Shown: one piece after another, positions 1 to 64,000 of the stretch
Layout: each line of letters opens with the position of its first letter
How positions within the stretch are numbered: position 1 is the first letter of the stretch
Virus record (IMG/VR): IMGVR_UViG_3300005577_000028
Location: 27,403 to 91,402 of that record
Length of the DNA: 64,000 nucleotides
Reading direction: 5' to 3' (one strand)
Origin: a virus
Notes under the pieces: model-generated
Seen by the model: only the letters and a program-made list of their open reading frames with translations
What the model was told of the DNA's origin: nothing
Databases searched by the model: none
Translations under genes and position numbers: made by a program

Positions 1-2
1 AC

Positions 3-122
3 CACCGCAAACAAGCGCTGCTCCGTGTGAGGCTGCGCGAAGAGTTTGTCGCTTTGATCGATGCCTTCCGCTCGGATCGTGTCGAAGATCGCTTCGATAC
101 TCCACGCAGCCTATACCTCTGA
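3..122 (+). CDS. C-terminal end of an upstream gene (partial)
   Basis: The frame beginning at base 3 stays open from the window edge to a TGA at 120-122 and encodes about 39 charged residues ending in PRSLYL. Its codons follow the G/C-ending bias of the neighbouring genes. It stops 16 bases before the preferred portal start, the usual spacing here. A terminase large subunit often precedes the portal, but nothing in these 39 residues identifies it. A second frame (2-130) is also open but reads as an unlikely protein. Confidence 0.4.
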   Translation, partial: HRKQALLRVRLREEFVALIDAFRSDRVEDRFDTPRSLYL

Positions 123-138
123 CAGCATAGGAAGACCC

Positions 139-2052
139 ATGTTCCCCAAGAATCGTGTGACCGCCGTGACCTCCAAGGGCGAGATCAAGACCACCGCAGA
201 CATCCCGGCGCAGAATCAAGTGCAGGCCTCGATCGGCGGCTCCAGCGGCACGTTCGGCACCTCGAACGTGAGCACGCAGTTCTACGCGGCCTCGCAGTAC
301 AACTACCTGTTCTCCGGTCTGCTGCCTGCGACCCCGGACATCCCGGACTCGACGGCGCTGCAGTACTTCTACCGCGACATGTACCTGCACGACAACGTCG
401 CAGGTTCGGCCATCGACATCCAGAGCGTGTTCCCGTTCAGTGACTGGGAGCTGCTGGGTCTCGAAGACCACGAGAAGGACGTGTTCGATTCGGCGCTGGC
501 TCGCCTGAACCTGCAAGAGCTGATGCCGCAGCTCAGCGTCGCGTACCTGACCGACGGCTTCTTCTGCGGCTCGCTCATCTACGACGCGGGTGCGAAGAAC
601 TTCATGGACATCCTGATCCACGACGCGCTGCAGTGCGGCGTGAGCCCGAGCCCGCTCAACAACGTCGACCCGACTGTTCGCGTCAGCGTCAGCGGTCCGA
701 CGCTGCGCTTCCTCGACAGCGCCACGGACTACGCCAAGGCCTACATCCGAACCATGCCGAAGGCGTTCGTGAATCTGCTGCGCGAGGGCTCGTTCGTCCT
801 CGACCCGATCACGACGCTGTGGCTGGGCCGCCGCGGTCTCACGGATCGCGCGTACCAGTCGTACCTGCATCGCATCCTGCCGATGTACCTGATCGAGAAG
901 ACGATGTTCCGCGGCACGCTGATCGAAGCGCAGCGCCGCCAACGCGCCATGAGCCACATCACGGCCGGCGACGACATCTGGACTCCGACTGGTCAGGAGC
1001 TGCAAGCCCTAGTCCAGCAGTTCATGGACGCCGAGAAGGACCCGCTCGGTGGCTGGCTGTCGACCCGCAATGCGGTGCAAGTCCAGGACCTTCGCCCCGG
1101 TGGCGACTTCTGGAAGTGGACCGACATGGTCGACGTCATGAACAACTACAAGTACCGTGGTCTCGGCATCAGCGAGGCGCTGCTCAGCGGTGACGCATCG
1201 TATGCGGCGGCCGAGTCGGCGTACTCGACGTTCCTGGAGTCGACCAACGCGTATCGCACGCACCTGACCAACTCCATCTTCTACAAGAAGCTGTTCCCGC
1301 TCATCGCGATCTCGAACGAGATGTTCCGTGACCCGGCGAAGCGGAAGAAGACCGACAGCCTGGTCGACTTCATGTTCAACGCGTCGAACCGGCAGAACCT
1401 GAAGATCCCTGTCCTGCACTGGCACAAGGACCTGACCGCGAAGTCGGAAGAGAACATGATGGACATGCTCGAGAAGGTCGAGCAGCACGGCGTGCCGGTG
1501 CCGCTGAAGATGTGGCTCGCAGCCGCCGGCGTCGACAAGGACACGCTAATCCGTGACGCGCGCGAGAACGAAGAGATCCGCAAGGAAATCTCGAAGTACA
1601 TGAAGCTGCCTGACAACGTCGCGAACAACGGCGAAGGCGGCGATGACATGAGCGGCGACGGCTCGGGCAACGACGAGTTCGGTGACGGTGGTGGCTCCAG
1701 CGACAGCCTGGCGCCGACGCAAGGTCAGAAGGCCGACGCGACTCAGCTGGCATCGGCTCTCCGATCGAAGGTGCTGACGTCTACGTCTGCGAAGACCGGC
1801 CTCGGCAACTGGACGAAGGGCATCCTGAATCGCGAGTTCACGCATGAGGAATTCACCGAGACCGTGACCGGGAAGAAGAAGCACATCCCGTCGGCAGCAC
1901 AGCCGCGCATGAAGGCGCGCGACATGAATGCCCGCATCGCACGGCTGGCCGCACAGGTCGAAGCGAGCCCGCACTACCGTCGCAAGCTCGCGGCCGAGAA
2001 CCAGAAGCGCGGCATCGGTATGCTGCGTGGTCTCCCCGGCACCGGCCTCTGA
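139..2052 (+). CDS. Portal protein
   Basis: Portal proteins form the dodecameric ring at the capsid vertex through which DNA is packaged and ejected and to which the neck attaches. I start it at ATG 139 (637 aa) because AGGAAG lies 5-10 bases upstream; the in-frame ATG at 61 has no comparable site and overlaps the preceding frame. The protein is mainly helical with a long core. A wing-type segment at about residues 275-304 (TAGDDIWTPT followed by ELQALVQQFM and DPLG) resembles segments in portals of other large myoviruses, as I recall them. A Gly/Asp/Ser-rich linker lies around residues 515-545 and a basic tail closes the protein. The assignment rests on size, position before tail genes and these segments. 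The same wing-type segment recurs in the small gene at 60194. Confidence 0.75.
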   Translation: MFPKNRVTAVTSKGEIKTTADIPAQNQVQASIGGSSGTFGTSNVSTQFYAASQYNYLFSGLLPATPDIPDSTALQYFYRDMYLHDNVAGSAIDIQSVFPFSDWELLGLEDHEKDVFDSALARLNLQELMPQLSVAYLTDGFFCGSLIYDAGAKNFMDILIHDALQCGVSPSPLNNVDPTVRVSVSGPTLRFLDSATDYAKAYIRTMPKAFVNLLREGSFVLDPITTLWLGRRGLTDRAYQSYLHRILPMYLIEKTMFRGTLIEAQRRQRAMSHITAGDDIWTPTGQELQALVQQFMDAEKDPLGGWLSTRNAVQVQDLRPGGDFWKWTDMVDVMNNYKYRGLGISEALLSGDASYAAAESAYSTFLESTNAYRTHLTNSIFYKKLFPLIAISNEMFRDPAKRKKTDSLVDFMFNASNRQNLKIPVLHWHKDLTAKSEENMMDMLEKVEQHGVPVPLKMWLAAAGVDKDTLIRDARENEEIRKEISKYMKLPDNVANNGEGGDDMSGDGSGNDEFGDGGGSSDSLAPTQGQKADATQLASALRSKVLTSTSAKTGLGNWTKGILNREFTHEEFTETVTGKKKHIPSAAQPRMKARDMNARIARLAAQVEASPHYRRKLAAENQKRGIGMLRGLPGTGL

Positions 2053-2072
2053 GCGCCAATTTTATGGCAACC

Positions 2073-2094
2073 GCGGGCCCTTGATTGGGCCCGC
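2073..2094 (+). other. Intercistronic hairpin, perfect 8-bp stem
   Basis: GCGGGCCC, loop TTGATT, GGGCCCGC lies 20 bases after the portal stop. No T-run follows (the next bases are CCTCCTTCAA), so it looks more like an attenuator or mRNA-stabilising hairpin than a full intrinsic terminator. The loop is identical to that of the terminator at 22453-22492. Confidence 0.6.
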
Positions 2095-2116
2095 CCTCCT
2101 TCAACCTGGAGTCCAC

Positions 2117-2374
2117 ATGAAGCTCAATGCGAAGTCTCGCCTGCAGGCTGACGATGCAGCAGCCGACGCCGACAAGAAGGCGAAGGAGAACATCGACAAG
2201 CGGATCGAGAACAACAAGCAGAAGGTCGAGCACCTGAAGCACTCGATGCCGAGCCGCGAGAACCGGCAGTCCGAGAACCAATTCCAACGCAACACGACCG
2301 AGAAGCAGATCAACCGCACGAAGGAGGAAAACTCCGACCTGCGGCTCCGCAAGTCTCAGATCGGGAACCACTGA
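2117..2374 (+). CDS. Small charged coiled-coil protein, unknown
   Basis: This 85-residue protein is almost entirely Lys, Glu, Asn, Arg and Gln in a helical pattern, consistent with a short coiled coil. Start ATG 2117 follows GGAG seven bases upstream. It sits between the portal and tail genes, so a head/neck or assembly role is possible. No family is recognised. Confidence 0.6.
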   Translation: MKLNAKSRLQADDAAADADKKAKENIDKRIENNKQKVEHLKHSMPSRENRQSENQFQRNTTEKQINRTKEENSDLRLRKSQIGNH

Positions 2375-2375
2375 C

Positions 2376-2636
2376 ATGTTCGCCTACCTCCTGGATGCCC
2401 GGATCAAACCGGAGTCCGCATACGAGTTCTTCACCTACCAAGGTGCAAAGCCGGTGACGGTCGACTTCCGTGGCAAGCCGATCACCATCAAGCAGGGCAC
2501 GCGCTTCGGCGTCCGCCCGAGCTCGAATGGCAAGCACATCCGGCTCGTGTTTCCGCAAGACCAGACGCGTGTCATCACCATCGACCTGCCGACTGCCGAG
2601 CAGTTGGCCAAGGGCGTGAAGCGGGAGTCGAAATGA
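2376..2636 (+). CDS. Small protein of unknown function
   Basis: An 86-aa protein starting one base after the previous stop and overlapping the next gene by four bases (ATGA), so it is translationally coupled on both sides. The beta-rich central part (VTVDFRGKPITI, then IRLVFPQDQTRVITIDL) suggests a compact beta fold. No family is recognised. Confidence 0.6.
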   Translation: MFAYLLDARIKPESAYEFFTYQGAKPVTVDFRGKPITIKQGTRFGVRPSSNGKHIRLVFPQDQTRVITIDLPTAEQLAKGVKRESK

Positions 2637-3058
2637 CCATCCACTCCGTCGGCATTCAGTACGACCAGATGAATGGCGACGTGGAGGTGCAGGTGCTGCG
2701 GGATCTCATGATCCTGCAAGGTACCTTCGGCAACGTGTGGGTCAACGACCCGGCCGGCAAGATGGACCCCGAGATGCTGAAGCGTATCGGGGTCAGCCGC
2801 ACGTCCGACGCACCGGAGCTCATCATCAACTACAAGGTGGGCTCCGAGTTCCTCCCCGTCGACCCCAACATGGAAGTCGTCGAGCGTGACCTGTCGCCAC
2901 CGAACGGTGCGCCGACCCTCGATGGTTCGGAGCGACCTGGCTACTACCTGAAGCCGCAAGGGCGCGACTGCACGAACTTCACCGAGCTGTACCTCAACCG
3001 TGCCCACCCGCGGGGCAACGGTGTGACTGATCCCCTGGTCATCTATCTGTGGTCCTAA
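2633..3058 (+). CDS. Small protein of unknown function, head-tail region
   Basis: A 141-aa soluble protein with no transmembrane segment or known motif. It overlaps the previous stop by four bases. The position between portal and tube genes fits a neck, completion or head-tail connector role, but this is inferred from context only. Confidence 0.55.
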   Translation: MTIHSVGIQYDQMNGDVEVQVLRDLMILQGTFGNVWVNDPAGKMDPEMLKRIGVSRTSDAPELIINYKVGSEFLPVDPNMEVVERDLSPPNGAPTLDGSERPGYYLKPQGRDCTNFTELYLNRAHPRGNGVTDPLVIYLWS

Positions 3059-3167
3059 GGCTGCTCCTGTTTTAAGGACGGCCTCCACAGCCTCATATCC
3101 TGGCGATTGGCTGTCGTCTGTGATTCACACTTCAGCCATTCTCGCTCTCAACTTCGCAGAGCAAACA

Positions 3168-4013
3168 ATGCCCTCCATCAACGATTACCTCGGTGTAGCG
3201 TCCTCCCTGAAAGGTACAGGGCTGACGCTCGCCAACCAAGTTGCACAAGGCAACGTCGAAGGCGGTGTCGCAGGCGCCATCGGATCGGTTCAGACACTGT
3301 CCGGCAGCCTCGGTTCCTTCGGCGGCACAAGCCTAGGTGATGACTTCGCTGGCATCAACGCACGCGGCGATGCCGTGCAGTCGTGGTGCTGGTACGCCGT
3401 CATGCCTGACATCTCGAACACGAGCGCTCTCAACGCCGGTGTCGTCTCTGGCACGAACGTGGGTGCCCCGCTGGTCGGTCTGCCCTGGTACTACGTGCAG
3501 ACGGCCAATCTCCCGATGCGCCAGTTCGGCCTCGACACGATCAAGCGCAATGGCCACAGCGTGCACTATGCTCAAGGCTACGAAGTTGGGACGCTGAGCC
3601 TGGGCCTCTTCATGGACTCGAGCTCGAAGGCGCACCAGTACCTCAAGGCCTGGCAGGGTCTCGTCCTCGCCAACACGAATCCGAAGTCGGTCCAGAATCA
3701 GGGCAACTGGGGCTATCCGGCCGACTACAAAAAGGACATCGTCATCGTCGTCCTCTCGGTCGACAAGAAGGTGCTGCTGAACGTCAAGCTCATCAACTGC
3801 TGGCCGTCGGAGCCGACCGCTACCGAGCTGACGAGCGGTGAGGCCACACCACTTGTCCAGACGGTAACTTTCGTCGTCGAGGATGTCGACATCACTGTAA
3901 ATAACGACCGGGGTCTGCTGGATACCCTGACCAGTACTGCGACCGGATACGCAACTTCGGCCCTGACTGGCGCCCTGAATTCCCAGCTCAACGACATCAT
4001 CACGAACTTCTAA
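3168..4013 (+). CDS. Tail-tube-fold protein (gp19/gp54-like)
   Basis: Tail tube and tube-initiator proteins of myoviruses share a beta-sandwich that stacks into the inner tail tube. From ATG 3168 the protein has 281 aa; the longer frame from GTG 3120 lacks a ribosome site. About 110 residues of low-complexity N-terminus precede the fold. That fold is marked by LPMRQFGLDTIKRNG, a YEVGTLSLGLFMD strand-turn-strand, a helix ending KAWQGLVL, then IVIVVLSVDKKVLLNVKLIN followed by CWP, and a late VTFVVEDVDI strand. This order matches T4 gp19-type proteins in outline. Without a neighbouring sheath gene I cannot say whether it is the main tube or a gp54-like baseplate-tube adaptor. A TGTAAATAACG element lies inside its 3' part. 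Confidence 0.6.
   Translation: MPSINDYLGVASSLKGTGLTLANQVAQGNVEGGVAGAIGSVQTLSGSLGSFGGTSLGDDFAGINARGDAVQSWCWYAVMPDISNTSALNAGVVSGTNVGAPLVGLPWYYVQTANLPMRQFGLDTIKRNGHSVHYAQGYEVGTLSLGLFMDSSSKAHQYLKAWQGLVLANTNPKSVQNQGNWGYPADYKKDIVIVVLSVDKKVLLNVKLINCWPSEPTATELTSGEATPLVQTVTFVVEDVDITVNNDRGLLDTLTSTATGYATSALTGALNSQLNDIITNF
3894..3907 (+). promoter_or_regulatory. TGTAAATAACGA element, T4-late-promoter-like
   Basis: ACTGTAAATAACGA occurs here inside the tube gene using the locally rare codons GTA and AAT. The identical 14-mer recurs at 54489-54502. The TGTAAATA core differs from the T4 late -10 consensus TATAAATA at one base. It lies about 110 bases before the gp26-type gene at 4016. Confidence 0.4.
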
Positions 4014-4015
4014 CC

Positions 4016-5149
4016 ATGACAGACTTCACCGCACCGCAACCGACACCTGGCTTCGAGTTCCCTGCGTCGATGAACGCGGATGTCATCGATGCAAAGCTGA
4101 AGCAGGGCATCCACAACCCGGTCGACTCGATGGCGAGGCCGAAACTCGAGTCCGTCAGGCCCGAGCGTCGCAAGCCCGTGATCCCGGAAATGGCGGCGCC
4201 GCCGACGGTCATGCAAGCACCCGAAGCCGTGCGTCAACAAACGCAGGCGCTGGTGCAGCAGGCGCGCAAGATCGTGGACTCGGGTATCCAGCCTTTCATG
4301 ATCGACAACGAGCACCCGCCGATCACTCCGATCTCGGACCCGAACTACACGTCGATCGACCTGCCGTCGAAGTTCGTGTACTACCCGTTCAAGGACCTGT
4401 ACATCAAGCCGTTCCGGGTCACGCACCTGGCGAAGTTGGCGAAGGCCAACGAAGTCGACTCGATGCAGCTGGTCTGCGAGGTCGTGTCGTCGGTGCTGAT
4501 GACGCCGCAGGGCCACAAGAACATCGGCTTCGGCCTCTCGGTCAACGACTTCAACGCGATCCTGTACTGGCTGCGGGCTCACAGCTTCGAGAAGCAGACG
4601 ATGCGTGTCGTCACGCACTGTCAGAATCCGAAGCACCACGCGCTGGTCATCGACGGCAAGCTCCAGAAGGAGACGCTGAAGTCGGAGTCGGTGCACGACG
4701 TGTCGAAGCTCGTGACCAACTACCTGCACAAGATCCCGGACCCCGAGGTCTACCACATCATGGTCACGCTCGGCAACGGAGAGACCAAGCGTGTCGATCT
4801 CCGGCCCGAGACCATGATGGACAGCATCGAGTTCCTGGACGATCCGCGGTTCATCGACGAGGAGTTCCAGTACCTGGCGCGCATCGCATCGATGCTGGAC
4901 CTGGACACGCCGTTTCCGCTCACCGCGGAGAAGGCAGGTGATCCGACTCGCTGGACGCTGCAGTCGAAGATCCAGGTGGTCGAGGAGTACCTGACCAACG
5001 AGCAGTGCCTGCTGGTGCTGCAATTCTCGGACCTCGTCGACGAGTTCGGCGTGGATGAACTGGTCGAAGTCAAGTGCAAGGAGTGCGGACACGTCGAGCT
5101 TACCAAGCTGACGATCGACGCACGTACCTTTTCTGCCCCGCGTTTCTAG
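4016..5149 (+). CDS. gp26-like baseplate hub/tail assembly chaperone
   Basis: This 377-aa protein fits the T4 gp26-type assembly proteins encoded just before the tape measure. The first 110 residues are proline-rich and probably disordered. A compact helical domain follows from about residue 118 (IDLPSKFVYYPFKDLYIKPF). Near the C-terminus is a zinc-knuckle-like CKECGH followed by a beta strand and the closing segment TIDARTF, which I recall as typical of this family. It starts two bases after the tube gene. The C-terminal coding region overlaps an open +1 frame that continues into the next small gene, so a frameshifted longer form is possible, as for lambda G/GT-type chaperones. Confidence 0.55.
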   Translation: MTDFTAPQPTPGFEFPASMNADVIDAKLKQGIHNPVDSMARPKLESVRPERRKPVIPEMAAPPTVMQAPEAVRQQTQALVQQARKIVDSGIQPFMIDNEHPPITPISDPNYTSIDLPSKFVYYPFKDLYIKPFRVTHLAKLAKANEVDSMQLVCEVVSSVLMTPQGHKNIGFGLSVNDFNAILYWLRAHSFEKQTMRVVTHCQNPKHHALVIDGKLQKETLKSESVHDVSKLVTNYLHKIPDPEVYHIMVTLGNGETKRVDLRPETMMDSIEFLDDPRFIDEEFQYLARIASMLDLDTPFPLTAEKAGDPTRWTLQSKIQVVEEYLTNEQCLLVLQFSDLVDEFGVDELVEVKCKECGHVELTKLTIDARTFSAPRF

Positions 5150-5165
5150 CTCGGAGCTTCAGTGG

Positions 5166-5312
5166 ATGAAGCGCAGCATCGCTCAGGAGCTGCACCTCAA
5201 CGCTGAGGACATGCTATCGTCCGACCTCTTCTACTACACAGGCTTCGTCAAAGACGTGTGGAAGAAAAAGGCTGAGGCGGCGAAGAACGGGGAGCTCTAC
5301 ATCGGAGGTTGA
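5166..5312 (+). CDS. Small partner of the gp26-like chaperone, possibly made by +1 frameshift
   Basis: A 48-aa frame beginning MKRSIAQELHLNAEDML and ending GELYIGG, immediately before the tape measure gene, to which it is spaced by one base. The frame is open upstream back to 5112, overlapping the end of the gp26-like gene in the +1 register. Either it is translated from ATG 5166 or it is the C-terminal extension of a chaperone fusion. GGAG at 5153-5156 is ten bases upstream of the ATG, a marginal ribosome site. The position matches tail assembly chaperones made by recoding ahead of tape measure genes. Confidence 0.6.
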   Translation: MKRSIAQELHLNAEDMLSSDLFYYTGFVKDVWKKKAEAAKNGELYIGG

Positions 5313-5313
5313 G

Positions 5314-7248
5314 ATGGCCAAGAAAGTCAAGGGTCCGTCGACAGCGGCGCGACCCGGACAGAAGCGGTCGGTTGCTGCGAACCAGGCGACTGATCGCCTG
5401 AAGAAAGCGCAGGACCTGTACGACGAGGTCGAGTCCAACCCGCAAGGCCCTGACCTCAAGCACCTGATCTCGCAGGTGAAGGGTCTGGCCGAACAGCAGT
5501 CGAAGCAAGAGCAGCGGCTGACCAAGAAGCAGATCAAGAACCTGAAGACCGAGCTGGACCGCGAGGCACAGCTGCAGGCGCGTAAGGAGAAGCTGCTGCA
5601 GGCTGAAGCCGAGGTCGCTGCCGAAGAGGCCGCCGAGAAGGAACAGGAGCTCAAGGAGCGCGAGGACGATCTCAAGACCGAGAAGGTCGAGTTGCCCAAG
5701 GCGAAGAAGGAAAAGGAGAAGAAGAAAAAGAAGGAGAAGGAGGTCTCCGACTTCGACAAGGCGCTCACTGACTTCCGGACCATGCTGGACAAGAAGCGCA
5801 AGAGTCTCCAGACGCTCAGCGGCAAGGACACGTCGAAGCTGAAGGCGGCGCTCCTCGGCCTGTGGCAGCTGTACCAGAAGCTGAAGACGAAGGTCAACGA
5901 TCCCGACGGGTCGAAGCTCGCAGCCGCCGACAAGCACGGCAACGTCGACGAGATGCTGAAGGACTACAAGCGCGAGATCGACGCGATGGATCTCATGGCC
6001 CAGCGCAACGATCGCCAGCTTGCGGCTCACAAGGCCCGTCACCCGGACGCGAAGCCAACGGGCTACGACGACCTGTACCAGTCGAAGTTCTCCAAGTTCC
6101 TGGCTCTCGGTCGCGACGAGAAGGGTGGCGCGAGCCTCAGCCGGTCGATGATGAAGGCCGCTGCCATGTTCGGTCGCAGCCTCCAGAACAGCGCATCGAA
6201 GCTGAAGCCTTCGGAGCTCTACGGGTCTGGCGTCAGCTGGGCTCTGAGCAAGGCAGGGTCTAATCCGAAGGCGATCAATGCGATCCTCAAGGTCGACAAG
6301 AGCCTGCGCTGGGTTGGTGAGAACGTGAAGGACCTGGGCATCTCGACGGCGCAGTGGTTGCACAAGTCGATGTCCGACATCTTCGGCTACCTCAAGCGCA
6401 AGTGGAGCTCGCTCTCCCGCGGTGAGGGTATGGGTGCGCTGGGCAAGCTCGTCGGCCTCGGTGCTCTCTTCACGTCACTGATCCAGCCGCTGCTCGACGG
6501 CATCAACACCGAACTCGAGAAGCGGTACGGCAAGGACTACATCCAGACGTTCATCAAGAGCCTGTGGGCAAGTGCCAAGTCGTGGCTCATCGACGGGCTG
6601 AAGAACTTCTTCCTCGGCGGCAAGAAGCTGGCTGACATGAAGCCCGGAACCCCTGAGTACAGCGCTAAGCTGATCCAGGGTGAGATGAACCCGATGAAGA
6701 CCAGCAAGCCGAAGTACTTCGCGACCAACTGGGCTGCCTCGCAGTCCAACGCGAAGCAGGAAGAGCTGCTGCAGGACTACGTCGACAACTACAACAACGA
6801 GACGGACCCGGTCGACAAGCAAGGCTTCCTCAACGCTCTGCAGTTCTTCGTCGCTGGCGGCAACGGCATCAACCTCAAGACGGTGCGAGCGCCGCTCTAC
6901 GACCAGATCAAGGCCACGGGCATCGATGTCTCGCACATCAAGCGCGGTGGGGCCACGACCGAACGCATGCCAGCTGCAGCTGCTCCTGCCACCGCGTTCT
7001 CGTCTCCGATCCGTGCTGCGGGTGTTGCCAATCCTGTCGTGAGCCGCGGTGCTGGCGCGGCCGTGAAGGCAACAGCTCCTGCTGTGACTGCACCGGTGGC
7101 TCCTAAGACGGCGGCTCCGCCTTCCGGCCAACGTGCTGGCGCATCGTCCCCTGGCGTCGGTCCTGGTCTCGGCAACGCCAACATCTCGAACAAGGGTGTT
7201 CGGGATGATCTGCATCTCATCAATGGAGGCACGCTCGTCGCGCACTAA
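5314..7248 (+). CDS. Tape measure-like tail protein
   Basis: This 644-aa protein lies directly after the chaperone pair and before the tail lysin, the canonical tape-measure position. Residues 20-185 form a very long charged coiled coil with an uninterrupted Lys/Glu run around residues 128-145. A hydrophobic segment (KLVGLGALFTSLIQPLLDGI, about residues 375-395) is suitable for insertion into host membrane during ejection. The last 90 residues are Ala/Pro/Gly-rich and probably flexible. A tape measure sets tail length and exits through the tube at infection. For a long tail this is short, so it may be one of several hub/tape proteins, with the following gene supplying a second membrane-active component. 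Confidence 0.55.
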   Translation: MAKKVKGPSTAARPGQKRSVAANQATDRLKKAQDLYDEVESNPQGPDLKHLISQVKGLAEQQSKQEQRLTKKQIKNLKTELDREAQLQARKEKLLQAEAEVAAEEAAEKEQELKEREDDLKTEKVELPKAKKEKEKKKKKEKEVSDFDKALTDFRTMLDKKRKSLQTLSGKDTSKLKAALLGLWQLYQKLKTKVNDPDGSKLAAADKHGNVDEMLKDYKREIDAMDLMAQRNDRQLAAHKARHPDAKPTGYDDLYQSKFSKFLALGRDEKGGASLSRSMMKAAAMFGRSLQNSASKLKPSELYGSGVSWALSKAGSNPKAINAILKVDKSLRWVGENVKDLGISTAQWLHKSMSDIFGYLKRKWSSLSRGEGMGALGKLVGLGALFTSLIQPLLDGINTELEKRYGKDYIQTFIKSLWASAKSWLIDGLKNFFLGGKKLADMKPGTPEYSAKLIQGEMNPMKTSKPKYFATNWAASQSNAKQEELLQDYVDNYNNETDPVDKQGFLNALQFFVAGGNGINLKTVRAPLYDQIKATGIDVSHIKRGGATTERMPAAAAPATAFSSPIRAAGVANPVVSRGAGAAVKATAPAVTAPVAPKTAAPPSGQRAGASSPGVGPGLGNANISNKGVRDDLHLINGGTLVAH

Positions 7249-7251
7249 ACC

Positions 7252-8799
7252 ATGAGCATCATCGATTCGATTCGTATGAGTCAACGACGGCAGGCCATGC
7301 TTGCTTCAGGAGCAGCCGTCGAAATGCTGGCCCCGACTGCCGTCGCCGGACTCGTCGTCTCGATCGGTGATGTGATGCAGAACGGCAAGTCGATCCAGTA
7401 TCAGCGTATGCTGAACTCGGCCTTCAAGAAGATCAAGCATGCGGTCCTGGTCGCGAACCGCGACAAGGCGGTGCCGAAGTTGGCGCTCGAAGCCGAAGAG
7501 TCGGAGGCGATGGAGACCTTGATCGGCGCCGTCAAGTCTGGCTTCAGCACTGCGATCGAGACCCTGTGCGAAGGTCTGTTCTCGTTCATCCCGTTCGCAA
7601 TCGAGACCGTGGTAGCACCACTCTTCACGCTTGCGAGCTGGACTATCGCGGCTGTGCTTCCTCTGATCCTGACGCCGGAAGGGCTGGCCGTCGTTGGCAC
7701 CATCGCCCTCGGCACCTTCTTCTACAAGCGCTGGAAGGCTTGGGAGTCGGGCGAATCCGAAGGGGAGTACAAGCCGGCCGAGCCACAGGTGCCGAGCCTG
7801 CGTGCGTTCCAGCCGAGCGCAGCTGGTGTCCCTCCTTCGACCGCTGCCGAAGCGCCGATGACAGGTCTCGAAGCACGTGGCTTCAGGAACAACAACCCGG
7901 GCAATCTTCGATACGCGCAGCAGCCCGGAGCCCTGCCTCAGTCGGGACCGTTCGCGCAGTTCGCGACACAGGGTCAAGGACTCTACAACCTGGGGCGACA
8001 GATCGAGCTGAACTACAGTCGTGGCACCAACACCGTGACCTCGATGATCTCGACGTGGGCACCGGCGACTGAGAACAAGACCAAGGAATACATCGCTGAC
8101 GTGTCGCAGCGCATGAACGTCAAGGCCGATGACAAGCTGGATCTTGGCAAGCAAGAAGTGCTGGCAGCGCTGATGAAGGCAATCATCATCCATGAGAACG
8201 GCTCGTGCCCGTACTCGGATGCACAGATTGCGGAGGCAGCTGCACAGGCCCTGGGCTTTGCGGCCAACGGCTACAAGGATCAGGGTGAGACCGATGTCCG
8301 ACTCGTGTATCCGACGAGCGGTGTCATCTCGTCTCCCTTCGGTCATCGTGAGAAACCGATTGAAGGCGCGTCGACAGAGCACCAAGGTGTCGACATCGCG
8401 GGTTCTGAGGGTACCGCCGTGGTCGCAGCCGCAGCAGGTACAGTGGAAGTGGAGCGTGAGTCGAGCTCCTACGGCAATTTCATCCAACTCAAACACGCCA
8501 GCTTCTGGACTCGCTATGGTCACCTCTCTGCCTTCAACGTCAAGCAGGGCGAAGCCGTTGTCGCCAGACAGAAGATCGGCACCATGGGCTCCACCGGCGT
8601 TAGCACCGGAGCCCACCTCCACTTCGAAGTCCAACCCTTCACGTCAACGCATCCTGTCGATCCTGCGACCTACCTTGCGTCCCTCGGGCGTGGCTCACAC
8701 GTGGCCGCTTCCGAGGTCAAGCCCGCTCCGATAGCTGTTGCCCCAAGCGACAAGCTGTTCATCAAGCAGGGCGACCGCATCATCACTCTGAACTCTTGA
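7252..8799 (+). CDS. Tail-associated lysin: lysozyme-like plus M23 endopeptidase
   Basis: A 515-aa virion peptidoglycan hydrolase likely to open the cell wall for DNA entry. Hydrophobic helices occupy about residues 100-165. At 209-221 is RGFRNNNPGNLRY, the signature of structural lysozyme/transglycosylase-like domains found in phage tail lysins. An M23 metallopeptidase domain spans about residues 345-470: the zinc ligands appear intact as His377 and Asp381 in HQGVD and His457 in HLHFE (His455 being the catalytic partner), and YGHLS supplies a further conserved His. M23 enzymes cut glycine or meso-DAP peptide bonds. A short C-terminal tail ends in IKQGDRIITLNS. It starts three bases after the tape-measure gene and resembles multi-domain tape or hub proteins of other phages. 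Confidence 0.85.
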   Translation: MSIIDSIRMSQRRQAMLASGAAVEMLAPTAVAGLVVSIGDVMQNGKSIQYQRMLNSAFKKIKHAVLVANRDKAVPKLALEAEESEAMETLIGAVKSGFSTAIETLCEGLFSFIPFAIETVVAPLFTLASWTIAAVLPLILTPEGLAVVGTIALGTFFYKRWKAWESGESEGEYKPAEPQVPSLRAFQPSAAGVPPSTAAEAPMTGLEARGFRNNNPGNLRYAQQPGALPQSGPFAQFATQGQGLYNLGRQIELNYSRGTNTVTSMISTWAPATENKTKEYIADVSQRMNVKADDKLDLGKQEVLAALMKAIIIHENGSCPYSDAQIAEAAAQALGFAANGYKDQGETDVRLVYPTSGVISSPFGHREKPIEGASTEHQGVDIAGSEGTAVVAAAAGTVEVERESSSYGNFIQLKHASFWTRYGHLSAFNVKQGEAVVARQKIGTMGSTGVSTGAHLHFEVQPFTSTHPVDPATYLASLGRGSHVAASEVKPAPIAVAPSDKLFIKQGDRIITLNS

Positions 8800-8806
8800 G
8801 GGACCT

Positions 8807-9793
8807 ATGGGCATCCTTGACCAATGGAGTGCGGCTTCGCGCTCTGCGATCGCAGGCGTGAAGGCGAGCCTCCCATCCAACAACAGCGGGTCGAGCACAA
8901 CCGACCCGATGTTGATGACATCGAATCGCAAGTATCTGATCCAGATCACCCAGGCGCAGGACATCGCGACTGTCGGCACGCAGGGTCAGCCCCTGATCGT
9001 CGTCGGTCAGGTGCCCGAAGAACTGCAGATGGATCAGTCGGTGAACTGGAAGGCGCCGTGGGGTGCAGGTCTCGCTGGCGACGGCACGACCAGTGACCTG
9101 CTGGCTGTCACCATGGGCACGCGTCTCCTGGCCCAGGTGCAGACGCTGCAGGTCTGGCAGGGCTCCGGCAACGACATCGACTTCACGGTCACGCTCGAGT
9201 TCCGAGCCTGGTCGGATGTCGACCGCGATGTCATGATCCCGATGCAGAACCTGCTGGCCATGAGCGTCCCCAGCGTCGACCCGTCGACCGGCTGGCTTCG
9301 GAGTCCGGGTCCGATCCTCGATGCGGCGGCCGTCAAGGCTATCGGTCAGGGCGCTGTCTCTGTCGTCTCCGACCTCGTTGACGCCGGTACGAACGCGGCC
9401 ACGAAGGCACTGACCGATGGCCAGGGTTACTCCAAAGCTGTCGTCTCCACGTTCCAAGCCGTGGGCTCGAAGGCCGGACAGAAGCTGCGTGCTGCCAAGG
9501 GCGAGCTCGAACAGCTGCTGAAGAACAAGATCGAGGTTCGCATCGGCGACTGGTTCCGCATGAGCAACGTCGTGGTCACGAACGTGCAGAACACGATGAA
9601 GCCGCAGCAGCCGGGACCCAACGGCGGTATCATGGCTGGCACGTCGACCGTGACCTTCCGACCCATGTTCGCGATCACGACCGACGACATCCAGTCGATC
9701 CTAATGACCGCGGGTGCACGTCAGCTCAACAACGGGTCGCAACGGTCGAACAGCTTCCTGTCTCTCGGCGGTGGCGGACCTTCCTTCTTCTAA
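8807..9793 (+). CDS. Baseplate tube-cap/wedge protein (gp48-like)
   Basis: This 328-aa protein follows the tail lysin and opens the baseplate gene run. Its N-terminal half has the strand pattern of tube-initiator proteins, with VPEELQMDQSVNWKAPW recalling the gp48/LysM-type tail proteins that clamp the tube to the hub. A middle Ala/Val-rich helical stretch (residues 180-235) leads to a second beta segment (VRIGDWFRMSNVVVTNV) and a Gly-rich end GGGGPSFF. The identification as gp48-like rests on position and this pattern; other small baseplate proteins are possible. Confidence 0.5.
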   Translation: MGILDQWSAASRSAIAGVKASLPSNNSGSSTTDPMLMTSNRKYLIQITQAQDIATVGTQGQPLIVVGQVPEELQMDQSVNWKAPWGAGLAGDGTTSDLLAVTMGTRLLAQVQTLQVWQGSGNDIDFTVTLEFRAWSDVDRDVMIPMQNLLAMSVPSVDPSTGWLRSPGPILDAAAVKAIGQGAVSVVSDLVDAGTNAATKALTDGQGYSKAVVSTFQAVGSKAGQKLRAAKGELEQLLKNKIEVRIGDWFRMSNVVVTNVQNTMKPQQPGPNGGIMAGTSTVTFRPMFAITTDDIQSILMTAGARQLNNGSQRSNSFLSLGGGGPSFF

Positions 9794-9802
9794 GGCCAGA
9801 CC

Positions 9803-10144
9803 ATGAGCATCCCACTCTACTCTGACGCGACACCTCTCATCACGCTCTTCAATGGCGACACCGACATCGACTGGCTGTCGAGCCAGTACGCGAACATGCG
9901 TTACAGCGTCACGGTCGACAAGGTCGTGACCATCGATGCGAAGTACGAGGCGAACCTCCCCGGTCTCGCGTTCGACTACTACGCTGACGTCGAGTACTGG
10001 CGCGCCGTCATGTGGTTCAACGGCCTGTCCGATCCGATCAACGACGTTTGCGTCGGTGCCAAGATCGGCATGCCGAACAAGAGCAGCCTCGACGCCTTCT
10101 TCGCAGCAGCAATCGCGACCAAGAACAACACCCTCACGATCTAG
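9803..10144 (+). CDS. Baseplate wedge/LysM-like protein (gp53-like)
   Basis: A 113-aa protein whose core, YYADVEYWRAVMWFNGL followed by DPINDVCVGAKIGMPN, resembles the LysM-like tail protein family that includes T4 gp53 and P2 gpX-type proteins. These sit in the baseplate around hub and wedge. The pattern is a Tyr/Trp helix, an Asn-Gly-Leu turn and a G.I.MP strand. It lies between the gp48-like and hub genes, as expected. Confidence 0.55.
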   Translation: MSIPLYSDATPLITLFNGDTDIDWLSSQYANMRYSVTVDKVVTIDAKYEANLPGLAFDYYADVEYWRAVMWFNGLSDPINDVCVGAKIGMPNKSSLDAFFAAAIATKNNTLTI

Positions 10145-10152
10145 AGGACGCC

Positions 10153-11262
10153 ATGACCTTCCGCGTCAATGACCAGGTGACAGCATCGGTCTTCATCGCC
10201 GGACGCGAGTTCCTTCTCGACTACGGCAACAGCCTGCGGTCGCTCCACATCCAGGCTTCGTCTCTGCTGCACCTGCCGCAGATGCGGATCAGCTTCGTCG
10301 ACACGCTGGACCAGATGCCCAACTTTGGGCTCCAGGACGGCGCGCAGATCACGGTGCAGATCAACTCGACCGTGACGACGACGCGCAACTTCCGCGTCTT
10401 CCACTGGGATCGTGACCCGGCGCCGCAGGGCTTCGTCTACACCATCGACTGCTACTGGGATGCGCCGCGGTACTGGGCAGGCACCTCTCAGGCCGGCATC
10501 CGCGGTTCGAGCTCGCAAGCGCTGCAGGACATCGCATCGACCTGCGGCCTCAAGTGGTGGTCGAAGAATGACAACACGAGCGACTCGATGCTGTGGTTGC
10601 CGGGCAATAAGACGTTCGCGGCCTTCGCGCGCGACATCGCAAGGGCTGGCTACATCTCCGACACGAGCCACATGGGCCTGGCTGTCGATTCGATCGGCAA
10701 CATGCTCTACCTCGACATCAACAAGATCCCGAAGCCGGAGATCAGCGTCGGCACGCTGGCCGTGCAAGGCGGCGGTCACTTCCTCATGTGCACCGACTTC
10801 ACGCCGCAGACGAAGTCGGGGACCAACAACCTCGTGGGCGGGTACAGGCACAACCGCTACGTGCAGTCGGTCAACGGTACGCTCGAACTCGACAACCTGG
10901 AAGACGAACTGCAGTTCGACTCGGACTCGAAGTATCCGCTGCTGAGCCAGGACGTGCGTGGTCGCATGGTCCGAGGCGGCGTCAGCTACGGACATGTCGA
11001 CTTCGGCAACGTGCACGACAAGTACGAGCGTGCGAAGTACCAGAACGGCCGGTACAACTTGTTGAACAGCCTGACGGGCGAAGTGCTGTTCCCGTTTCAG
11101 ACAAGCTGGGAGCCGTTCCAGAACTTCAGTCTCGCTCAGCCTGCCGACCTCGAGTCGTCCCAGTACAACGGTGAATATACGATCCGGGACAAGATCATCT
11201 TCATTCAAGGCACGACCTACGTCGAGAAACTTGTCGCGGTCAAGAATGGCCTGGGGTCCTAA
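10153..11262 (+). CDS. Baseplate hub protein (gp27/gpD-like)
   Basis: A 369-aa protein immediately upstream of the spike gene and abutting it with no gap. Hub proteins of the gp27/P2 gpD type form the trimeric cup that joins the tail tube to the central spike. The N-terminus has beta barrel character (VTASVFIAGREFLLDYGNSL; residues 70-110 rich in QITVQINSTVTTTRNFRVF). The middle contains the LQDIASTCGLKWW segment typical of the second barrel, and the C-terminal half alternates strands. Start ATG 10153 follows AGAGGA. The call rests on order plus strand pattern. Confidence 0.6.
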   Translation: MTFRVNDQVTASVFIAGREFLLDYGNSLRSLHIQASSLLHLPQMRISFVDTLDQMPNFGLQDGAQITVQINSTVTTTRNFRVFHWDRDPAPQGFVYTIDCYWDAPRYWAGTSQAGIRGSSSQALQDIASTCGLKWWSKNDNTSDSMLWLPGNKTFAAFARDIARAGYISDTSHMGLAVDSIGNMLYLDINKIPKPEISVGTLAVQGGGHFLMCTDFTPQTKSGTNNLVGGYRHNRYVQSVNGTLELDNLEDELQFDSDSKYPLLSQDVRGRMVRGGVSYGHVDFGNVHDKYERAKYQNGRYNLLNSLTGEVLFPFQTSWEPFQNFSLAQPADLESSQYNGEYTIRDKIIFIQGTTYVEKLVAVKNGLGS

Positions 11263-12063
11263 ATGAGCTTCGACACACTCAACAACGCACTCGCGCTCTT
11301 CACCGACAACCTGGGGAACAAGTGGTTCAAGGCCAAGGTGAAGACCAACGTCGACCCGGAGAATCTCGATCGCATCCAGGTCGAACTTCCTGGCATGTAC
11401 GATCCAGACCTCGGTGATGTGCCGTGGTGTGGTCCCATGAAGATGAGCCCATTCGGCTTCGGCCAGGGCTACGGAGTCTTCGGTACCCCGGTCCCAGGTT
11501 CTGACGTGCTGGTGACGCTGCAGGGCGGCGATCCGCATTACCCGATGTACATGCACATCCAGTGCTGGCCGAACCCCTCGGAGTTCCCATCGGGTTCGGC
11601 CTGGGGCTGGAAGGACCCGGATGGCAATGCCCTCATCGTCCAGGGCAAGGACATCCAGTTCAAGACTGGCGGCGGCTGGTCGATCCACATCACTGCCACT
11701 GGCGACTACACGGTGACGGCGCCCGCAGGTGCGACCGGGACCTACAACGTCCCAACCGTGGTGTGGAACTGCACGGACTTCACGATCAACGCCAGCAACG
11801 GCGTCCACATCACGGCCACGTTCACAACAGTCCAGGGCATCTTCGACGTCAACGGCGACACCAACATCAACACAGTGACGATCAGCTCTGCGGGTGCTGT
11901 CCATGTGCCGACGGTAGCGACATTCACGATGCCGCCGGTCATGACCGCGGGCCTCAACATCACGGGTGGCAGTCTCCTGTACGGAACCCACGACCTGGGC
12001 CCGAATCACACGCACACGGGTGGTACGCTCGGCGGCGGACTCACCGGCACGGTCCACACATAA
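11263..12063 (+). CDS. Central baseplate spike protein (gp5/gpV-like)
   Basis: The 266-aa protein has an N-terminal OB-fold (about residues 15-110: FKAKVKTNVDPENLDRIQVELP, then a conserved PWCGP turn and VFGTPVPGSDVLVTLQGGDP). A repetitive beta-prism shaft follows in residues 130-235. The C-terminal GPNHTHTGG contains a His-x-His resembling the metal-binding tip of P2 gpV-type spikes. It is the membrane-puncturing tip of the contractile tail. Unlike T4 gp5 it has no lysozyme insertion; muramidase activity is probably supplied by the tail lysin at 7252. Confidence 0.75.
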   Translation: MSFDTLNNALALFTDNLGNKWFKAKVKTNVDPENLDRIQVELPGMYDPDLGDVPWCGPMKMSPFGFGQGYGVFGTPVPGSDVLVTLQGGDPHYPMYMHIQCWPNPSEFPSGSAWGWKDPDGNALIVQGKDIQFKTGGGWSIHITATGDYTVTAPAGATGTYNVPTVVWNCTDFTINASNGVHITATFTTVQGIFDVNGDTNINTVTISSAGAVHVPTVATFTMPPVMTAGLNITGGSLLYGTHDLGPNHTHTGGTLGGGLTGTVHT

Positions 12064-12072
12064 GGAGGGCGA

Positions 12073-12489
12073 ATGCCTGCAACTACCACGTACCAGACGC
12101 AGCTGTCGGACGCGCTGTGGGTCGACGTCAACACGGACTTCGGCCTCAACAGCTTGCCCGACAGGCTGCCCGACGGGCTGGCGATTGTCAAGTCGAGCCT
12201 GCGCAACCTCTTCAACTGCGTACCCGGCCAGCGTGCGCGCACGTTCCAGCCGACATACGGTTCGATCTGGCTGCACTTCATCCACGAACCCATCTGCGAC
12301 ATGACGGCACAGAAGATGGAGACCTTCATGGTGCAGGCGATCGAGAAGTGGGAGCCGCGCATCACGCTCGACCTCGCCAACACCGCAATCATCCCCGACA
12401 CAACGATCCCCGGCTACAAGGTTCGCATCGCATTCGTGATGCCGAATGTGCCGGGGCTCCAACAACTTGACTTCGAGGTGCCCGTATGA
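12073..12489 (+). CDS. Baseplate wedge protein, gp25/gpW family
   Basis: A 138-aa gp25-type wedge subunit, which nucleates sheath polymerisation on the baseplate. The diagnostic Glu-Pro-Arg motif is present at residues 94-96 (EKWEPRI), with the flanking helix (MVQAIEKW) and a following I...D strand. Start ATG 12073 has AGGAGG upstream, and the end overlaps the gp6-type gene by four bases. Confidence 0.8.
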   Translation: MPATTTYQTQLSDALWVDVNTDFGLNSLPDRLPDGLAIVKSSLRNLFNCVPGQRARTFQPTYGSIWLHFIHEPICDMTAQKMETFMVQAIEKWEPRITLDLANTAIIPDTTIPGYKVRIAFVMPNVPGLQQLDFEVPV

Positions 12490-14717
12490 GTCTCGCCTTC
12501 ACCGCCACCTATCTGCCGGCGGCGTCTGTCAATCAGGCGTTCGCGCAGTTCATGACCGTCACGGGTGGCGTGGCTCCCTACACGTTCGCTCTGGTCGGTG
12601 GCACCATGCCTCCTGGCCTCAGCATGAACAACCAGGGTCTGATCTCCGGTACGGCGACGACGCTGGGTCTGTACTCGATCACGATCGAAGCTGCCGACTC
12701 GACTCCGGGCACGCCGCAGACGGTGACCGCGACCTTCAGCTTCCAGGTGCTGGATCTCATCAACCTGCTCGACTCAACCGTCGACCAAGCGCAGTTCGTC
12801 TCGCAGTTCGAAGCCGACCTGGCAACGACGGACACGTGGAGCACCGGCCTCACAACGCAGACGAGCCAGACGCTCATCGAGTTCATCTCGGCTATCGGCA
12901 CGTTCCTGACCAGCCGTATCAGCCGTGCCGTCGAAGACGCATTCCCCGAGACCGCGCAGTCCGACTCGGCGATCCGCGCCATCGTCAACATGCAGGGCAC
13001 ACGCCTCAGCCGTAAGCTGCCCGCGACCGTGCCAGCGACTCTGGTCTCGACGACGACGCAGACGCTGCCTCCGTACTCGCAGCTGTCGGGTGGCGGCTAC
13101 AACTGGTTCCTGAAGGACGCGATCCACCTGAGCGCCAACGTGCCGCAGACGGTGACGCTGCGCGAGGGTATCGTCGTCTCGAGCACGCTGTCGGGTCTCG
13201 GCTCCGACCTCCAGACGTGGGTCTCGGTCGATGACGCATTCACGGTCAGCGACCAGGACGTGCTGGTTCAGCTCAACGGCGTCGACCTCACCAAGGCCTT
13301 CGGCGCGCTCTGGAACTACCCCGGACAGAAGGCGTACGCGGACTCGACCCTGAGCGACGGCCGGCTCAACATCCAGTTCGGTGCGCAGGGTTATGGCGCT
13401 GTCCCTGGCGTCAACGACCGCGTGGCCATCACGTATGCGAAGACGCAGGGCACAACCGTCAACGGTGCGAACCTGACCAACGTGAGCATCAACGGCTCGT
13501 CGATCTCGAACGTCACCGGCCACTTCACGGGCAATCCGTCCGGTGGTGCCGATGAGCGTTCGACCTTCGCGTACAAGAACTTCGCGGCTGGCTCCTTCGG
13601 CACGTACAGCTCCGCGGTCACGAAATCGCAGTACGCCGCGACAGTCGCGAACTACCCGGGCATCATCGACGCGATCACGCAGGCCCAGCGCGAGATCAAC
13701 CCGGCGGCGCTCGAGTGGATGAACGTGATCCGTGTCTCGGCTCTCACGAGCTCGACATGGAGCCAGGACCAGGTGGACGAGTTCCTGTCCTACCTGCAAT
13801 CGGTCACGATGTACCAGCCGAAGTTCCTGTGGCAGGCGCCGGTCGCGATTCCCAACATCGTCGACATCTCGGTCTACTGCTTCAACTCGGTCAACAGCCT
13901 GGACGACGTGAAGACCAAGGTGACGAAGGCGATCGAGAACCTGTTCTCGGCCCGACCCGGCATCCTGCTCACCGACTTGTTCGCATCCGACCTGGTCGAG
14001 ACCGCGTTCAACGCAGCGCCCGGCCAGATCAGCTACGTGCTGGTGAACAAGCCGACAAGTCCCATGATCGTCACCAGTCCTCTGAGCCCCAAGCTCACGG
14101 CCACGATCATCGCTGGTTCCGGCACCGTCACGCCCGCCGTCTACGCCTACGCGGTGGCAGTCGATGCTGCGACGCCAAGCCCGAACTTCCTGGGCTACAT
14201 CGATGCATCCGTGAACCCCGGCTACCCCACCGGCGCAACGGCTGCGGGCCAGTACTGGATCATCAGCAAGGCCGGCATGATCGGCCCGACGGGTCTCCAG
14301 TTCGCGGTCAACAAGGGCGACCAGATCGTCAGCGGCGATCCTCCGGGAACCAGCTGGACCATCGTGGCGACGCCTCCTGGCATCATCGACCACGGGAACC
14401 CGACCAACTGGATCAACCCGCAGGTGGTCACGACATCGGAAGGGATCATCATCGACTGGAGCTCGAACCCGGTGCCGAACGCTCTCACCTACAAGGTGTG
14501 GGGCCGCCGTGCAGGAGCGCTGGGCATCATCGCTGCGCTGGATGCGGACACGCTGCACTACCTGGACATCGCTGCGTCCGATCCGACGCCGCTGCCCTTC
14601 GGTGCCGCGAGCGACACCCTCATCCGGTACAACACGCTCCAGAGCCTCAACGTCAACGTCGACTACTCGCCGCGTCAACAGAACGCTCTGTTCCCGATCC
14701 GGGACGCCAACCAATAA
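12486..14717 (+). CDS. Baseplate wedge protein, gp6/gpJ-like, with N-terminal Ig-like domain
   Basis: A 743-aa wedge protein following the gp25 gene, the conserved order in contractile tails. Residues 1-85 look like a putative bacterial Ig domain (GVAPYTFALVGGTMPPGLSM, then GLISGTATTLGLYSITI), an unusual addition. The body (about 100-460) has the gp6/J pattern: helices TSQTLIEFISAIGTF and SAIRAIVNMQGTRLSRK, a beta region and YPGIIDAITQAQREINPAA. After about residue 525 comes a beta-rich insertion with further fibronectin- or Ig-like strands. It connects the hub to the peripheral wedge. Confidence 0.65.
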   Translation: MSLAFTATYLPAASVNQAFAQFMTVTGGVAPYTFALVGGTMPPGLSMNNQGLISGTATTLGLYSITIEAADSTPGTPQTVTATFSFQVLDLINLLDSTVDQAQFVSQFEADLATTDTWSTGLTTQTSQTLIEFISAIGTFLTSRISRAVEDAFPETAQSDSAIRAIVNMQGTRLSRKLPATVPATLVSTTTQTLPPYSQLSGGGYNWFLKDAIHLSANVPQTVTLREGIVVSSTLSGLGSDLQTWVSVDDAFTVSDQDVLVQLNGVDLTKAFGALWNYPGQKAYADSTLSDGRLNIQFGAQGYGAVPGVNDRVAITYAKTQGTTVNGANLTNVSINGSSISNVTGHFTGNPSGGADERSTFAYKNFAAGSFGTYSSAVTKSQYAATVANYPGIIDAITQAQREINPAALEWMNVIRVSALTSSTWSQDQVDEFLSYLQSVTMYQPKFLWQAPVAIPNIVDISVYCFNSVNSLDDVKTKVTKAIENLFSARPGILLTDLFASDLVETAFNAAPGQISYVLVNKPTSPMIVTSPLSPKLTATIIAGSGTVTPAVYAYAVAVDAATPSPNFLGYIDASVNPGYPTGATAAGQYWIISKAGMIGPTGLQFAVNKGDQIVSGDPPGTSWTIVATPPGIIDHGNPTNWINPQVVTTSEGIIIDWSSNPVPNALTYKVWGRRAGALGIIAALDADTLHYLDIAASDPTPLPFGAASDTLIRYNTLQSLNVNVDYSPRQQNALFPIRDANQ

Positions 14718-14726
14718 GAGGTGTGC

Positions 14727-15593
14727 ATGATCTACACCTACGAAGCCGATCTGCCGTTCACGACGGCGATCGAGAATCGGCGAGCCTTCATCAAGCTGCC
14801 GCGGTCGATCCTTCTCGCTCCGTACCTCGCGACCAACCCGTACTTCGTCGACTTCGCGGACTCCATCGATTCGGTGTTCGACTACCAGATCGAAGCCAAG
14901 ATCGACGCGCTGAACAACCTGCGTAATATGTGGGTTGCGACGAAGGCGGTGGAGGCCAAGATCAAGGCCGGCGAGATGATCGACTTCCTGGACTGGGGTG
15001 GTCCCGAGCGCGCAGTCGTCGTCTCGCAGGTCAACCTGCTGGGCATGAAGCTCGCCAATGCCGGGGTGATTTCCGAGTCGGGCTACCGTGCGATCGCAAA
15101 GTTCCTCGGCTCCTACTGGTTCGGCAAGGGCAAGAATGCGGCCATCGACTTCCTGAACTTCTGTCTCGGTGGCGGTCTCAGCATCGCGATCCTGGAAACG
15201 CAGGACTACGTGCACTTCTACACCCCTGACCCGACGGCTGGTCGTGCCCACATCTACGACTCGCCGCCGGGCCCGTGGTTCCCGACGACGCACGTACAGA
15301 TCGGCATGCCCGATCAGTACGGTGTCGACCCCGTGACCCTCGGCTCCTTCTTCTACGAAATCTGCAACTACAACTTGGTGCTGCACGCAATCGCAGTCTC
15401 GTTGAAGTTCCTGATCGTGACGGAAGACAGTCCCACATTCGCCAACGTGATGCTGGCGGGTGGGCTGTGGGCGCCGCGGTTCTCGGGACAGACACCGAAC
15501 TACCCCATCAAGTATCACTCGCGTGTTGGTGGCTGGACGGGAGGCGTTGGTCAGCCTCTCATGCAGATCAGCGATGCGCAGTGGCCGGACTAA
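14727..15593 (+). CDS. Baseplate/tail protein (gpI-like position)
   Basis: A 288-aa protein starting at ATG 14727, preceded by AAGAGG. It follows the gp6/J gene where P2-type phages encode gpI, which links wedge to fibres. Residues 28-75 include FVDFADSIDSVFDYQIEAKIDALNN in two pieces, a helical segment typical of short wedge linkers. The second half is beta-rich. No exact family can be named from sequence alone. Confidence 0.5.
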   Translation: MIYTYEADLPFTTAIENRRAFIKLPRSILLAPYLATNPYFVDFADSIDSVFDYQIEAKIDALNNLRNMWVATKAVEAKIKAGEMIDFLDWGGPERAVVVSQVNLLGMKLANAGVISESGYRAIAKFLGSYWFGKGKNAAIDFLNFCLGGGLSIAILETQDYVHFYTPDPTAGRAHIYDSPPGPWFPTTHVQIGMPDQYGVDPVTLGSFFYEICNYNLVLHAIAVSLKFLIVTEDSPTFANVMLAGGLWAPRFSGQTPNYPIKYHSRVGGWTGGVGQPLMQISDAQWPD

Positions 15594-15608
15594 ACCCAGG
15601 AGTTTCAA

Positions 15609-16178
15609 GTGGATCTTATCAGTTTCATCCCGGGCATCGGCCCGGTCGCAGCCTTCACACCGGGCGCCAACACGCCCGCCCCCTTCAACGTCAGCCACAC
15701 GGGCGCGACCGATGGCTCCGGTCCGTCGACTGCAACCGTCAATCAGGCGGAGCTCTACAACCGGCTGTTGCTGCAGGTCGCATCCGTGATCGCCGGGTCG
15801 GGCCTCACCATCGACAACGCGAACTGGGCGCAGCTGCTGGCAGCGGTCCAGAAGATCGCGCACGATGCGGCCGCGGGCACCTACGTCACGGTCGCGAACT
15901 ACATGTCGGACTTCGCGGTCCACAAGGTCGCGAACGGCTACGCGTACCTGGGCCCTCTCGGCATGCTGCTCCAGTGGGGTACGTTCACGAACCCCGGTGG
16001 CGGCTCCTTCCTCAACGTGCCGCTGCCGATCAACTACACGGGCACCCCCTTCGCCGGCGTGGCGACAACGGCTGACGCATCGGCCATCACCGCGACCGAG
16101 ACGGTCACCTCCAGCTACATCCGCGTCCAGAACGGCGGCGGTGTCGGCTTCTTCCTCACCATCGGGAGCATGTTCTAA
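15609..16178 (+). CDS. Short tail fibre/collar protein
   Basis: A 189-aa protein with a GTG start at 15609 and AGGAG seven bases upstream. Its AELYNRLLLQVASVIAGSG and IDNANWAQLLAAVQKI segments match a module common in phage tail fibres of proteobacterial phages. A Gly-rich beta C-terminus follows. It overlaps the next gene by one base. Probably a short fibre or fibre tip. Confidence 0.6.
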   Translation: MDLISFIPGIGPVAAFTPGANTPAPFNVSHTGATDGSGPSTATVNQAELYNRLLLQVASVIAGSGLTIDNANWAQLLAAVQKIAHDAAAGTYVTVANYMSDFAVHKVANGYAYLGPLGMLLQWGTFTNPGGGSFLNVPLPINYTGTPFAGVATTADASAITATETVTSSYIRVQNGGGVGFFLTIGSMF

Positions 16179-16711
16179 TGAGCGACGAGAACAAGCCGAC
16201 CGTCGACGGCACCAACATCGACAAGACGAGCCTCTACTGGAGCGCGAAGACGGCAGGCTTCTACGACGGCCAGTTCTACGACCAGTACGTCAATCACAGC
16301 AACTGGCCTTCGGACTGCGTGCCGATCAGCCAGGAGATCCACGCGAAGTACGCCTCCGGCATCCCGGCCGGCATGACGCGCGGTGCAGGGCCCGATGGCA
16401 TGCCCGCCTGGGTACCGCTGCCGCCGCCGACTGGAGCCGAAGCCGCACGTGCCTTCAACTTCAAGGTCGACGCACGACTCGACGCCGTGGCCAAGCTGTG
16501 GGGCTACTCGAAGGGCATCGACAACGCCACCACCTGGGCCACGAGCGCGAACCCGCAGTTCGCGGCCGAAGGTCAAGCTCTCGCAGCCTGGCGCGACAAG
16601 GTCTGGAACTGGGTGGCATCGATCGATCCTGCGACGGCCGATGTCCGGGAGATTCCGAAGCCGCCGATGCGCCCTGGCACTGAATCCACGAACCCCAGCA
16701 CCGGAGCCTGA
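16178..16711 (+). CDS. Tail fibre assembly-like protein
   Basis: A 177-aa protein with features of tail fibre assembly chaperones: an N-terminal FYDGQFYDQY and D.VPIS segment, a Gly/Pro-rich middle (AGPDGMPAWVPLPPP), then a helical region with AEGQALAAWRDKVWNWV. Such proteins either fold the fibre or form part of the distal tip. It lies between two fibre genes. Confidence 0.55.
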   Translation: MSDENKPTVDGTNIDKTSLYWSAKTAGFYDGQFYDQYVNHSNWPSDCVPISQEIHAKYASGIPAGMTRGAGPDGMPAWVPLPPPTGAEAARAFNFKVDARLDAVAKLWGYSKGIDNATTWATSANPQFAAEGQALAAWRDKVWNWVASIDPATADVREIPKPPMRPGTESTNPSTGA

Positions 16712-16713
16712 AC

Positions 16714-17712
16714 ATGACCGCAGACGTTTTCGTCGTCACACAGACCGGCCTCGACGGTGCGACCAGCGCTGCCGGTGCCGGCATCTTCCTCCAGCTCACG
16801 ACCTTCAAGGTCGGCACAGGCGTGGGCTACACGCCGACGAAGAGTGACACGGCCCTCCACGGCACGATCCTTTACTCGGACAACATCACAAGTTTCAGCA
16901 CCGCGGCCGACGGGTCCCTGATCGTCAACTGCACCATCGACGTGAACGCGGGCCCCTTCGACTTCGGTGAGGTCGGGATCTACACGTCGACCGGCGCGCT
17001 GTTCGCTCTCATGGCGCTGCCTCAGCTCGAGCACAAGTACACGGCACTGGGCTCGAACGTGGCTTCGACCTTCACGTTCCAGTGCTACCTGCGTCTCGGC
17101 CAGGCCGGCGGCATCATCCAGATCGTCACGGGTGGCGGTGGCGGTGGTGGAGGTGGCACCTCCAACTTCGTGTACTCGATGCAGACCGGTCAGCCGACTG
17201 CGCTGTGGGGCTCGAACAACTCCGGTGTCGACTCCTACGTCTGGAACCCGTCGAACTTCAACGTCAACACGGCGAAGGGCATCCAGTCGGGTGTCACCGG
17301 CTTCTACAACGCCGAAGGTCACACCTGGCACCGCGCCGATGGCACGACCGTCCTGGCAACGCTGGACACCGCGGGCGTGTTCCTGGCCAACAACGTCGGC
17401 ACCATCAGCGACGAGCGTCTGAAGAAGGACCTCGTGGAGATCAACGACGACGAAGCCTTCGTCATCGCCTGCAACGCGCAGGGCCTGACCTACGAGCTGC
17501 TGTCCGAGCCCGGCATCCGTCGACCCGGTGTCAGCGCTCAGCAGTTCCAGAAGCTGATGAGCGAGGCCGTGCACACCACGGACGAAGGTCTGCTGTCTGT
17601 GCTCTACGGCCAGGCGGCACTCGCACTCCTGCCGTCCGTGGCTCGCAAGGTCCAGGCACTGATCGATGACGTGGAGACCATCAAGCGCAAGGTCCCGGCC
17701 CTGATGGAGTAA
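16714..17712 (+). CDS. Tail fibre with C-terminal S74 intramolecular chaperone
   Basis: A 332-aa fibre. Residues 1-135 form the fibre-attachment domain shared with the much larger fibres at 40783 and 44161 (FKVGTGVGYTPT, then DFGEVGIYTSTGALFALM). A Gly run at about 145-152 acts as a hinge before a short beta shaft. From residue 232 the peptidase S74 chaperone begins with SDERLKKDL; in this family the chaperone trimerises the shaft and cleaves itself off at the Ser. The last 100 residues include the expected long helix (RKVQALIDDVETIKRKV). Confidence 0.75.
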   Translation: MTADVFVVTQTGLDGATSAAGAGIFLQLTTFKVGTGVGYTPTKSDTALHGTILYSDNITSFSTAADGSLIVNCTIDVNAGPFDFGEVGIYTSTGALFALMALPQLEHKYTALGSNVASTFTFQCYLRLGQAGGIIQIVTGGGGGGGGGTSNFVYSMQTGQPTALWGSNNSGVDSYVWNPSNFNVNTAKGIQSGVTGFYNAEGHTWHRADGTTVLATLDTAGVFLANNVGTISDERLKKDLVEINDDEAFVIACNAQGLTYELLSEPGIRRPGVSAQQFQKLMSEAVHTTDEGLLSVLYGQAALALLPSVARKVQALIDDVETIKRKVPALME

Positions 17713-17715
17713 GCC

Positions 17716-18384
17716 ATGACCATCAAGACGAGCGGGCAGCTGTTGCTCACAGAAATCGCTGCCGAGTTCGGAGGCACGGGAGCCCTCCGACTCACCGACT
17801 ACTACCGTGGCGGTGCGCACGTCCCTTCGGGGACTGCGGCCGGCACAGGTAGCTCCCAAACGACCCCGTTGACACCGGCTGCCCCAGCGCAGATCAGTGC
17901 CAGCGGGCCGATCCAGATGTCTCAATTCTATGGCACGTCGCAAGCAGCGAATCCGATCTCGAGCGGTACGCTGACTGCGAATAACACGTCGAACATCGCG
18001 ACGACAGCACCCAAGACCGCGCGGGCACAGGTGGGTCTCACCTACGACGGTCGCACCTTCACCGACGACGCACTCGGTCTCGTCTACCACGCGAACTGGT
18101 ACGCTCCCTACGTGGCTGGCGTGTCGGTGGTCGAGAACTTCTGGTTCCGCATCACCATCACGTCGGGTGCGTTGACGACTGGCGGTGGTGCTGGTTCCGG
18201 TGTCTGGTTCCAGGGTACTCACCTGTCGGATATCGCACCGGGTGCGAGCGCGCATACGTCCAATGCCCACCAGACCGACAGCCAGCACGCGGCCGGCTAC
18301 ATCGACATCAGCGCCACGAACGGGGGCGCGATCCTCGGTACGTGGAACTTCAGCTGCACGTCCTTCATCGACAGCGCCGACTAA
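17716..18384 (+). CDS. Virion/tail-tip protein
   Basis: A 222-aa protein opening with SGQLLLTEIAAEFGG followed by LRLTDYYRGG and HVP, an N-terminal motif widespread in phage tail or decoration proteins. The remainder is Gly/Thr/Ser-rich beta structure. Last gene of the baseplate-fibre operon; a 44-base gap follows. Confidence 0.55.
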   Translation: MTIKTSGQLLLTEIAAEFGGTGALRLTDYYRGGAHVPSGTAAGTGSSQTTPLTPAAPAQISASGPIQMSQFYGTSQAANPISSGTLTANNTSNIATTAPKTARAQVGLTYDGRTFTDDALGLVYHANWYAPYVAGVSVVENFWFRITITSGALTTGGGAGSGVWFQGTHLSDIAPGASAHTSNAHQTDSQHAAGYIDISATNGGAILGTWNFSCTSFIDSAD

Positions 18385-18428
18385 GAGCGTCTAAGCCCTA
18401 TCCATAGACTAGAGACCAAAGAGGAATC

Positions 18429-18659
18429 ATGGCCGATTCAGTTGACATTGCGAGTGCCAACGACTTCACGGAAGAGAAGTTGGCTCTCCACCGGAATCGC
18501 AAAGAGGAGCAGGTCAGGCGAGGCACCTGTCTGTTCTGCAATGCAGTCATCGATCCGCAGAAGCTGTACTGCGACGATGACTGCAAAGAGGACTTCGAGC
18601 GCGAGCAACTCATCAAGCGCAAGACAACCCGCATGGCCAATCATCCCGGCCAGTACTGA
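18429..18659 (+). CDS. Small zinc-finger protein
   Basis: A 76-aa protein with four cysteines, Cys34-x2-Cys37 and Cys48-x3-Cys52 (TCLFCNAV and YCDDDC), forming a likely treble-clef or ribbon zinc site, flanked by charged helices. Ribosome site AGAGGA precedes ATG 18429. Possibly a DNA- or RNA-polymerase-binding regulator, but no family is recognised. Confidence 0.6.
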   Translation: MADSVDIASANDFTEEKLALHRNRKEEQVRRGTCLFCNAVIDPQKLYCDDDCKEDFEREQLIKRKTTRMANHPGQY

Positions 18660-18673
18660 ACAAGGAGCAACAG

Positions 18674-19057
18674 ATGCAACCCGTTCTTCCGGACCCGGCG
18701 ACAAGCCCGCAGGCTTCGCTCACGGTCGAGATCGAAGCCTTCGCCGGCATGAACCAGATCAGGCGCAGTCTCGGCCGCGCAGTCGGTCTCTGGATCGGCA
18801 CGAACCAGAACGAGAAGTTCGCCGTCATGCAGCCCGGCGACACCATCACCATCAGCGACAACATCAAGGCGTTCGTTGCCTACTCCGATGGTCCTCTCAC
18901 CATTACGGTAAATGGAGATGGCGGCCCCGTAATCGCGATGCAGCAGATGCTGGTGCTCGATGCGCCTGCCACGACTGGCATCACGATCCACAACGCCGGG
19001 TCCTCGGTCGTGAATTTCAACATCGACTGGCTGGCGATCCCGGTGCCCGCTGTCTGA
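18674..19057 (+). CDS. Beta-rich small protein, unknown
   Basis: A 127-aa protein of alternating strands (LTVEIEAFAG, ITISDNIKAFVAYSD, LTITVNGDGG, ITIHNAG, VNFNIDWLAI), no signal peptide or transmembrane segment. It resembles small virion decoration or fibre-tip proteins. The start follows AAGGAGC. Confidence 0.55.
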   Translation: MQPVLPDPATSPQASLTVEIEAFAGMNQIRRSLGRAVGLWIGTNQNEKFAVMQPGDTITISDNIKAFVAYSDGPLTITVNGDGGPVIAMQQMLVLDAPATTGITIHNAGSSVVNFNIDWLAIPVPAV

Positions 19058-19071
19058 CCAAGGAGCGACGC

Positions 19072-19383
19072 ATGAAACCCATTGACATCGAGTTTCGCGT
19101 CGCGGCCTCCCCACTCGTGGACATATTCGACAACGATCGGCGCCTGCTCCGGTTCCTGGACAACGACCTGTTCAAGATCCTCAGCGTCAGCGACACGAGT
19201 GTGGAGTTCCGCGACCTCGTGAACAAGCACTTGCGCGAGCTTCAGTATCCCGTCCCGATTCAGGCCGTCTTCGTCGACGGTCTCGAAGGCTATGAGACGG
19301 ACTACCCGGAGTTCGTGCGCGTGCCTGTACTCATGATCTGCCCGCGCGATGCGACGGGTCAGCTCTACCCGACCAAGCACTAA
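19072..19383 (+). CDS. Small protein of unknown function
   Basis: A 103-aa protein from ATG 19072 with AAGGAGCG upstream. The sequence is soluble and acidic, with no known motif. It lies just before the DUF2827 gene pair and shares their orientation. Confidence 0.55.
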   Translation: MKPIDIEFRVAASPLVDIFDNDRRLLRFLDNDLFKILSVSDTSVEFRDLVNKHLRELQYPVPIQAVFVDGLEGYETDYPEFVRVPVLMICPRDATGQLYPTKH

Positions 19384-19422
19384 AGCCTGGCGATCTCAAC
19401 CTCACCACACATTGGAAAACAA

Positions 19423-20499
19423 ATGAAGCGCATCGGCATTACGTGTGCCCTTGAATCCAACGGCGGCATGGACCTCTTCTCGAACAGCCTTGCACAGACT
19501 GCGGTCTTCCTGCTCCGGCTCTTCAAGAAGGCGAGGCATGCCGCCGTCCTGCTTTCGGGTCACGACAGTCCGGCACCGGACCTAAAGCTCAGCTCCTTCG
19601 GCATCGAGATCCAGGACGTCACGAACGCGTGGCCCGACCTCGATGTCGTGATCGTCTGCAACCGCAAGCTCTCGCTGACCGAGATCGCGACCTACAAGGC
19701 GAAGGGGACGAAGATCGTGCTGCACATCGGCGGCTCGCTGGCGCTCGACACGATGGCGTCGCTCATCAACGGCGCGCCGGGCTTCGGCTACGAGGATGCG
19801 AAGCTCTACGACCAGGTGTGGATGACGGTCGCGCAGGCCAAGTCGTGCCGCTCGTGGTGCGAGAACGTCTACGGCTGTCCGGTCGTGGTCGTGCCTCCGG
19901 TGTGGGAGCCGCTCTTCATCCCGAAGAGCTACGGCTTCCTCGAAGGCGGACCGCAGCCGCATCCCGAGGACGACATCCGTGGCTGGCAGATCGTGGTCAA
20001 CGAGCCGCCTCACACGGTGAGCCGCTCGGTGCACTGGCCGCTCATGGCCATCCACCACGCGATGCTGGCGATGCCGAAGATGAATCGCGTGGTCGGCATC
20101 TACGTCAACCACGCGGCACAGCTCAGCTCCAACGTCCCGTTCGTGCACTTCCTGTCGAAGCTCGGCTTCCGACCCATGCCGCCGGGTGCCGATCTCTTCC
20201 TCATGGAGTCGACCGTCGGATTGCAGCTCGTGGGCAACCGCGCCGACATGATCGTGACCCACGACATCGAGGACGGTCTGGACTACTCGTGGTTCGAGGC
20301 TCTGTACGGTGGCTACCCGCTGATCCACTGCTCCGAGTTCCTAGGTCAAGGCTACCGTTACCATCGCTTCGACATGGGCGGTGCCGGCCTCCAGATCCGC
20401 AAGGCGATCGAGAGCCACGACCCGAAGCAGACGAAGGCTGACTTCCGGGACATGATGCCCCAGCTCCAGAACCAACAGGCCTACGAGGTGCTCCTGTGA
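19423..20499 (+). CDS. DUF2827 glycosyltransferase-like protein A
   Basis: A 358-aa protein matching DUF2827, a GT-B-like family known mainly from Burkholderia, Xanthomonas and their phages. Visible features are the N-terminal IGITCAL strand, an MDLFSNSLAQTAVFLL helix, an alpha/beta core with VVIVCNRKL and KIVLHIGG, and the C-terminal signature EDGLDYSWFEALYGGYP. The last probably lies in the nucleotide-sugar site. It overlaps its paralogue at 20496 by four bases. A role in glycosylating virion proteins, phage DNA or host surface sugar is possible, but the donor and acceptor are unknown. Confidence 0.65.
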   Translation: MKRIGITCALESNGGMDLFSNSLAQTAVFLLRLFKKARHAAVLLSGHDSPAPDLKLSSFGIEIQDVTNAWPDLDVVIVCNRKLSLTEIATYKAKGTKIVLHIGGSLALDTMASLINGAPGFGYEDAKLYDQVWMTVAQAKSCRSWCENVYGCPVVVVPPVWEPLFIPKSYGFLEGGPQPHPEDDIRGWQIVVNEPPHTVSRSVHWPLMAIHHAMLAMPKMNRVVGIYVNHAAQLSSNVPFVHFLSKLGFRPMPPGADLFLMESTVGLQLVGNRADMIVTHDIEDGLDYSWFEALYGGYPLIHCSEFLGQGYRYHRFDMGGAGLQIRKAIESHDPKQTKADFRDMMPQLQNQQAYEVLL

Positions 20500-21608
20500 C
20501 CGACAAGAACAACAAGCCGAAGCCCATCCGCATCGGCATCACGATCCCCGACAACGCGAAGCTCGCGCTCGAGCAGGCGCTGTGGTCCAACGGCCTGGTC
20601 CAGAATGCGGTCTTCCTCTACCGCACGTTCGAGAAGCTGCCGGGCGTCAAGTGCTTCCTGCTCGGGTCCTTCCCGCTGGCCAAGGCCCTGAAGTGCGACC
20701 ACACGGTCAAGGGCCCGGGCTACCTCGATGTCGTGATCGAGATGTCGGCGAAGATCGACCTGAAGTCGCGTCAAGCCTTCCAGGCACGCGGCGGCAAGGT
20801 CGTGCACTACGTGCCGGGCAACACGATGTTCCTCAACATGGACAACGCGGTCGGCGCGCCTGTGAACGCGGACGTGCCGCACGGCGACTACGACGCGGTG
20901 TGGCTGCTGCCGCACGTCAGTCCATCGAACTTCGCGTACTACGCGACGATGTACAAGTGCGGCATGGAAGTCGTGCCCATGGTCTGGAGTCCGGAGTTCA
21001 TGCTCCCTGCCGCGAACAAGGAACAGGAGTGGCCTTCGTACCAGCCGCAGAAGCGCAAGGTCGTCGGCGTCTTCGAGCCCTCGTTCTCGACCGTGAAGAC
21101 GCCGCATGTCCCGATCCTGATCGCTGACCGCTGCAACAGGCTCAATCCGGAGCAGGGCCCGATCATCGATGAAGTGCGGCTCTTCGGTACCGCAGGCCGT
21201 GTCGAAAACGACCCCTGTTTCCGGTCTTTCACTTCCGTCCTGGGAGTCGAAAACAGGCTCAATTTCACCGAGCGAATTCAGGCGAAAACAGCGTTTTCCG
21301 GCCTCGCCTGTGTCCTGAGTCACACTGTCGAAAATGGCCTGAATTACAACTGGTGGGAGGCACTTTACGCAGGCTACCCGCTGGTGCACAACAGCGACAT
21401 CGTGCAGGCCGGCTACAGGTACAAGAGCTGGAACATCGACGACGGCGCGGACATGCTGCACAACGTGCTGCGCAAGCACGATGACCCGCAGATCAGCGTC
21501 GCCTACAACTACGCTGCGAAGAACTGGCTGGCGAGGCTGGCTCCTGAAGTTGCAGCCAAGGACTACCTGGTGGCGCTGCAACGCCTCCTGGGAAGGAAAC
21601 TCGGATGA
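20496..21608 (+). CDS. DUF2827 glycosyltransferase-like protein B
   Basis: A 370-aa paralogue of the preceding gene with the same architecture and the signature ENGLNYNWWEALYAGYP followed by LVHNS near residue 300. The two proteins are clearly homologous yet well diverged, so the duplication is old or they were acquired separately. Bases about 21200-21360 are locally AT-richer with AAA, AAT and TTT codons unlike the flanks. Ends four bases into the exonuclease gene. Confidence 0.65.
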   Translation: MTDKNNKPKPIRIGITIPDNAKLALEQALWSNGLVQNAVFLYRTFEKLPGVKCFLLGSFPLAKALKCDHTVKGPGYLDVVIEMSAKIDLKSRQAFQARGGKVVHYVPGNTMFLNMDNAVGAPVNADVPHGDYDAVWLLPHVSPSNFAYYATMYKCGMEVVPMVWSPEFMLPAANKEQEWPSYQPQKRKVVGVFEPSFSTVKTPHVPILIADRCNRLNPEQGPIIDEVRLFGTAGRVENDPCFRSFTSVLGVENRLNFTERIQAKTAFSGLACVLSHTVENGLNYNWWEALYAGYPLVHNSDIVQAGYRYKSWNIDDGADMLHNVLRKHDDPQISVAYNYAAKNWLARLAPEVAAKDYLVALQRLLGRKLG

Positions 21609-22444
21609 CGAACGAACGCGTCTTTGGAGTCGACGGCAACTGGTATCTGCATCGCGTGATCCACACGCAGATGTTCGAGCCGGAGGACGAGGCCGACTCT
21701 CAGGCCAGGCGTCTCATGGGCATGGTCTGCAAGGACGCGATCGCAGTCCAGGCGAAGCGCGTCGCCATCGCGTTCGATGCCAACAAGGTGTTCAGGTACA
21801 AGCTGTACCCCGACTACAAGTCGGGTCGCAACGGCAAGGGCAAGGCCGAGAAGGAAGGACCGACGGCCAACCCGTATCTGCACCTGCCGTACATCATGGA
21901 CTACTTCACTGACCGTGGACTCCATGTGGTACAGACACGGAAGCACGAAGCCGATGATGTGCTCTGCACCTGGGCACACATCCATTCGAACTTCGTGGGC
22001 GGCACGCAGGACAAGGACGGCTACCAATGGGTCATGGACGGCAAGTTCATGTACGACTCGAGTCGCAAGCCCGAGCCCGTGCGGATCAGGAGCGCTGAGG
22101 TCCTGGCTCACTTCGGTATCCCGCCTGCGGCCTGCATCGACTATCAGACGTTGGTCGGCGACCAGATCGACTCGATCCCGCAGCTCATGCGCAAGGACGA
22201 GGTGCTGGCAGGCCTCAAGCGTCACGGATCGATCCAGGCGTGGGCCAAAGCCGACCCGAAGTTCCTCAAGTTCTGTCGCAAGCACGTCGATGCGCTGAAC
22301 CTGAATCGCAGGCTGGTACGCTTGATCCCGAACATCGAGGGCATCGGTGAGGTTCCGCCGATCAAGTGGAGCTCGAAGAAGACGACCGCGGCGTACGACG
22401 AGCTGCGGCGTGTCGCAGGTTCCAAGGTCAAGTCGCTGTTCTGA
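21605..22444 (+). CDS. 5'-3' exonuclease (FEN/T4 RNase H-like)
   Basis: A 279-aa member of the PIN/FEN nuclease superfamily that removes RNA primers or 5' flaps during lagging-strand replication. Motifs are Asp10 in VFGVDGN, Asp58 in IAFDANK with RYKLYPDYK, the acidic EADD cluster at 115-118, DKD at 136-138, and GDQID at 185-189 in the helix-hairpin region (VGDQIDSIP). All expected metal-binding acids seem present. It ends eight bases before the terminator hairpin, closing the plus-strand late cluster. T4 RNase H is similar in length (305 aa). Confidence 0.8.
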   Translation: MTNERVFGVDGNWYLHRVIHTQMFEPEDEADSQARRLMGMVCKDAIAVQAKRVAIAFDANKVFRYKLYPDYKSGRNGKGKAEKEGPTANPYLHLPYIMDYFTDRGLHVVQTRKHEADDVLCTWAHIHSNFVGGTQDKDGYQWVMDGKFMYDSSRKPEPVRIRSAEVLAHFGIPPAACIDYQTLVGDQIDSIPQLMRKDEVLAGLKRHGSIQAWAKADPKFLKFCRKHVDALNLNRRLVRLIPNIEGIGEVPPIKWSSKKTTAAYDELRRVAGSKVKSLF

Positions 22445-22452
22445 AGGCGTGA

Positions 22453-22492
22453 AAAAGGCCGCTGTCCTTGATTGGACAGCGGCCTTTTGTTT
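22453..22492. terminator. Bidirectional intrinsic terminator at the convergent junction
   Basis: A 15-bp perfect stem, AAAAGGCCGCTGTCC (22453-22467) and GGACAGCGGCCTTTT (22474-22488), closes a TTGATT loop. T-rich bases (TTTTGTTT) follow on the plus strand, and the A-run supplies the U-tract on the minus strand. It separates the plus-strand operon ending at 22444 from the minus-strand block ending at 22520. Confidence 0.9.
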
Positions 22493-22519
22493 GCCTACTC
22501 GACTTCGGTTACGGGCTGT

Positions 22520-23074
22520 TTAGCCCACCTTCCAGTTCGTGCCGTCGGAGAAGACGGGGATCGTGACGGCACCGGCGCCGGCCACCGTGGCACCGAAGGT
22601 CGGGCTGGTCGCATCCGACACCATGGCGCGCGTGCCCTTGCCGGCGTTGGCGGCCGTCGGGAGGGTCGCGACCGTGTAGATGCCGGGCAGGTTGGCAGGC
22701 GGCTGCACGATCACGAACGTGCCCACCGCGTCGGCGAACGTGGCGCCACCGGACACGACCTGGCCGTCGTTGTACACGATGGCCGGAGCCGCGTAGGTCA
22801 CGACCGTCGAGACGTTGATGGCGAGCGTGATGGTCGAGCCGTTGGCCAGCGCCGAGTTCAGGTTGGCGAGATCGAGGCTGAACTTCCAGCTGCCGTCGCC
22901 CTGGAGGGTGTACAGGCCCGGCGTGTCCATGCCGTACTGCGCGGCCATGACGCAGAACTGGGAACCCGAGGGCACGTCCGAGAAGGCCGTGACCCAGGGC
23001 ACCTGGACCTTGGAGCTGGAGCCGGCCAGACCGGCCAGGAGCGCGGTGACCGCGGTGTACGTGAGAATCTTCAT
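22520..23074 (-). CDS. Small protein with exported-type N-terminus and virion-like C-terminus
   Basis: From the ATG at 23074 (AAGGA upstream) this is a 184-aa protein beginning MKILTYTAVTALLAGLAG, which looks like a signal peptide or membrane anchor. The C-terminal VSDATSPTFGATVAGAGAV and PVFSDGTNWKVG form a module often found at the end of phage fibre and decoration proteins. Role unknown; it is the last gene of the minus-strand lysis/adsorption block. Confidence 0.55.
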   Translation of the reverse strand: MKILTYTAVTALLAGLAGSSSKVQVPWVTAFSDVPSGSQFCVMAAQYGMDTPGLYTLQGDGSWKFSLDLANLNSALANGSTITLAINVSTVVTYAAPAIVYNDGQVVSGGATFADAVGTFVIVQPPANLPGIYTVATLPTAANAGKGTRAMVSDATSPTFGATVAGAGAVTIPVFSDGTNWKVG

Positions 23075-23076
23075 GG

Positions 23077-23826
23077 TCAGTCCTTGGGGGTTGAGGGAAC
23101 AGAGGAAAGTGCCGCACGTGCCTTCGAGGTCAGCACGATGCAGTCCTGAAGGCCCAGTGCGGCGGGCCCATTCACGCGCTTGCGAAGTGCCAGCGCGTCC
23201 GACAGCATCACGGTTGTGATGTTGTCGTGCCACCACGCGACCGCAGCCTCGATGGGCGCGGTCCCGATGGTACGCATGAGTTCAGGCTGAGTCGAGAACG
23301 GGATGTCCGTCTTCTTCTCTGCCTTGAGGAAGTTGGCTGCGCCCGTGGTCTCGATCCAGCCAGAGCCGCGGTACTTCCAGCCGTCGCCATCACGGATGTT
23401 GCCGAGGTTGTGAGCGCCCCAGGCACCACCGTAGACGATGTTGGCGATCGCCTCCTGGTCGGCAGCCTTCGGTGTCGCCGGGTAGAAAACGCCGTTGACG
23501 ACGAGGCCGGTCTTGCCACCCTGCGTCGTCAGCGTCTTCTGGTCGACGCGCCCGAACTGCAGCGCCGGCGAGACCGCGATGCGTTGAGTGCCGAAGGTCA
23601 GGAGCAAACCGTTCACGTTGTAGTTCAGGTTCTCCGCCGTCTCGGTCAGCATCGTCGACTCGTGGAGGCACTGACCGAGGAATTGCGCCATCTCTTCGTC
23701 GCCGCCATCGAACACGTCGTCGCTGAGGACGGTCGCACAATGCGGTGCCCATGCAGCAGCGTGGATGTCGTCGACTCCGCAGAGGTGGAGGATCTTCTGC
23801 CAGCCGGCAGCGTCACGCGCCATCAT
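23077..23826 (-). CDS. Endolysin, GH19 chitinase-like muramidase
   Basis: A 249-aa glycoside hydrolase family 19 endolysin that cuts peptidoglycan glycan strands at the end of infection. The catalytic first acid is Glu56 in LGQCLHES and the second is probably Glu65 in TAENLNY; the conserved substrate-cleft segment GNIRDGDGWKYRGSGW starts at residue 142. No signal peptide is seen, so release needs a holin. AAGGAAA precedes the double ATG at 23821-23826. It lies downstream of the spanin and holin candidates. Confidence 0.8.
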   Translation of the reverse strand: MMARDAAGWQKILHLCGVDDIHAAAWAPHCATVLSDDVFDGGDEEMAQFLGQCLHESTMLTETAENLNYNVNGLLLTFGTQRIAVSPALQFGRVDQKTLTTQGGKTGLVVNGVFYPATPKAADQEAIANIVYGGAWGAHNLGNIRDGDGWKYRGSGWIETTGAANFLKAEKKTDIPFSTQPELMRTIGTAPIEAAVAWWHDNITTVMLSDALALRKRVNGPAALGLQDCIVLTSKARAALSSVPSTPKD

Positions 23827-23837
23827 GTTGTTTCCTT

Positions 23838-24101
23838 TCAGCCGTTGGTCGTCGGCGGTATCGCGAAGAAGGACTTGATGTACGACACGGTCGGACCTTT
23901 CAGTATCACGGCCTCTTCGTCGCCGACCATCCGATCTGGCTCAGCACCGGGCCTCTCTTCATACAGCTGGTATCGATAGATACCCGCGTAGGATGAAGAG
24001 GCTTTGATCTTGCAACCGGTTGCGGTCAAGTTCTCAGCCGTCGGACAAAGAACGATGCATCGCTTCCCGTCAAGCATGATCTCAACCGGTGTCTCCATCA
24101 T
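23838..24101 (-). CDS. Small protein of unknown function in lysis cassette
   Basis: An 87-aa protein of short beta strands with several aromatic and Cys residues; no membrane segment. It overlaps the Rz gene by four bases and precedes the endolysin, so it belongs to the lysis transcript. No family is recognised. Confidence 0.5.
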   Translation of the reverse strand: MMETPVEIMLDGKRCIVLCPTAENLTATGCKIKASSSYAGIYRYQLYEERPGAEPDRMVGDEEAVILKGPTVSYIKSFFAIPPTTNG

Positions 24102-24748
24102 TTCGTTGCTCCTTGGTCATCGACCTTCGTGGTCGTCGTCTGGCTCGGGTCCGTCTCCGTGGCGACACCGAGATGGCCGACGCACTCGTTGTAGTGCGCG
24201 ACTACTTCGTTTGCGGCAGCTGCTTCTTCGTCAAGTTGGCGTGCAGTGCTTGCAGAAAGTCGGCACTGGAGACGGTCAGGGAGGGGTCCGACGCCGCCGG
24301 CTTGGGGCACGAGGCTACGACCGTCTGGATAGCCGGCGCAGGTGTTGGTGTCGACATCGACCCACAGGCCGTCAGCGCCGCCAGGGGCAAGAGGACGAGT
24401 GTCGACATCGAGAGCAGCTTGTTTCGCATGATTGACTTCCTTGAGTGCGGTTTGGTACTTCGTGGTGAGGCTCGCGATCTTGTCCTGATCGGCTTTTTCT
24501 TTCACGGCGTTGGCTGCGTCATGCTCTTGCAGAGCCTTCAACGCATCGGCGGCCATGTGTGTCTTCGTGTCGGCCCACACCTGCTTGTCGTGGTCGTAGT
24601 CCGACTGCAAGGCCGCGTACTTCGTGTCCGCCTTGCCTTGCGTGATGAGCGAGCCGTAGTGGTAGCCGAAGCCGAAGATGGCAGCGACCAGAGCCAGGAT
24701 CGCGATGAGCTTGATCCAAACCATGTAGGGAGTCAGTGCGGTGGGCAT
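24098..24748 (-). CDS. Rz: Inner-membrane spanin (Rz-like)
   Basis: A 216-aa i-spanin candidate. A single N-terminal transmembrane helix (KLIAILALVAAIFGFGYHYG, about residues 13-32) is followed by a long periplasmic helix of about 75 residues (KADTKYAALQSDYDHDKQVW onward), the classic Rz layout. Spanins join inner and outer membranes and fuse them in the last lysis step. The 3' half hides a second lipoprotein gene in another frame (24202-24429), as expected for Rz/Rz1. Cys residues near 137 and 160 are unusual additions. Confidence 0.75.
   Translation of the reverse strand: MPTALTPYMVWIKLIAILALVAAIFGFGYHYGSLITQGKADTKYAALQSDYDHDKQVWADTKTHMAADALKALQEHDAANAVKEKADQDKIASLTTKYQTALKEVNHAKQAALDVDTRPLAPGGADGLWVDVDTNTCAGYPDGRSLVPQAGGVGPLPDRLQCRLSASTARQLDEEAAAANEVVAHYNECVGHLGVATETDPSQTTTTKVDDQGATK
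24202..24429 (-). CDS. Rz1: Outer-membrane spanin lipoprotein (Rz1-like), nested in Rz
   Basis: A 75-aa protein read in a different frame wholly inside the Rz gene. The N-terminus MRNKLLSMSTLVLLPLAALT ends in a lipobox LTAC, so Cys22 would be lipidated. The mature part is rich in Pro, Ser and Thr, like Rz1. Embedded o-spanin genes of this kind are known from lambda and many other phages. It partners the i-spanin to disrupt the outer membrane. Confidence 0.75.
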   Translation of the reverse strand: MRNKLLSMSTLVLLPLAALTACGSMSTPTPAPAIQTVVASCPKPAASDPSLTVSSADFLQALHANLTKKQLPQTK

Positions 24749-24770
24749 GTCGTTCTCACTTGTAGTAGGT

Positions 24771-25100
24771 TCAGGACTTGTGGTCCGTGGGGCAGTGGTC
24801 GTCGGGGCACGGGTACGTCGCGCAGGTGATGACGCTGAACTTGATGCCGTACCCGCGCATCAGCATGTCGAGGACCGCCACCACCTTGGCGATGAAGGCC
24901 ACGATCAGGAACTCGGCCGCCCTGTTCTGGTTCCCGTCCCATGCGCTGACGACAGCGCCGACGCTGAAGCCGAACATGGTGACGATCTCGATCGCAATCG
25001 TCAGCGGCGCCGACTTCGTCATCGCGTTCGCCGTGCAGATCGAGTGAACGGCCGCAACCAATGCGACCGCGAACATGAGCATGAGTAGTGGTGTGTTCAT
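24771..25100 (-). CDS. Membrane protein, holin candidate
   Basis: A 109-aa protein with three hydrophobic segments: the N-terminus (LLMLMFAVALVAAVHSI), TIAIEIVTMFGFSVGAVVSAW, and AAEFLIVAFIAKVVAVLDML. A hydrophilic Cys-containing tail ends DHCPTDHKS. Size and position between the spanin and another membrane protein suggest a class I holin that times lysis. Overlaps the upstream gene by four bases. Confidence 0.55.
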   Translation of the reverse strand: MNTPLLMLMFAVALVAAVHSICTANAMTKSAPLTIAIEIVTMFGFSVGAVVSAWDGNQNRAAEFLIVAFIAKVVAVLDMLMRGYGIKFSVITCATYPCPDDHCPTDHKS

Positions 25101-25516
25101 GGCTGATCCTTTGCCGCATTCATGCGGTCGAAGACTTCGGAGTCGTGGTCTTCCTTCTCTTCGCGACCGGTGATGACGAGTCGGATGCGCTTCGCGACCA
25201 TGGGGACGATCCAGGGCCAGAACGCCGAGAGCAGGAACGCCAGCGGGTACGGATTCTGGAGCGACTTGTCGTAGTGCGATCCGAGGTACGTCGCCACGTA
25301 TGGACTGACGAGACCGCCGATCATCACCGAGATCATGCTGTTCACCACTGCGTCAGACTTCGACGCCGGGTGATTCTTCACGTAGACGATAGCCGCACCG
25401 AAGCCGCCGATGATCCAGACCCAGGGATCTTTGTGCTCGATGTGAGCAGCGACAGCTCCTTGCGCCCAGGCTTGGCCGCACACCAGGAGCAGGGTCAGTA
25501 CAAGTTGACGGTTCAT
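25097..25516 (-). CDS. Membrane protein with signal peptide, second holin candidate
   Basis: A 139-aa protein beginning MNRQLVLTLLLVCGQAWAQG, a convincing signal peptide with an AWA-QG cleavage site. Three hydrophobic segments follow (WVWIIGGFGAAIVYV, SMISVMIGGLVSPYV, LAFLLSAFWPWIVPMVA) and a charged tail. A holin or antiholin role is inferred from the cassette. Confidence 0.55.
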   Translation of the reverse strand: MNRQLVLTLLLVCGQAWAQGAVAAHIEHKDPWVWIIGGFGAAIVYVKNHPASKSDAVVNSMISVMIGGLVSPYVATYLGSHYDKSLQNPYPLAFLLSAFWPWIVPMVAKRIRLVITGREEKEDHDSEVFDRMNAAKDQP

Positions 25517-25546
25517 ACGTCCTCCCTTCTCCTGATGAAATTGCGA

Positions 25547-26161
25547 TCAACGATTCAAGCCGGTGACAAGCAGGCCGAGGTCGACGCCACCGATCGATCG
25601 CAGCGGCTGGAGGTTCAGGTGCGAGACCGACACCCCACTTTCGTTGAGATCGATCTTCGGGTCGCCAGGCTGCGGAGTCGGCAGGTCGTTCGGCAACTGC
25701 GTCGCCGTGAGACTGACGTCGCCGCCACCTCCACCGCCCGAAGACGGCACGTGAGTGACAACCCACACGGCACCGTCTTCGGGGAAGACGTCGGCACTGT
25801 CCTGCAGGTGACCGTTCTTCCACACCGTGTAGCCAGGCGGGAAGCTCGCGCTCGACTCGACGTTGACGAAAATCTGCAAGACGGCACCGACGGCGATGAC
25901 GTTGCAGACCTCACGGAAGCCGAGGCCCAGCTTCCACTTCACGGCGAGGCCAGTGCTGGCCCGTGTGTGCTCTGTCGTCGGCAGCAAGACCCAAAGCCCG
26001 GCCACCGAAGAGGCCGAGGGCTGGGTCAAGACGCAGACAAGATCCTGTGGGCCGACGATGCCGAAGTCAACGACCCACGGGATACCGAGAGAGACCGGGC
26101 CGGTGTTCGCGTTGAACGTGACGGCGGCCGGTTGAAGGAAGGTTGGTGCTGGGGTTGTCAT
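25547..26161 (-). CDS. Virion/fibre-associated protein, unknown
   Basis: A 204-aa protein of beta-rich sequence with a Gly6 hinge near residue 141 followed by DVSLTATQLPNDLPTPQPG. This hinge-tail layout is common for fibre-associated proteins. No signal peptide or enzyme motif is seen. Confidence 0.5.
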   Translation of the reverse strand: MTTPAPTFLQPAAVTFNANTGPVSLGIPWVVDFGIVGPQDLVCVLTQPSASSVAGLWVLLPTTEHTRASTGLAVKWKLGLGFREVCNVIAVGAVLQIFVNVESSASFPPGYTVWKNGHLQDSADVFPEDGAVWVVTHVPSSGGGGGGDVSLTATQLPNDLPTPQPGDPKIDLNESGVSVSHLNLQPLRSIGGVDLGLLVTGLNR

Positions 26162-26170
26162 CCCTACTCC

Positions 26171-27385
26171 TTATGTACATGTGATCCATGAGCTCGTGGC
26201 CGACGACCAGTACTTCGCGGGCTTCGAAACCCAGGCGCTTCCATTCCAGACCTTCCGGGGCTTGCCTGTCACCCAGCTCGTGCCGTTCCAGACCTTGACG
26301 ACACCTTGCGCAGTGCTTGTGCTTCGCGGTCCAATCGTGCTCGGATCGAAGTAGTCGGCGTCGACAAAGCCTCGCTTGAAGAACGCCATGCCATCGTTGT
26401 CGTAGCTTGCGCTTTGACGACGGCGACGCGGGGTCACCACACGATTCCGAATCACGCGCAGGTAGGCCGGGAAGCTGAACGTGGACCCGAGACTGTCGGT
26501 CGCGGTAACGACGACGGTCGACAGGGTCTCACCCTTCTGTGCCTGGTAGACCAGCGTCGGCGAGTTGGTGCCGACATTGACGCCATTGACCGTCCACTGG
26601 TAGCTGACGGTCCCCGAGTTGTTGGCCGCCGTCGTCGTGAACGTGGCGAACTGTCCGACGCTGACGACCTGCGACGCCGGAGTCGTGACGGTCAGGGCTG
26701 TCGGGTTCGGATAGAGGACGATGATCGCGGCGCTGGTGTCCGAGATCGCGGGGTCAACCGATGTCCACGTCGCGCTCAGCGTCGATCCACCACCCGATGT
26801 AATCAACAGGTGACAGTTGTCCGTCGGGATGTTCAGCGAGCCATTGAGGTACTGGATGTCGTCAGTCCATCCAGCTGGCGGCGTGATCGTGTCTGTAGAG
26901 CCGACTGTGTTCTCGTGGCAACGCGCACCGAATGCGAGGTCACCGACTTGAACGACGCCGACCGTCGTGACCGTGATGGTCTGACTGGAGTTGTTCTGGT
27001 CGAGCTTGCCGTAGGTACGAATCGCCACGCCCTGCGGCGCACCGGTGACGATGTAGACGCGAACGATACCGTCCGAACCGCCGAAGACTTGCGGCGGTAC
27101 GAACGTGTACGTACCAGGCATGGCGTTGACGAATTGGCCGAAGCCACCCATCGTACCGCCAGAGCTGAAGAACGGGTTGTAGGCGCCGTTGACTCGACTG
27201 GCTGTTCGGCCGGAACCATCCGGCTGGATAATGCCGACATCACCGTAAGCGAAGTTCTGGACGCCGTTGAAGTAAACAAGGATCGTCTCGCCGCCAGAGC
27301 ACTTGAAGCTCTGGTTCCCCGACTCCACGTTGTATCCAGCTCCCGTGGAGTTCGCGGCGTAGACCAGTGTAGTCGCGAGTGCCAT
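26171..27385 (-). CDS. Tail fibre/adhesin with Ig-like domain
   Basis: A 404-aa protein. The first 230 residues form a beta-sandwich of the kind also opening the fibres at 33457 and 34917. An Ig-like domain follows (TVTTPASQVVSVGQFATFTT, then SYQWTVNG, about 235-310). The C-terminus has repeated VWNGTSWV/VWNGSAWV units ending near YWSSATSSWI, a short Trp-rich repeat typical of fibre tips. Confidence 0.55.
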   Translation of the reverse strand: MALATTLVYAANSTGAGYNVESGNQSFKCSGGETILVYFNGVQNFAYGDVGIIQPDGSGRTASRVNGAYNPFFSSGGTMGGFGQFVNAMPGTYTFVPPQVFGGSDGIVRVYIVTGAPQGVAIRTYGKLDQNNSSQTITVTTVGVVQVGDLAFGARCHENTVGSTDTITPPAGWTDDIQYLNGSLNIPTDNCHLLITSGGGSTLSATWTSVDPAISDTSAAIIVLYPNPTALTVTTPASQVVSVGQFATFTTTAANNSGTVSYQWTVNGVNVGTNSPTLVYQAQKGETLSTVVVTATDSLGSTFSFPAYLRVIRNRVVTPRRRRQSASYDNDGMAFFKRGFVDADYFDPSTIGPRSTSTAQGVVKVWNGTSWVTGKPRKVWNGSAWVSKPAKYWSSATSSWITCT

Positions 27386-27416
27386 GGTCAGTTCAGCTCA
27401 CTGGTTGGTCCTGGCT

Positions 27417-28667
27417 TTACAGGTTGGAATGGCACTGATGAGACATCAGCTCGAAGGCGACAGTCGTGACCGTCACGTTGGCCGTGCCGTTCGACATCGC
27501 CAGCTCCTGACCCATGAACGCGGTGTTGAGAGGCAGGGTCGAACCCGTGATGAACGAATCCACGAGAACGTTGCCGGTCAGCACATCGGTCAGCTTGTAG
27601 CCAATGGTGCTGCCGTTCGGGTCGCAGGCCATCTCGAAGTCGTAGGTCTGACCGGCAGCCAGAGCCGAGCCCAGGGTGATCGCGTTCTTGACGGCGGTGC
27701 CGGCGTTGACGACCACAAGGCTCAGGGTCGAGGCCGAGTCCGTCGTGTCATGCCAGAGGCCGATACCGTTGCCAGTCAGGGTGTCGGAGATCACGTAGCC
27801 GGAGTTCGAATCGTTGAGACCGACGAACAGGCGAACGGTCGCGGCGGCCCAAAGACCGACGGCGAAGCGGGCATGGAACTGGAAGCCACCCTGCCCGCTG
27901 ACATTGCCGCGCCAGTAGCGCTTTTCAGCTGTCGCCGTGCGAAGACCGAGGACCTGATTGGTCGTCGTCACCACGTTGGCCCAGCGCGTGCGCTTCTGCT
28001 GTGCGTAGATACCGGCCGACGGGGTCGGATGGCTGACTGTACCGCCAGAGGTCCAACCGACGCCGATGTTGAGACCGACGGTGGAGCCCGTGTTTGGGAA
28101 GTAGCAGCTGTAGCCGGACGAAGACAGGCGCTCCTGGAAGCGACGGAACTGGCCGTCCGGCGCAACCCACAGAGGCACCATGCGTTGAGCGACGGCACCG
28201 CTGTAGATCGCAAGCGTGCTCGGATCGGGGGCGGCTGGCGCGTCGACTGTGGCCGCGGCCAGCGTGAGGCGATAGCCCACACCGGTCTGCTTGGGTGTCC
28301 CATCCGAACCGAAGTACGTCCAGTAGCCACTCGCGTCGAGGATCACGCGCTCGCCGAAGCCGAGTGTGCCGGCCCACAGGCGGACCACATTGGTGCCGTC
28401 GTAGAACTCGACGCGGATCGCATTGTTGACCGACAACGAATCGTTGGCGACGATCAGACCAGTGACGTTGCGACACGTGGATGCCGCAGGGGACGCGACC
28501 ACCGTGGTCGTCGTCGCGGTCGTGATCTGCGTCACGGCGGGGCCGCCGACACCGGTTGCAGCGGGTGTCGACTGGCTCACGTCCACGTAAGACGCCTGCA
28601 CATCGATTGCGCCGGCAGAGCCTGTGACGACACGGATGATGGCAGTTGTGGAATTCAGATTTAGCAT
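27417..28667 (-). CDS. Virion protein with lectin-like C-terminal half
   Basis: A 416-aa protein. Residues 1-140 are a beta-rich attachment domain (GLIVANDSLSVNNAIRVEFY, then GERVILDASGYWTYFG). Residues about 215-410 look like a jelly-roll/lectin domain (FQFHARFAVGLWA, FVGLNDSNSGYVISDTL, IGLWHDTTDSASTLSLVVV), probably for glycan binding. It lies within the fibre gene run. Confidence 0.5.
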   Translation of the reverse strand: MLNLNSTTAIIRVVTGSAGAIDVQASYVDVSQSTPAATGVGGPAVTQITTATTTTVVASPAASTCRNVTGLIVANDSLSVNNAIRVEFYDGTNVVRLWAGTLGFGERVILDASGYWTYFGSDGTPKQTGVGYRLTLAAATVDAPAAPDPSTLAIYSGAVAQRMVPLWVAPDGQFRRFQERLSSSGYSCYFPNTGSTVGLNIGVGWTSGGTVSHPTPSAGIYAQQKRTRWANVVTTTNQVLGLRTATAEKRYWRGNVSGQGGFQFHARFAVGLWAAATVRLFVGLNDSNSGYVISDTLTGNGIGLWHDTTDSASTLSLVVVNAGTAVKNAITLGSALAAGQTYDFEMACDPNGSTIGYKLTDVLTGNVLVDSFITGSTLPLNTAFMGQELAMSNGTANVTVTTVAFELMSHQCHSNL

Positions 28668-28676
28668 GTCAGTACC

Positions 28677-29345
28677 TTAGTTTGTGTCGATCCAGATGTC
28701 ACCAACCGCAGGATTTGCCGGCGCCGTCGTACCTACCGACACCGATGCCTCCGGGTGCCAATAGGTTCCGTCCCAGTAGACAGGACGACCCAGCGTTGAC
28801 GACCACGCTTGATAGCCGGTAGTACCGGGGTTAGGCGTCGTGTCACCAGCGGCCACAGCCACCGTGGCAGGATTGACCGTGGACCAGACCGGTGCAGAGC
28901 TGGAGCCCTGCGAGGTCAGCACCTGTCCGCTGGTACCGTAGTTCGCGCCCGAGAGACCCCAGGCACCGGCACCCGTGAATCGCAGCCGCTCTGTGCTGTT
29001 CGTGTAGAACCGCATGTCAGCGTTTGCACGCTGGACGAGCTGCGCGATGGACGACGAATCCTGACGGAACAGGAAGCCCGAGGTGCCGATGACGTTGCCG
29101 TTACCCGCGATTTCGATGCTGCCGTTCTGAGCACTGGGTGCTGCAACGCTGAACAGCGGAGATCCTGCCGCCGACGTGAGTGCGAGGTTGCCAGTCAGCG
29201 TGTTCGACCACTGACTGTCTCCACGCAGGAACATCGTCGAATCGGCGGTGCCCGTGCCCAGCGCTGCCGGGCTGACTACGTCAGTCGACAGCAGCTGGCA
29301 CAGGTCCCCATTCGCATCGATGTAGATTGGAAGTCGATTTGCCAT
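28677..29345 (-). CDS. Short tail fibre
   Basis: A 222-aa fibre beginning MANRLPIYIDANGDLCQLLS, an N-terminal motif shared with the neighbouring 610-aa fibre at 29377. The middle contains fibre-like repeats (RFYTNSTERLRFTGAG, then YGTSGQVLTSQGSS). The C-terminal GTTAPANPAVGDIWIDTN is a frequent phage fibre ending. Confidence 0.6.
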   Translation of the reverse strand: MANRLPIYIDANGDLCQLLSTDVVSPAALGTGTADSTMFLRGDSQWSNTLTGNLALTSAAGSPLFSVAAPSAQNGSIEIAGNGNVIGTSGFLFRQDSSSIAQLVQRANADMRFYTNSTERLRFTGAGAWGLSGANYGTSGQVLTSQGSSSAPVWSTVNPATVAVAAGDTTPNPGTTGYQAWSSTLGRPVYWDGTYWHPEASVSVGTTAPANPAVGDIWIDTN

Positions 29346-29376
29346 AGCGTTCCCTCATTCAAAAGCCATGGCCTCC

Positions 29377-31209
29377 TTAGGTCAGACGGATGGGCACGGG
29401 CGCCGGTTCGATCTGGAGCTGCGTCGTCGACAGAGCCTTGCCGACGTAGACGAGGTAACCCGTCGTCGGAGCAGTGGCCGTGATGCCGCCGGCTGTGCCG
29501 TTCGACAGGAAGTACTTCGAGCCAGCGGTCAGGCCACCCGAGCCGCCGGTCACGACGTCCCACTGGGCAGTCGTTGCCGTCAGCACGCCGTCGGTCGCGA
29601 TGTTGCCGGCCGCACCGTTGTTCACCGACGTGTCGAGGACGAGGCCGGTGACGAGACGCGTGGCCGAGGCATTGGCTTGCGCCAGCTTGAACGTGCCCGA
29701 TGCATCCGAGTAGACTGCACGACCGATGACGACCGTCGAGCCCTGGTTGTTCGTCAGCGACGTCTGCACGACAGCCGCGACAGAGGACACGGTCGTACCG
29801 CTCGTGACGCGGCCGTATGTGTCGACCGTCACCTGGTTGTACGTGCCCGGGGTCGCGATGACGCCAGAGGCCAGGTCGAGGGTGGGGTTGCCTGCCGCGC
29901 CGTCGCCGTTGGAGACCGTGATGCGGCTGGAGCTTGCGGTCGCGACGCTGCGGTTCGCGAACGTGTTGGCACCCGTCTGTGCGACGATGCCGTTGCCAGC
30001 CAGGGCCGCGATGTTGGTCAGGCTCGTGCTCGAAGCCTGCGCGCCCACGTCAGCAGCGGTCGCAGTCGCGCCCGTCGTGACCCGACCGTAGGTGTCGACC
30101 GTGAGCTTCGTATACGTGCCCGGCGAGACGATGCCGGATGCGAGATCGATACCCGAACCACCGACGACGATACGACCCGAGTTCGCAGTCACGACCGACA
30201 CGACGTTGCCGCTGATGCTGATGCCGTTGCCTTGCGACAGGTCGGTACCCTTGTTCAGCTGCGTGAACGTGATCGCAGTCGTGCCGACGGTGACGGCGCC
30301 GTTGTTGTTGCAGATCCACAGCGAGCCACCGTTGGAGGTGCCGGCCGTGTCGACGACAATGAAGGCACCGGTGAACTCGGCGCTCTGATCCATGTCGACA
30401 TGGCGCGTCAGGATGTACGGGTGCGTGCCGTCTCCCAGCTGCGTCAGCGTGTACAGGCCGTTGTTGGCCTGGGTCGCCTCGTTCTTGACGAAGACGACCA
30501 TGCCCACCGTGGTGGCCACGCCGTCAACCGTCAGCGCGCCGTTGGCAGTCGCCGTCAGGGTCGCACCCACGCCGGCCGTGCCGTTCGAGTACGTGTTGGT
30601 CGGGAGAGCCGCGGTCGTTGCAACCCACGCGGTCGGCTTCTGTTGCAGACCCTGCGCGATGTTGTCCACGTACTGCTTCGTCGCAGCCTGGAGAGCCGCA
30701 ACAGGATCGGCAGCCAGGGTCACGGTGCCCGTGAATGTCGCGCCAGCGCCACCGGAGAGCTGAGCGTAGCGCGAGTCCACCAGGCTGCTGATGTCAGCAG
30801 CGAGAACTGCGGTCGTGCCCGAGACACGGCCGTAGGTGTCCCTCGTGAACTTGAGGAACGAGCCGGTGCCGCCGTCGGTCAGAGTTGCGAGGTCGAGGGT
30901 CGGATTGCCGCCCGAGCCGTTTGCATTCGCAACCGTCAGGCGCGCAGTCGACGCGACAGCGATCGAGACATCGGTGAACGTGTTGGTGCCGGTCTGGACC
31001 ATGAGGCCGGTGCTGTTCAGCGCCGCCAGGGCATCGAGACGCGCAGACCAGGCCTGCGTGTTGGTGCCGATCGTGAGACCCAGGTTGGCGACTGCACCGG
31101 ACTGTGTCGTCGCTCCCGTACCACCCTGAGCGATGGCAAGGAAGTCGCCCGACAACATCTGGCACATGTCGTTGTTCGAGTCGATGTAGAGAGGAAGAAC
31201 TGCGGCCAT
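29377..31209 (-). CDS. Tail fibre with DTYGRV repeats
   Basis: A 610-aa fibre beginning MAAVLPLYIDSNNDMCQMLS, homologous to the start of the 28677 product. Repeats with the core DTYGRVT/S occur three times (FTRDTYGRVSGTT, LTVDTYGRVTTGA, VTVDTYGRVTSGT), spaced through residues about 100-500, as in trimeric fibre shafts. Between them is an insert with QYVDNIAQGLQQKPTAWVAT, common in prophage fibres. No enzyme motif is seen. Confidence 0.65.
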   Translation of the reverse strand: MAAVLPLYIDSNNDMCQMLSGDFLAIAQGGTGATTQSGAVANLGLTIGTNTQAWSARLDALAALNSTGLMVQTGTNTFTDVSIAVASTARLTVANANGSGGNPTLDLATLTDGGTGSFLKFTRDTYGRVSGTTAVLAADISSLVDSRYAQLSGGAGATFTGTVTLAADPVAALQAATKQYVDNIAQGLQQKPTAWVATTAALPTNTYSNGTAGVGATLTATANGALTVDGVATTVGMVVFVKNEATQANNGLYTLTQLGDGTHPYILTRHVDMDQSAEFTGAFIVVDTAGTSNGGSLWICNNNGAVTVGTTAITFTQLNKGTDLSQGNGISISGNVVSVVTANSGRIVVGGSGIDLASGIVSPGTYTKLTVDTYGRVTTGATATAADVGAQASSTSLTNIAALAGNGIVAQTGANTFANRSVATASSSRITVSNGDGAAGNPTLDLASGVIATPGTYNQVTVDTYGRVTSGTTVSSVAAVVQTSLTNNQGSTVVIGRAVYSDASGTFKLAQANASATRLVTGLVLDTSVNNGAAGNIATDGVLTATTAQWDVVTGGSGGLTAGSKYFLSNGTAGGITATAPTTGYLVYVGKALSTTQLQIEPAPVPIRLT

Positions 31210-31225
31210 TGACTTTCTCCTAGTT

Positions 31226-31248
31226 GGCCGCCCACCGCGGCCTAGTTG
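31226..31248 (-). other. Hairpin with adjoining CTAGTTG direct repeat
   Basis: GGCCGC/GCGGCC (stem 31226-31231 and 31237-31242, loop CCACC) in the short gap between two fibre genes. CTAGTTG occurs at 31220-31226 and again at 31242-31248. Possibly an mRNA processing or translational element. Confidence 0.35.
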
Positions 31249-31863
31249 TTACGCAAGCCGGATCACCGGCTGAAGATCGAGAACGAATTCTGTGGCGCTC
31301 AAGGCGTAACCTACCGGAACGAGGTAGGAACTCGCGGGAGCACCCTCCGACGTGACCGTAGAACGCAGAGCACCCGGAACATGGAGGTCCAAAAAGTACC
31401 TCTGTCCGGGTTGGAGACCACCGACATCACCCGTGATCTGCTGCCACTGGAGTGCGGTGAGGACGAGGCTCCCCTCGACCAAGAAGTTACCAACGCCCAG
31501 CCAAGGCAGGACGCTCGAGTCAGCGTAGAGGCCGATGACGCGACGACCGACAAGATTGCCGATGGCGCCGAGGACCTGTGTGGGACTCGAAAGGAAGACA
31601 GGGGTGCCGGGATTCATGTCGGCACCGGTGTTGTTCTGGTACGAGTAGTACGTGTTGGCGCCTTCCAGCGCCTGCGTCACCTGGCCCTGGAGCTTGCCCA
31701 GGGCCTGGCCGACGGTATCGCCGTTTTGTACAGGCACGGCGTTGCCTGGATCGAAGCCCGACAGTGTGTTCGGTGCCTTCGTCGGATCTTGCGCCTTGAC
31801 CTTCCCTCCCACGATTGGTAGCGTGGTCGAGTCGAGGTCGGCGTCAGTTACGATGGCGACCAT
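31249..31863 (-). CDS. Virion protein, fibre cluster
   Basis: A 204-aa protein with MVAIVTDADLDSTTLPIVGG at its N-terminus, a helix (VGQALGKLQGQVTQAL) and beta-rich remainder. It resembles small head or fibre-decoration proteins of proteobacterial phages. No specific family is recognised. Confidence 0.5.
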   Translation of the reverse strand: MVAIVTDADLDSTTLPIVGGKVKAQDPTKAPNTLSGFDPGNAVPVQNGDTVGQALGKLQGQVTQALEGANTYYSYQNNTGADMNPGTPVFLSSPTQVLGAIGNLVGRRVIGLYADSSVLPWLGVGNFLVEGSLVLTALQWQQITGDVGGLQPGQRYFLDLHVPGALRSTVTSEGAPASSYLVPVGYALSATEFVLDLQPVIRLA

Positions 31864-31875
31864 GAGCTTGTTCCT

Positions 31876-32160
31876 TTAACGTGGGCGATCGGCCTTGCCG
31901 TCCAACTTGTCGTAGATGCGATTCAGCATCTCGTGCATCTGCGCCTGGTGCTGTGTGAACATGGCTTCCAGGCGTTGGACGTGGCCGGAGAAGTCGTCCC
32001 TGCGAACGTAGTCCCTGGCGATGGCCTTGTTGAGCTCGAGCATGTCCTCGCGGAGTTTGTCGATTGCGCCCCACATGGCTTTCAGGAGAAAGCCGCCGAG
32101 AAAGGCGACGACGGCGAAAAGACCGTCGACCAGCAGAGTAGCGATGTCGAAGTGTTCCAT
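31876..32160 (-). CDS. Small membrane protein with coiled-coil tail
   Basis: A 94-aa protein. One transmembrane helix (LLVDGLFAVVAFLGGFLLKA) is followed by a charged coiled coil ending IYDKLDGKADRP. Proteins with this N-in membrane helix and VRRDDF/YDKLDGK tail are common near phage lysis genes. A lysis-accessory or membrane-anchoring role is inferred. Confidence 0.55.
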   Translation of the reverse strand: MEHFDIATLLVDGLFAVVAFLGGFLLKAMWGAIDKLREDMLELNKAIARDYVRRDDFSGHVQRLEAMFTQHQAQMHEMLNRIYDKLDGKADRPR

Positions 32161-32178
32161 GGCGTTTGCTGTCCGTCG

Positions 32179-33339
32179 TCAGTTGGAGGGGGCGAGAGGA
32201 CTGAGCTGGATCGTGACGCGCTTGGCGCCGTACTTCCTGTACATGGGAACCATGAGGCGTCCCCACGCGGTGAGCTCGGTCGCATCGTTGCCGGTATAGC
32301 GTCCGCACTTGTTGCTCATGGCGAAGCCGCCGACGTCGGTGCTGCTGCAGGCTGCACCATTGTTGTCATCCCACGACCAGGGCATCCAACCCCAGCCGGC
32401 GGCCTCCGCATCGGCAACCAGCTGCTCGGCCGGCACCTGCGTCTGCGACGGGCCTGTCTTCAGAGGGCCGAACTCGCCGATCAGGATGGGCAACCTCGTA
32501 GCCTTCAGGTCGTACATGGCCTTGGAGTAGCTCTGCATCCAGGGCTGCAGCGGGATCGCGGCCGTCGTTGCGGTCGCAGGAATGGGGACGTGCCATGAAC
32601 CGTAGATGTGGACCGAGAACAGGATGTTCTTCAGCGGATCGGAATCGAACACGGCCTGGCCGTCACGCACGATGGTACCGGCGTCCTGTCCGCAGTTGCC
32701 CGCGTCGATCACCAGCGTACCCGTGTAGCCGCCGGCACGCATCCGGCTGATGGCTCCGATGTTCGAGTCGCGCCAGACGTAGGTCGGCACGTTCGACACG
32801 CGCTTGGTCACGGGGTCTGTGACCGCCATGACAGTACCGGGACCCCACTCGTTGGCGATGTTGATGAGGCCGAGAGTGTTCAGGCGAGTCCACGTCGAAG
32901 CCTGCGCGATCCACGTGTCCACGATGGCGGTCAGGTACGACGGGTCCGTCTTGCACGTGCCGACCCAGCTGGAAGGCATGGGCACGATGCCCTTGTCCAG
33001 CATCTCGGTCTGGACGATGTTCCAGTTGTAGGTCGTGGAGTTCGCGAAGTTGAGGACGAGGCGCTCGGTGTTCGCGCCCGTGAGCGGGACACCCTCCTTC
33101 GATCCACCACTGTCCCAGTGATTGCGGTTGAGACCGCGGATGCGGAACTCGTTGCCCGCCGGATCGTAGAGCTTGTAGCTGTCGTCCGTCGACTGGACGC
33201 TGAGCTGCGTGCTCGGCTTCGCCACGTAGAAGCCGGCACCGGAGGCCGGACGAGGCGGATCGATGACGCAGTACTGGCCCGCGACTGCGGCATTCAGAGT
33301 CGCGACCGCGAGGGTGAGAAAGGTGATGAGGCGCTTCAT
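32179..33339 (-). CDS. Secreted glycoside hydrolase, GH5-type
   Basis: From ATG 33339 (AAGGAAG upstream) a 386-aa protein with a signal peptide MKRLITFLTLAVATLNAAVA, then a GH5-like TIM-barrel. Signature residues are visible: FRIRGLNRNHW near 65-75, the acid/base Glu about 164 in NIANEWG, the HIYG strand near 244 and the nucleophile Glu about 289 in ILIGEFGP. GH5 enzymes cut beta-1,4-glucans or mannans. The signal peptide is odd for a virion enzyme; export into the medium or periplasm during infection is more likely than incorporation in the particle. The substrate could be host exopolysaccharide. Confidence 0.7.
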   Translation of the reverse strand: MKRLITFLTLAVATLNAAVAGQYCVIDPPRPASGAGFYVAKPSTQLSVQSTDDSYKLYDPAGNEFRIRGLNRNHWDSGGSKEGVPLTGANTERLVLNFANSTTYNWNIVQTEMLDKGIVPMPSSWVGTCKTDPSYLTAIVDTWIAQASTWTRLNTLGLINIANEWGPGTVMAVTDPVTKRVSNVPTYVWRDSNIGAISRMRAGGYTGTLVIDAGNCGQDAGTIVRDGQAVFDSDPLKNILFSVHIYGSWHVPIPATATTAAIPLQPWMQSYSKAMYDLKATRLPILIGEFGPLKTGPSQTQVPAEQLVADAEAAGWGWMPWSWDDNNGAACSSTDVGGFAMSNKCGRYTGNDATELTAWGRLMVPMYRKYGAKRVTIQLSPLAPSN

Positions 33340-33380
33340 GAAACTTCCTTGATCCACGGCGAGATCGTTGGGAGGGAATA

Positions 33381-33410
33381 GATGGGATGAAATTGATGCT
33401 TCACCCCATC
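33381..33410 (-). other. AT-rich hairpin between fibre and GH5 genes
   Basis: GATGGGATGAA (33381-33391) pairs with TTCACCCCATC (33400-33410) over 11 positions with one G.U, with loop GCATCAAT on the minus strand. It lies in the 117-base gap 33340-33456, upstream of the GH5 start. Could be a terminator-like or regulatory hairpin. I see nothing else in this gap. Confidence 0.45.
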
Positions 33411-33456
33411 CATTGTCAGCTTCATGTAAGCGCTCTAGGTGCTTCCCAGCAACCCG

Positions 33457-34920
33457 TTAACCGAGCGTTTGCGTCGAGACGCGACCCCAACCCATGTGCG
33501 GTGCCCACGCTTTTGCGCTCGTCGTCGACCCGGCATTGACAGGATCGTAGAAGAACGAGGCGTCGGTTCGTGCACCGAAGTAGCCGCTCTTCGTGTCGTA
33601 GGCGAGCTGCCAACCGAACGCGAACTCGGGCACGCAGGTCATGCGCTTGGTCGGGTCAGAGTTCGGTTGACCCAGCGTCAGATAGGCCCAACCCGTCGGT
33701 GGGCTCAGCGCCACAGACTGCGTGACCGAGAGACCATCACTGTTCGTGACCACGAGGTTGTAGGTGCCGAACTTGATGCCCGCGACCGTCACTGTGACAG
33801 TGATGATGCCGTCAGCCCACGAGAGGACAGGCTGCAGCACGCCACCGATGTAGACCGAGCCCGTCGTCTGGCTAGCATGGTAGTGCGCGCCGTTGATCGT
33901 CAGCACCGATCCTTCAGCCGGCGACGTCGAGCTCAGGCTCGTGATCGTCGGCATCGGAGGCAGCGTCGTGAACGTGGAACCACCGACCAGGACGTTGGAG
34001 TTACCGCCTGTGTTGACTTGGCAGAACGCGTAGTGGTAGGTCGTGTTCGACGCACCATTGAGCAGCTGAACCGACACGGAGCCGGTGGCACCGACCGTCG
34101 TGGACCCGGCTGCTGTTGCTGCACCAGTCGAGTCTTGGCCCGCGATGATCTGCGTATCGGTCGGGGTCGAGCCGACATAGCCGACGGCGTAGAGAGTACC
34201 GGCGCCACTGTCGGTAACGCAGGTCACGGTCGCACCGACAGACGTGGGAGTGCTCTCGCTCGGCGAGGTCAGGGTCGCTGCCGGCAGTGGTGCTCCGGGC
34301 TTGATCGCGACTGCGAAGTTCATGCCCTCGTAGTTCACCGTGTCACCGGAGAACGCAGGGCTGATCGCTGTCGTCGCACTCGTCACCAAGGTCGCCATCG
34401 CATAGCCGCCAGGACCCACGTAGCCGATGCCGCCCGAGGTCCAGGTGCCACCCTGTGTCGGCAACGTCGACGCTGTGATCGTCGAATGGACGTTGCCGAT
34501 GCAGAGGACCAGGAGTTCCGGCGTGACTGCGAACGGCCCGACGGAGCCTACACCGTAGAGAGTGCCATACGAGCCGTCGGTCTTCGTCACGTCGACGGTG
34601 GCGCTGTAGAGGTTCGCCCACTCGTCGATGAACTGGATGCCGACTTCACCCGTGGCCGATGGCGTCACAGCGAACGTGTGCGACCCGGCGACTGCGTTGA
34701 GGATCAGGTAGAAGTAGGCGCTCCAGCCAGTGTCGCCGTTGGTGGCCGTGGCCACGGGAGTGATCGGACTCCCGTTGTGGGTCACGGAGGTCAGGGCCAC
34801 CGATGAGTTGACGCCAACCAGCAGGGCCGACCCGAGAGCGACGCCTGTACGGGTCAGGCTGCCTCCACTCGGAATGTCGACTCCTGCGGTCGGAGTCCCT
34901 ACGCGGACGGGTGCTGTCAT
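33457..34920 (-). CDS. Tail fibre with IPT/TIG domain
   Basis: A 487-aa protein. The first 215 residues are a beta-sandwich paralogous to the start of the 1010-aa spike (both end with a FAVAIK/LAVALK strand). An IPT/TIG-like domain follows (PTITSLSSTSPAEGSVLTIN, about 325-410). The C-terminal 55 residues share GWQLAYDT and AWAPHMGWGRV with the 1010-aa spike. It reads like that spike without its beta-helix. It overlaps the upstream gene by four bases. Confidence 0.55.
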   Translation of the reverse strand: MTAPVRVGTPTAGVDIPSGGSLTRTGVALGSALLVGVNSSVALTSVTHNGSPITPVATATNGDTGWSAYFYLILNAVAGSHTFAVTPSATGEVGIQFIDEWANLYSATVDVTKTDGSYGTLYGVGSVGPFAVTPELLVLCIGNVHSTITASTLPTQGGTWTSGGIGYVGPGGYAMATLVTSATTAISPAFSGDTVNYEGMNFAVAIKPGAPLPAATLTSPSESTPTSVGATVTCVTDSGAGTLYAVGYVGSTPTDTQIIAGQDSTGAATAAGSTTVGATGSVSVQLLNGASNTTYHYAFCQVNTGGNSNVLVGGSTFTTLPPMPTITSLSSTSPAEGSVLTINGAHYHASQTTGSVYIGGVLQPVLSWADGIITVTVTVAGIKFGTYNLVVTNSDGLSVTQSVALSPPTGWAYLTLGQPNSDPTKRMTCVPEFAFGWQLAYDTKSGYFGARTDASFFYDPVNAGSTTSAKAWAPHMGWGRVSTQTLG

Positions 34921-37900
34921 GTGAGAACTCCTTCAGTTGCACCGATTGTCTTGGCAGAGCCAGGCCGTGTGATCCCGTAGATGTCGGTCGTGACTCCGCT
35001 GACGATGTCCGCCACAGTCGTTGCGGCCAGGGCCGGCGATCCGGACTGCAGGCTGTAGTCGCCTCCAGCTTGCGGATTGTTGAACTTCGGATCACCGTAG
35101 ATGGACTGCGCGTCGATCGACCAGCCGGTTGTCGTCTGCCCCATCGGATCGAAGTACACGTTCTGACTTGCGGTCAGGCCCGTGTCCGTCGACGCATTGA
35201 GCGTGTACCAGTACTGCGTCAGCGCTGTGCCTGTCCGACCTTGACGCATACGCAGGATGTTGTGGTTGAACTTGACCGTCCCGTTGGCACTGTCCATGTT
35301 GCCGTCCATGAGGACGCCAGCCGACGGTGTGCCTTCCGAGTTGACCACGTCCCACGCATCGAACGTGTTGTACTCGACACGGATGTCGATGCCGGTGACC
35401 TGTGCAGGCGAGAAGCGGATGATCGAGAAGCCCGAATTCCAGCACACGTTGTCCCAGGCCTGATAGCCTGTGGTCGACTCGCCGATATTGAGGCAGTACT
35501 TCGCCACGTCGTGAACCACGTTGTGATGGACGAGGTTGCCGTACATGTACTTCGAGTTGCCACCCTGCCAGTAGAACTGGATGCCGGAGCCGCCAGTGCA
35601 GTTGAACACCCAGTTGTAGCAGATCTCGATGTTGAAGCTGGCGTTGTCGTAGCCGGTACCACCGGAGACACCACCGAAGTACATCCCGTGGTTCTGCAGG
35701 TCGGACAGACCCTGGATGTCGTGGCACTTGTTGAAAGCGATGTAGCAGTTCGATCCCTGACCGCCGATGGCGCTCGAGTTCAGGAACGAGGACGAACCAG
35801 CGATCCACGGACCACAGTCGTTGTTGGTGACGATCCAGTGGTCAGCTCCATTCTGGAGATTGATCGGGGCACCGTCGCGGTCAGAGCCCGCACCGATGTC
35901 GATCCGCAGGTTCGTCACCTGCACGTACTGACCCCAGCCGGCCTGCGCGCGGGCCGAGTCGCAACCCTGGATGCCGCCCTTGCCGGTGAACGAGCAATGC
36001 ACGTCCTCGCCGGGGTAGCCCATGATCGTGATGTAACCGTGACCAGTCGCACCCGTGGGTGCAGTACCAGTGCCGGCGAACGGCGAGACCGAGGGTCGCG
36101 GGAAGGCCAGGAAGCGCCCGTCCTCACCAACCTGATCCGTCCACGTGCCAGCATTGCCACGCATACAGATCATGTCACCGGGCTTGAGCGTTGCCCAAAT
36201 GCCGGTGTAGGTGTTGCTGGTGGTGTTGAAGAACTGCGCGTAGCGGTACGGATGCGTCACGTCGTCGACGACACCCGTACCATCGTTGCCGGCTGGGGAG
36301 CAGAAGTAGACGTGACCCGGCTGCGACACGTAGGCACCGACCAGGACGTTGGTCCGCACGCCGTTGACCGTGACCGAAACGTCGAGCGCGTGGCCCGGCG
36401 TGAAGCCCGCGGCATTGCCCGGCTGGATGCAGAGCTCCAGCAGCTCCAGTGCCGAGTAGACCCGGCTGGTCTTCATGTAGCGGTAGGTCGAGGCCTGGTG
36501 CCACGCATTGTCGCCCAGCGGATCGCGGAACCAGAACTGCGTGCCTGCCGAAGTGCCGAGACCGACGGGCGTGCCGAGGCTGTAGCCGAAGACCGAGAGC
36601 GGGAAGCCCTGGCCGTTCTCACCGTTGATGAAGGAACCAGCCTTGAGGCTCAGACCCACGATGGTCGGAGTCGTGACGCGACCCGCAGGACGATTGCCCA
36701 CCGGATACAGCGTGTCCTTGAAGCCGTCGAAGTTGACAGTCAGGAGACCGCCCCAGGTCTTGTCCACGATGTCCGGAGTCGGAGGCGGCGCCGGAGTCGT
36801 GTTCAGCGTGATGGTGGCGACCCGACCCCAGCCGAAGCCAGGAGCCCACGCCTGAGCGCTGAAGCCAGTGAGCCCCGAGTTCGGAATGTAGACGACTGTG
36901 CCGTCGGGCAGGACCTCGACGAGATCGGACTCGGTGTCGTATGCGATCTGCCAGCCGGGTTGCAGCTTGCGCAGCGCCGGGAGACGATACGCATCCGCAG
37001 CCTGCACGCCCATCGTGGTCGTGGTCCAGCCGGTCTGCGCGCTCAGAGTCACGTTCACGACGTTGGTCGTGACGCCGCCGGTCATGTCGATGTAGAGGGG
37101 CAGCAGCTGGCCGAATCCGTTGGTACCGCGATCCAGCGAGGCGAGCACGATCAGGGTGTCGGACCAAGACATCACTGTCTGTGCGACACCACCGAGGTAC
37201 ACGACCTTCGATCCTTGCGAGGCACCGAAGTTCACGCCGTTGAGGGTCAACGTGCCTTGATACTTCGGATTCGACGGGCTGGTCGAGTTGATGAGGGGAG
37301 CTGTGGTCGAACCCTTGAGCGCGACGGCCAGCATCGCGTATGGTTTGCTGGACCCGAAGCTCCAACCTGGCATGAACGTGCCGGTCGATGTCGTCAGCAG
37401 CGATGCTGTTCGCAGCTGCATGAAGATCGTCTCGTCGTTCTGAACCAGGGTCTCCGTGAAACCAGAGTCCACGGTTGGCGTCACCACGCTCTCCGGCCAG
37501 GCAGCAAGGAAACCCAGCACTTCGTCGTTGGTGAACGTGGTCGGGCCAACGGACAGCACCGGATCCACCGGACCTGTGTCGTTGTCCGTGACTTGGTACA
37601 CGGCATCGAACACAGTGGAGGTGAAGCCACCGCGCTCGAAGAGAGCTGCCATGAGCTGGAAGTTCGAGCTCTTGGCGAACGTCACCGTCGGCTTCGCACC
37701 GATCGAAGCCGAGTTGGCGACGCAGTACCAGACGCTGATGCACTGGTTCGAGCCGTTGATCTGCCCGATCTCCTGCCAGTCATTGCCCAGGTCGTCGCTG
37801 ACGGTGACGAGATAGGCACTGCCGTTGCGGGTGCCGAACATGGCGAAGAGTACGGAGCCGGCTTGGATGTTGTTCGTGTACTGCTTGACGACATTGGCTG

Positions 37901-37949
37901 TCGTGTCAGCAGATCCGGCGTAGATGTCTTGCAAGCGCGTGATACTCAT
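34917..37949 (-). CDS. Tail spike with right-handed beta-helix (1010 aa)
   Basis: A 1010-aa spike candidate. Domains in order: beta-sandwich (1-215), IPT-like domain (about 220-310), GWQIAYDT/AWAPGFGWGRV module (about 330-385), a beta module shared with the other spikes (DPLGDNAWHQAS, then LELCIQPGN), then from about residue 520 a parallel beta-helix opening with GHVYFCSPAGNDG and HPYRYAQFF. The helix shows repeated short strands with Asn turns (NNDCGPWIAG, YNWVFNCTGG, HHNVVHDV) and ends with SLQSGSPAL. Such helices in phages usually cleave capsule or lipopolysaccharide. Substrate unknown. Confidence 0.65.
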   Translation of the reverse strand: MSITRLQDIYAGSADTTANVVKQYTNNIQAGSVLFAMFGTRNGSAYLVTVSDDLGNDWQEIGQINGSNQCISVWYCVANSASIGAKPTVTFAKSSNFQLMAALFERGGFTSTVFDAVYQVTDNDTGPVDPVLSVGPTTFTNDEVLGFLAAWPESVVTPTVDSGFTETLVQNDETIFMQLRTASLLTTSTGTFMPGWSFGSSKPYAMLAVALKGSTTAPLINSTSPSNPKYQGTLTLNGVNFGASQGSKVVYLGGVAQTVMSWSDTLIVLASLDRGTNGFGQLLPLYIDMTGGVTTNVVNVTLSAQTGWTTTTMGVQAADAYRLPALRKLQPGWQIAYDTESDLVEVLPDGTVVYIPNSGLTGFSAQAWAPGFGWGRVATITLNTTPAPPPTPDIVDKTWGGLLTVNFDGFKDTLYPVGNRPAGRVTTPTIVGLSLKAGSFINGENGQGFPLSVFGYSLGTPVGLGTSAGTQFWFRDPLGDNAWHQASTYRYMKTSRVYSALELLELCIQPGNAAGFTPGHALDVSVTVNGVRTNVLVGAYVSQPGHVYFCSPAGNDGTGVVDDVTHPYRYAQFFNTTSNTYTGIWATLKPGDMICMRGNAGTWTDQVGEDGRFLAFPRPSVSPFAGTGTAPTGATGHGYITIMGYPGEDVHCSFTGKGGIQGCDSARAQAGWGQYVQVTNLRIDIGAGSDRDGAPINLQNGADHWIVTNNDCGPWIAGSSSFLNSSAIGGQGSNCYIAFNKCHDIQGLSDLQNHGMYFGGVSGGTGYDNASFNIEICYNWVFNCTGGSGIQFYWQGGNSKYMYGNLVHHNVVHDVAKYCLNIGESTTGYQAWDNVCWNSGFSIIRFSPAQVTGIDIRVEYNTFDAWDVVNSEGTPSAGVLMDGNMDSANGTVKFNHNILRMRQGRTGTALTQYWYTLNASTDTGLTASQNVYFDPMGQTTTGWSIDAQSIYGDPKFNNPQAGGDYSLQSGSPALAATTVADIVSGVTTDIYGITRPGSAKTIGATEGVLT

Positions 37950-40786
37950 ACGCCAACTCCTTGGAAGGGTCCAATGTCATTCTTCGTACCGATGGGTGTG
38001 CCGGTTCCGGTCTGAGGCCGCGGCATGCCGAAGAAGTCGTTTGCGATCGCGATCAGTTCGGCCTGTGTGACCGCGTTGAGCACCGGCGAACCTGCTTGGA
38101 CAACGAAGTCTTCGGGCAGGACCGGGGTACTCGAGGCAAACAGCGGGTTGCCGACGACCGGACTGGTATCCGAGCTCGGTGGGCTCTTCAACGCATCCGG
38201 ATCGTAGTACAGGTTGTTCAGCGGAGCCATCTGACCATTCGAGACCGAGTAGGCGTTGTCGGTCATGAAGTCGTTGTCAGCTCGTGGCACTCCGCGGTTC
38301 GCTGCGAGCACAAGGATGTTGTGCTGGATCGGATAGACGGTAGCAGGATCGAGTGCGTTGTCGTTGTTGACGATGCCCTGCGCCGCACCTGAGCCCGTGT
38401 AGCAGTTGTAGAACAGGTTGTGAAGGCAACGGAAGAAAGCGCCCGAGCCGCCTGCCGAGTTCGTGCGGAACCCATTGAGTCCCGTGTTGAGAACCACGTT
38501 GTCCCAAGCCGTACCCTCCCAAAAAGAGTCGGCGAAGTTGATGCCGTACTTGCGGCATCCGTTGATGTAATTGTGATGGACCTTGATGCCCAGGAACTTC
38601 GCGTTCGTGCCCGACGCAGCCGAGTTGTAGAACTGGATGGCGGACCCGCCGGTCTGGAGCTCAGGGGCGTTCTCCAGCCGGTTGTAGGAGACCTCGACCT
38701 GTTGTGCGCATTGGTTGTAGCCGCTGCCGTTGTTGCCGCCGTCGAAGTAGATCAGGTGGTTCTCGTTGGCGCTCGTGCTCGGGTTATTCTTGTCGCACTC
38801 GATGTCGTGGATGTAGCAGAACTTGACCTTGATGTTCGTGCCGTCACCCGCAACGCCACCAGCCTTGGCATTGCTCGGACTCACCAGGGTCGAGGGCCAG
38901 GGGCCCATCTCGCAGCCGTAGACGCGAGTGTTGTTCGCCCCGTACTGGAAGTTGACCATGCCGGCGTCGCCACGGCTGGTCTCGTTGCAGGTCATGACCC
39001 AGTTGCTGACCGACCAGTACTGGCCGTAGGTGCCCGCGTAAGCGCTGTTGACGCCTTGGATGCAACCACCGCCGCCCGGAGGATCGTTGTAGTACACGGT
39101 CTCCGGCGCTTGACCACCGATCGGACCCGGGTACGCGTCGAAGGCGATGTAGCCATGACCGACGACGCCGGTCGGTGCCGATCCCGTGTGCGAACGGAAG
39201 CGACAGAACCGGTTGTCGAAGCCGACCTGATCGGACCAGGGCGTACCGGTCTCACGCGGGATGATCGTGTCACCAGCACGAAGACCTGCATCACCGCTGT
39301 CGGTGGTCGTGTTCCACAGCGAGTAGAAGCTGGACGAGGTGCCCGTCCAGTGCTGGACGTAGCGGTGCGGCTTCGACATGTCATCGGGCTTGCCCGTTGC
39401 GTCATTGCCGATCACGTTGTCGATATACCAGAAGCGACCCGGGTTCGGCGTGAACTGGCCGACCAGGATGTTCGAGTCGACTCCGTTGACCACAAGCTTC
39501 CAGTCGCAAGCCGCACCGTCGACGATGGCACCACCGAAGTTCCCGACCTGGACGCACAGCTCCTGAATCTGGTGGGTCGCGAACACCTTCGACTGCGTGA
39601 GGTAACGGTAGTTCGCGACCTCGTGCCATTGGTTGTCACCCAGCGGATTGCGGCAGAAGGCGCGGACACCAGAGCTCAGGCCCATGTGATCGGGCCGGCC
39701 GAAGCTGTAGCCGTAGAAACGGATGAAGCCGCCGAGCCCGTTGTAGTTGTTGACCATCGAGGTCGACAACTTGTCCGTGTCCAGCAGCACCGGCAACGTC
39801 TGGAACGCCGTCGGCTTGTCGCCTGCGGGGTACAGCGTATACGCGTTCCCGTCGGCCGAAGCCAGAGTCGTGTAGGTGTGGTCCTGGATGTTCGGAGCCA
39901 CGAGGGCATCCGTGCTGGACTTCAGTGCCGTCGAGACCGCGGGCATCGTCGTCGTGCGGTTGCCCGTGTAGGCGACGAAGTTGCGGTAGTTGATGGCCGA
40001 GGTCGTGACTGTAGCGCTGATGGCACCGAGGCGCAGCTCGTAGGCTCCGAAGTCTCCGGGCTCGCTCACGTTCACCTGCGAAGACTGCACCTGCGTGCCG
40101 TTGTCCCACAGGGTCATGACCGGCGAGACACTCCGATCGGCGATGAAGCCGACCTGATGCTCTGCCGTGTCGATGAGATGCGAACCGTCGGACAGCTGCG
40201 AGTAGGTGGCGAAGCCGTTCGTCGTCGTGTAGGCCTCGATCGCATTCGGACTCGCCTCGTAGTGCAGGACGGTCGCGTTGTTGCCGCTGCCGTTGAGGAA
40301 CGCATCGTCACAACCGACGATCGTGTTCGCGTCCTGGATGCGCCAGAAGTCGTAGTTCGTCATGAACGACAGCGCGTTGGCGCCAACCATCGGCGCGTGC
40401 ATGTAGTCGTCCACACCGTCGAAGTGCAGCTCGTTCAGGTAGAGCCCCTTGTCGACGATCTTCGGTTGCTTCGACGCCGTCGCCTGCACGATGTGGCGGC
40501 CGTTGCCCGACTGGTCGTACCAGGTCGTGACGTAGCCAGAGCCCGAACCGACGAAGGTCATGAGAGCGCCGGTGTCGATGTTGCCTGCTGCGTCAGCACC
40601 GATGTCGAGTTCCGTGTTGTCCGAGTCGCGACGGACACGCATCAGTGGTGAGCCGAGGTACGACGAGACGAGGACGGTGAAGCTGCAGGCGATCGCCATA
40701 CCAGTTGTGTAACTGTCGAGCGGCAGTCCACTGGGCGGCGGGGGCGGGGGCGGCGCACCCCCGGACTCGATGATGAAGAAGATCAT
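37946..40786 (-). CDS. Tail spike with lectin-like domain and beta-helix (946 aa)
   Basis: A 946-aa spike candidate opening with an APPPPPPPSG hinge. Residues about 25-260 form a jelly-roll/arabinofuranosidase-like sandwich (PLMRVRRDSDNTELDIG, then WYDQSGNGRHIVQAT), often a carbohydrate-binding or LamG-type fold. A module shared with the 1010-aa spike follows (NPLGDNQWHEVANYRY, LCVQVGN). From about 460, NPGRFWYIDNVIGND begins the beta-helix (VTYNDPP-type turns; YIHDIECDKN, VHHNYINGCRKYG). It ends with VVQAGSPVLNA, as in its paralogue. Confidence 0.65.
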   Translation of the reverse strand: MIFFIIESGGAPPPPPPPSGLPLDSYTTGMAIACSFTVLVSSYLGSPLMRVRRDSDNTELDIGADAAGNIDTGALMTFVGSGSGYVTTWYDQSGNGRHIVQATASKQPKIVDKGLYLNELHFDGVDDYMHAPMVGANALSFMTNYDFWRIQDANTIVGCDDAFLNGSGNNATVLHYEASPNAIEAYTTTNGFATYSQLSDGSHLIDTAEHQVGFIADRSVSPVMTLWDNGTQVQSSQVNVSEPGDFGAYELRLGAISATVTTSAINYRNFVAYTGNRTTTMPAVSTALKSSTDALVAPNIQDHTYTTLASADGNAYTLYPAGDKPTAFQTLPVLLDTDKLSTSMVNNYNGLGGFIRFYGYSFGRPDHMGLSSGVRAFCRNPLGDNQWHEVANYRYLTQSKVFATHQIQELCVQVGNFGGAIVDGAACDWKLVVNGVDSNILVGQFTPNPGRFWYIDNVIGNDATGKPDDMSKPHRYVQHWTGTSSSFYSLWNTTTDSGDAGLRAGDTIIPRETGTPWSDQVGFDNRFCRFRSHTGSAPTGVVGHGYIAFDAYPGPIGGQAPETVYYNDPPGGGGCIQGVNSAYAGTYGQYWSVSNWVMTCNETSRGDAGMVNFQYGANNTRVYGCEMGPWPSTLVSPSNAKAGGVAGDGTNIKVKFCYIHDIECDKNNPSTSANENHLIYFDGGNNGSGYNQCAQQVEVSYNRLENAPELQTGGSAIQFYNSAASGTNAKFLGIKVHHNYINGCRKYGINFADSFWEGTAWDNVVLNTGLNGFRTNSAGGSGAFFRCLHNLFYNCYTGSGAAQGIVNNDNALDPATVYPIQHNILVLAANRGVPRADNDFMTDNAYSVSNGQMAPLNNLYYDPDALKSPPSSDTSPVVGNPLFASSTPVLPEDFVVQAGSPVLNAVTQAELIAIANDFFGMPRPQTGTGTPIGTKNDIGPFQGVGV

Positions 40787-43700
40787 GCTGCACGCAGGAT
40801 GGTCATGATGAAGGAGATGTCAACACAGCTCGAGTTCGAGGTCACGGTCATCGTGATCGTGTCGCCCTTCTTGAACGTGTTGCCCGACGTGTGCGACTGC
40901 GTGTTCGCAGCCGTCGTGACCGAGTTCGCGGTACCTCCGATTTGCGTTCCGTTGATTGCGAAGGCCAGTGTGCAGGAGCCCGATGCGCACTTGGTCAGCG
41001 TCTGCGTGATGATGCCGTCGTACTGGGCACTGAGCACCAGCGTCAGCGTCTCGTTCGCGACCGTGCGATAGATCCCCGGCCACTCCTCGACCTGCAGCAT
41101 CGGACCATTCGGCTGGTTCGCGCAGAGGAGCGCGGCCGTCGAGGTCAGGTACTTCTGCGCGCCGAAGGTGCCGGTCGTGTTCCACCACTCGTTGAGGCTG
41201 TTCGCTCCCTGCTCGAGGCTGTAGGAGTGCATCTCCAGATACTTGGCCCTCGCCTTCGCGGGATCGATCTTGGCGATGGCATCGATGACCCACGGCATCG
41301 GCGTCGGCCAGAAGCCACCGTTCTGGTACGTGCCGTAGGCAGTGGTGATGAAGTACGTCTGGTAGCAGGCGACACCCGGGTTGTAGTCCGTCGCCTTGTC
41401 GATCGAACGGATGCCACCACGGAAGTAGTTGTCCGTCGTCGATGTCAGCGCGTAGTACAGGTAGTTCCCGATGGCGCGTGCGTCAGCTTCACTCACGATG
41501 TCGCACCACACCAGATACGGCGTGGACCACAGGTCGATCTGGTTCGCGCCCTTGGTCGTCGCCAGATAACCGTAGGCCATCTCGCGCGCGTTGTAGCCGG
41601 CGGCGAGTTCACCACCTGTGGCAGGACGACGATGCACCAGGGTCGAGTTGATCCCGGCCTTGATCGTGTCGGCGACACCGAGCAGACGATTGGCTTCGCT
41701 GTAGTTGGCGAGCGCGTACTCCATCTCGGCCAGCATCTGGTAGGCGCGGACTGCGAGAATGGATGGGAACAGGACCTTGCCGGTCAGCGTCACCGAGTCG
41801 TAGAAGCCGAAGCCGACGAACGGAATCGAGTCGGAGATGGTGACCAGTCCGGTCGTGCCGTCGTAGGTGACACCGGTCTCGACCAGGCCCTTGAGCGCCA
41901 CCTTGTTGGTCGAGTACGTCGCGGCCGAAGCTGCAGTCGAACCACCGGACACGTAGGCCAGCCACCACATCTGGATGAGGAAGAAGTTGCCGTCGACCGG
42001 AGCACGCGAACCCACGTCCGAGCTGGAACCCGGCTTCCAGTACACCGTGCCGTCGTGACCGATGTGGTCCGGCACCTCGCCGGTGCCCAGGTTCGACTTC
42101 GACAGCCAGTACGAGGCCACGGCCTGGATCTCGGTCTGCGTGAAGTACTCGAGGTATCCCTCCATCGCCATCGCCTGATCGCGAGTCCAGGCCTTGCCGT
42201 AGAAGCCGCTGGCATCCGGTTCCCACACCTGGATTGCGCCGTCGGTGTTGGTCTTCCGTGCGCCTTCGTAGTTCGTATAGGCGAGTTGGCGTTGCGTCGC
42301 CGCAGGTTCGGGACGATACGAGTTGATGCTCTTGCGCAGCGTCTTCTGGACCTGCGTCATGCGCTGGTTCAGGTTCGGGTACACGACCGGGATCGAGGTC
42401 CAGGTCGCAGGCTGACCAGGACCCGCAGAGGTCGCGACCTGACCCGAGGTGCCGACGCTGCCATTCAGGCTCAGGGTACCGGTGGCCACGAAGTTGGCAG
42501 CCGTGATGGTCGTGAACGTGCCGGTCGAGGGCGTGGTGCCACCGATGGGGCCGGGGGCCGCAGGGTTGAAGCTGGAGCCCGAGCTCGGAGTCGCCCACAC
42601 GATGTGACCGCCACCCGTGTTGGTCGGGACCTGACCCGCGGTACCGAGACCATTGGACAGCTGCAGCGGAGCCTCGATGTCCATCAACGTGTTGACGGTC
42701 AGGGTCGCGATCTCGGCTTGAGTCGCTTGCACGTCGCCTGCGTAGACGGTCGTGAAGTGACCCGCAGCTGCTGTCGTGCCGCCGATGATGGCACCATTGA
42801 TCGAGGTCGCGGTCACCGCACCCAGGGTCACGTTGCCGCTGAGGTTGACGTTGCCCGATGCCTGCAGCGTCGTGAACTTGCCGCTGCTGGGTGCGACGCT
42901 GCCGATGGGCGGCGGCGAAGCCATGAAGGCCGTGAAGGCATTGCCACCCACCGTGTTGGTGACGCTCAGGGTCAGGAACGTCGCATCGTTCGGGAGCGGG
43001 GGCGCGACGCCACCTGTGGCCGAGTAGGGGACGTAGAACTTGACGACCGTGCCGTCAACCAGGGCGCGGGTCATCGGTGCGTTCAGCGTCAGGACCGTGT
43101 TGCCCGAGCCGTCGGCCGAGACCGCGGTGACGTAGCGACACACCGCAGCGTTCTGGCCCGTGCCCACCTGCATGATGACGGTGTCGGAGCCGCCGTAGGT
43201 GACGGTCGCCCAGTCAGTGGGATCGACCGTGATCGCGGTAGTCGACGAGTGGAGAGTGGAGGTCGACAGCTGCTCGTTCCAGGCGTCGAAGTTCCACAGC
43301 CCCTGCCGATCGGTGTAGGCCAGGAACGGCTTGGCGCTCCCGACGGCCTGCACGATGTAGAGGTTGGGGTTCGAGTTCACCGAATACGGCAGACCTTCGG
43401 GGCCCGAGACCACGGACGCGCGGTTCGTGTTCGACTGCGCGACGTTGGCCCACATCTGGTAGTTGGCGCCCACCATCGGCAGGAACGCATCGATGACGAT
43501 GGGGCCACCGGTGCCGGCAACTTCGTCCAGCGGCGACTTCGTGATCGTGTGCTCGAAGACCAGGACCGCGAACAGGGTCGTGTTGTAGTAGTAGCCGACC
43601 TCACCGAACGTGTACGGGCCGATGTCGGCTGCCAGCAGGATCGGATACAGGGCAGTGTTGCCGTCCTGGATTTCGGGAGCGCCTGGGACGCCGGTGTAGA

Positions 43701-43842
43701 CGATCGAGCCTTGCAGCGCCGTCTGCCCACCGGTGGGGATGTAGTTGACGCCCGTCCCGAGCTTGAAGCTGGTGAGGACAATCGGCTCGACGGCCGACTG
43801 CATCAACGCCAGACCGGCATCGGTGATCTGAATGGTGCTCAT
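40783..43842 (-). CDS. Tail fibre fused to six-hairpin glycosidase-like domain
   Basis: A 1019-aa fibre. Residues 1-160 are the shared attachment domain (FKLGTGVNYIPTGGQTALQG, YTFGEVGYYYN). A Gly/Thr-rich shaft with repeated GGTTPSTGTFTTITAANF-type units spans about 300-480. From about 500 an alpha/alpha-toroid resembling glycosidases appears: WEPDASGFYGKAWTRDQAMA, then DGNFFLIQMWWLAYVSGG, then MAYGYLATTKGANQIDLW and YQTYFITTAYGTYQNGGFWP. The WTRDQ segment matches the catalytic-domain entry of several such families. The C-terminal 120 residues look like a carbohydrate-binding beta domain. The specificity is unknown. Confidence 0.6.
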   Translation of the reverse strand: MSTIQITDAGLALMQSAVEPIVLTSFKLGTGVNYIPTGGQTALQGSIVYTGVPGAPEIQDGNTALYPILLAADIGPYTFGEVGYYYNTTLFAVLVFEHTITKSPLDEVAGTGGPIVIDAFLPMVGANYQMWANVAQSNTNRASVVSGPEGLPYSVNSNPNLYIVQAVGSAKPFLAYTDRQGLWNFDAWNEQLSTSTLHSSTTAITVDPTDWATVTYGGSDTVIMQVGTGQNAAVCRYVTAVSADGSGNTVLTLNAPMTRALVDGTVVKFYVPYSATGGVAPPLPNDATFLTLSVTNTVGGNAFTAFMASPPPIGSVAPSSGKFTTLQASGNVNLSGNVTLGAVTATSINGAIIGGTTAAAGHFTTVYAGDVQATQAEIATLTVNTLMDIEAPLQLSNGLGTAGQVPTNTGGGHIVWATPSSGSSFNPAAPGPIGGTTPSTGTFTTITAANFVATGTLSLNGSVGTSGQVATSAGPGQPATWTSIPVVYPNLNQRMTQVQKTLRKSINSYRPEPAATQRQLAYTNYEGARKTNTDGAIQVWEPDASGFYGKAWTRDQAMAMEGYLEYFTQTEIQAVASYWLSKSNLGTGEVPDHIGHDGTVYWKPGSSSDVGSRAPVDGNFFLIQMWWLAYVSGGSTAASAATYSTNKVALKGLVETGVTYDGTTGLVTISDSIPFVGFGFYDSVTLTGKVLFPSILAVRAYQMLAEMEYALANYSEANRLLGVADTIKAGINSTLVHRRPATGGELAAGYNAREMAYGYLATTKGANQIDLWSTPYLVWCDIVSEADARAIGNYLYYALTSTTDNYFRGGIRSIDKATDYNPGVACYQTYFITTAYGTYQNGGFWPTPMPWVIDAIAKIDPAKARAKYLEMHSYSLEQGANSLNEWWNTTGTFGAQKYLTSTAALLCANQPNGPMLQVEEWPGIYRTVANETLTLVLSAQYDGIITQTLTKCASGSCTLAFAINGTQIGGTANSVTTAANTQSHTSGNTFKKGDTITMTVTSNSSCVDISFIMTILRAA

Positions 43843-43862
43843 CTTGAGTCCTAGAATGGTGG

Positions 43863-43894
43863 AAGGGCTGACATCAAATTGAATGCCAGCCCTT
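43863..43894 (-). other. Intercistronic hairpin
   Basis: AAGGGCTG (43863-43870) pairs with CAGCCCTT (43887-43894), with a 16-base AT-rich loop, in the 56-base gap before the 1019-aa fibre gene. Resembles the hairpin at 33381. Probably an RNA processing or partial termination site. Confidence 0.4.
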
Positions 43895-43898
43895 GATT

Positions 43899-44159
43899 TC
43901 AGGTCGAGTGGAGGTTGCGAGCGACACCGTCACGGATGAAGGCGTGCGCCACTTTGTAGAAGGTCTTGCCCTCTGCGTTCACGATCTTGACCTCCAGGTC
44001 GCAACCGTTCTCTTCGTCAGGAAGGTGGGACTCTTGCACGACTTTGTAGACGTTGTCGGGCCCACCCGGCAGCCCGACCTCGGCTTCAAAGCCGGGCTTG
44101 ATGACGAGGTGCGAACCGACGGGGAAGAAGAACCTGTTCTTCGAGAAGTCCATGGCCAT
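43899..44159 (-). CDS. Small protein of unknown function between fibre genes
   Basis: An 86-aa soluble protein (MAMDFSKNRFFFPVGSHLVI...) starting one base after the stop of the 1558-aa spike gene. No signal peptide or known motif. It could be a fibre assembly factor, which is a guess from position. Confidence 0.5.
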   Translation of the reverse strand: MAMDFSKNRFFFPVGSHLVIKPGFEAEVGLPGGPDNVYKVVQESHLPDEENGCDLEVKIVNAEGKTFYKVAHAFIRDGVARNLHST

Positions 44160-44160
44160 G

Positions 44161-47100
44161 TTAGGCCCCCTTGATGATGAGAGATTGAGCCGTCCAACCG
44201 ACAGAGGCCGAAGCCGTGCAGCTGAAGTTCAGGGTCTCGATTGTCGATGCCTTGTTGGCGAACAGCGCCAGCGTGGAGAAGGCGCTGCTGATGATGCCAA
44301 CCTGGACCCAGCCCGCAGGCAGACCGCTGAACGTGACGCCTGTACCCTCGACCGTGACCTGCACCAGCTCCAAGTCCGTCGCCTTCGTGTTCGGCGTCGA
44401 GCCAACGAGAGCGATGGCCGTGCCGTGAGAACTCGAGGTCGCACTCGACTGCGGCACGTCGACCAACGTGGTGACATCCACACCCGTGATCTCGACGAAG
44501 ATCAACGCACCCGAAGCGATAGCCGCAGGGTTGTAGGTCGTCGTGTAGGTCGTCTGGTCAGCCGTGAGCCTGACCGCGAAGAACTGCGAGTTCGGGTTGT
44601 TCGAGTCCGGCACCGGCGCCCGCGCGTACATGGTGTACGTACCGGTCGAGCCCGATCCAAAGCCCGCGTAGACGTTGCCTTGGGTGTCGGTGATGCGACC
44701 GTTGTCCGGTGCGTTGTCCCACGACTGCGCGACACAGACGATGGCGTTGCCGGAACTCACGGGGTTCGGCATCGAGATCGTGTTGTTCGTGTTCGAGGTC
44801 GGAACCGCGGTCGCGACTTGACCCGAGACCAGCGTCGGATTGGCCACACCCGCAATCACGGTAGCGGTCTGACCCGAGCGCACGATGCCGTTGCCGGTCG
44901 TCGTGTTCACGGCCTGAACTTCGCACAGCAGCGTGTTCTGGTAGTCGCCGTTCGTGCACGTGTAGGTCGTGCTCGATGTCGGGGACCCGAGTGCAGTCGC
45001 GACGCCAGAGACAACACGATACCACTGGTACAGGAAGCCACCAGTGATGGACCCACTCCACGTGCCCGGGTTGCAGGTCAGGACGTTGCCGACCTGAGCC
45101 GTGCCCGAGATCGTGGGCAGACTCGTGTTGACGGGACCGCCAACGCCCATGGCGATCGTGCCGATGACTCGCGTGAACTGGCTGGAGCCACTTCCGTTTG
45201 TCGCTGTCACGACCTCCTTCAGCACGTAGCGCACGTCCGCAGCCACAGGGGTGTAGCTGCTGGTGCCGCTCGAGTTGAAGAACGAGGCCTTGATGACATC
45301 GTTGACCGTCCAGTCGGTGCGGTACGAAGTCGGGCTGTTGCCCCAGGTACCGAGACCACCCGATGTCGAGACTCCGACCTGCGGGCCGCCCGAGAACGCA
45401 GGTGCCGTGATGTTGAACGGCGTGGAGACCGCGCGCTCGAGAGCGCCACAGTCAGGAGCACCTCCGTACAGGCGGGTGTTCATGGCCGTGAAGTCGTCCA
45501 CCACGTTCAGCAGCGAACCCAGCGGGTACGTGCCCGCGTTCAGTGCCGGGCTGGAGGCTTGCAGACTGAAGTCCGCGGTGCTGACGTTCGTGAACAGCGG
45601 ATCGCCGTAGATGCCCATCGTCTCGGTCGAGTCGTTGGGGATCGTGCGACCAGCCGCCCAGTAGACGTTGCGCTTCAGGTCGTAGCCATCGGAGCCCGTG
45701 CTGTCACTGGATGCAACGAACCAGTGCATCGCGTTGGTTGTCGTCTGTGGACCGCAGGCGAAGATGTTGTTGTAGGCTCGGATGACGTGACCGGGCGCGC
45801 TCTGGTTGCCTTCGTTGCGGAGGAAACCGTTGCCCGTGCCTGCCTGGTCGACCTGCACGCAGTTGTAGCAGGTGTTGAAGGCGTAGAGACCGCTCGATGT
45901 CGTCGTGTTGGTGTTGAGACGCAGCGGTGCCAGCCCCGTGTTGAGGATGATGTTGTTCCAGACCAGGAAGTCGAGCTGACCACCGTTGCCGGTGTTGATG
46001 TCGGCGAAGAGGATGCCATACTTCGCGCTCGTGTCCAGCCAGTTGTGATGGATCTTGATGTTGGTGAAGCCGGTCCACACACCGTAGGGCGTCTGGAAGA
46101 TGTTGGTGCCGCCGTCCGAGTCGTTGAACTGGATGTGCGAGCCACCGACGCAGTTGGTGATCCAGTTGAAGCAGATCTCCCAACCGTAGCTGGTCGTGCC
46201 CGCGTAGATGCCGTGGTTCTGCAGCGCCGACGTTCCCTCGATGTCGTGCATCTTGTTGAACGCGATGTAGATGAAGTTGCCTTCACCCGTGATGCATGCC
46301 GCGTTCAGAACTGCGGAGCTACCCGCGACCCAGGGACCGAGGTTGCAACCCGTGATGCGCCAGCGCTCCGAGTTGTACTGCATGTTGATCGGACCAGCAT
46401 CGCGCCGCGATCCACCTTGAACCTCCATGTTGAGGTTCGACACTGCCACCCAGTCACCGCACGTGCCGGTGAAGGCAGAGCCCGGACCTTGGAGACCACC
46501 CGCCAGATCGTTGCCGGTCGTGATGTAGTGGATGTACTGACCGGGGTAGCCCTTGAAGGTCATCCAGCCGGTACCAGCTTGGCCGGTCGGGGCCTTGCCC
46601 TGCTGCTGCGGATCACGGAAGCGGAACCACGTCGAGTTGTACCCGATGTCGGTCCACGGCTGGCCGTCCGAGTCCATGATGATGACGGTGTCACCAGCCA
46701 GGAGTTCGGTGTAGACCGAGCGCTGCGTCCGTGTCGGGTACTGGAGCATTCGGAACGGATGCGTGATGTCGCCGACGACCGCAGTCGTGTCATTGCCCGC
46801 GTGCGAGACGTAGAGGAAGCGGCCCGGGTTCGGCGTGAACGTGAAGTCCTGATTCGAGTCCTGGCCGCCGTAGGTGACCTTGATGTGGAGGGCTTCACCC
46901 TGAACCGGAGATCCGAGAGCGCCGACGCGCACGTCGATGCGTTGCAGGCCGCTGAACTTCGGAGCCAGCTGATCGTCCACCATCTGGATGTAGTGAACGA
47001 CTTCGACGCCACCGATGAAGACCTTGGTGTTGGTGCCGATGCCCGAGTTGGGGCCGAAGCGACGACCGTAGATCGTCAGGTACATGCCCTGGTTGTTCTC

Positions 47101-48837
47101 ACCACCGGTCGTCGGACCAGCCACGACGTCAGTACCGAGAATCTGCGGTTGCGAGCCGGAGATCATGGGCGTGACGGCGAGCGTAAGGTACGACGGGACG
47201 ACATTGACACCGTCGGTCACGTTGTAGGTCACGGTCGGAACCGGGCCCACGTAGTCCTGTGCGGGAGCGAACGACCACGTGCCGTCCGAGGCGATGCTGA
47301 TCTGGCCGTAGGTCGTGGACCCGACCGTGATGGTGGTCGTGCCCGTGAACGTGCCGGTCATGCCGGCGACCGTGTAGCCTGCGATCGAGGGCGTGGTCTC
47401 GTAGTCGAAGGCCAGGCGGTAGATCAGGTTGCCGCTGACTGTCGTGTTCGTTGGCGTACCGCTGTTGACGAAGGATACGATCGGCGCTTGGTTCGTGCCG
47501 GTGACCGTGATGGTCAGGTGGTTGGTGCGGATGCCACCCTTGCCGTCGGCCATCACGTAGGTGATGATCTCGTGCCCGATGTCGCCCGTGTTGAGCGCAC
47601 GCGCACCCTGGCCCAGCGTGAACGTCCAGTTGCCGGATGTCGGATCGACGAAGAAGACGCCGAGGGTCAGCTGCACAGAACCCTGGGTCGGGTCGTAGGT
47701 GGTGAAGGCACCACCGTCGTTCGTGTAGCCGATGGTCTGCAGCGTCAGCGGATCGGCATCCGGGTCCGAGATCGTCGAGTACAGGTTGCCCGTGAGCTGA
47801 CCTGCCGAGTCGAGCGTGCCGACCGTGTAGTCTGTGCCCGTGGGCGGACGATTGAAGCCCTGCTGCGAGAGCCAGGTCGTGAGCTCGCCCAGGTTCCACT
47901 GGTAGACCGTGCCGTTGATGACGACCGGCATCTGCGCGCTGGTCGACGGCAGGCTGGGAATGTGCGGCAGGTTGGTCAGGTCCTGGCCGCCACCGCCACC
48001 TTCGTTGATGACGGTCGTGGTCGGGACGTAGATGCCCAGGCGGTCGCCGTTGTTCGACGCACGAGTCAGCGGGGCGTTCAGCGTCAGGACCATGTTGCCA
48101 TGGCCGTCCGGCGTTGCCGCCGTCACGTAGCGGACAGCCGCAGCGTTGATGCCGTCCTGGAACTGGAGCAGCAGCGACCCGACCGTAGTGAAGTTCAGCG
48201 ACCCGTAGTCGCTGAGAGTGATGGTGACGGCGGTGACACTGTTGCCGACGGTGACGACATCGTTGCTCTTGTCGTAGGCGTCGAAGGTCCAGAGACCCAG
48301 GCGGTCGGTGTAGGCAAGGAACGGCTTGGCACTGCCGTACGCCTGGACGATGAAGACGTTCGGGTTCGAGTTGACGCTGTAGGGCAGGGCTTCCGGGCCG
48401 GCAGCGACGCTCACCTTGTTGATGTTGGACTGGCTGACGTTCGCCCACATCTGGTAGTTCGATCCCACCATGGGTACGAACGCGTCGATGACGATGGCAC
48501 CACCCGCGTTGGTGTTGACGTCGAGCGGAGTCTTCGTCACCAGCGTGTCGAGCACCAGGACGGCGAACAGCGTCGACCCGTAGTAGTAGCCGACCTCACC
48601 GAAGGTGTACGGGCCATCGCTCTGACCCAGCAGCGTCGGATACAGGACCGTGTTCGAGGTCTGGATCACCGGGGCACCCGGGACCCCAGTGGCGACGACC
48701 GAGCCTTGCAGTGCGGTTTGACCCGCGGTTGGGATGTAGCCATATGCGGAGCCGAGCTTGTAGCTCGTCAGCACGATGGGCGACTCCGACGCTGCCATGA
48801 GGGCGACGCCGGCGTCCGTGATCTGGATGTGGCTCAT
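44161..48837 (-). CDS. Giant tail spike with beta-helix (1558 aa)
   Basis: The largest protein in the window. Residues 1-160 are the attachment domain shared with the 1019-aa fibre (YKLGSAYGYIPTAGQTALQG, YTFGEVGYYYG). About 340-555 are two cadherin/VCBS-like repeats (DPDADPLTLQTIGYTNDGG, DGTWSFAPAQDYVGPVPTVT). An IPT-like domain precedes GRFLYVSHAGNDTT at about 685, which begins a beta-helix with HPFRMLQYPT, AGDTVIIMDSDGQPWTDIG and repeated NNIILNTGLAPL-type turns. C-terminal to about residue 1135 are further Ig- and lectin-like segments. Ribosome site AAGGA; it follows a DUF5856-type gene. Confidence 0.65.
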   Translation of the reverse strand: MSHIQITDAGVALMAASESPIVLTSYKLGSAYGYIPTAGQTALQGSVVATGVPGAPVIQTSNTVLYPTLLGQSDGPYTFGEVGYYYGSTLFAVLVLDTLVTKTPLDVNTNAGGAIVIDAFVPMVGSNYQMWANVSQSNINKVSVAAGPEALPYSVNSNPNVFIVQAYGSAKPFLAYTDRLGLWTFDAYDKSNDVVTVGNSVTAVTITLSDYGSLNFTTVGSLLLQFQDGINAAAVRYVTAATPDGHGNMVLTLNAPLTRASNNGDRLGIYVPTTTVINEGGGGGQDLTNLPHIPSLPSTSAQMPVVINGTVYQWNLGELTTWLSQQGFNRPPTGTDYTVGTLDSAGQLTGNLYSTISDPDADPLTLQTIGYTNDGGAFTTYDPTQGSVQLTLGVFFVDPTSGNWTFTLGQGARALNTGDIGHEIITYVMADGKGGIRTNHLTITVTGTNQAPIVSFVNSGTPTNTTVSGNLIYRLAFDYETTPSIAGYTVAGMTGTFTGTTTITVGSTTYGQISIASDGTWSFAPAQDYVGPVPTVTYNVTDGVNVVPSYLTLAVTPMISGSQPQILGTDVVAGPTTGGENNQGMYLTIYGRRFGPNSGIGTNTKVFIGGVEVVHYIQMVDDQLAPKFSGLQRIDVRVGALGSPVQGEALHIKVTYGGQDSNQDFTFTPNPGRFLYVSHAGNDTTAVVGDITHPFRMLQYPTRTQRSVYTELLAGDTVIIMDSDGQPWTDIGYNSTWFRFRDPQQQGKAPTGQAGTGWMTFKGYPGQYIHYITTGNDLAGGLQGPGSAFTGTCGDWVAVSNLNMEVQGGSRRDAGPINMQYNSERWRITGCNLGPWVAGSSAVLNAACITGEGNFIYIAFNKMHDIEGTSALQNHGIYAGTTSYGWEICFNWITNCVGGSHIQFNDSDGGTNIFQTPYGVWTGFTNIKIHHNWLDTSAKYGILFADINTGNGGQLDFLVWNNIILNTGLAPLRLNTNTTTSSGLYAFNTCYNCVQVDQAGTGNGFLRNEGNQSAPGHVIRAYNNIFACGPQTTTNAMHWFVASSDSTGSDGYDLKRNVYWAAGRTIPNDSTETMGIYGDPLFTNVSTADFSLQASSPALNAGTYPLGSLLNVVDDFTAMNTRLYGGAPDCGALERAVSTPFNITAPAFSGGPQVGVSTSGGLGTWGNSPTSYRTDWTVNDVIKASFFNSSGTSSYTPVAADVRYVLKEVVTATNGSGSSQFTRVIGTIAMGVGGPVNTSLPTISGTAQVGNVLTCNPGTWSGSITGGFLYQWYRVVSGVATALGSPTSSTTYTCTNGDYQNTLLCEVQAVNTTTGNGIVRSGQTATVIAGVANPTLVSGQVATAVPTSNTNNTISMPNPVSSGNAIVCVAQSWDNAPDNGRITDTQGNVYAGFGSGSTGTYTMYARAPVPDSNNPNSQFFAVRLTADQTTYTTTYNPAAIASGALIFVEITGVDVTTLVDVPQSSATSSSHGTAIALVGSTPNTKATDLELVQVTVEGTGVTFSGLPAGWVQVGIISSAFSTLALFANKASTIETLNFSCTASASVGWTAQSLIIKGA

Positions 48838-48845
48838 GGAGGTCC

Positions 48846-49211
48846 TTAAGCGAGGAACTTGAGTTTGTAGATCGCCGACGCGAACGTCTGCTCGATCTCA
48901 TCGATCTGATTCTGGAGCATCGTCTCGTCCTTCGGGACGGCCTTGTAGCGCATCTCGCGGACCATGCGCCAGTACTTCTCGAGCACGAGTGCCGGTGCGG
49001 TCGCGTCCGGCTCGTCGTGCATGTAACCGATGTCGAGCAGCTTCTGGAACCGACCCTGGTACGTCTCGGTCAGCTTGTCGGCCTGCTCGGTCATGGTTTC
49101 GTAGAAGCCTTCGAGCGCCTTGTGCTGCGCGTAGCTCTTGGTCCGAAGGTGGGCGCGGTGCGCGTAGTCGCGGCTGAAGAACAGAAGGGCAATGAGGTCG
49201 ACGATGTTCAT
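48846..49211 (-). CDS. DUF5856-type helical protein
   Basis: A 121-aa all-helical protein with YAHRAHLRTKSYAQHKALEG and ETYQGRFQKLLD segments characteristic of DUF5856-like proteins of T4-allied phages, which resemble ferritin-like bundles. It is the first gene of the minus-strand block, divergent from the plus-strand operon at 49308. Function unknown. Confidence 0.5.
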   Translation of the reverse strand: MNIVDLIALLFFSRDYAHRAHLRTKSYAQHKALEGFYETMTEQADKLTETYQGRFQKLLDIGYMHDEPDATAPALVLEKYWRMVREMRYKAVPKDETMLQNQIDEIEQTFASAIYKLKFLA

Positions 49212-49307
49212 CTTGGCACCCGAAAATGGATAGTTTCATGGGGAGGTTGGCATAAAATTAGAGGACGCTGACCAGACTGAAACGGTAAATACGACCTGAG
49301 GTACCCC
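49212..49307. promoter_or_regulatory. Divergent promoter region
   Basis: This 96-base gap separates the minus-strand adsorption/lysis block from the plus-strand operon, so both transcripts should start nearby. It is AT-richer than its surroundings, with GCATAAAATTAG (read as CTAATTTTATGC on the minus strand, about 35-45 bases before the 49211 start). GGTAAATA lies at 49284-49291, 16 bases before ATG 49308 on the plus strand. Confidence 0.45.
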
Positions 49308-50165
49308 ATGAAAATCTCGCCATCAAGGACGGGTAGTGCCGAGTTCCTCAAAGTCTTCAAGACTGCGATCGACGAGGCTACCGTCATCCACAAAGCCGAC
49401 CCGAGTCGGCTCTTCAAGTTGCGCTGTTCGCAGCTTCCCTACTGCCCCCGATCCGTCATCATGAACTACGTGACGCTCGGCATGTACCAGTCGATGGACA
49501 TGATGATGGCCTACTACGTGGGCGTCGGGCATGCTGTTCACAACGTCATGCAGACCTACCTGGCGACGACCGGGGTTCTGCTGGCCGACTACTACTGCCG
49601 CGAGTGTCGCAAGAAGTATCCCTTCTCGCACCGACACGAATGCTGCGGCTTCCCGACCCAGTACGAGGAAGTCACCATCGACTACAAGGGGATCGGCGGC
49701 CACATCGACGCCATCTTCAAGGACTCGAAGGGCAAGTACTGGATCGTTGACTTCAAGACCTGCAGTGTCGCTGGCGCGAAAAAGAAGAAGGTCAATCCGG
49801 GCGCGAACTACAAGCGACAGGTCAGGGCCTACGCCTACCTGCTGTGGAAGCAGTACGGCATCAAGGTCGAGGGCGTGATGCTCGTCTTCCTGCCCAGGGA
49901 CAACCCGCGGGTCCCCACCATTTGGGAACTGCGGATGAACGAGCACCACTACGAGGAAGCGCGGAAGGAGCTGAGTGCGGACCGCAAGCTCCACAAGCGT
50001 ACCATGGTGGCGTCCACGTGGGAAGAGGTGCGCGATCTCTTCATGACCAACTGCGGCGGCGAGTACTGCGATCATTGCAAGAAGCCGGCCAAGATGTTGC
50101 TGGCAGACCTGAAGCCCAAGCTGTCGAAGCTGCCGATCAAGAAGGCGGAGGCGACTCATGTCTGA
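49308..50165 (+). CDS. RecB/Cas4-type PD-(D/E)XK nuclease with Cys cluster
   Basis: A 285-aa nuclease with Cas4-like layout: His75 region GVGHAVH, GHIDAIF (Asp134) and WIVDFKT (Asp148 and Lys150), and QVRAYAYLLW at 171-180, giving the D...DxK...QxxxY order of this superfamily. Several cysteines could bind an Fe-S cluster or zinc: Cys40, Cys46, Cys97, Cys100, Cys112, Cys113 and Cys249, Cys254, Cys257. Such phage nucleases act in recombination and end processing. First gene of the operon; the end overlaps the next start. Confidence 0.75.
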   Translation: MKISPSRTGSAEFLKVFKTAIDEATVIHKADPSRLFKLRCSQLPYCPRSVIMNYVTLGMYQSMDMMMAYYVGVGHAVHNVMQTYLATTGVLLADYYCRECRKKYPFSHRHECCGFPTQYEEVTIDYKGIGGHIDAIFKDSKGKYWIVDFKTCSVAGAKKKKVNPGANYKRQVRAYAYLLWKQYGIKVEGVMLVFLPRDNPRVPTIWELRMNEHHYEEARKELSADRKLHKRTMVASTWEEVRDLFMTNCGGEYCDHCKKPAKMLLADLKPKLSKLPIKKAEATHV

Positions 50166-50385
50166 CGGCAGGCCCCCGTACATGCGGCGCTCCCTTGACC
50201 GCGCGGAGGAGCGCTGCGTCAGGTTGGAGAAGGAGTTGCACGACGAACTCAACAAGTTTGGAACGACAACGTTCGGTCGATGTATGACTCTCGCACAGGC
50301 ATACGTCGAACGAGCACGAGAGCGGCGAGGCCGCAGACAAGCGACGCCGGAAGACGATCGCATTCTCAAGAAGGTGAACGAATGA
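50158..50385 (+). CDS. Small basic protein of unknown function
   Basis: A 75-aa protein rich in Arg, Glu and Lys with a helical pattern (RAEERCVRLEKELHDELNKF, then ERARERRGRRQA). It overlaps both neighbours by a few bases. Possibly nucleic-acid binding. No family is recognised. Confidence 0.5.
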   Translation: MSDGRPPYMRRSLDRAEERCVRLEKELHDELNKFGTTTFGRCMTLAQAYVERARERRGRRQATPEDDRILKKVNE

Positions 50386-51059
50386 GTGACTATCTCCCTG
50401 GCGTAGGCACGAGCGCTGCGAAGATCATCTCCTACCTGCATCTGATTCCCGAGGATGCAGAGGTCGGTTCGGCCACGATCTCCGAGGCTACCGGTGTGAG
50501 CAGCGCCGACATCATCAACAGCGGTGATCGCTGTGTCATGGCTGGCTACATGCTCAGGACGAAGGTCGGCTACAAGTACTTCTACAAGCGCGGCCACAAG
50601 AGCCCGCCTCAGGAGTACATCGAGAGGCATCGTCCCGCGAAGATGCCCGAGCTCGACTACGTGCCCAAGGCGACGAACGGTCACGAGGGTGCGGCACAGA
50701 TCGTCGTCGGCCAGGTCATGGGTTCGGGCTTCAATCCGGGCCCACCGCAAGGCAAGCCCGAGGAGTCGTCGCTGACCAAGAAGTTCGCCGACCCGCGAAT
50801 CCTCGACGACGAAGAGCGCTCGCCCGTCATGGAGATGCGCGACAAGATCATGACCGAGGGTGTGCCTCCTGCCAGGGAGAAGACGAAGATGATGAAGGTT
50901 CCGGTCGCGGCTACCGACATGAAGGTCGGAATCTTCAGCGACGGCTCGCTGACGATCGAACGCCGTGGCCGCACCGAGAACTACAGCCCTGAAGAAGTCG
51001 TGACGCTCGTGCGGTTCCTGGATCGCATGATGCTCAAGAACGGGAGTATCGCGCAATGA
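50382..51059 (+). CDS. Protein with N-terminal helix-turn-helix-like segment
   Basis: A 225-aa protein starting at ATG 50382 (a four-base overlap with the previous stop). Residues about 13-55 (ISYLHLIPEDAEVGSATISE, then GVSSADIINSGDRC) look like a winged helix. Residues 75-160 are Pro-rich and probably disordered, and a beta-alpha C-terminus follows (KVGIFSDGSLTIERRG, PEEVVTLVRFLDRMM). A DNA-binding regulator is possible. Confidence 0.5.
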   Translation: MSDYLPGVGTSAAKIISYLHLIPEDAEVGSATISEATGVSSADIINSGDRCVMAGYMLRTKVGYKYFYKRGHKSPPQEYIERHRPAKMPELDYVPKATNGHEGAAQIVVGQVMGSGFNPGPPQGKPEESSLTKKFADPRILDDEERSPVMEMRDKIMTEGVPPAREKTKMMKVPVAATDMKVGIFSDGSLTIERRGRTENYSPEEVVTLVRFLDRMMLKNGSIAQ

Positions 51060-51421
51060 CTGACATGAACCACAACGGCCGACTGCGCATGCCACTGATG
51101 ACGCAGACGGCGAGCCCATTCAATGAGCCGGAAGCGCCGCAGACGACGTGGCTGACTCGTGCCCAGGACTTCCTGGGTCTGGCAGCGACTCCGCTGAATC
51201 GGACCAAGCTCCGCAACCTCCAGTACATGGTCGAGAACGAGATGACGACCCTGGGTCGAGTCAGTCTCGATCACTGCCTGGCCATCGTCTTCATCGAGGC
51301 GCTGCTGCACAACATCGAGGTCGCAACCGCGAACACGGAGCGTCGGCCGCTCAACAAGGAAGCGCAGTACAAGGCGGCGCTGTTCGCCCAATTCAACAAC
51401 CGCGAAGGACGCATCACATGA
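51056..51421 (+). CDS. Small protein of unknown function
   Basis: A 121-aa protein, mainly helical after residue 30. No recognised motif. Coupled to its neighbours by ATGA overlaps. Confidence 0.45.
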   Translation: MTDMNHNGRLRMPLMTQTASPFNEPEAPQTTWLTRAQDFLGLAATPLNRTKLRNLQYMVENEMTTLGRVSLDHCLAIVFIEALLHNIEVATANTERRPLNKEAQYKAALFAQFNNREGRIT

Positions 51422-51636
51422 CCAAGCGCGTTCAGATCACTGCCAAGCACGCAATCGTTAGTGACGTGTGCCGCCGCAACAAGACGGCAGCCGGGGCTGT
51501 GGATGAGGCTCTGGAGCGTCTCCGAGCAGAGGCCATGCGTATCATCGCAAAACGTGGTGACGACCGTGGCGACGAGTTGCACTTCATCCTCCAGGTCGAG
51601 AGGGACAGTTCGATTTCCAACGTGGAGAAACCATGA
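51418..51636 (+). CDS. Small basic helical protein, unknown
   Basis: A 72-aa protein (MTKRVQITAKHAIVSDVCRR start) with a helix rich in Arg and Ala. The four-base overlaps show translational coupling. No family is recognised. Confidence 0.45.
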   Translation: MTKRVQITAKHAIVSDVCRRNKTAAGAVDEALERLRAEAMRIIAKRGDDRGDELHFILQVERDSSISNVEKP

Positions 51637-51848
51637 GAATCAAGAGCATCAAGGTGACGGTGAGCCGCACCGTGCAGGTGGATCGCTTCGAGCCCGTGCA
51701 GGTCACGATCGAAGAAGCGGCCGACCTGGAACCTGGCGACGACATCGAGACCTGCGAGTTCGAGCTCTACAAGCAGGTGACCAAGCGCGTCAAGAAGTGC
51801 ATCGACAACGAAGTGGCGAAGTACGCCAAGAGCAAGAAGGACGATTGA
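51633..51848 (+). CDS. Small protein of unknown function
   Basis: A 71-aa protein with N-terminal strands (IKSIKVTVSRTVQVDRF) and a C-terminal charged helix. No known motif. Confidence 0.45.
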   Translation: MRIKSIKVTVSRTVQVDRFEPVQVTIEEAADLEPGDDIETCEFELYKQVTKRVKKCIDNEVAKYAKSKKDD

Positions 51849-51849
51849 C

Positions 51850-52281
51850 ATGACCGACCTCACACTTTTCGAGCAGCTGAAGGCTGTGGCCAAGGCGCAC
51901 GCCCCGTTCGGCGGCCGACTCTACTACTTCCAAGCGTCGGGCTCCAGGCCGACCTACGAAGGCGAAGCCACGACGGGCATCGAGTTCCATCGCAGCGATG
52001 CGGTCAAGATGCGTGCCTTCAAGCCCGGTGACACCATCGGCGAGTACTCGATCATGCTGCGCTTCACGAGCAGCAACATGACGGTCGCTGAAGTCGAGCC
52101 GTTCATGGTCGAGGCCGAAGCCGTGGTCGTCGAGAAGATGCTCCAAGGTGCGGGCTCTGATCCGGACCTGCGGCTCTGGCATCGCGGCTGGGTCGTGGCT
52201 CCGATCAACGACTCAACGGTCGACTTCCACATCTCGACGGCGGTGGCCGCGATTCGTCTCCCGAGCAAGGAGGCAGCATGA
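51850..52281 (+). CDS. LWHxGW-motif protein, copy 1
   Basis: A 143-aa protein whose last 35 residues (LRLWHRGWVV then TVDFHISTAVAAIRLP) match the end of the gene at 59458 (IRLWHSGWRAKV, then WEFEAKTAAVRI). The two proteins otherwise differ. Function unknown; the shared tail may be a protein-binding domain of this phage. Confidence 0.5.
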   Translation: MTDLTLFEQLKAVAKAHAPFGGRLYYFQASGSRPTYEGEATTGIEFHRSDAVKMRAFKPGDTIGEYSIMLRFTSSNMTVAEVEPFMVEAEAVVVEKMLQGAGSDPDLRLWHRGWVVAPINDSTVDFHISTAVAAIRLPSKEAA

Positions 52282-52619
52282 TCCAGGTGATGACGAACAA
52301 GGGGCTCCAGACGCTGCCGCGGCAGAACTCGTACTGGAAGCACAGGAACGGCAACATCTACAAGGTCATCGATGTCACGAACCTGAGCGACCGCCAGGAT
52401 CAGTACCCGGTCACCATCAACTACGTGGGGCCGAACGGGAAGAAGTGGTCGAAGACCGCGTTCGACTGGTTCGACAAGATGACGCCGCTGACCGATGTCG
52501 TCGTCGACTGGCTCAACCGCCACGAGGGCCAGGTCCTGACGCTCGAGCTCATCGTCGAGTTCGAGGCCGTGTGGCGTGGCATGATGCAGGAGGCCGGCGA
52601 TGGCGACGAAAAAGTTTGA
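52278..52619 (+). CDS. Small beta-barrel-like protein, unknown
   Basis: A 113-aa protein with YWKHRNGNIYKVIDVTNLSD, then DQYPVTINYVGPNGKKWSK and FDWFDKM, a compact beta fold seen in several phage proteins. Acidic C-terminus. It overlaps the next gene by 20 bases. Confidence 0.5.
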   Translation: MIQVMTNKGLQTLPRQNSYWKHRNGNIYKVIDVTNLSDRQDQYPVTINYVGPNGKKWSKTAFDWFDKMTPLTDVVVDWLNRHEGQVLTLELIVEFEAVWRGMMQEAGDGDEKV

Positions 52620-52908
52620 AAGCGCCGCCGAGCGCGCGGTCAAGTCCTTCATGGACAACTGGTGCCGGAACGCGGCTGCGGCCAGGCCGTACTACGTCCC
52701 GGTCGTGGACGAGGACAGCGGCGAGGTCATCGGTCGCGCATGGCCATCGTCCGTCGGCGACCTCACAGCAGAGCCGATGTCCCATGTCGTGACCGTCACC
52801 TTCACCTTCGACTACGAGGCCTTCGATGGACGACGACAAGACGCTGCTGGAACTCCTCCAGCTCCCGCACAACAAGTGGACTCCGGAGACGCTGCAACGG
52901 ATTCGTGA
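52600..52908 (+). CDS. Small protein, long overlap with next gene
   Basis: A 102-aa protein with GGAGG seven bases upstream of ATG 52600. The last 83 bases overlap the next gene in another frame, much more than the 1-4 bases usual here. The overlapping tail is Pro/Ala/Gln-rich. Both reading frames keep a sensible sequence. Confidence 0.5.
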   Translation: MATKKFESAAERAVKSFMDNWCRNAAAARPYYVPVVDEDSGEVIGRAWPSSVGDLTAEPMSHVVTVTFTFDYEAFDGRRQDAAGTPPAPAQQVDSGDAATDS

Positions 52909-53251
52909 GCACTACAAGCCACGCAAACTCAAGGTCATCATGACCTCGGCTCACGCCAAGGAGTACATGGACAACTACGGCGTCGACCTGACCAAGACGG
53001 ACTGGATCGAGGTCCACGATGGTCAGCCGGCGTCGAGCTCGGACTCCGTGTCGATTCAGTTCGACGAGAACGGCAAGTCGACGCCGTTGTTCAGTGGCGG
53101 CTTTGCGAACTTTGACCCGACTGCGCTCTCGACCATGCCAACGTTCGGGTTCAGTGGCAACGAAGGCATCCAGCAGGAGTATCGCGTCGCCAAGAAGTAC
53201 GAGCCGAAGAAGAATCAACCCTGGTACAGACGCCACGCGAAAAGGCGCTGA
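52826..53251 (+). CDS. Small protein of unknown function
   Basis: A 141-aa protein with an N-terminal helical segment (TLLELLQLPHNKWTPETLQR) and a low-complexity second half. ATG 52826 has GAGG at a suitable distance. The C-terminus is basic. No known family. Confidence 0.5.
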   Translation: MDDDKTLLELLQLPHNKWTPETLQRIREHYKPRKLKVIMTSAHAKEYMDNYGVDLTKTDWIEVHDGQPASSSDSVSIQFDENGKSTPLFSGGFANFDPTALSTMPTFGFSGNEGIQQEYRVAKKYEPKKNQPWYRRHAKRR

Positions 53252-53274
53252 CCAATCACCACACAGAGGACACC

Positions 53275-54036
53275 ATGAACGAAGACCAAACCCAACAGCC
53301 GATCATCGACCCCTCGATGCCGGCTGTTCTCGACTCTGAACTCCTGATCGGCATCACGGGCCCGGTCGGAGAGCAGACCTACCTCATCATGGATCGCACG
53401 GTCCGGGTCAAGGTCACCGAGGCCGAGATGCGCGAGATCCTGAAGGGTCCGTACTCGCTGCCGACGATCGCCGAGTTCTACATGATGGCCGAGAACCTGC
53501 AGCAGGCGATGCCCGACGGCATCTACTACCTGCACGGCACTACCATCGACGACATGCTGGACCTGCGCCGTGGCTGCGGTGACCTGGCCGTCATGATCGA
53601 CCACGGTCGTATCCGCACCCTGTTCGGCCCCACAGCTGGCGAGCGCGATGCGATCCTGGTGCGCCGTCCTCGTGTCCAGACGCGGATGGCCGAGCACGGT
53701 CCGCTGCGCAAGGTCAACGCGCCGCGCATCGCCTTCCTCCAGCCGGGCAAGGACCCGCGGTCGTGGAAGCTGATCGTCGAAAGCGTGCAGGTCCTGGACT
53801 CGACCAGCGGCAAGACCTGGGAGCAAGCGCAGGACATGGAGTCGCAGATCAACGCGAACTTCGCGCGATCGCAGCCCGTGATCGACCAGCAGCGCTGGAA
53901 GAAGCTCGAGCGCAACTCGACGGTGATCCATCCCGACCACAACCACCTCAAGGGCTCGACGCTGATCCGAGTCACGGGTCAGGGCGACACCGTCGAGAAG
54001 ATCCTCGACTCGATCAGAGAGAACAAGGTGCTGTGA
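53275..54036 (+). CDS. Protein of unknown function
   Basis: A 253-aa soluble protein preceded by the leader ACAGAGGACACC, also used before the clamp-loader gene. Its alpha/beta mixture (LIGITGPVGEQTYLIMD; MREILKGPYSLPTIAEFYMM; SWKLIVESVQVLDS) carries no motif I recognise. It precedes a tandem pair of membrane proteins. Confidence 0.5.
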   Translation: MNEDQTQQPIIDPSMPAVLDSELLIGITGPVGEQTYLIMDRTVRVKVTEAEMREILKGPYSLPTIAEFYMMAENLQQAMPDGIYYLHGTTIDDMLDLRRGCGDLAVMIDHGRIRTLFGPTAGERDAILVRRPRVQTRMAEHGPLRKVNAPRIAFLQPGKDPRSWKLIVESVQVLDSTSGKTWEQAQDMESQINANFARSQPVIDQQRWKKLERNSTVIHPDHNHLKGSTLIRVTGQGDTVEKILDSIRENKVL

Positions 54037-54248
54037 TGGCGAGGCGCAGCGAAGCAGAAACGTGGGCTGTCCTAGCCTTCGTGCTCGTGGTGCTGACCGC
54101 GGTCGGCGGCTGGTGGTTCTTCAAGCCGCACGACACCGTGGTCTCCAAGTGCTACGATGGCCAGCTCTGGACCACGTACTGGAAGAAGGGACGGCACAAG
54201 GACAAGCTGATCCTGGTCGACGACAAGCCTGTCACTTGCAAGGAGTAG
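54036..54248 (+). CDS. Single-pass membrane protein with Cys pair, copy 1
   Basis: A 70-aa protein. One transmembrane helix (WAVLAFVLVVLTAVGGWWFF) leads to a short domain KCYDGQLWTTYW ending LVDDKPVTCKE. The two Cys could form a disulphide if this part is periplasmic. The next gene is a paralogue. Possible roles include superinfection exclusion or envelope modification, neither shown by sequence. Confidence 0.55.
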   Translation: MARRSEAETWAVLAFVLVVLTAVGGWWFFKPHDTVVSKCYDGQLWTTYWKKGRHKDKLILVDDKPVTCKE

Positions 54249-54250
54249 CC

Positions 54251-54499
54251 ATGAGCAACGCAGCTGGACGAGACGGTGATGCGGCTCTCGGTCTGTGGGT
54301 GGTTCTCATCATCGGTGGGTTCGTCTTCGCGATCTACGAGATCCTGACGGCACCGAAGTTTGAGCACGTACCGCCACCTGTCCCGACCGTGCAGACCACG
54401 TGTCACGGTGGCCAGGTCTGGACCAGCCACTACTTCAAGGGGAGCCAGAGGCCGGACAACATGATCCTGGTCAACGGGCAGCCCGTCGACTGTAAATAA
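54251..54499 (+). CDS. Single-pass membrane protein with Cys pair, copy 2
   Basis: An 82-aa protein with TM helix LGLWVVLIIGGFVFAIYEIL and a C-terminal domain TCHGGQVWTSHYFKG ending LVNGQPVDC. It matches the preceding gene in layout: a Cys/Gly-Gln-x-Trp-Thr segment, an ILV(D/N)xxPVxC strand and two Cys. Stop at 54497-54499. Confidence 0.55.
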   Translation: MSNAAGRDGDAALGLWVVLIIGGFVFAIYEILTAPKFEHVPPPVPTVQTTCHGGQVWTSHYFKGSQRPDNMILVNGQPVDCK

Positions 54500-54502
54500 C
54501 GA
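54489..54502 (+). promoter_or_regulatory. TGTAAATAACGA element before the clamp loader
   Basis: The 14-mer ACTGTAAATAACGA is identical to the one at 3894-3907. It overlaps the preceding stop and lies 21 bases before ATG 54524. TGTAAATA is one base from the T4 late -10 TATAAATA. Confidence 0.5.
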
Positions 54503-54523
54503 GGTCAAGACAGAGGACACCAC

Positions 54524-55663
54524 ATGACGCAAGAAGTGAAGAGCGCACTTTTCCACACGCGCTACCGACCCGAGACCTTCGAGCGGATGATCGGCCACGA
54601 GCAGGCCGTGACCCGCGTCAAGGGCATCATCGCCAAGGGCAACTGGCCGTCGGCGATGCTGATGACTGGCGCACCATCGGCGGGCAAGACGACGCTGGCG
54701 CGTTGCATCGCCACGGCCATCAACGGCAAGTCGATCGCCGAGCAGGTGCGGAACGGCACGTACCGTGAGATCGACGGCGGCTCGCAGCGCACCATCGATG
54801 ACATGCGCGAGCTGATCCAGAACTCGCGGCACAAGCCTATGGGCGGCGGCAAGCGCATCTTCGTCATCGACGAGGCGCAGTCGATCCTGACGAACAAGCC
54901 GGCCGCGCAAGCGTTGCTGAAGCCCATCGAGGACTCGGGCACCAGGGACACCATCTGGATTCTGTGCTCGATGGACCCGGGCAAGTTCCAGACCACGACC
55001 GAAGGCAAGGCCATCGCCGGCCGCTGCACGCAGTTCGTCCTTCCGCCGCACACGCAGTCCGATCTCATGAAGATGGCGAAGCGCATCGTCGTCGGCGAAG
55101 AGATGACGTACATGAAGGACAGCGAACTCCTGACCAAGGTCGTGGAGCGCGCTGGCACCATGCGCGAGATCGCGAACCAACTGCAGGCCATCTCCGAGTA
55201 CTACGAGGGGCTGGAGAAGAAGCCGAAGAAGCTGGACGAGGAAGCCCTCATGGAGGTGCTGACCAGCATCGAGGGCAACGACGATGCGGCCGTGGCTACG
55301 ATCCTGAGCTCCGCACTCGTCGGCAAGTTCACGCAGGCGCAGCTCGCGATCCTCGACATCGGCGACAGCTTTCAGGCCATCAACAAGATGGTGATGGCCG
55401 CGAACTTCATGCTCAACATGATCGTCCTCAACGGCAAGAAGCACCCGAAGCTCATTTGGGCTCCGGTGTGCCGCATGGCCTGGGAGAAGACGAAGGGCCA
55501 GAAGATCCCTCTCGGTCACTACGCCGGGCTGCTCGAGACGACCGTCCAGCTGAAGAACGAGTCGATGGACTTCACGGTCGACGCCGGCGCTCTGATCTCG
55601 CAGAAGATCTACCGCTACATCAAGAACGTGGTGGCCCCGGCAGCTGCCGAGAAGAAGGACTGA
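54524..55663 (+). CDS. Sliding clamp loader AAA+ ATPase (gp44-like)
   Basis: A 379-aa clamp-loader ATPase that would open and load the replication clamp. Walker A is GAPSAGKTT (49-57), Walker B is VIDEAQ (114-119), sensor-1 lies at IWILCSM, and AGRC (165-168) corresponds to the Arg-finger SRC motif of T4 gp44 and RFC subunits. The C-terminal collar domain is helical. It is longer than T4 gp44 (319 aa). The leader ACAGAGGACACC and the TGTAAATA element precede it. The small gp62 partner was not identified. Confidence 0.85.
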   Translation: MTQEVKSALFHTRYRPETFERMIGHEQAVTRVKGIIAKGNWPSAMLMTGAPSAGKTTLARCIATAINGKSIAEQVRNGTYREIDGGSQRTIDDMRELIQNSRHKPMGGGKRIFVIDEAQSILTNKPAAQALLKPIEDSGTRDTIWILCSMDPGKFQTTTEGKAIAGRCTQFVLPPHTQSDLMKMAKRIVVGEEMTYMKDSELLTKVVERAGTMREIANQLQAISEYYEGLEKKPKKLDEEALMEVLTSIEGNDDAAVATILSSALVGKFTQAQLAILDIGDSFQAINKMVMAANFMLNMIVLNGKKHPKLIWAPVCRMAWEKTKGQKIPLGHYAGLLETTVQLKNESMDFTVDAGALISQKIYRYIKNVVAPAAAEKKD

Positions 55664-55664
55664 C

Positions 55665-56306
55665 ATGAGCAGCCACACCAACGACGCGTACCGCGAAGGT
55701 TGGGATCGGATCTTCGGTCGGTTCGCCAAGGCATACCTCGATGCCCAGGTCAGGCACATCATCAGGCACGGTCCCGATGTGGCTGTCAACATGTACCCGG
55801 ATAGGCCGACGTTCGAGGAGATCGTGGCTCGACTCGAGACCGTGATCTTCGTCACCAACAGGCTCGACGCGTCGTTGGTACCGAAGCACGGAGCCTGCGT
55901 TCCGTACTACGTGAACGTGAAGGACAAGCACATCGCGCGCTGGCACGAGATCATCGTCAAGCACTGGGCAGGATGCTACTTGAACTGCTCTGTCGACGAG
56001 ACGCACATGATCGCGGGCCTGCAGCGTGGCTTCATCGATCTCGAGCGCCATGCTCTCACCGAGGAAGAGCACTTCACGCTGGTACCGAAGCCCCAGTGCG
56101 AGGCAGAACGTGATGAAGCCTGGCGCGCGGGACTCAACGTCATTCGCAACATCGTGGGCCGCGGTCTCGTTCTTTGGGAGGGGCTGCTGTGGGTTGATGG
56201 CCGGTGCCGGATACCGATGCTGTTCCCACACGACAAGCGTGAAGCAGAGATCCGAGCAACGCTGCGTGCGCTGATCAGTCGTGGCATTCTCCCGTCCAGG
56301 GACTAG
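55665..56306 (+). CDS. Unknown protein with DRIFG N-terminal tag
   Basis: A 213-aa protein beginning with AYREGWDRIFGRFAK. The YxEG(W/Y)DRIFG peptide recurs in the 107-aa ubiquitin-like protein downstream and is common near the start of small phage proteins. Two Cys residues and several His are present but no clear metal motif. Confidence 0.5.
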   Translation: MSSHTNDAYREGWDRIFGRFAKAYLDAQVRHIIRHGPDVAVNMYPDRPTFEEIVARLETVIFVTNRLDASLVPKHGACVPYYVNVKDKHIARWHEIIVKHWAGCYLNCSVDETHMIAGLQRGFIDLERHALTEEEHFTLVPKPQCEAERDEAWRAGLNVIRNIVGRGLVLWEGLLWVDGRCRIPMLFPHDKREAEIRATLRALISRGILPSRD

Positions 56307-56340
56307 ACCATTTCACAACCTCAATACAAGGAACAAGGCA

Positions 56341-56664
56341 ATGAGCCGCAAGAACGACATCACGGGCGCCGAGCTGGTGACGAAGGCCAACACCAAGGAG
56401 TACGCCGAGGGGTACGACCGCATCTTCGGCAAGCCGAAGGAACGAGACCCGTTGGCCGGGACCCTGAAGTGCTTGCAGATCGAGGTCAACGGCAAGCTCT
56501 ACAACGTCGGCAACCCGTCGATGACGAAGGAGAAGATCCTCAAGCTGGCTGGCATGACCGACGGTCGCGTCACCTTCCGGCGCGGCGGCTACGACGTGGG
56601 CCTCAACGATGGCGAGTCGATGCCGGTCTTCCAAGGCCAGCGCTTCTTCGTCAAGGAGCGCTAG
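56341..56664 (+). CDS. Ubiquitin-like (multiubiquitin-type beta-grasp) protein
   Basis: A 107-aa protein. Residues 1-40 contain the phage tag YAEGYDRIFG. Residues 44-107 resemble the prokaryotic multiubiquitin domain: IEVNGKLYNV strand pair, PSMTKEKILKLAG helix, VTFRRGGYDV strand, then LNDGESMPVFQGQRFFV, the closing half with its typical G-E-S and G-x-x-F. The C-terminus is FFVKER, so no diglycine for conjugation. ATG 56341 is the first ATG with the correct frame; the upstream ORF extension is unlikely. Similar domains elsewhere sit with E1, E2 or JAB proteins, none found here. Confidence 0.5.
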   Translation: MSRKNDITGAELVTKANTKEYAEGYDRIFGKPKERDPLAGTLKCLQIEVNGKLYNVGNPSMTKEKILKLAGMTDGRVTFRRGGYDVGLNDGESMPVFQGQRFFVKER

Positions 56665-57054
56665 ATGAGCAGGTGTGACTCGTGCAAGCACTTCTACCAG
56701 AACGCCGTGGGCAATGCGCGTTGCGGCGCTGACCAGATGTTCCAGGACTTCAGCTGCCACACCGGACTGCCGGCCAACGTGAACCCCGTCGGCTGCAAGG
56801 CCTACTCGATCAACGAGCTGGACGAGCTGCGCAAGGTCGTCTACAAGCGGGTCATGTTCGGCACCTCCTACATGCAGGTGAGAGACCTGCCCGATGGCGA
56901 GTTCACGATCCCGCACCGTCGCTACCTCGATGACAAGGACCCGCGGTTCACGGCTACGGTCGAGGACCAGGTGCGGACCCTCATGGTGGCCGGTGTCGTG
57001 GCTGCCGACGTGATCGCGGCTGACAAGTACTACTTCGAGGAGTCGAAGAAATGA
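56665..57054 (+). CDS. Cys-rich N-terminal protein between the ubiquitin-like genes
   Basis: A 129-aa protein with five cysteines at 4, 7, 20, 31 and 44 (CDSCKHFYQN opening), likely one zinc site, then a helix (INELDELRKVVYKRVMFGTS) and a C-terminal acidic part. It begins at once after the 107-aa ubiquitin-like gene and overlaps the next ubiquitin-like gene by four bases. Confidence 0.55.
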   Translation: MSRCDSCKHFYQNAVGNARCGADQMFQDFSCHTGLPANVNPVGCKAYSINELDELRKVVYKRVMFGTSYMQVRDLPDGEFTIPHRRYLDDKDPRFTATVEDQVRTLMVAGVVAADVIAADKYYFEESKK

Positions 57055-57824
57055 TCCACGACTACAACCCCATGCGGAACCTGCCGGCGGCATTGCTGAA
57101 CGAGGACGGCCACAAGTCGCCGATCACGATCAAGCGCCAGTTCGGCATCGCCATGCCTGAGGACTTCAACGGCAAGTGGTTCCACTCCGTCGGCGCGTTT
57201 CTGGCGGACCCGAAGCGCCAGTCCGGGACCTGGGTCATCACATCGGACGCGTGGTCGTTCGAGCCCGTCTACGTGGCCTGGAACGATGTGAGCCGCGAGT
57301 GGATCAACGGCGGGATCGAGGGTCGCAACCTGTCGAACCCGACCATCTACGTCAACGGTCTGACGTTCAAGGCGCCGGCAGCGGGTCTGATCGATCGCTC
57401 GACGCTGATGACGATGATGAGCCTCACCGGCGATCCCGAGAACTACAAGTTCGAGTACAGGGTCGGCACGGGCTTCGCCGAGATCACGACGCACATGGTC
57501 CAGACGGCACACCAGATGCATTTCAAGGCCACGCCGCGCGATCCGAAGATCGTGGTCGCCGACCTGCTCTCCTGGCTGGCGGGTCTCAACTGCGTGCGTG
57601 CGCAGCTGACGAAGGAAGTCGTGGGCCCGAGAACCATGGAGACCTTCGCGCGTGAGAACTGGTTGTCCGACACGGACTTCAGGGAGATCCAGCGCGCCGG
57701 CGTCTTTTGGCGTGTGAACATCTGCATGGACTGGAAGTCCGACGGGCACTTCTTCTTCGGCGCAACTCCGCAGCGCACGCTGCAGCAGGCCAAGGACAAG
57801 CACACCCGTGGAGAGCTGAAGTGA
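57051..57824 (+). CDS. Protein with second ubiquitin-like domain
   Basis: A 257-aa protein. Residues 97-161 resemble the multiubiquitin domain: IYVNGLTF strands, a helix DRSTLMTMMSLTGD, EYRVGTG strand and the closing MHFKATPR. This is a separate, divergent copy from that at 56341. N- and C-terminal parts are of unknown fold; Cys at about 178 and 232. A four-base overlap couples it to the GTG-start gene at 57821. Confidence 0.45.
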   Translation: MIHDYNPMRNLPAALLNEDGHKSPITIKRQFGIAMPEDFNGKWFHSVGAFLADPKRQSGTWVITSDAWSFEPVYVAWNDVSREWINGGIEGRNLSNPTIYVNGLTFKAPAAGLIDRSTLMTMMSLTGDPENYKFEYRVGTGFAEITTHMVQTAHQMHFKATPRDPKIVVADLLSWLAGLNCVRAQLTKEVVGPRTMETFARENWLSDTDFREIQRAGVFWRVNICMDWKSDGHFFFGATPQRTLQQAKDKHTRGELK

Positions 57825-58063
57825 TCCCGTTCGATCAGCTCATCTCGTGGATATCGGTGGCACTCATCGTCGCCTTCGTGTTCGTGCTCCGATCTCTTGT
57901 CTTCGCCATGAAGGAAACCGAAGTGGAACTCCACGACCTGAACCGGATGATCGAGCGCCTGCAGCAGCCGGAGACCAAGAAGCGGAAGTCGCATCTCAGC
58001 CAGGCCGGCATCGAGATGTGGCTGAAGCGCAATCTCAAGCGGCGGAATGGGATCAGGCGATGA
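57821..58063 (+). CDS. Small membrane protein with coiled-coil tail
   Basis: An 80-aa protein with GTG start at 57821 (GTGA overlap) and AGAG in the leader. N-terminal transmembrane helix (LISWISVALIVAFVFVLRSL), then charged helix ELHDLNRMIERL and a strongly basic end. Unknown function. Confidence 0.5.
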   Translation: MIPFDQLISWISVALIVAFVFVLRSLVFAMKETEVELHDLNRMIERLQQPETKKRKSHLSQAGIEMWLKRNLKRRNGIRR

Positions 58064-58587
58064 GCAGGTCACAAGACATATTGCAGACGCTGGAGCAGAC
58101 GCTCTTCAGCCACTACCCGGGTCTCGAGTCCGTTGCCGCGAAGAAGCTGCTGCGCACCTGGGTTGCGCTGAACTTCGATTCGCAAGGTGGGCTCCAGTGT
58201 CTGCCGACTCCGGTACTGCCTGTCAGCAAGCTCCTCAACACGGGGCAGCTTGGTGAGAACGGGAAATGCAGGCACGGTGGCGGCCGTCAGGGCGCTCGCT
58301 GCGTCAGCCACTGTGGCAACAGCGACTGCACGGGCCCCGTCGAGCTCGCTGCCGACGTGCAGTGCCCGAACCTCACGGCCTGCTTCATCGTCGAGTGCGA
58401 ACAGAACGAGCACGACTCGTGGGCGCGATCTTCGTTCGATCCGCCGCCAAGTCTCGAAGACTATCGAGTCATATGCCATGAACGTCCGCGAGAACGCATC
58501 TTCACCATGAAGTGCATGTGCCGTACTCACCAGACGCTACTCATGCGAGTCCGCACCGAAGAGCGAGTCACCTACGAGAAGGCATGA
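58060..58587 (+). CDS. Cysteine-rich protein of unknown function
   Basis: A 175-aa protein from ATG 58060, with many cysteines (47, 70, 81, 85, 90, 102, 108, 113 and more). The run GKCRHGG, ARCVSHCGNSDC and QCPNLTACFIVEC suggests one or two zinc or iron sites. It follows the ubiquitin-like cluster. No family is recognised. Confidence 0.5.
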   Translation: MSRSQDILQTLEQTLFSHYPGLESVAAKKLLRTWVALNFDSQGGLQCLPTPVLPVSKLLNTGQLGENGKCRHGGGRQGARCVSHCGNSDCTGPVELAADVQCPNLTACFIVECEQNEHDSWARSSFDPPPSLEDYRVICHERPRERIFTMKCMCRTHQTLLMRVRTEERVTYEKA

Positions 58588-59048
58588 TGACCAAGTACAC
58601 AGCCGAACAAGTGAAGGACATGAGCGAGCTGATCGTTCGTGCTCTGCAAGAGCCGAACCTCATCGCCGCTCTGTCCTTCGTTGCCGTTTGGGACACCGAA
58701 CGAGCCATCGAGCAGGCGCGACGGAACAACTTCGAGTCCTGGGAGACGTGCACTCGTTTCCTCTTCACCGAGGTCGTCAACGCTTGGAATGCGAGGGACG
58801 GTGACATCGAATGCCCGCGGACTCCGATGTGCACCCTGACCACCGTGGAGCCTGAGCGTCTGCAGCATCGCACGGTCGAACGTCGTGCGTCAGTTGCTGA
58901 GGAGCGCGAAGGCCCCGCAGCACGGAAGGCTCACAAGTCGCCGGTCGTCTCCTTCTGGCGATCGGTCTGCAAGTGTGCGACGCACGGCCATACCTTTGAA
59001 CGGGAGCGTGCGCTGCGTGGTACGATTGAATACAAGGAGTTGCTATGA
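58584..59048 (+). CDS. Small protein of unknown function
   Basis: A 154-aa protein (two ATGs at 58584 and 58587) with helical N-terminal half and a C-terminal CKCATHGHTF segment resembling a Cys/His metal site. Coupled to both neighbours. Confidence 0.45.
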   Translation: MMTKYTAEQVKDMSELIVRALQEPNLIAALSFVAVWDTERAIEQARRNNFESWETCTRFLFTEVVNAWNARDGDIECPRTPMCTLTTVEPERLQHRTVERRASVAEEREGPAARKAHKSPVVSFWRSVCKCATHGHTFERERALRGTIEYKELL

Positions 59049-59461
59049 GCGACCTCGACCTGATCCTCACGTCCAACGTGAACGAGTTCCTGACAAAGCG
59101 CGGGAACGGCTCGCTCTTCGAGTCTGCGCCATGGCTGTACCGAACGAACGAGGTCGACATTGCTGCGGGGACAAAGGTTCGTGTTCCCCTGTCCGAGTTT
59201 CTGAGCCGCGAGTTTGTGTCTGACGGCACGGTGGCACTGAGACGCGTGCAGCCGAGCGTGACGCTGACCGCGAACCAGATGGAGCGGCACAACGTGACTC
59301 GGCAGCTGCTGGCCTCGGAGCAGCGCTTCATCGACATGATGAACAGGAAGGACGAAGGCGTGCTCCATCTCTTCCGCTTCAGCAACGAGTGGAGCTGGCG
59401 CGAGTGGGCCGGCCGGATGGACTTCACGCGCACCGTGAGTGCGATCAAGGAACTGCAATGA
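59045..59461 (+). CDS. Small protein of unknown function
   Basis: A 138-aa soluble protein with no clear motif; helical C-terminus. AAGGAG precedes ATG 59045. Confidence 0.45.
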   Translation: MSDLDLILTSNVNEFLTKRGNGSLFESAPWLYRTNEVDIAAGTKVRVPLSEFLSREFVSDGTVALRRVQPSVTLTANQMERHNVTRQLLASEQRFIDMMNRKDEGVLHLFRFSNEWSWREWAGRMDFTRTVSAIKELQ

Positions 59462-59946
59462 ACGACGATCAACGCGACTACATGCGGCGAGGCACCGAGA
59501 GCTTCCTCTGCACGGTGGCCTTCAGCCACAAGCCCTTCGACGGCAAGCGGCGCTACACCCACCTGCCGTGGGACGAACAGGCGCGGCCGCACTTCGACGG
59601 GCATCGAGTGCGCATGGTCCGTGTCGTGGACCCTGAAATGGTGCCGCGTACTGTCGAGACCGAGATCGAAGGCGCGCACTACGCGTCGATCAACGTCCCG
59701 GTTGTCCGGCTCTGGTTCGTGAACACGCCGGGCTTCCGTTCCTTCCAGGACACAGTGCGCGAGATGCAGCGGCAGGACGAGTTCCTGGTCTCGCGACTCG
59801 GTACCGAACGCACGATCAAGGAGCGGCTGCTCTATCGCGAAGACGAGCGCATCCGCCTCTGGCACTCTGGCTGGCGAGCCAAGGTCCACGATGATGGCCG
59901 GTGGGAATTCGAGGCAAAGACTGCAGCAGTGAGGATCATGCGGTGA
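59458..59946 (+). CDS. LWHxGW-motif protein, copy 2
   Basis: A 162-aa protein. The last 30 residues (IRLWHSGWRAKV then WEFEAKTAAVRI) match the end of the 51850 product, while the rest is unrelated. ATG 59458 overlaps the previous stop. Confidence 0.5.
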   Translation: MNDDQRDYMRRGTESFLCTVAFSHKPFDGKRRYTHLPWDEQARPHFDGHRVRMVRVVDPEMVPRTVETEIEGAHYASINVPVVRLWFVNTPGFRSFQDTVREMQRQDEFLVSRLGTERTIKERLLYREDERIRLWHSGWRAKVHDDGRWEFEAKTAAVRIMR

Positions 59947-60197
59947 CGTTGGTGAACAAGTACCAGGAAGTCGAGGACCTGATCGTGGCAGCGATCCGGC
60001 GCGGCCAGAAGACCGATCATGTAAATAACGGGGTGATCTGGAACGCGATGTCTGAAGTGACGGAGCGCGACGACAACCCGTATGTCGCCAACGCCATCAA
60101 GACCCGGATGCAGAAGTTGCGCGACCAGAAGATCATCCAGCACTGCCGCACCAACGGCTGGTCGTTGGTCCCCAAACCCGAACAGGAACAATCATGA
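59943..60197 (+). CDS. Small winged-helix-like protein
   Basis: An 84-aa protein with GTG start at 59943. The helical sequence (VEDLIVAAIRRGQKTDHVNN and AIKTRMQKLRDQKIIQHC) resembles a small winged helix used for promoter or protein binding. The TGTAAATAACG element at 60020 lies within it. Confidence 0.5.
   Translation: MTLVNKYQEVEDLIVAAIRRGQKTDHVNNGVIWNAMSEVTERDDNPYVANAIKTRMQKLRDQKIIQHCRTNGWSLVPKPEQEQS
60020..60030 (+). promoter_or_regulatory. TGTAAATAACG element inside a gene
   Basis: TGTAAATAACG uses rare codons GTA and AAT within the 59943 gene, 163 bases before the portal-like gene at 60194. Same 11-mer as at 3896 and 54491. Confidence 0.45.
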
Positions 60198-60550
60198 GCG
60201 AACCCAAGACCCGCAAGATCACGACCATCGTCGCCGGCGGCGACATGTGGGAGCCCACCCACGAAGAACTGCAGACCCTCGTCGAGCAGTTCATGCACGC
60301 GGACATGGACCCGAACGGCTCCGTGGTAGCGACCACGACCTCGAAGCCCGTGAAGGTCCGTGTCATCGATGTCACGGCTTCCGAGGGCATCCTCGCTTCG
60401 ACCGGCTGGCTCAGCGACAAGGACATCGAGCTCTGCTGCGAGGCGGCGGCGCGCGCTCAGCACGGTCTGCCCGCTGGCTCCGAAGAGCGCACGCGTGCGG
60501 GCATCCTGGCCTTCCGTGCCCGGCTCGATCTCCGCATGAACGAAGACTGA
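60194..60550 (+). CDS. Small protein with a copied portal wing segment
   Basis: A 118-aa protein whose residues 13-42 (VAGGDMWEPT, then ELQTLVEQFM and DPNG) align without gaps with portal residues 275-304: 18 of 30 identical. Codons differ, so the copy is diverged. The rest (ending RARLDLRMNED) has no portal similarity that I see. It could bind portal partners such as terminase or an assembly factor, or regulate packaging. It lies 59 kb from the portal gene, in a small-gene operon. Confidence 0.65.
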   Translation: MSEPKTRKITTIVAGGDMWEPTHEELQTLVEQFMHADMDPNGSVVATTTSKPVKVRVIDVTASEGILASTGWLSDKDIELCCEAAARAQHGLPAGSEERTRAGILAFRARLDLRMNED

Positions 60551-60561
60551 GAGGAACGACG

Positions 60562-61170
60562 ATGAGCAACAAGCTGAGCACCAAGACCGTGCAGCACCTC
60601 CAGAACGCGAAGGCGCTGATCGGCAACAAGATGGAGTCGTGGCTGGGTCGTGAGCCCTTTCCCGGCGAGGCCGAGAAGCGCTACAAGGGCATGATGTCCG
60701 ACGTGAACTTCGAGCTCCACGAGTACGAGACCACGGACGGACCGCAGCCGCCGATGAGCCCGCACCTCGCGGCCGTGCTCAACGAGTACAAGGGCCTGCT
60801 CGAGGACACGATCCTCTTCTGGACGAGTCGCGATCAGGCGACGGCCACGAGCTACGAAGCCGTGCTGAAGGATCTCGAGCAGCTGCTGGAAGTGACCGAA
60901 GTGCTGCCGGGTGCGCCGGTGCCGACGCCGGCCCAACGTCCGAATGTCCGCTGCATGGAACTCGGGCGCTGCAAGATCAAGGTCGTGAACGAGACGATGC
61001 GGGCTGACACGCCGACGCAGACGCCCAACGGCCAGTGGATCTTCGATGACCCGGAGGTCTATCGCCAGAACCGCGAGTGCATGACGTGCGGCCGGCAATG
61101 GACGACCTCGGTCAACCACGGCCAGTCCGGCACGTTCGAGGTCAAGGCTCCGCAGAGGATCATGCTATGA
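60562..61170 (+). CDS. Protein with C-terminal Cys pairs, unknown
   Basis: A 202-aa protein; start ATG 60562 after GAGGAACG. Helical middle (YEAVLKDLEQLLEVTEV) and a C-terminal part with RCMELGRCKI and ECMTCGRQW, likely a zinc ribbon. Coupled to the next gene by ATGA. Confidence 0.5.
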   Translation: MSNKLSTKTVQHLQNAKALIGNKMESWLGREPFPGEAEKRYKGMMSDVNFELHEYETTDGPQPPMSPHLAAVLNEYKGLLEDTILFWTSRDQATATSYEAVLKDLEQLLEVTEVLPGAPVPTPAQRPNVRCMELGRCKIKVVNETMRADTPTQTPNGQWIFDDPEVYRQNRECMTCGRQWTTSVNHGQSGTFEVKAPQRIML

Positions 61171-61562
61171 GCAACGGCCGCATCTATCGACTGAAGGTCG
61201 ACCCGCTCCCGCTCTCGGTGTGCCGGCCCGGTGCTGTCTACGAGTACATGGCATACGGTGATCCGCTGAGCAGACCGGCCTTCGGACCGGAGCAGGTTGC
61301 GCGAGACAACATCAAGCGGCACGCGATCCCCGTCAAGTACTACGTGGCCAAGGGCGAGGACGCGTTCATCGCCATGGACAAGGAAGTCTTCGAGCTCATC
61401 GACTTCGTGTTCAACGAGGAACGCGAGAACCTGACGCGCGTGGCCGCGAACTACAACCGGAAGCACGAGGACCTGGATCTCAAGGTCAAGGCCGACAAGC
61501 GAGCGTTCAACGCACTGCCCTGGTACAAGCGTGTCTGGCTCGCCTTCAAGAAGAACGTGTAA
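61167..61562 (+). CDS. Small protein of unknown function
   Basis: A 131-aa protein with helical second half (VFELIDFVFNEERENLTRVA then NRKHEDLDLKVKADKRAF). Ends WLAFKKNV. The stop overlaps the TGTAAATA element at 61558. Confidence 0.45.
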   Translation: MSNGRIYRLKVDPLPLSVCRPGAVYEYMAYGDPLSRPAFGPEQVARDNIKRHAIPVKYYVAKGEDAFIAMDKEVFELIDFVFNEERENLTRVAANYNRKHEDLDLKVKADKRAFNALPWYKRVWLAFKKNV

Positions 61563-61569
61563 ATAGACG
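61558..61569 (+). promoter_or_regulatory. TGTAAATA element upstream of basic-protein gene
   Basis: TGTAAATAGACG, sharing the TGTAAATA core with the other elements, lies across the stop of the 61167 gene, 22 bases before GTG 61592. Confidence 0.4.
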
Positions 61570-61591
61570 GATCTACAGAACGGAGAACGAA

Positions 61592-61963
61592 GTGGCAAGT
61601 GCGAATCGCAAAGTGAAGGCTGCGGCCCTCAAGCCCCGCAAGACACCGGCGGCCAAGAAGGCGGCAACCGGCGTCGAGTGGAAGAACAAGACCATCGCCG
61701 AGGTCGAGGTCTCCGAAGGCCATCACTGGGTGGCACAACTCAGCGCCTGCAACGACGGCCGCAAGCTCCGTTCCGTCAAGCAGGTCATCACCAAGCGCGA
61801 CGGCACCCAGCACTTCATCAACGGCTTCATGACCAAGAACGAGCCGGACGGCAAGGAGCTGAAGATCATCATCGGGCTGCTGCTCAAGGTGATGCCGAAG
61901 ACGGCCAACCTCGGGTCTGTCCTCAAGGCGGTGAAGGCCGCAATCGCGGAGCGTGAAGCATGA
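61592..61963 (+). CDS. Basic N-terminal protein, unknown
   Basis: A 123-aa protein with GTG start at 61592, ACGGAGAACG upstream. The first 27 residues are Lys/Ala/Pro-rich, possibly for DNA contact, then a beta-alpha domain (HHWVAQLSACNDGRKL, IIIGLLLKVMPKTANLGSVL). No known family. Confidence 0.5.
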   Translation: MASANRKVKAAALKPRKTPAAKKAATGVEWKNKTIAEVEVSEGHHWVAQLSACNDGRKLRSVKQVITKRDGTQHFINGFMTKNEPDGKELKIIIGLLLKVMPKTANLGSVLKAVKAAIAEREA

Positions 61964-62688
61964 AGCACAAGATCATCGCCATCGCCGGCAACATCGGCTC
62001 GGGCAAGGACACGGTCGGCGACTACCTCGTCAAGAACCACGGCTTCAAGCGCATGAGCTTCGCCGGCGTCATGAAGGATGCCATGGCCTCCATGTTCGGC
62101 TGGGATCGCAAGATGCTGGACGGCACGACCGAGGAGTCGCGCGAGTGGCGCAACGAGATCGACGAGTGGTGGACGGAGAAGCTGGACCTCGATCAGGCGG
62201 TGACGCCGCGCTGGATGATGCAGAACTTCGGCACCGAGGTCGTCAGGCGCAACCTCCACGACAACTTCTGGATCTTCGCGCTCCAGCGCCAGATCGAACT
62301 TCACGACGGCCCGGTCGTCATCACCGACGGCCGTTTCCTGAACGAGCTCTACCACGTCCACGAGTGGGGCGGCCAGGTGTGGGGCATCCACCGTCGGCAG
62401 CCCGATTGGTTGCGGCCCTTCTACCGCGAGGTCGAGAAGGGCGGGCTCACGCAAGAGGCGTGGTCCCAGCTCAACCTCGCCAACGAGAAGATCCGCATGG
62501 ATCTCCTGGGTCAAGGGCGTCTCGCCATGGCTGCCATCGCCAACAGGTTCGTCGGCGGCGTTCCGATCCACGAGTCGGAGTGGCAGTTTACGCTCTGGAA
62601 CGACTACGACCTCATGATCGACAACCGCACTTCGTTGCCTCACACCTTCGACCAGGTCGAGGCGCGGCTGCAAGGCAAGGACAAGTAA
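61960..62688 (+). CDS. Deoxynucleoside monophosphate kinase
   Basis: A 242-aa P-loop kinase like T4 gp1, which phosphorylates dNMPs for phage DNA synthesis. Walker A is GNIGSGKDT (10-18); KDAMASMFGWD and VVITDGRFLNEL follow in the positions of the substrate-binding and second-acid segments. Length matches the family (241 aa for T4 gp1). Confidence 0.8.
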   Translation: MKHKIIAIAGNIGSGKDTVGDYLVKNHGFKRMSFAGVMKDAMASMFGWDRKMLDGTTEESREWRNEIDEWWTEKLDLDQAVTPRWMMQNFGTEVVRRNLHDNFWIFALQRQIELHDGPVVITDGRFLNELYHVHEWGGQVWGIHRRQPDWLRPFYREVEKGGLTQEAWSQLNLANEKIRMDLLGQGRLAMAAIANRFVGGVPIHESEWQFTLWNDYDLMIDNRTSLPHTFDQVEARLQGKDK

Positions 62689-64000
62689 ATGCTACTCATC
62701 ACGGAGATCGGCCTCGGCGGCGTTGCCGACTTCAAGCCGACGGTTCTCAAGGTGACGCCGGGCGTCACCTACCTGTATGGCAAGAACATGCTGATGGACG
62801 GCATCGGCAACGCCGCTGGCAAGTCTGTGTTCGCCTCCAGCCTCGCCGACATCTTCTACGACACCCCGATGGTGGGCGAGAAGACCGACAAGCCGAAGAC
62901 CGGCGTTCGCATGGTTCGGTTCAAGCGCGGCGACAAGGACATCAAGATCCAGTCGACGTTCAAGGGCCGGTCGGAGCGATTCAAGATCGCGGTCGACGGC
63001 GTCGAGAAGAAGGGCCGCACTCCGTCGATGACGAAGAAGCTGGCGCCCAAGTACTGGCCGATCAACGAGGACGAGTTCCGGACCTACGGCTTCCTCTCGG
63101 CGAACGTGCCGCATCCGCTGGTCATGGGGAACTCGACTGCGCGCAAGGCCTTCTTCACCTCCTTCTTTCAACTCGACCGTCTCGACGCCGAGAAGAAGGT
63201 GCTGGCCGCCTACAGCTCCGAGCTGAAGAAGGTGAGGGCCAGGTTCAACGAACTCGAGACCACGTTCAACGCGGTCAAGACCGACATGCTGAAGAAGGGT
63301 CAGCGGCTGGAGCTCGAGTCTCAAGTCGCTGACCTTTCCGCTCGTCTGAAGGCGCTGCGTTCCAAGTCGGATCGTGCGGCCAAGGTCAAGTCGCTCCTGA
63401 GCTTCGAGTCGTTCGCCAAGGACAAGATCGAAGCCGGCCTCAAGCTCTGCTCCGACTTCGATGAGCTGGAGCCCATGATTGCCGGCTTGCAGAAGCGTCG
63501 CAGGGCCGCACTCCGTGCGAGCGAACAGCTAGCCGAGTACAAGGCGTACAGGCGTGCGCTCGAGGCCTGGGAGACCGCAGCCGAAGGCATCGACACCCGG
63601 GACGACATGCGTACGCTGGAGGACGCGAGCGCCAAGTTCACGAAGGCGACGGCCGAGCTCCGGGTCTACGAGAAGCTGGTCGACCCGCGGCTGATCCATC
63701 CAGGGCACCTGTTGGACCCGGTGACGAAGCCTGAGCAGTCGAAGGACGAGCTGGCCGAGATGCGGGTCAAGCTGCGCCACCTGCAGGAGCACAGCCGCAA
63801 GTTCAGCTCGGGCGTCTGCGACGAGTGCGGTCAACCCGTGGCCAAGGCCGACCCGGAGAAGATCGACCGCATGAAGTCCAAGGTCAAGAAACTGGGCGAC
63901 GCATGGGACAAGTACGACGAATGGGCAGAGCATCGTCGTAACTTCGAAGCCGAGCTCAAGGACTACGAGCCGAAAGCGAAGCGCCGTGACGCAGCCGAGA
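62689..64000 (+). CDS. gp46/Rad50-like SMC nuclease subunit, truncated by window end
   Basis: From ATG 62689 the frame stays open to base 64000 (437 codons visible). An N-terminal ATPase motif lies in GIGNAAGKSVFASSLAD (GNAAGKS, about residues 41-47), followed by long coiled-coil segments rich in Glu, Lys and Arg. Cys377 and Cys380 in VCDECGQPV form a CxxC zinc hook. This matches T4 gp46, which with gp47 processes DNA ends for recombination-dependent replication. No gp47 partner was seen in the window. Confidence 0.8.
   Translation, partial: MLLITEIGLGGVADFKPTVLKVTPGVTYLYGKNMLMDGIGNAAGKSVFASSLADIFYDTPMVGEKTDKPKTGVRMVRFKRGDKDIKIQSTFKGRSERFKIAVDGVEKKGRTPSMTKKLAPKYWPINEDEFRTYGFLSANVPHPLVMGNSTARKAFFTSFFQLDRLDAEKKVLAAYSSELKKVRARFNELETTFNAVKTDMLKKGQRLELESQVADLSARLKALRSKSDRAAKVKSLLSFESFAKDKIEAGLKLCSDFDELEPMIAGLQKRRRAALRASEQLAEYKAYRRALEAWETAAEGIDTRDDMRTLEDASAKFTKATAELRVYEKLVDPRLIHPGHLLDPVTKPEQSKDELAEMRVKLRHLQEHSRKFSSGVCDECGQPVAKADPEKIDRMKSKVKKLGDAWDKYDEWAEHRRNFEAELKDYEPKAKRRDAAE

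Follow-up and report, generated by a model that had tools for sequence, protein, structure and literature searches.

Three small open reading frames, encoding products of 107, 129 and 257 amino acids with a cysteine-rich one in the middle, have been located on the plus strand of the window (the whole 64-kb stretch of DNA that was analysed, bases 27403-91402 of the 91.4-kb IMGVR record G000, a fragment of a jumbo phage), as an earlier note on this DNA had described. The features of this region are:

54524-55663, plus strand: clamp loader (DNA polymerase III gamma/delta'-like; PHROG 5846, E=7.8e-65), left edge of a variable block
55665-56306, plus strand: gene for a 213-aa protein whose N-terminus has the second half of the phage peptide (NDAYREGWDRIFGR, 55680-55721; motif scan)
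56341-56664, plus strand: gene for the 107-aa protein, a phage N-terminal peptide followed by a single multiubiquitin-type, predicted beta-grasp domain (Pfam PF14452, above cut-off)
56341-56433, plus strand: N-terminal peptide of the 107-aa protein, residues 1-31, of the NDITGAELVTKANTKEYAEGYDRIFGK type (motif scan; predicted to be disordered)
56470-56661, plus strand: multiubiquitin-type ubiquitin-like domain, residues 44-107 of the same protein (Pfam, our own HMM, hhalign, AlphaFold, Foldseek)
56665-57054, plus strand: gene for the 129-aa protein, whose N-terminal ~45 residues contain five Cys, a possible metal site (sequence)
57051-57824, plus strand: gene for the 257-aa protein, overlapping the 129-aa gene by 4 bases (relative only in a sister virus)
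57330-57542, plus strand: residues 94-164 of the 257-aa product, claimed as a second ubiquitin-like segment without being established as one (weak hhalign alignment)
61960-62688, plus strand: dNMP kinase (PHROG 139, E=6.7e-43), right edge of the variable block
62689 to the window end (64000), plus strand: SbcC-like gene (PHROG 77, E=1.5e-18), right edge of the variable block

Translation of the 107-aa protein probably starts at the ATG at 56341 rather than at the GTG further upstream (56281), since the conserved peptide begins at the former in its relatives. The stop of this ORF abuts the start of the 129-aa ORF (TAG/ATG) and the next two overlap at the sequence ATGA, so that all three look like part of a single transcription unit that includes the genes on both sides. 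Our own gene caller, which makes an excess of antisense calls on this GC-rich genome, served only for locating large ORFs. Elsewhere in the window, at about 54036-54248 and 54251-54499, the products of two adjacent small ORFs are related: each probably spans the membrane once, and both have a common end (C.G..W ... ILV(D/N)..PV.CK). The two ORFs are probably a tandem duplication.

The terminase of the record shows 50% identity to those of the Burkholderia jumbo phages BcepSauron and Saruman (~263 kb) and 45% to that of Achromobacter phage Motura (221 kb), and by sequence the record belongs with these phages as jumbo-phage kin. Its clamp loader is 41% identical to that of Motura and 39% to that of BcepSauron, and the interval from there to the SbcC-like gene (window 54524-62689) holds ~7 kb of different small genes. 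This block is considered variable because in BcepSauron it is absent, SbcC lying directly after the clamp loader, and because Motura has ~10 other small genes between its clamp loader and an SMC-family gene. A PF14452 search of four jumbo relatives (BcepSauron, Motura, PaBG and Lauda) found no member of the family. The same block is present in a sister virus (L002, 139 kb) with 98.4% DNA identity across 17.7 kb; both it and our record are fragments, complete related genomes being 201-263 kb in size. The two encode the same 107-aa protein, their genes differing by 4 synonymous codon changes and no non-synonymous one, which is thin evidence of selection since the only carriers are these two closely related viruses.

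Using Pfam, residues 46-104 of the 107-aa product are matched by Multi_ubiq (PF14452) at 31 bits (E=3e-7; curated cut-off 24.5). An independent profile of 49 bacterial multiubiquitin domains, gathered from plasmids and genomes, finds the protein at 29 bits with HMMER, the top score among 6000 shuffles being 8.6; by hhalign it scores 43.6, with 17.6 for the top shuffle among 400. The domain gives 18.2 bits with a profile of internal repeats and 9.1 with one of terminal repeats, and is thus nearer the former; a profile of bacterial terminal repeats alone misses it (6.6-9.1 bits, near the shuffles). That only profiles holding internal repeats find the domain is a reason not to read too much into the match, and it indicates the type of repeat that the domain resembles. 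In the AlphaFold model of the protein, residues 1-41 are disordered and the domain is confident from residue 43 on (pLDDT about 79-92), with the strand order beta-beta-alpha-beta-beta plus further short strands. The best Foldseek match of this model in the PDB is 9cd2, an E. coli multi-ubiquitin protein (E=1.6e-4, rmsd 1.9 over 67 columns); 8u38 is matched as well, and the next ranks include 9ea8 (BubA in complex with BubCD), 9d5a, and 9d59 and 9d5b, which represent multi-ubiquitin filaments, known here from PDB titles alone. The sequence match and this fold match are not independent evidence, since the alignment behind the model contained bacterial multiubiquitin members. The domain is predicted to have the beta-grasp fold on which membership turns, and the 107-aa product is very probably a member of the Multi_ubiq family, in agreement with what the earlier note had claimed for it. 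Its shortness, the GC-rich DNA and the many antisense ORFs might suggest a chance resemblance or a spurious ORF, but this has a vanishingly small likelihood, being refuted for the 107-aa product by the Pfam score above cut-off, the shuffle tests, the confident beta-grasp model and the synonymous-only change between the two viruses.

Scans of viral and genome contigs that used the 107-aa domain as a single sequence detected it in the sister virus only, and scans with the terminal-repeat alignment or with the domain of a huge phage (LR756511.1, described below) gave zero viral relatives; scans of this kind need short conserved stretches, and distant members without them may escape. A structure search of a viral structure library produced nothing better than E=0.12. 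Weak tblastn matches in phages and plasmids (Microcystis, Enterococcus and Streptomyces phages, Borrelia and others) had E values of 3-9 and were counted as chance, including the Microcystis phage match, which sits within a tail gene cluster.

Outside the ubiquitin-like domain, the first ~31 residues of the 107-aa protein, MSRKNDITGAELVTKANTKEYAEGYDRIFGK, form a peptide with the short motif ND[IV]TGD...Y..N[YW]DRIFGK and the wider consensus (A/S)xxN(D/G)(I/V)TG(D/A)x(I/L)...N(S/T)K..Y.(D/E)(N/G)(Y/W/F)DxIFGK. A motif scan of viral contigs gave 197 confirmed stretches, and the best 80 loci of these (L023-L102) yielded 65 distinct proteins, so that the peptide heads at least that many distinct small phage proteins, with the N, T and G and the I of DRIFG invariant. 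The C-termini behind it are unrelated -- none at all, zinc ribbons, helical segments, a repeated ELNKSTGEV segment, and others -- and it also occurs as a stand-alone protein of about 48-60 aa, for example gp60 of Pseudomonas putida phage pf16. Pfam and PHROGs scans of the peptide-bearing proteins tested named no family for the peptide. For the 213-aa protein encoded just upstream, which has the second half of it, a homologue search of phage records found none. The peptide looks like a short phage binding or address element, and its sharing among so many proteins points to an uncharacterised targeting element in many phages.

The terminal repeats of bacterial multi-ubiquitin proteins end not in GG but in Ser, with T/S at -4; this T/S-x-x-S tail is seen in 25 of 26 complete repeats. 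The 107-aa protein ends in FFVKER, short of that tail and with no C-terminal diglycine, and of the invariant K-V-K-D-G-M-I-F it retains V, G and F only. Among 76 bacterial multiubiquitin-domain loci (several from the same genomes and some incomplete at their ends), an E1 is found in the locus in 71 and a DUF6527 gene, by HMM, in 57. ThiF/E1, JAB, Prok-E2_A and Prok-E2_B were sought in the 91.4-kb record and its 139-kb sister, both fragments, and none was found; a search of the two for DUF6527, run without a positive control, gave zero matches. The absence of a C-terminal diglycine and of any visible E1/E2, from which the earlier note had argued against classical conjugation, is borne out, for E1/E2 across both fragmentary records, and the argument is strengthened by the lack of the T/S-x-x-S tail and of most of KVKDGMI. 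Classical conjugation of the 107-aa protein is not supported by its sequence.

With the bacterial BubA/PF14452 structures (9cd2, 8u38, 9d5a, 9d59, 9d5b, 9ea8), the 107-aa protein shares its family, its predicted fold, the VNG strand and the LAG-type end of the helix. Unlike bacterial BubA, it is phage-encoded, with one domain behind a phage peptide, without an adjoining E1 and with no DUF6527 match in the search that had no positive control; unlike the BubA terminal repeats, it lacks the C-terminal tail and the KxKDGMI motif and is nearer the internal repeats. Neither the neighbouring E1 of a Bub operon (in the fragmentary record and sister) nor the T/S-x-x-S tail is found. Bacterial multi-ubiquitin operons have already been described (PMC11354881, PMC13373217), and the anti-phage system BilABCD has as its BilA a bacterial ubiquitin-like modifier resembling ISG15 (PMC11354881). 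BilA has two domains and is processed to a C-terminal Gly, with E1, E2 and JAB in its operon; the 107-aa protein has none of these, being a single domain without diglycine and without ThiF, JAB, Prok-E2_A or Prok-E2_B in the fragmentary records. Tailed phages are already known to encode a ubiquitin-like beta-grasp domain in the TAPI of lambda and T1 (PMC1779556). TAPI, however, is related to ThiS/MoaD, keeps its C-terminal Gly and is encoded among tail genes beside the JAB/NlpC protein TAPK, whereas the 107-aa domain is of the Multi_ubiq type, lies in an accessory block on the replication side and has no JAB, and so does not answer to the description of a TAPI.

Of the two neighbouring products, the 129-aa protein has no match above cut-off in Pfam, PHROGs, NCBIfam or PADLOC and a relative only in the sister virus, and the 257-aa product has zero matches in the same four libraries. 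It was in residues 97-161 of the latter that a second ubiquitin-like domain had been claimed, giving two such domains in adjacent genes; the first of these stands and the second is not supported. With HMMER, the 257-aa product is within the shuffle range for all three profiles. By hhalign, its residues 94-164 align collinearly and end to end; an equal or better score comes from 5 of 400 shuffles, though never across 60 or more columns, and the aligned segment ends in MHFKATPRD, which resembles the closing strand of Multi_ubiq. AlphaFold modelled the segment by itself only poorly (pLDDT 49, pTM 0.32), in a beta-beta-alpha-beta-beta order, and a fold search with this uninformative model gave no match. 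Neither a match between the 257-aa product and a Klebsiella phage (E=0.01 over 53 residues) nor a match in PaBG (E=0.006, 13 bits, with an internal stop) is informative. The second domain is unproven. The full earlier reading, by which the 107- and 257-aa products are both ubiquitin-like and make up a paired system, draws on the end-to-end alignment, equalled over that length by no shuffle, and on the strand order of the model, but it is unlikely given the empty library searches, the HMMER score at shuffle level, the five equal hhalign shuffles and the missing fold match.

A second phage case has been identified in the 595-kb phage LR756511.1, where a 148-aa protein matches Multi_ubiq in its C-terminal half (L022:7782-8228; 24.6 bits in Pfam, just above the cut-off). 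Like the 107-aa protein, it is a phage-encoded single Multi_ubiq domain without an adjoining E1. Unlike it, this protein has a clear terminal-repeat match (37-41 bits with both terminal-repeat profiles, ending in TGDA), an N-terminus with Cys (C-x2-C ... C), possibly metal-binding, in place of the DRIFG peptide, and ThiF and JAB genes in the genome. The ThiF E1 (E=2.4e-32) and the JAB (E=2.8e-8) are near each other, ~209 kb from the Multi_ubiq gene: at about 280.6-282.5 kb on the minus strand (L173:6617-8542), the JAB gene, a 214-aa gene and the ThiF E1 gene are consecutive. With LR756511.1 as a second case, the multiubiquitin domain has probably been captured by phages at least 2 times, in differing forms, and two unrelated phage lineages show the Multi_ubiq family leaving the E1-linked operons. 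The E1 and JAB of LR756511.1 show weak similarity to proteins of the PRTRC cassette. A Rhizobium plasmid protein (L017:2809-3225) likewise has a Cys/His-rich N-terminus followed by a single multiubiquitin domain, with E1 undetected in its locus.

The reading that we prefer, with a probability of roughly 0.55, is that the 107-aa protein is a captured BubA-type domain serving as a non-conjugated binding module together with the phage peptide, possibly against host Bub/Bil pathways. A jumbo phage lineage would have captured the domain and joined it to a phage-specific disordered peptide, the domain keeping its beta-grasp core and losing the conjugation tail. Loss of the tail suggests that the protein acts by non-covalent binding and not as a tag, which we regard as likely. 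The peptide would most likely bring the domain to a phage or host partner, where the domain would take up a binding surface otherwise used by a ubiquitin-like protein of the host. Possible targets are one of the repeats of a host multi-ubiquitin (Bub) chain or filament and the E1 of that pathway, which would then be blunted. Such action against a host Bub/Bil-type pathway is put forward only tentatively. Since the domain resembles internal repeats, which do not carry the C-terminal end, and filaments appear among the PDB titles, the protein could cap or disturb host multi-ubiquitin assemblies. In its most specific form, that of a counter-measure against Bub-type pathways by a tail-less single repeat with an address peptide, which would cap or poison the chains or filaments of host BubA or block their E1, the idea has rather little likelihood. 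An anti-Bub role is without a demonstrated opponent, because the anti-phage action of Bub operons is suspected, not demonstrated (PMC13373217). Two further points weigh against the preferred reading: an E1 could lie elsewhere in the phage genome, both records being fragments, and an E1 decoy should have retained the conserved C-terminal motif, which is missing here.

A role as an adaptor in the phage is almost as likely as the preferred reading. The same peptide stands alone or is joined to other segments in many phage proteins without a ubiquitin-like domain, and the 107-aa gene is downstream of the clamp loader and of a gene with half of the peptide, as might be expected if the domain were an ordinary interaction module and the peptide the functional unit, for example as a link to the replication machinery. 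Taken strictly, with no host ubiquitin-like pathway involved at all, this is somewhat doubtful: a block that varies among jumbo relatives is more in keeping with accessory or host-interaction genes than with core replication, and Multi_ubiq is otherwise nearly always E1-linked, as in the 71 of 76 loci mentioned above. A classical decoy or hijack, with the host E1 activating and conjugating the 107-aa protein, or with the protein competing as a mock substrate, would accord with its being of the same family as the conjugated bacterial BubA proteins, and LR756511.1, with its terminal-like domain and its own ThiF and JAB, also counts in its favour. It is nonetheless improbable for the 107-aa protein, which lacks the T/S-x-x-S tail and the KxKDGMI residues, is nearer the internal repeats, and shows no E1/E2 in its fragmentary record.

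A literature search, mostly of papers available without subscription, found no phage multiubiquitin-type domain outside an E1-linked operon, nor a fusion of one to the peptide. If the counter-measure reading is true, we know of no earlier phage antagonist of a multi-ubiquitin pathway, and the protein would suggest that Bub pathways are indeed active against phages; in any case it offers a small protein for testing whether phages answer them. Apart from this locus, a 491-aa protein encoded at 7324-8799 of the window matches endolysin/lytic transglycosylase families at residues ~160-310 and metallo-endopeptidase families at ~330-465, and is probably a two-enzyme virion-associated lytic protein.
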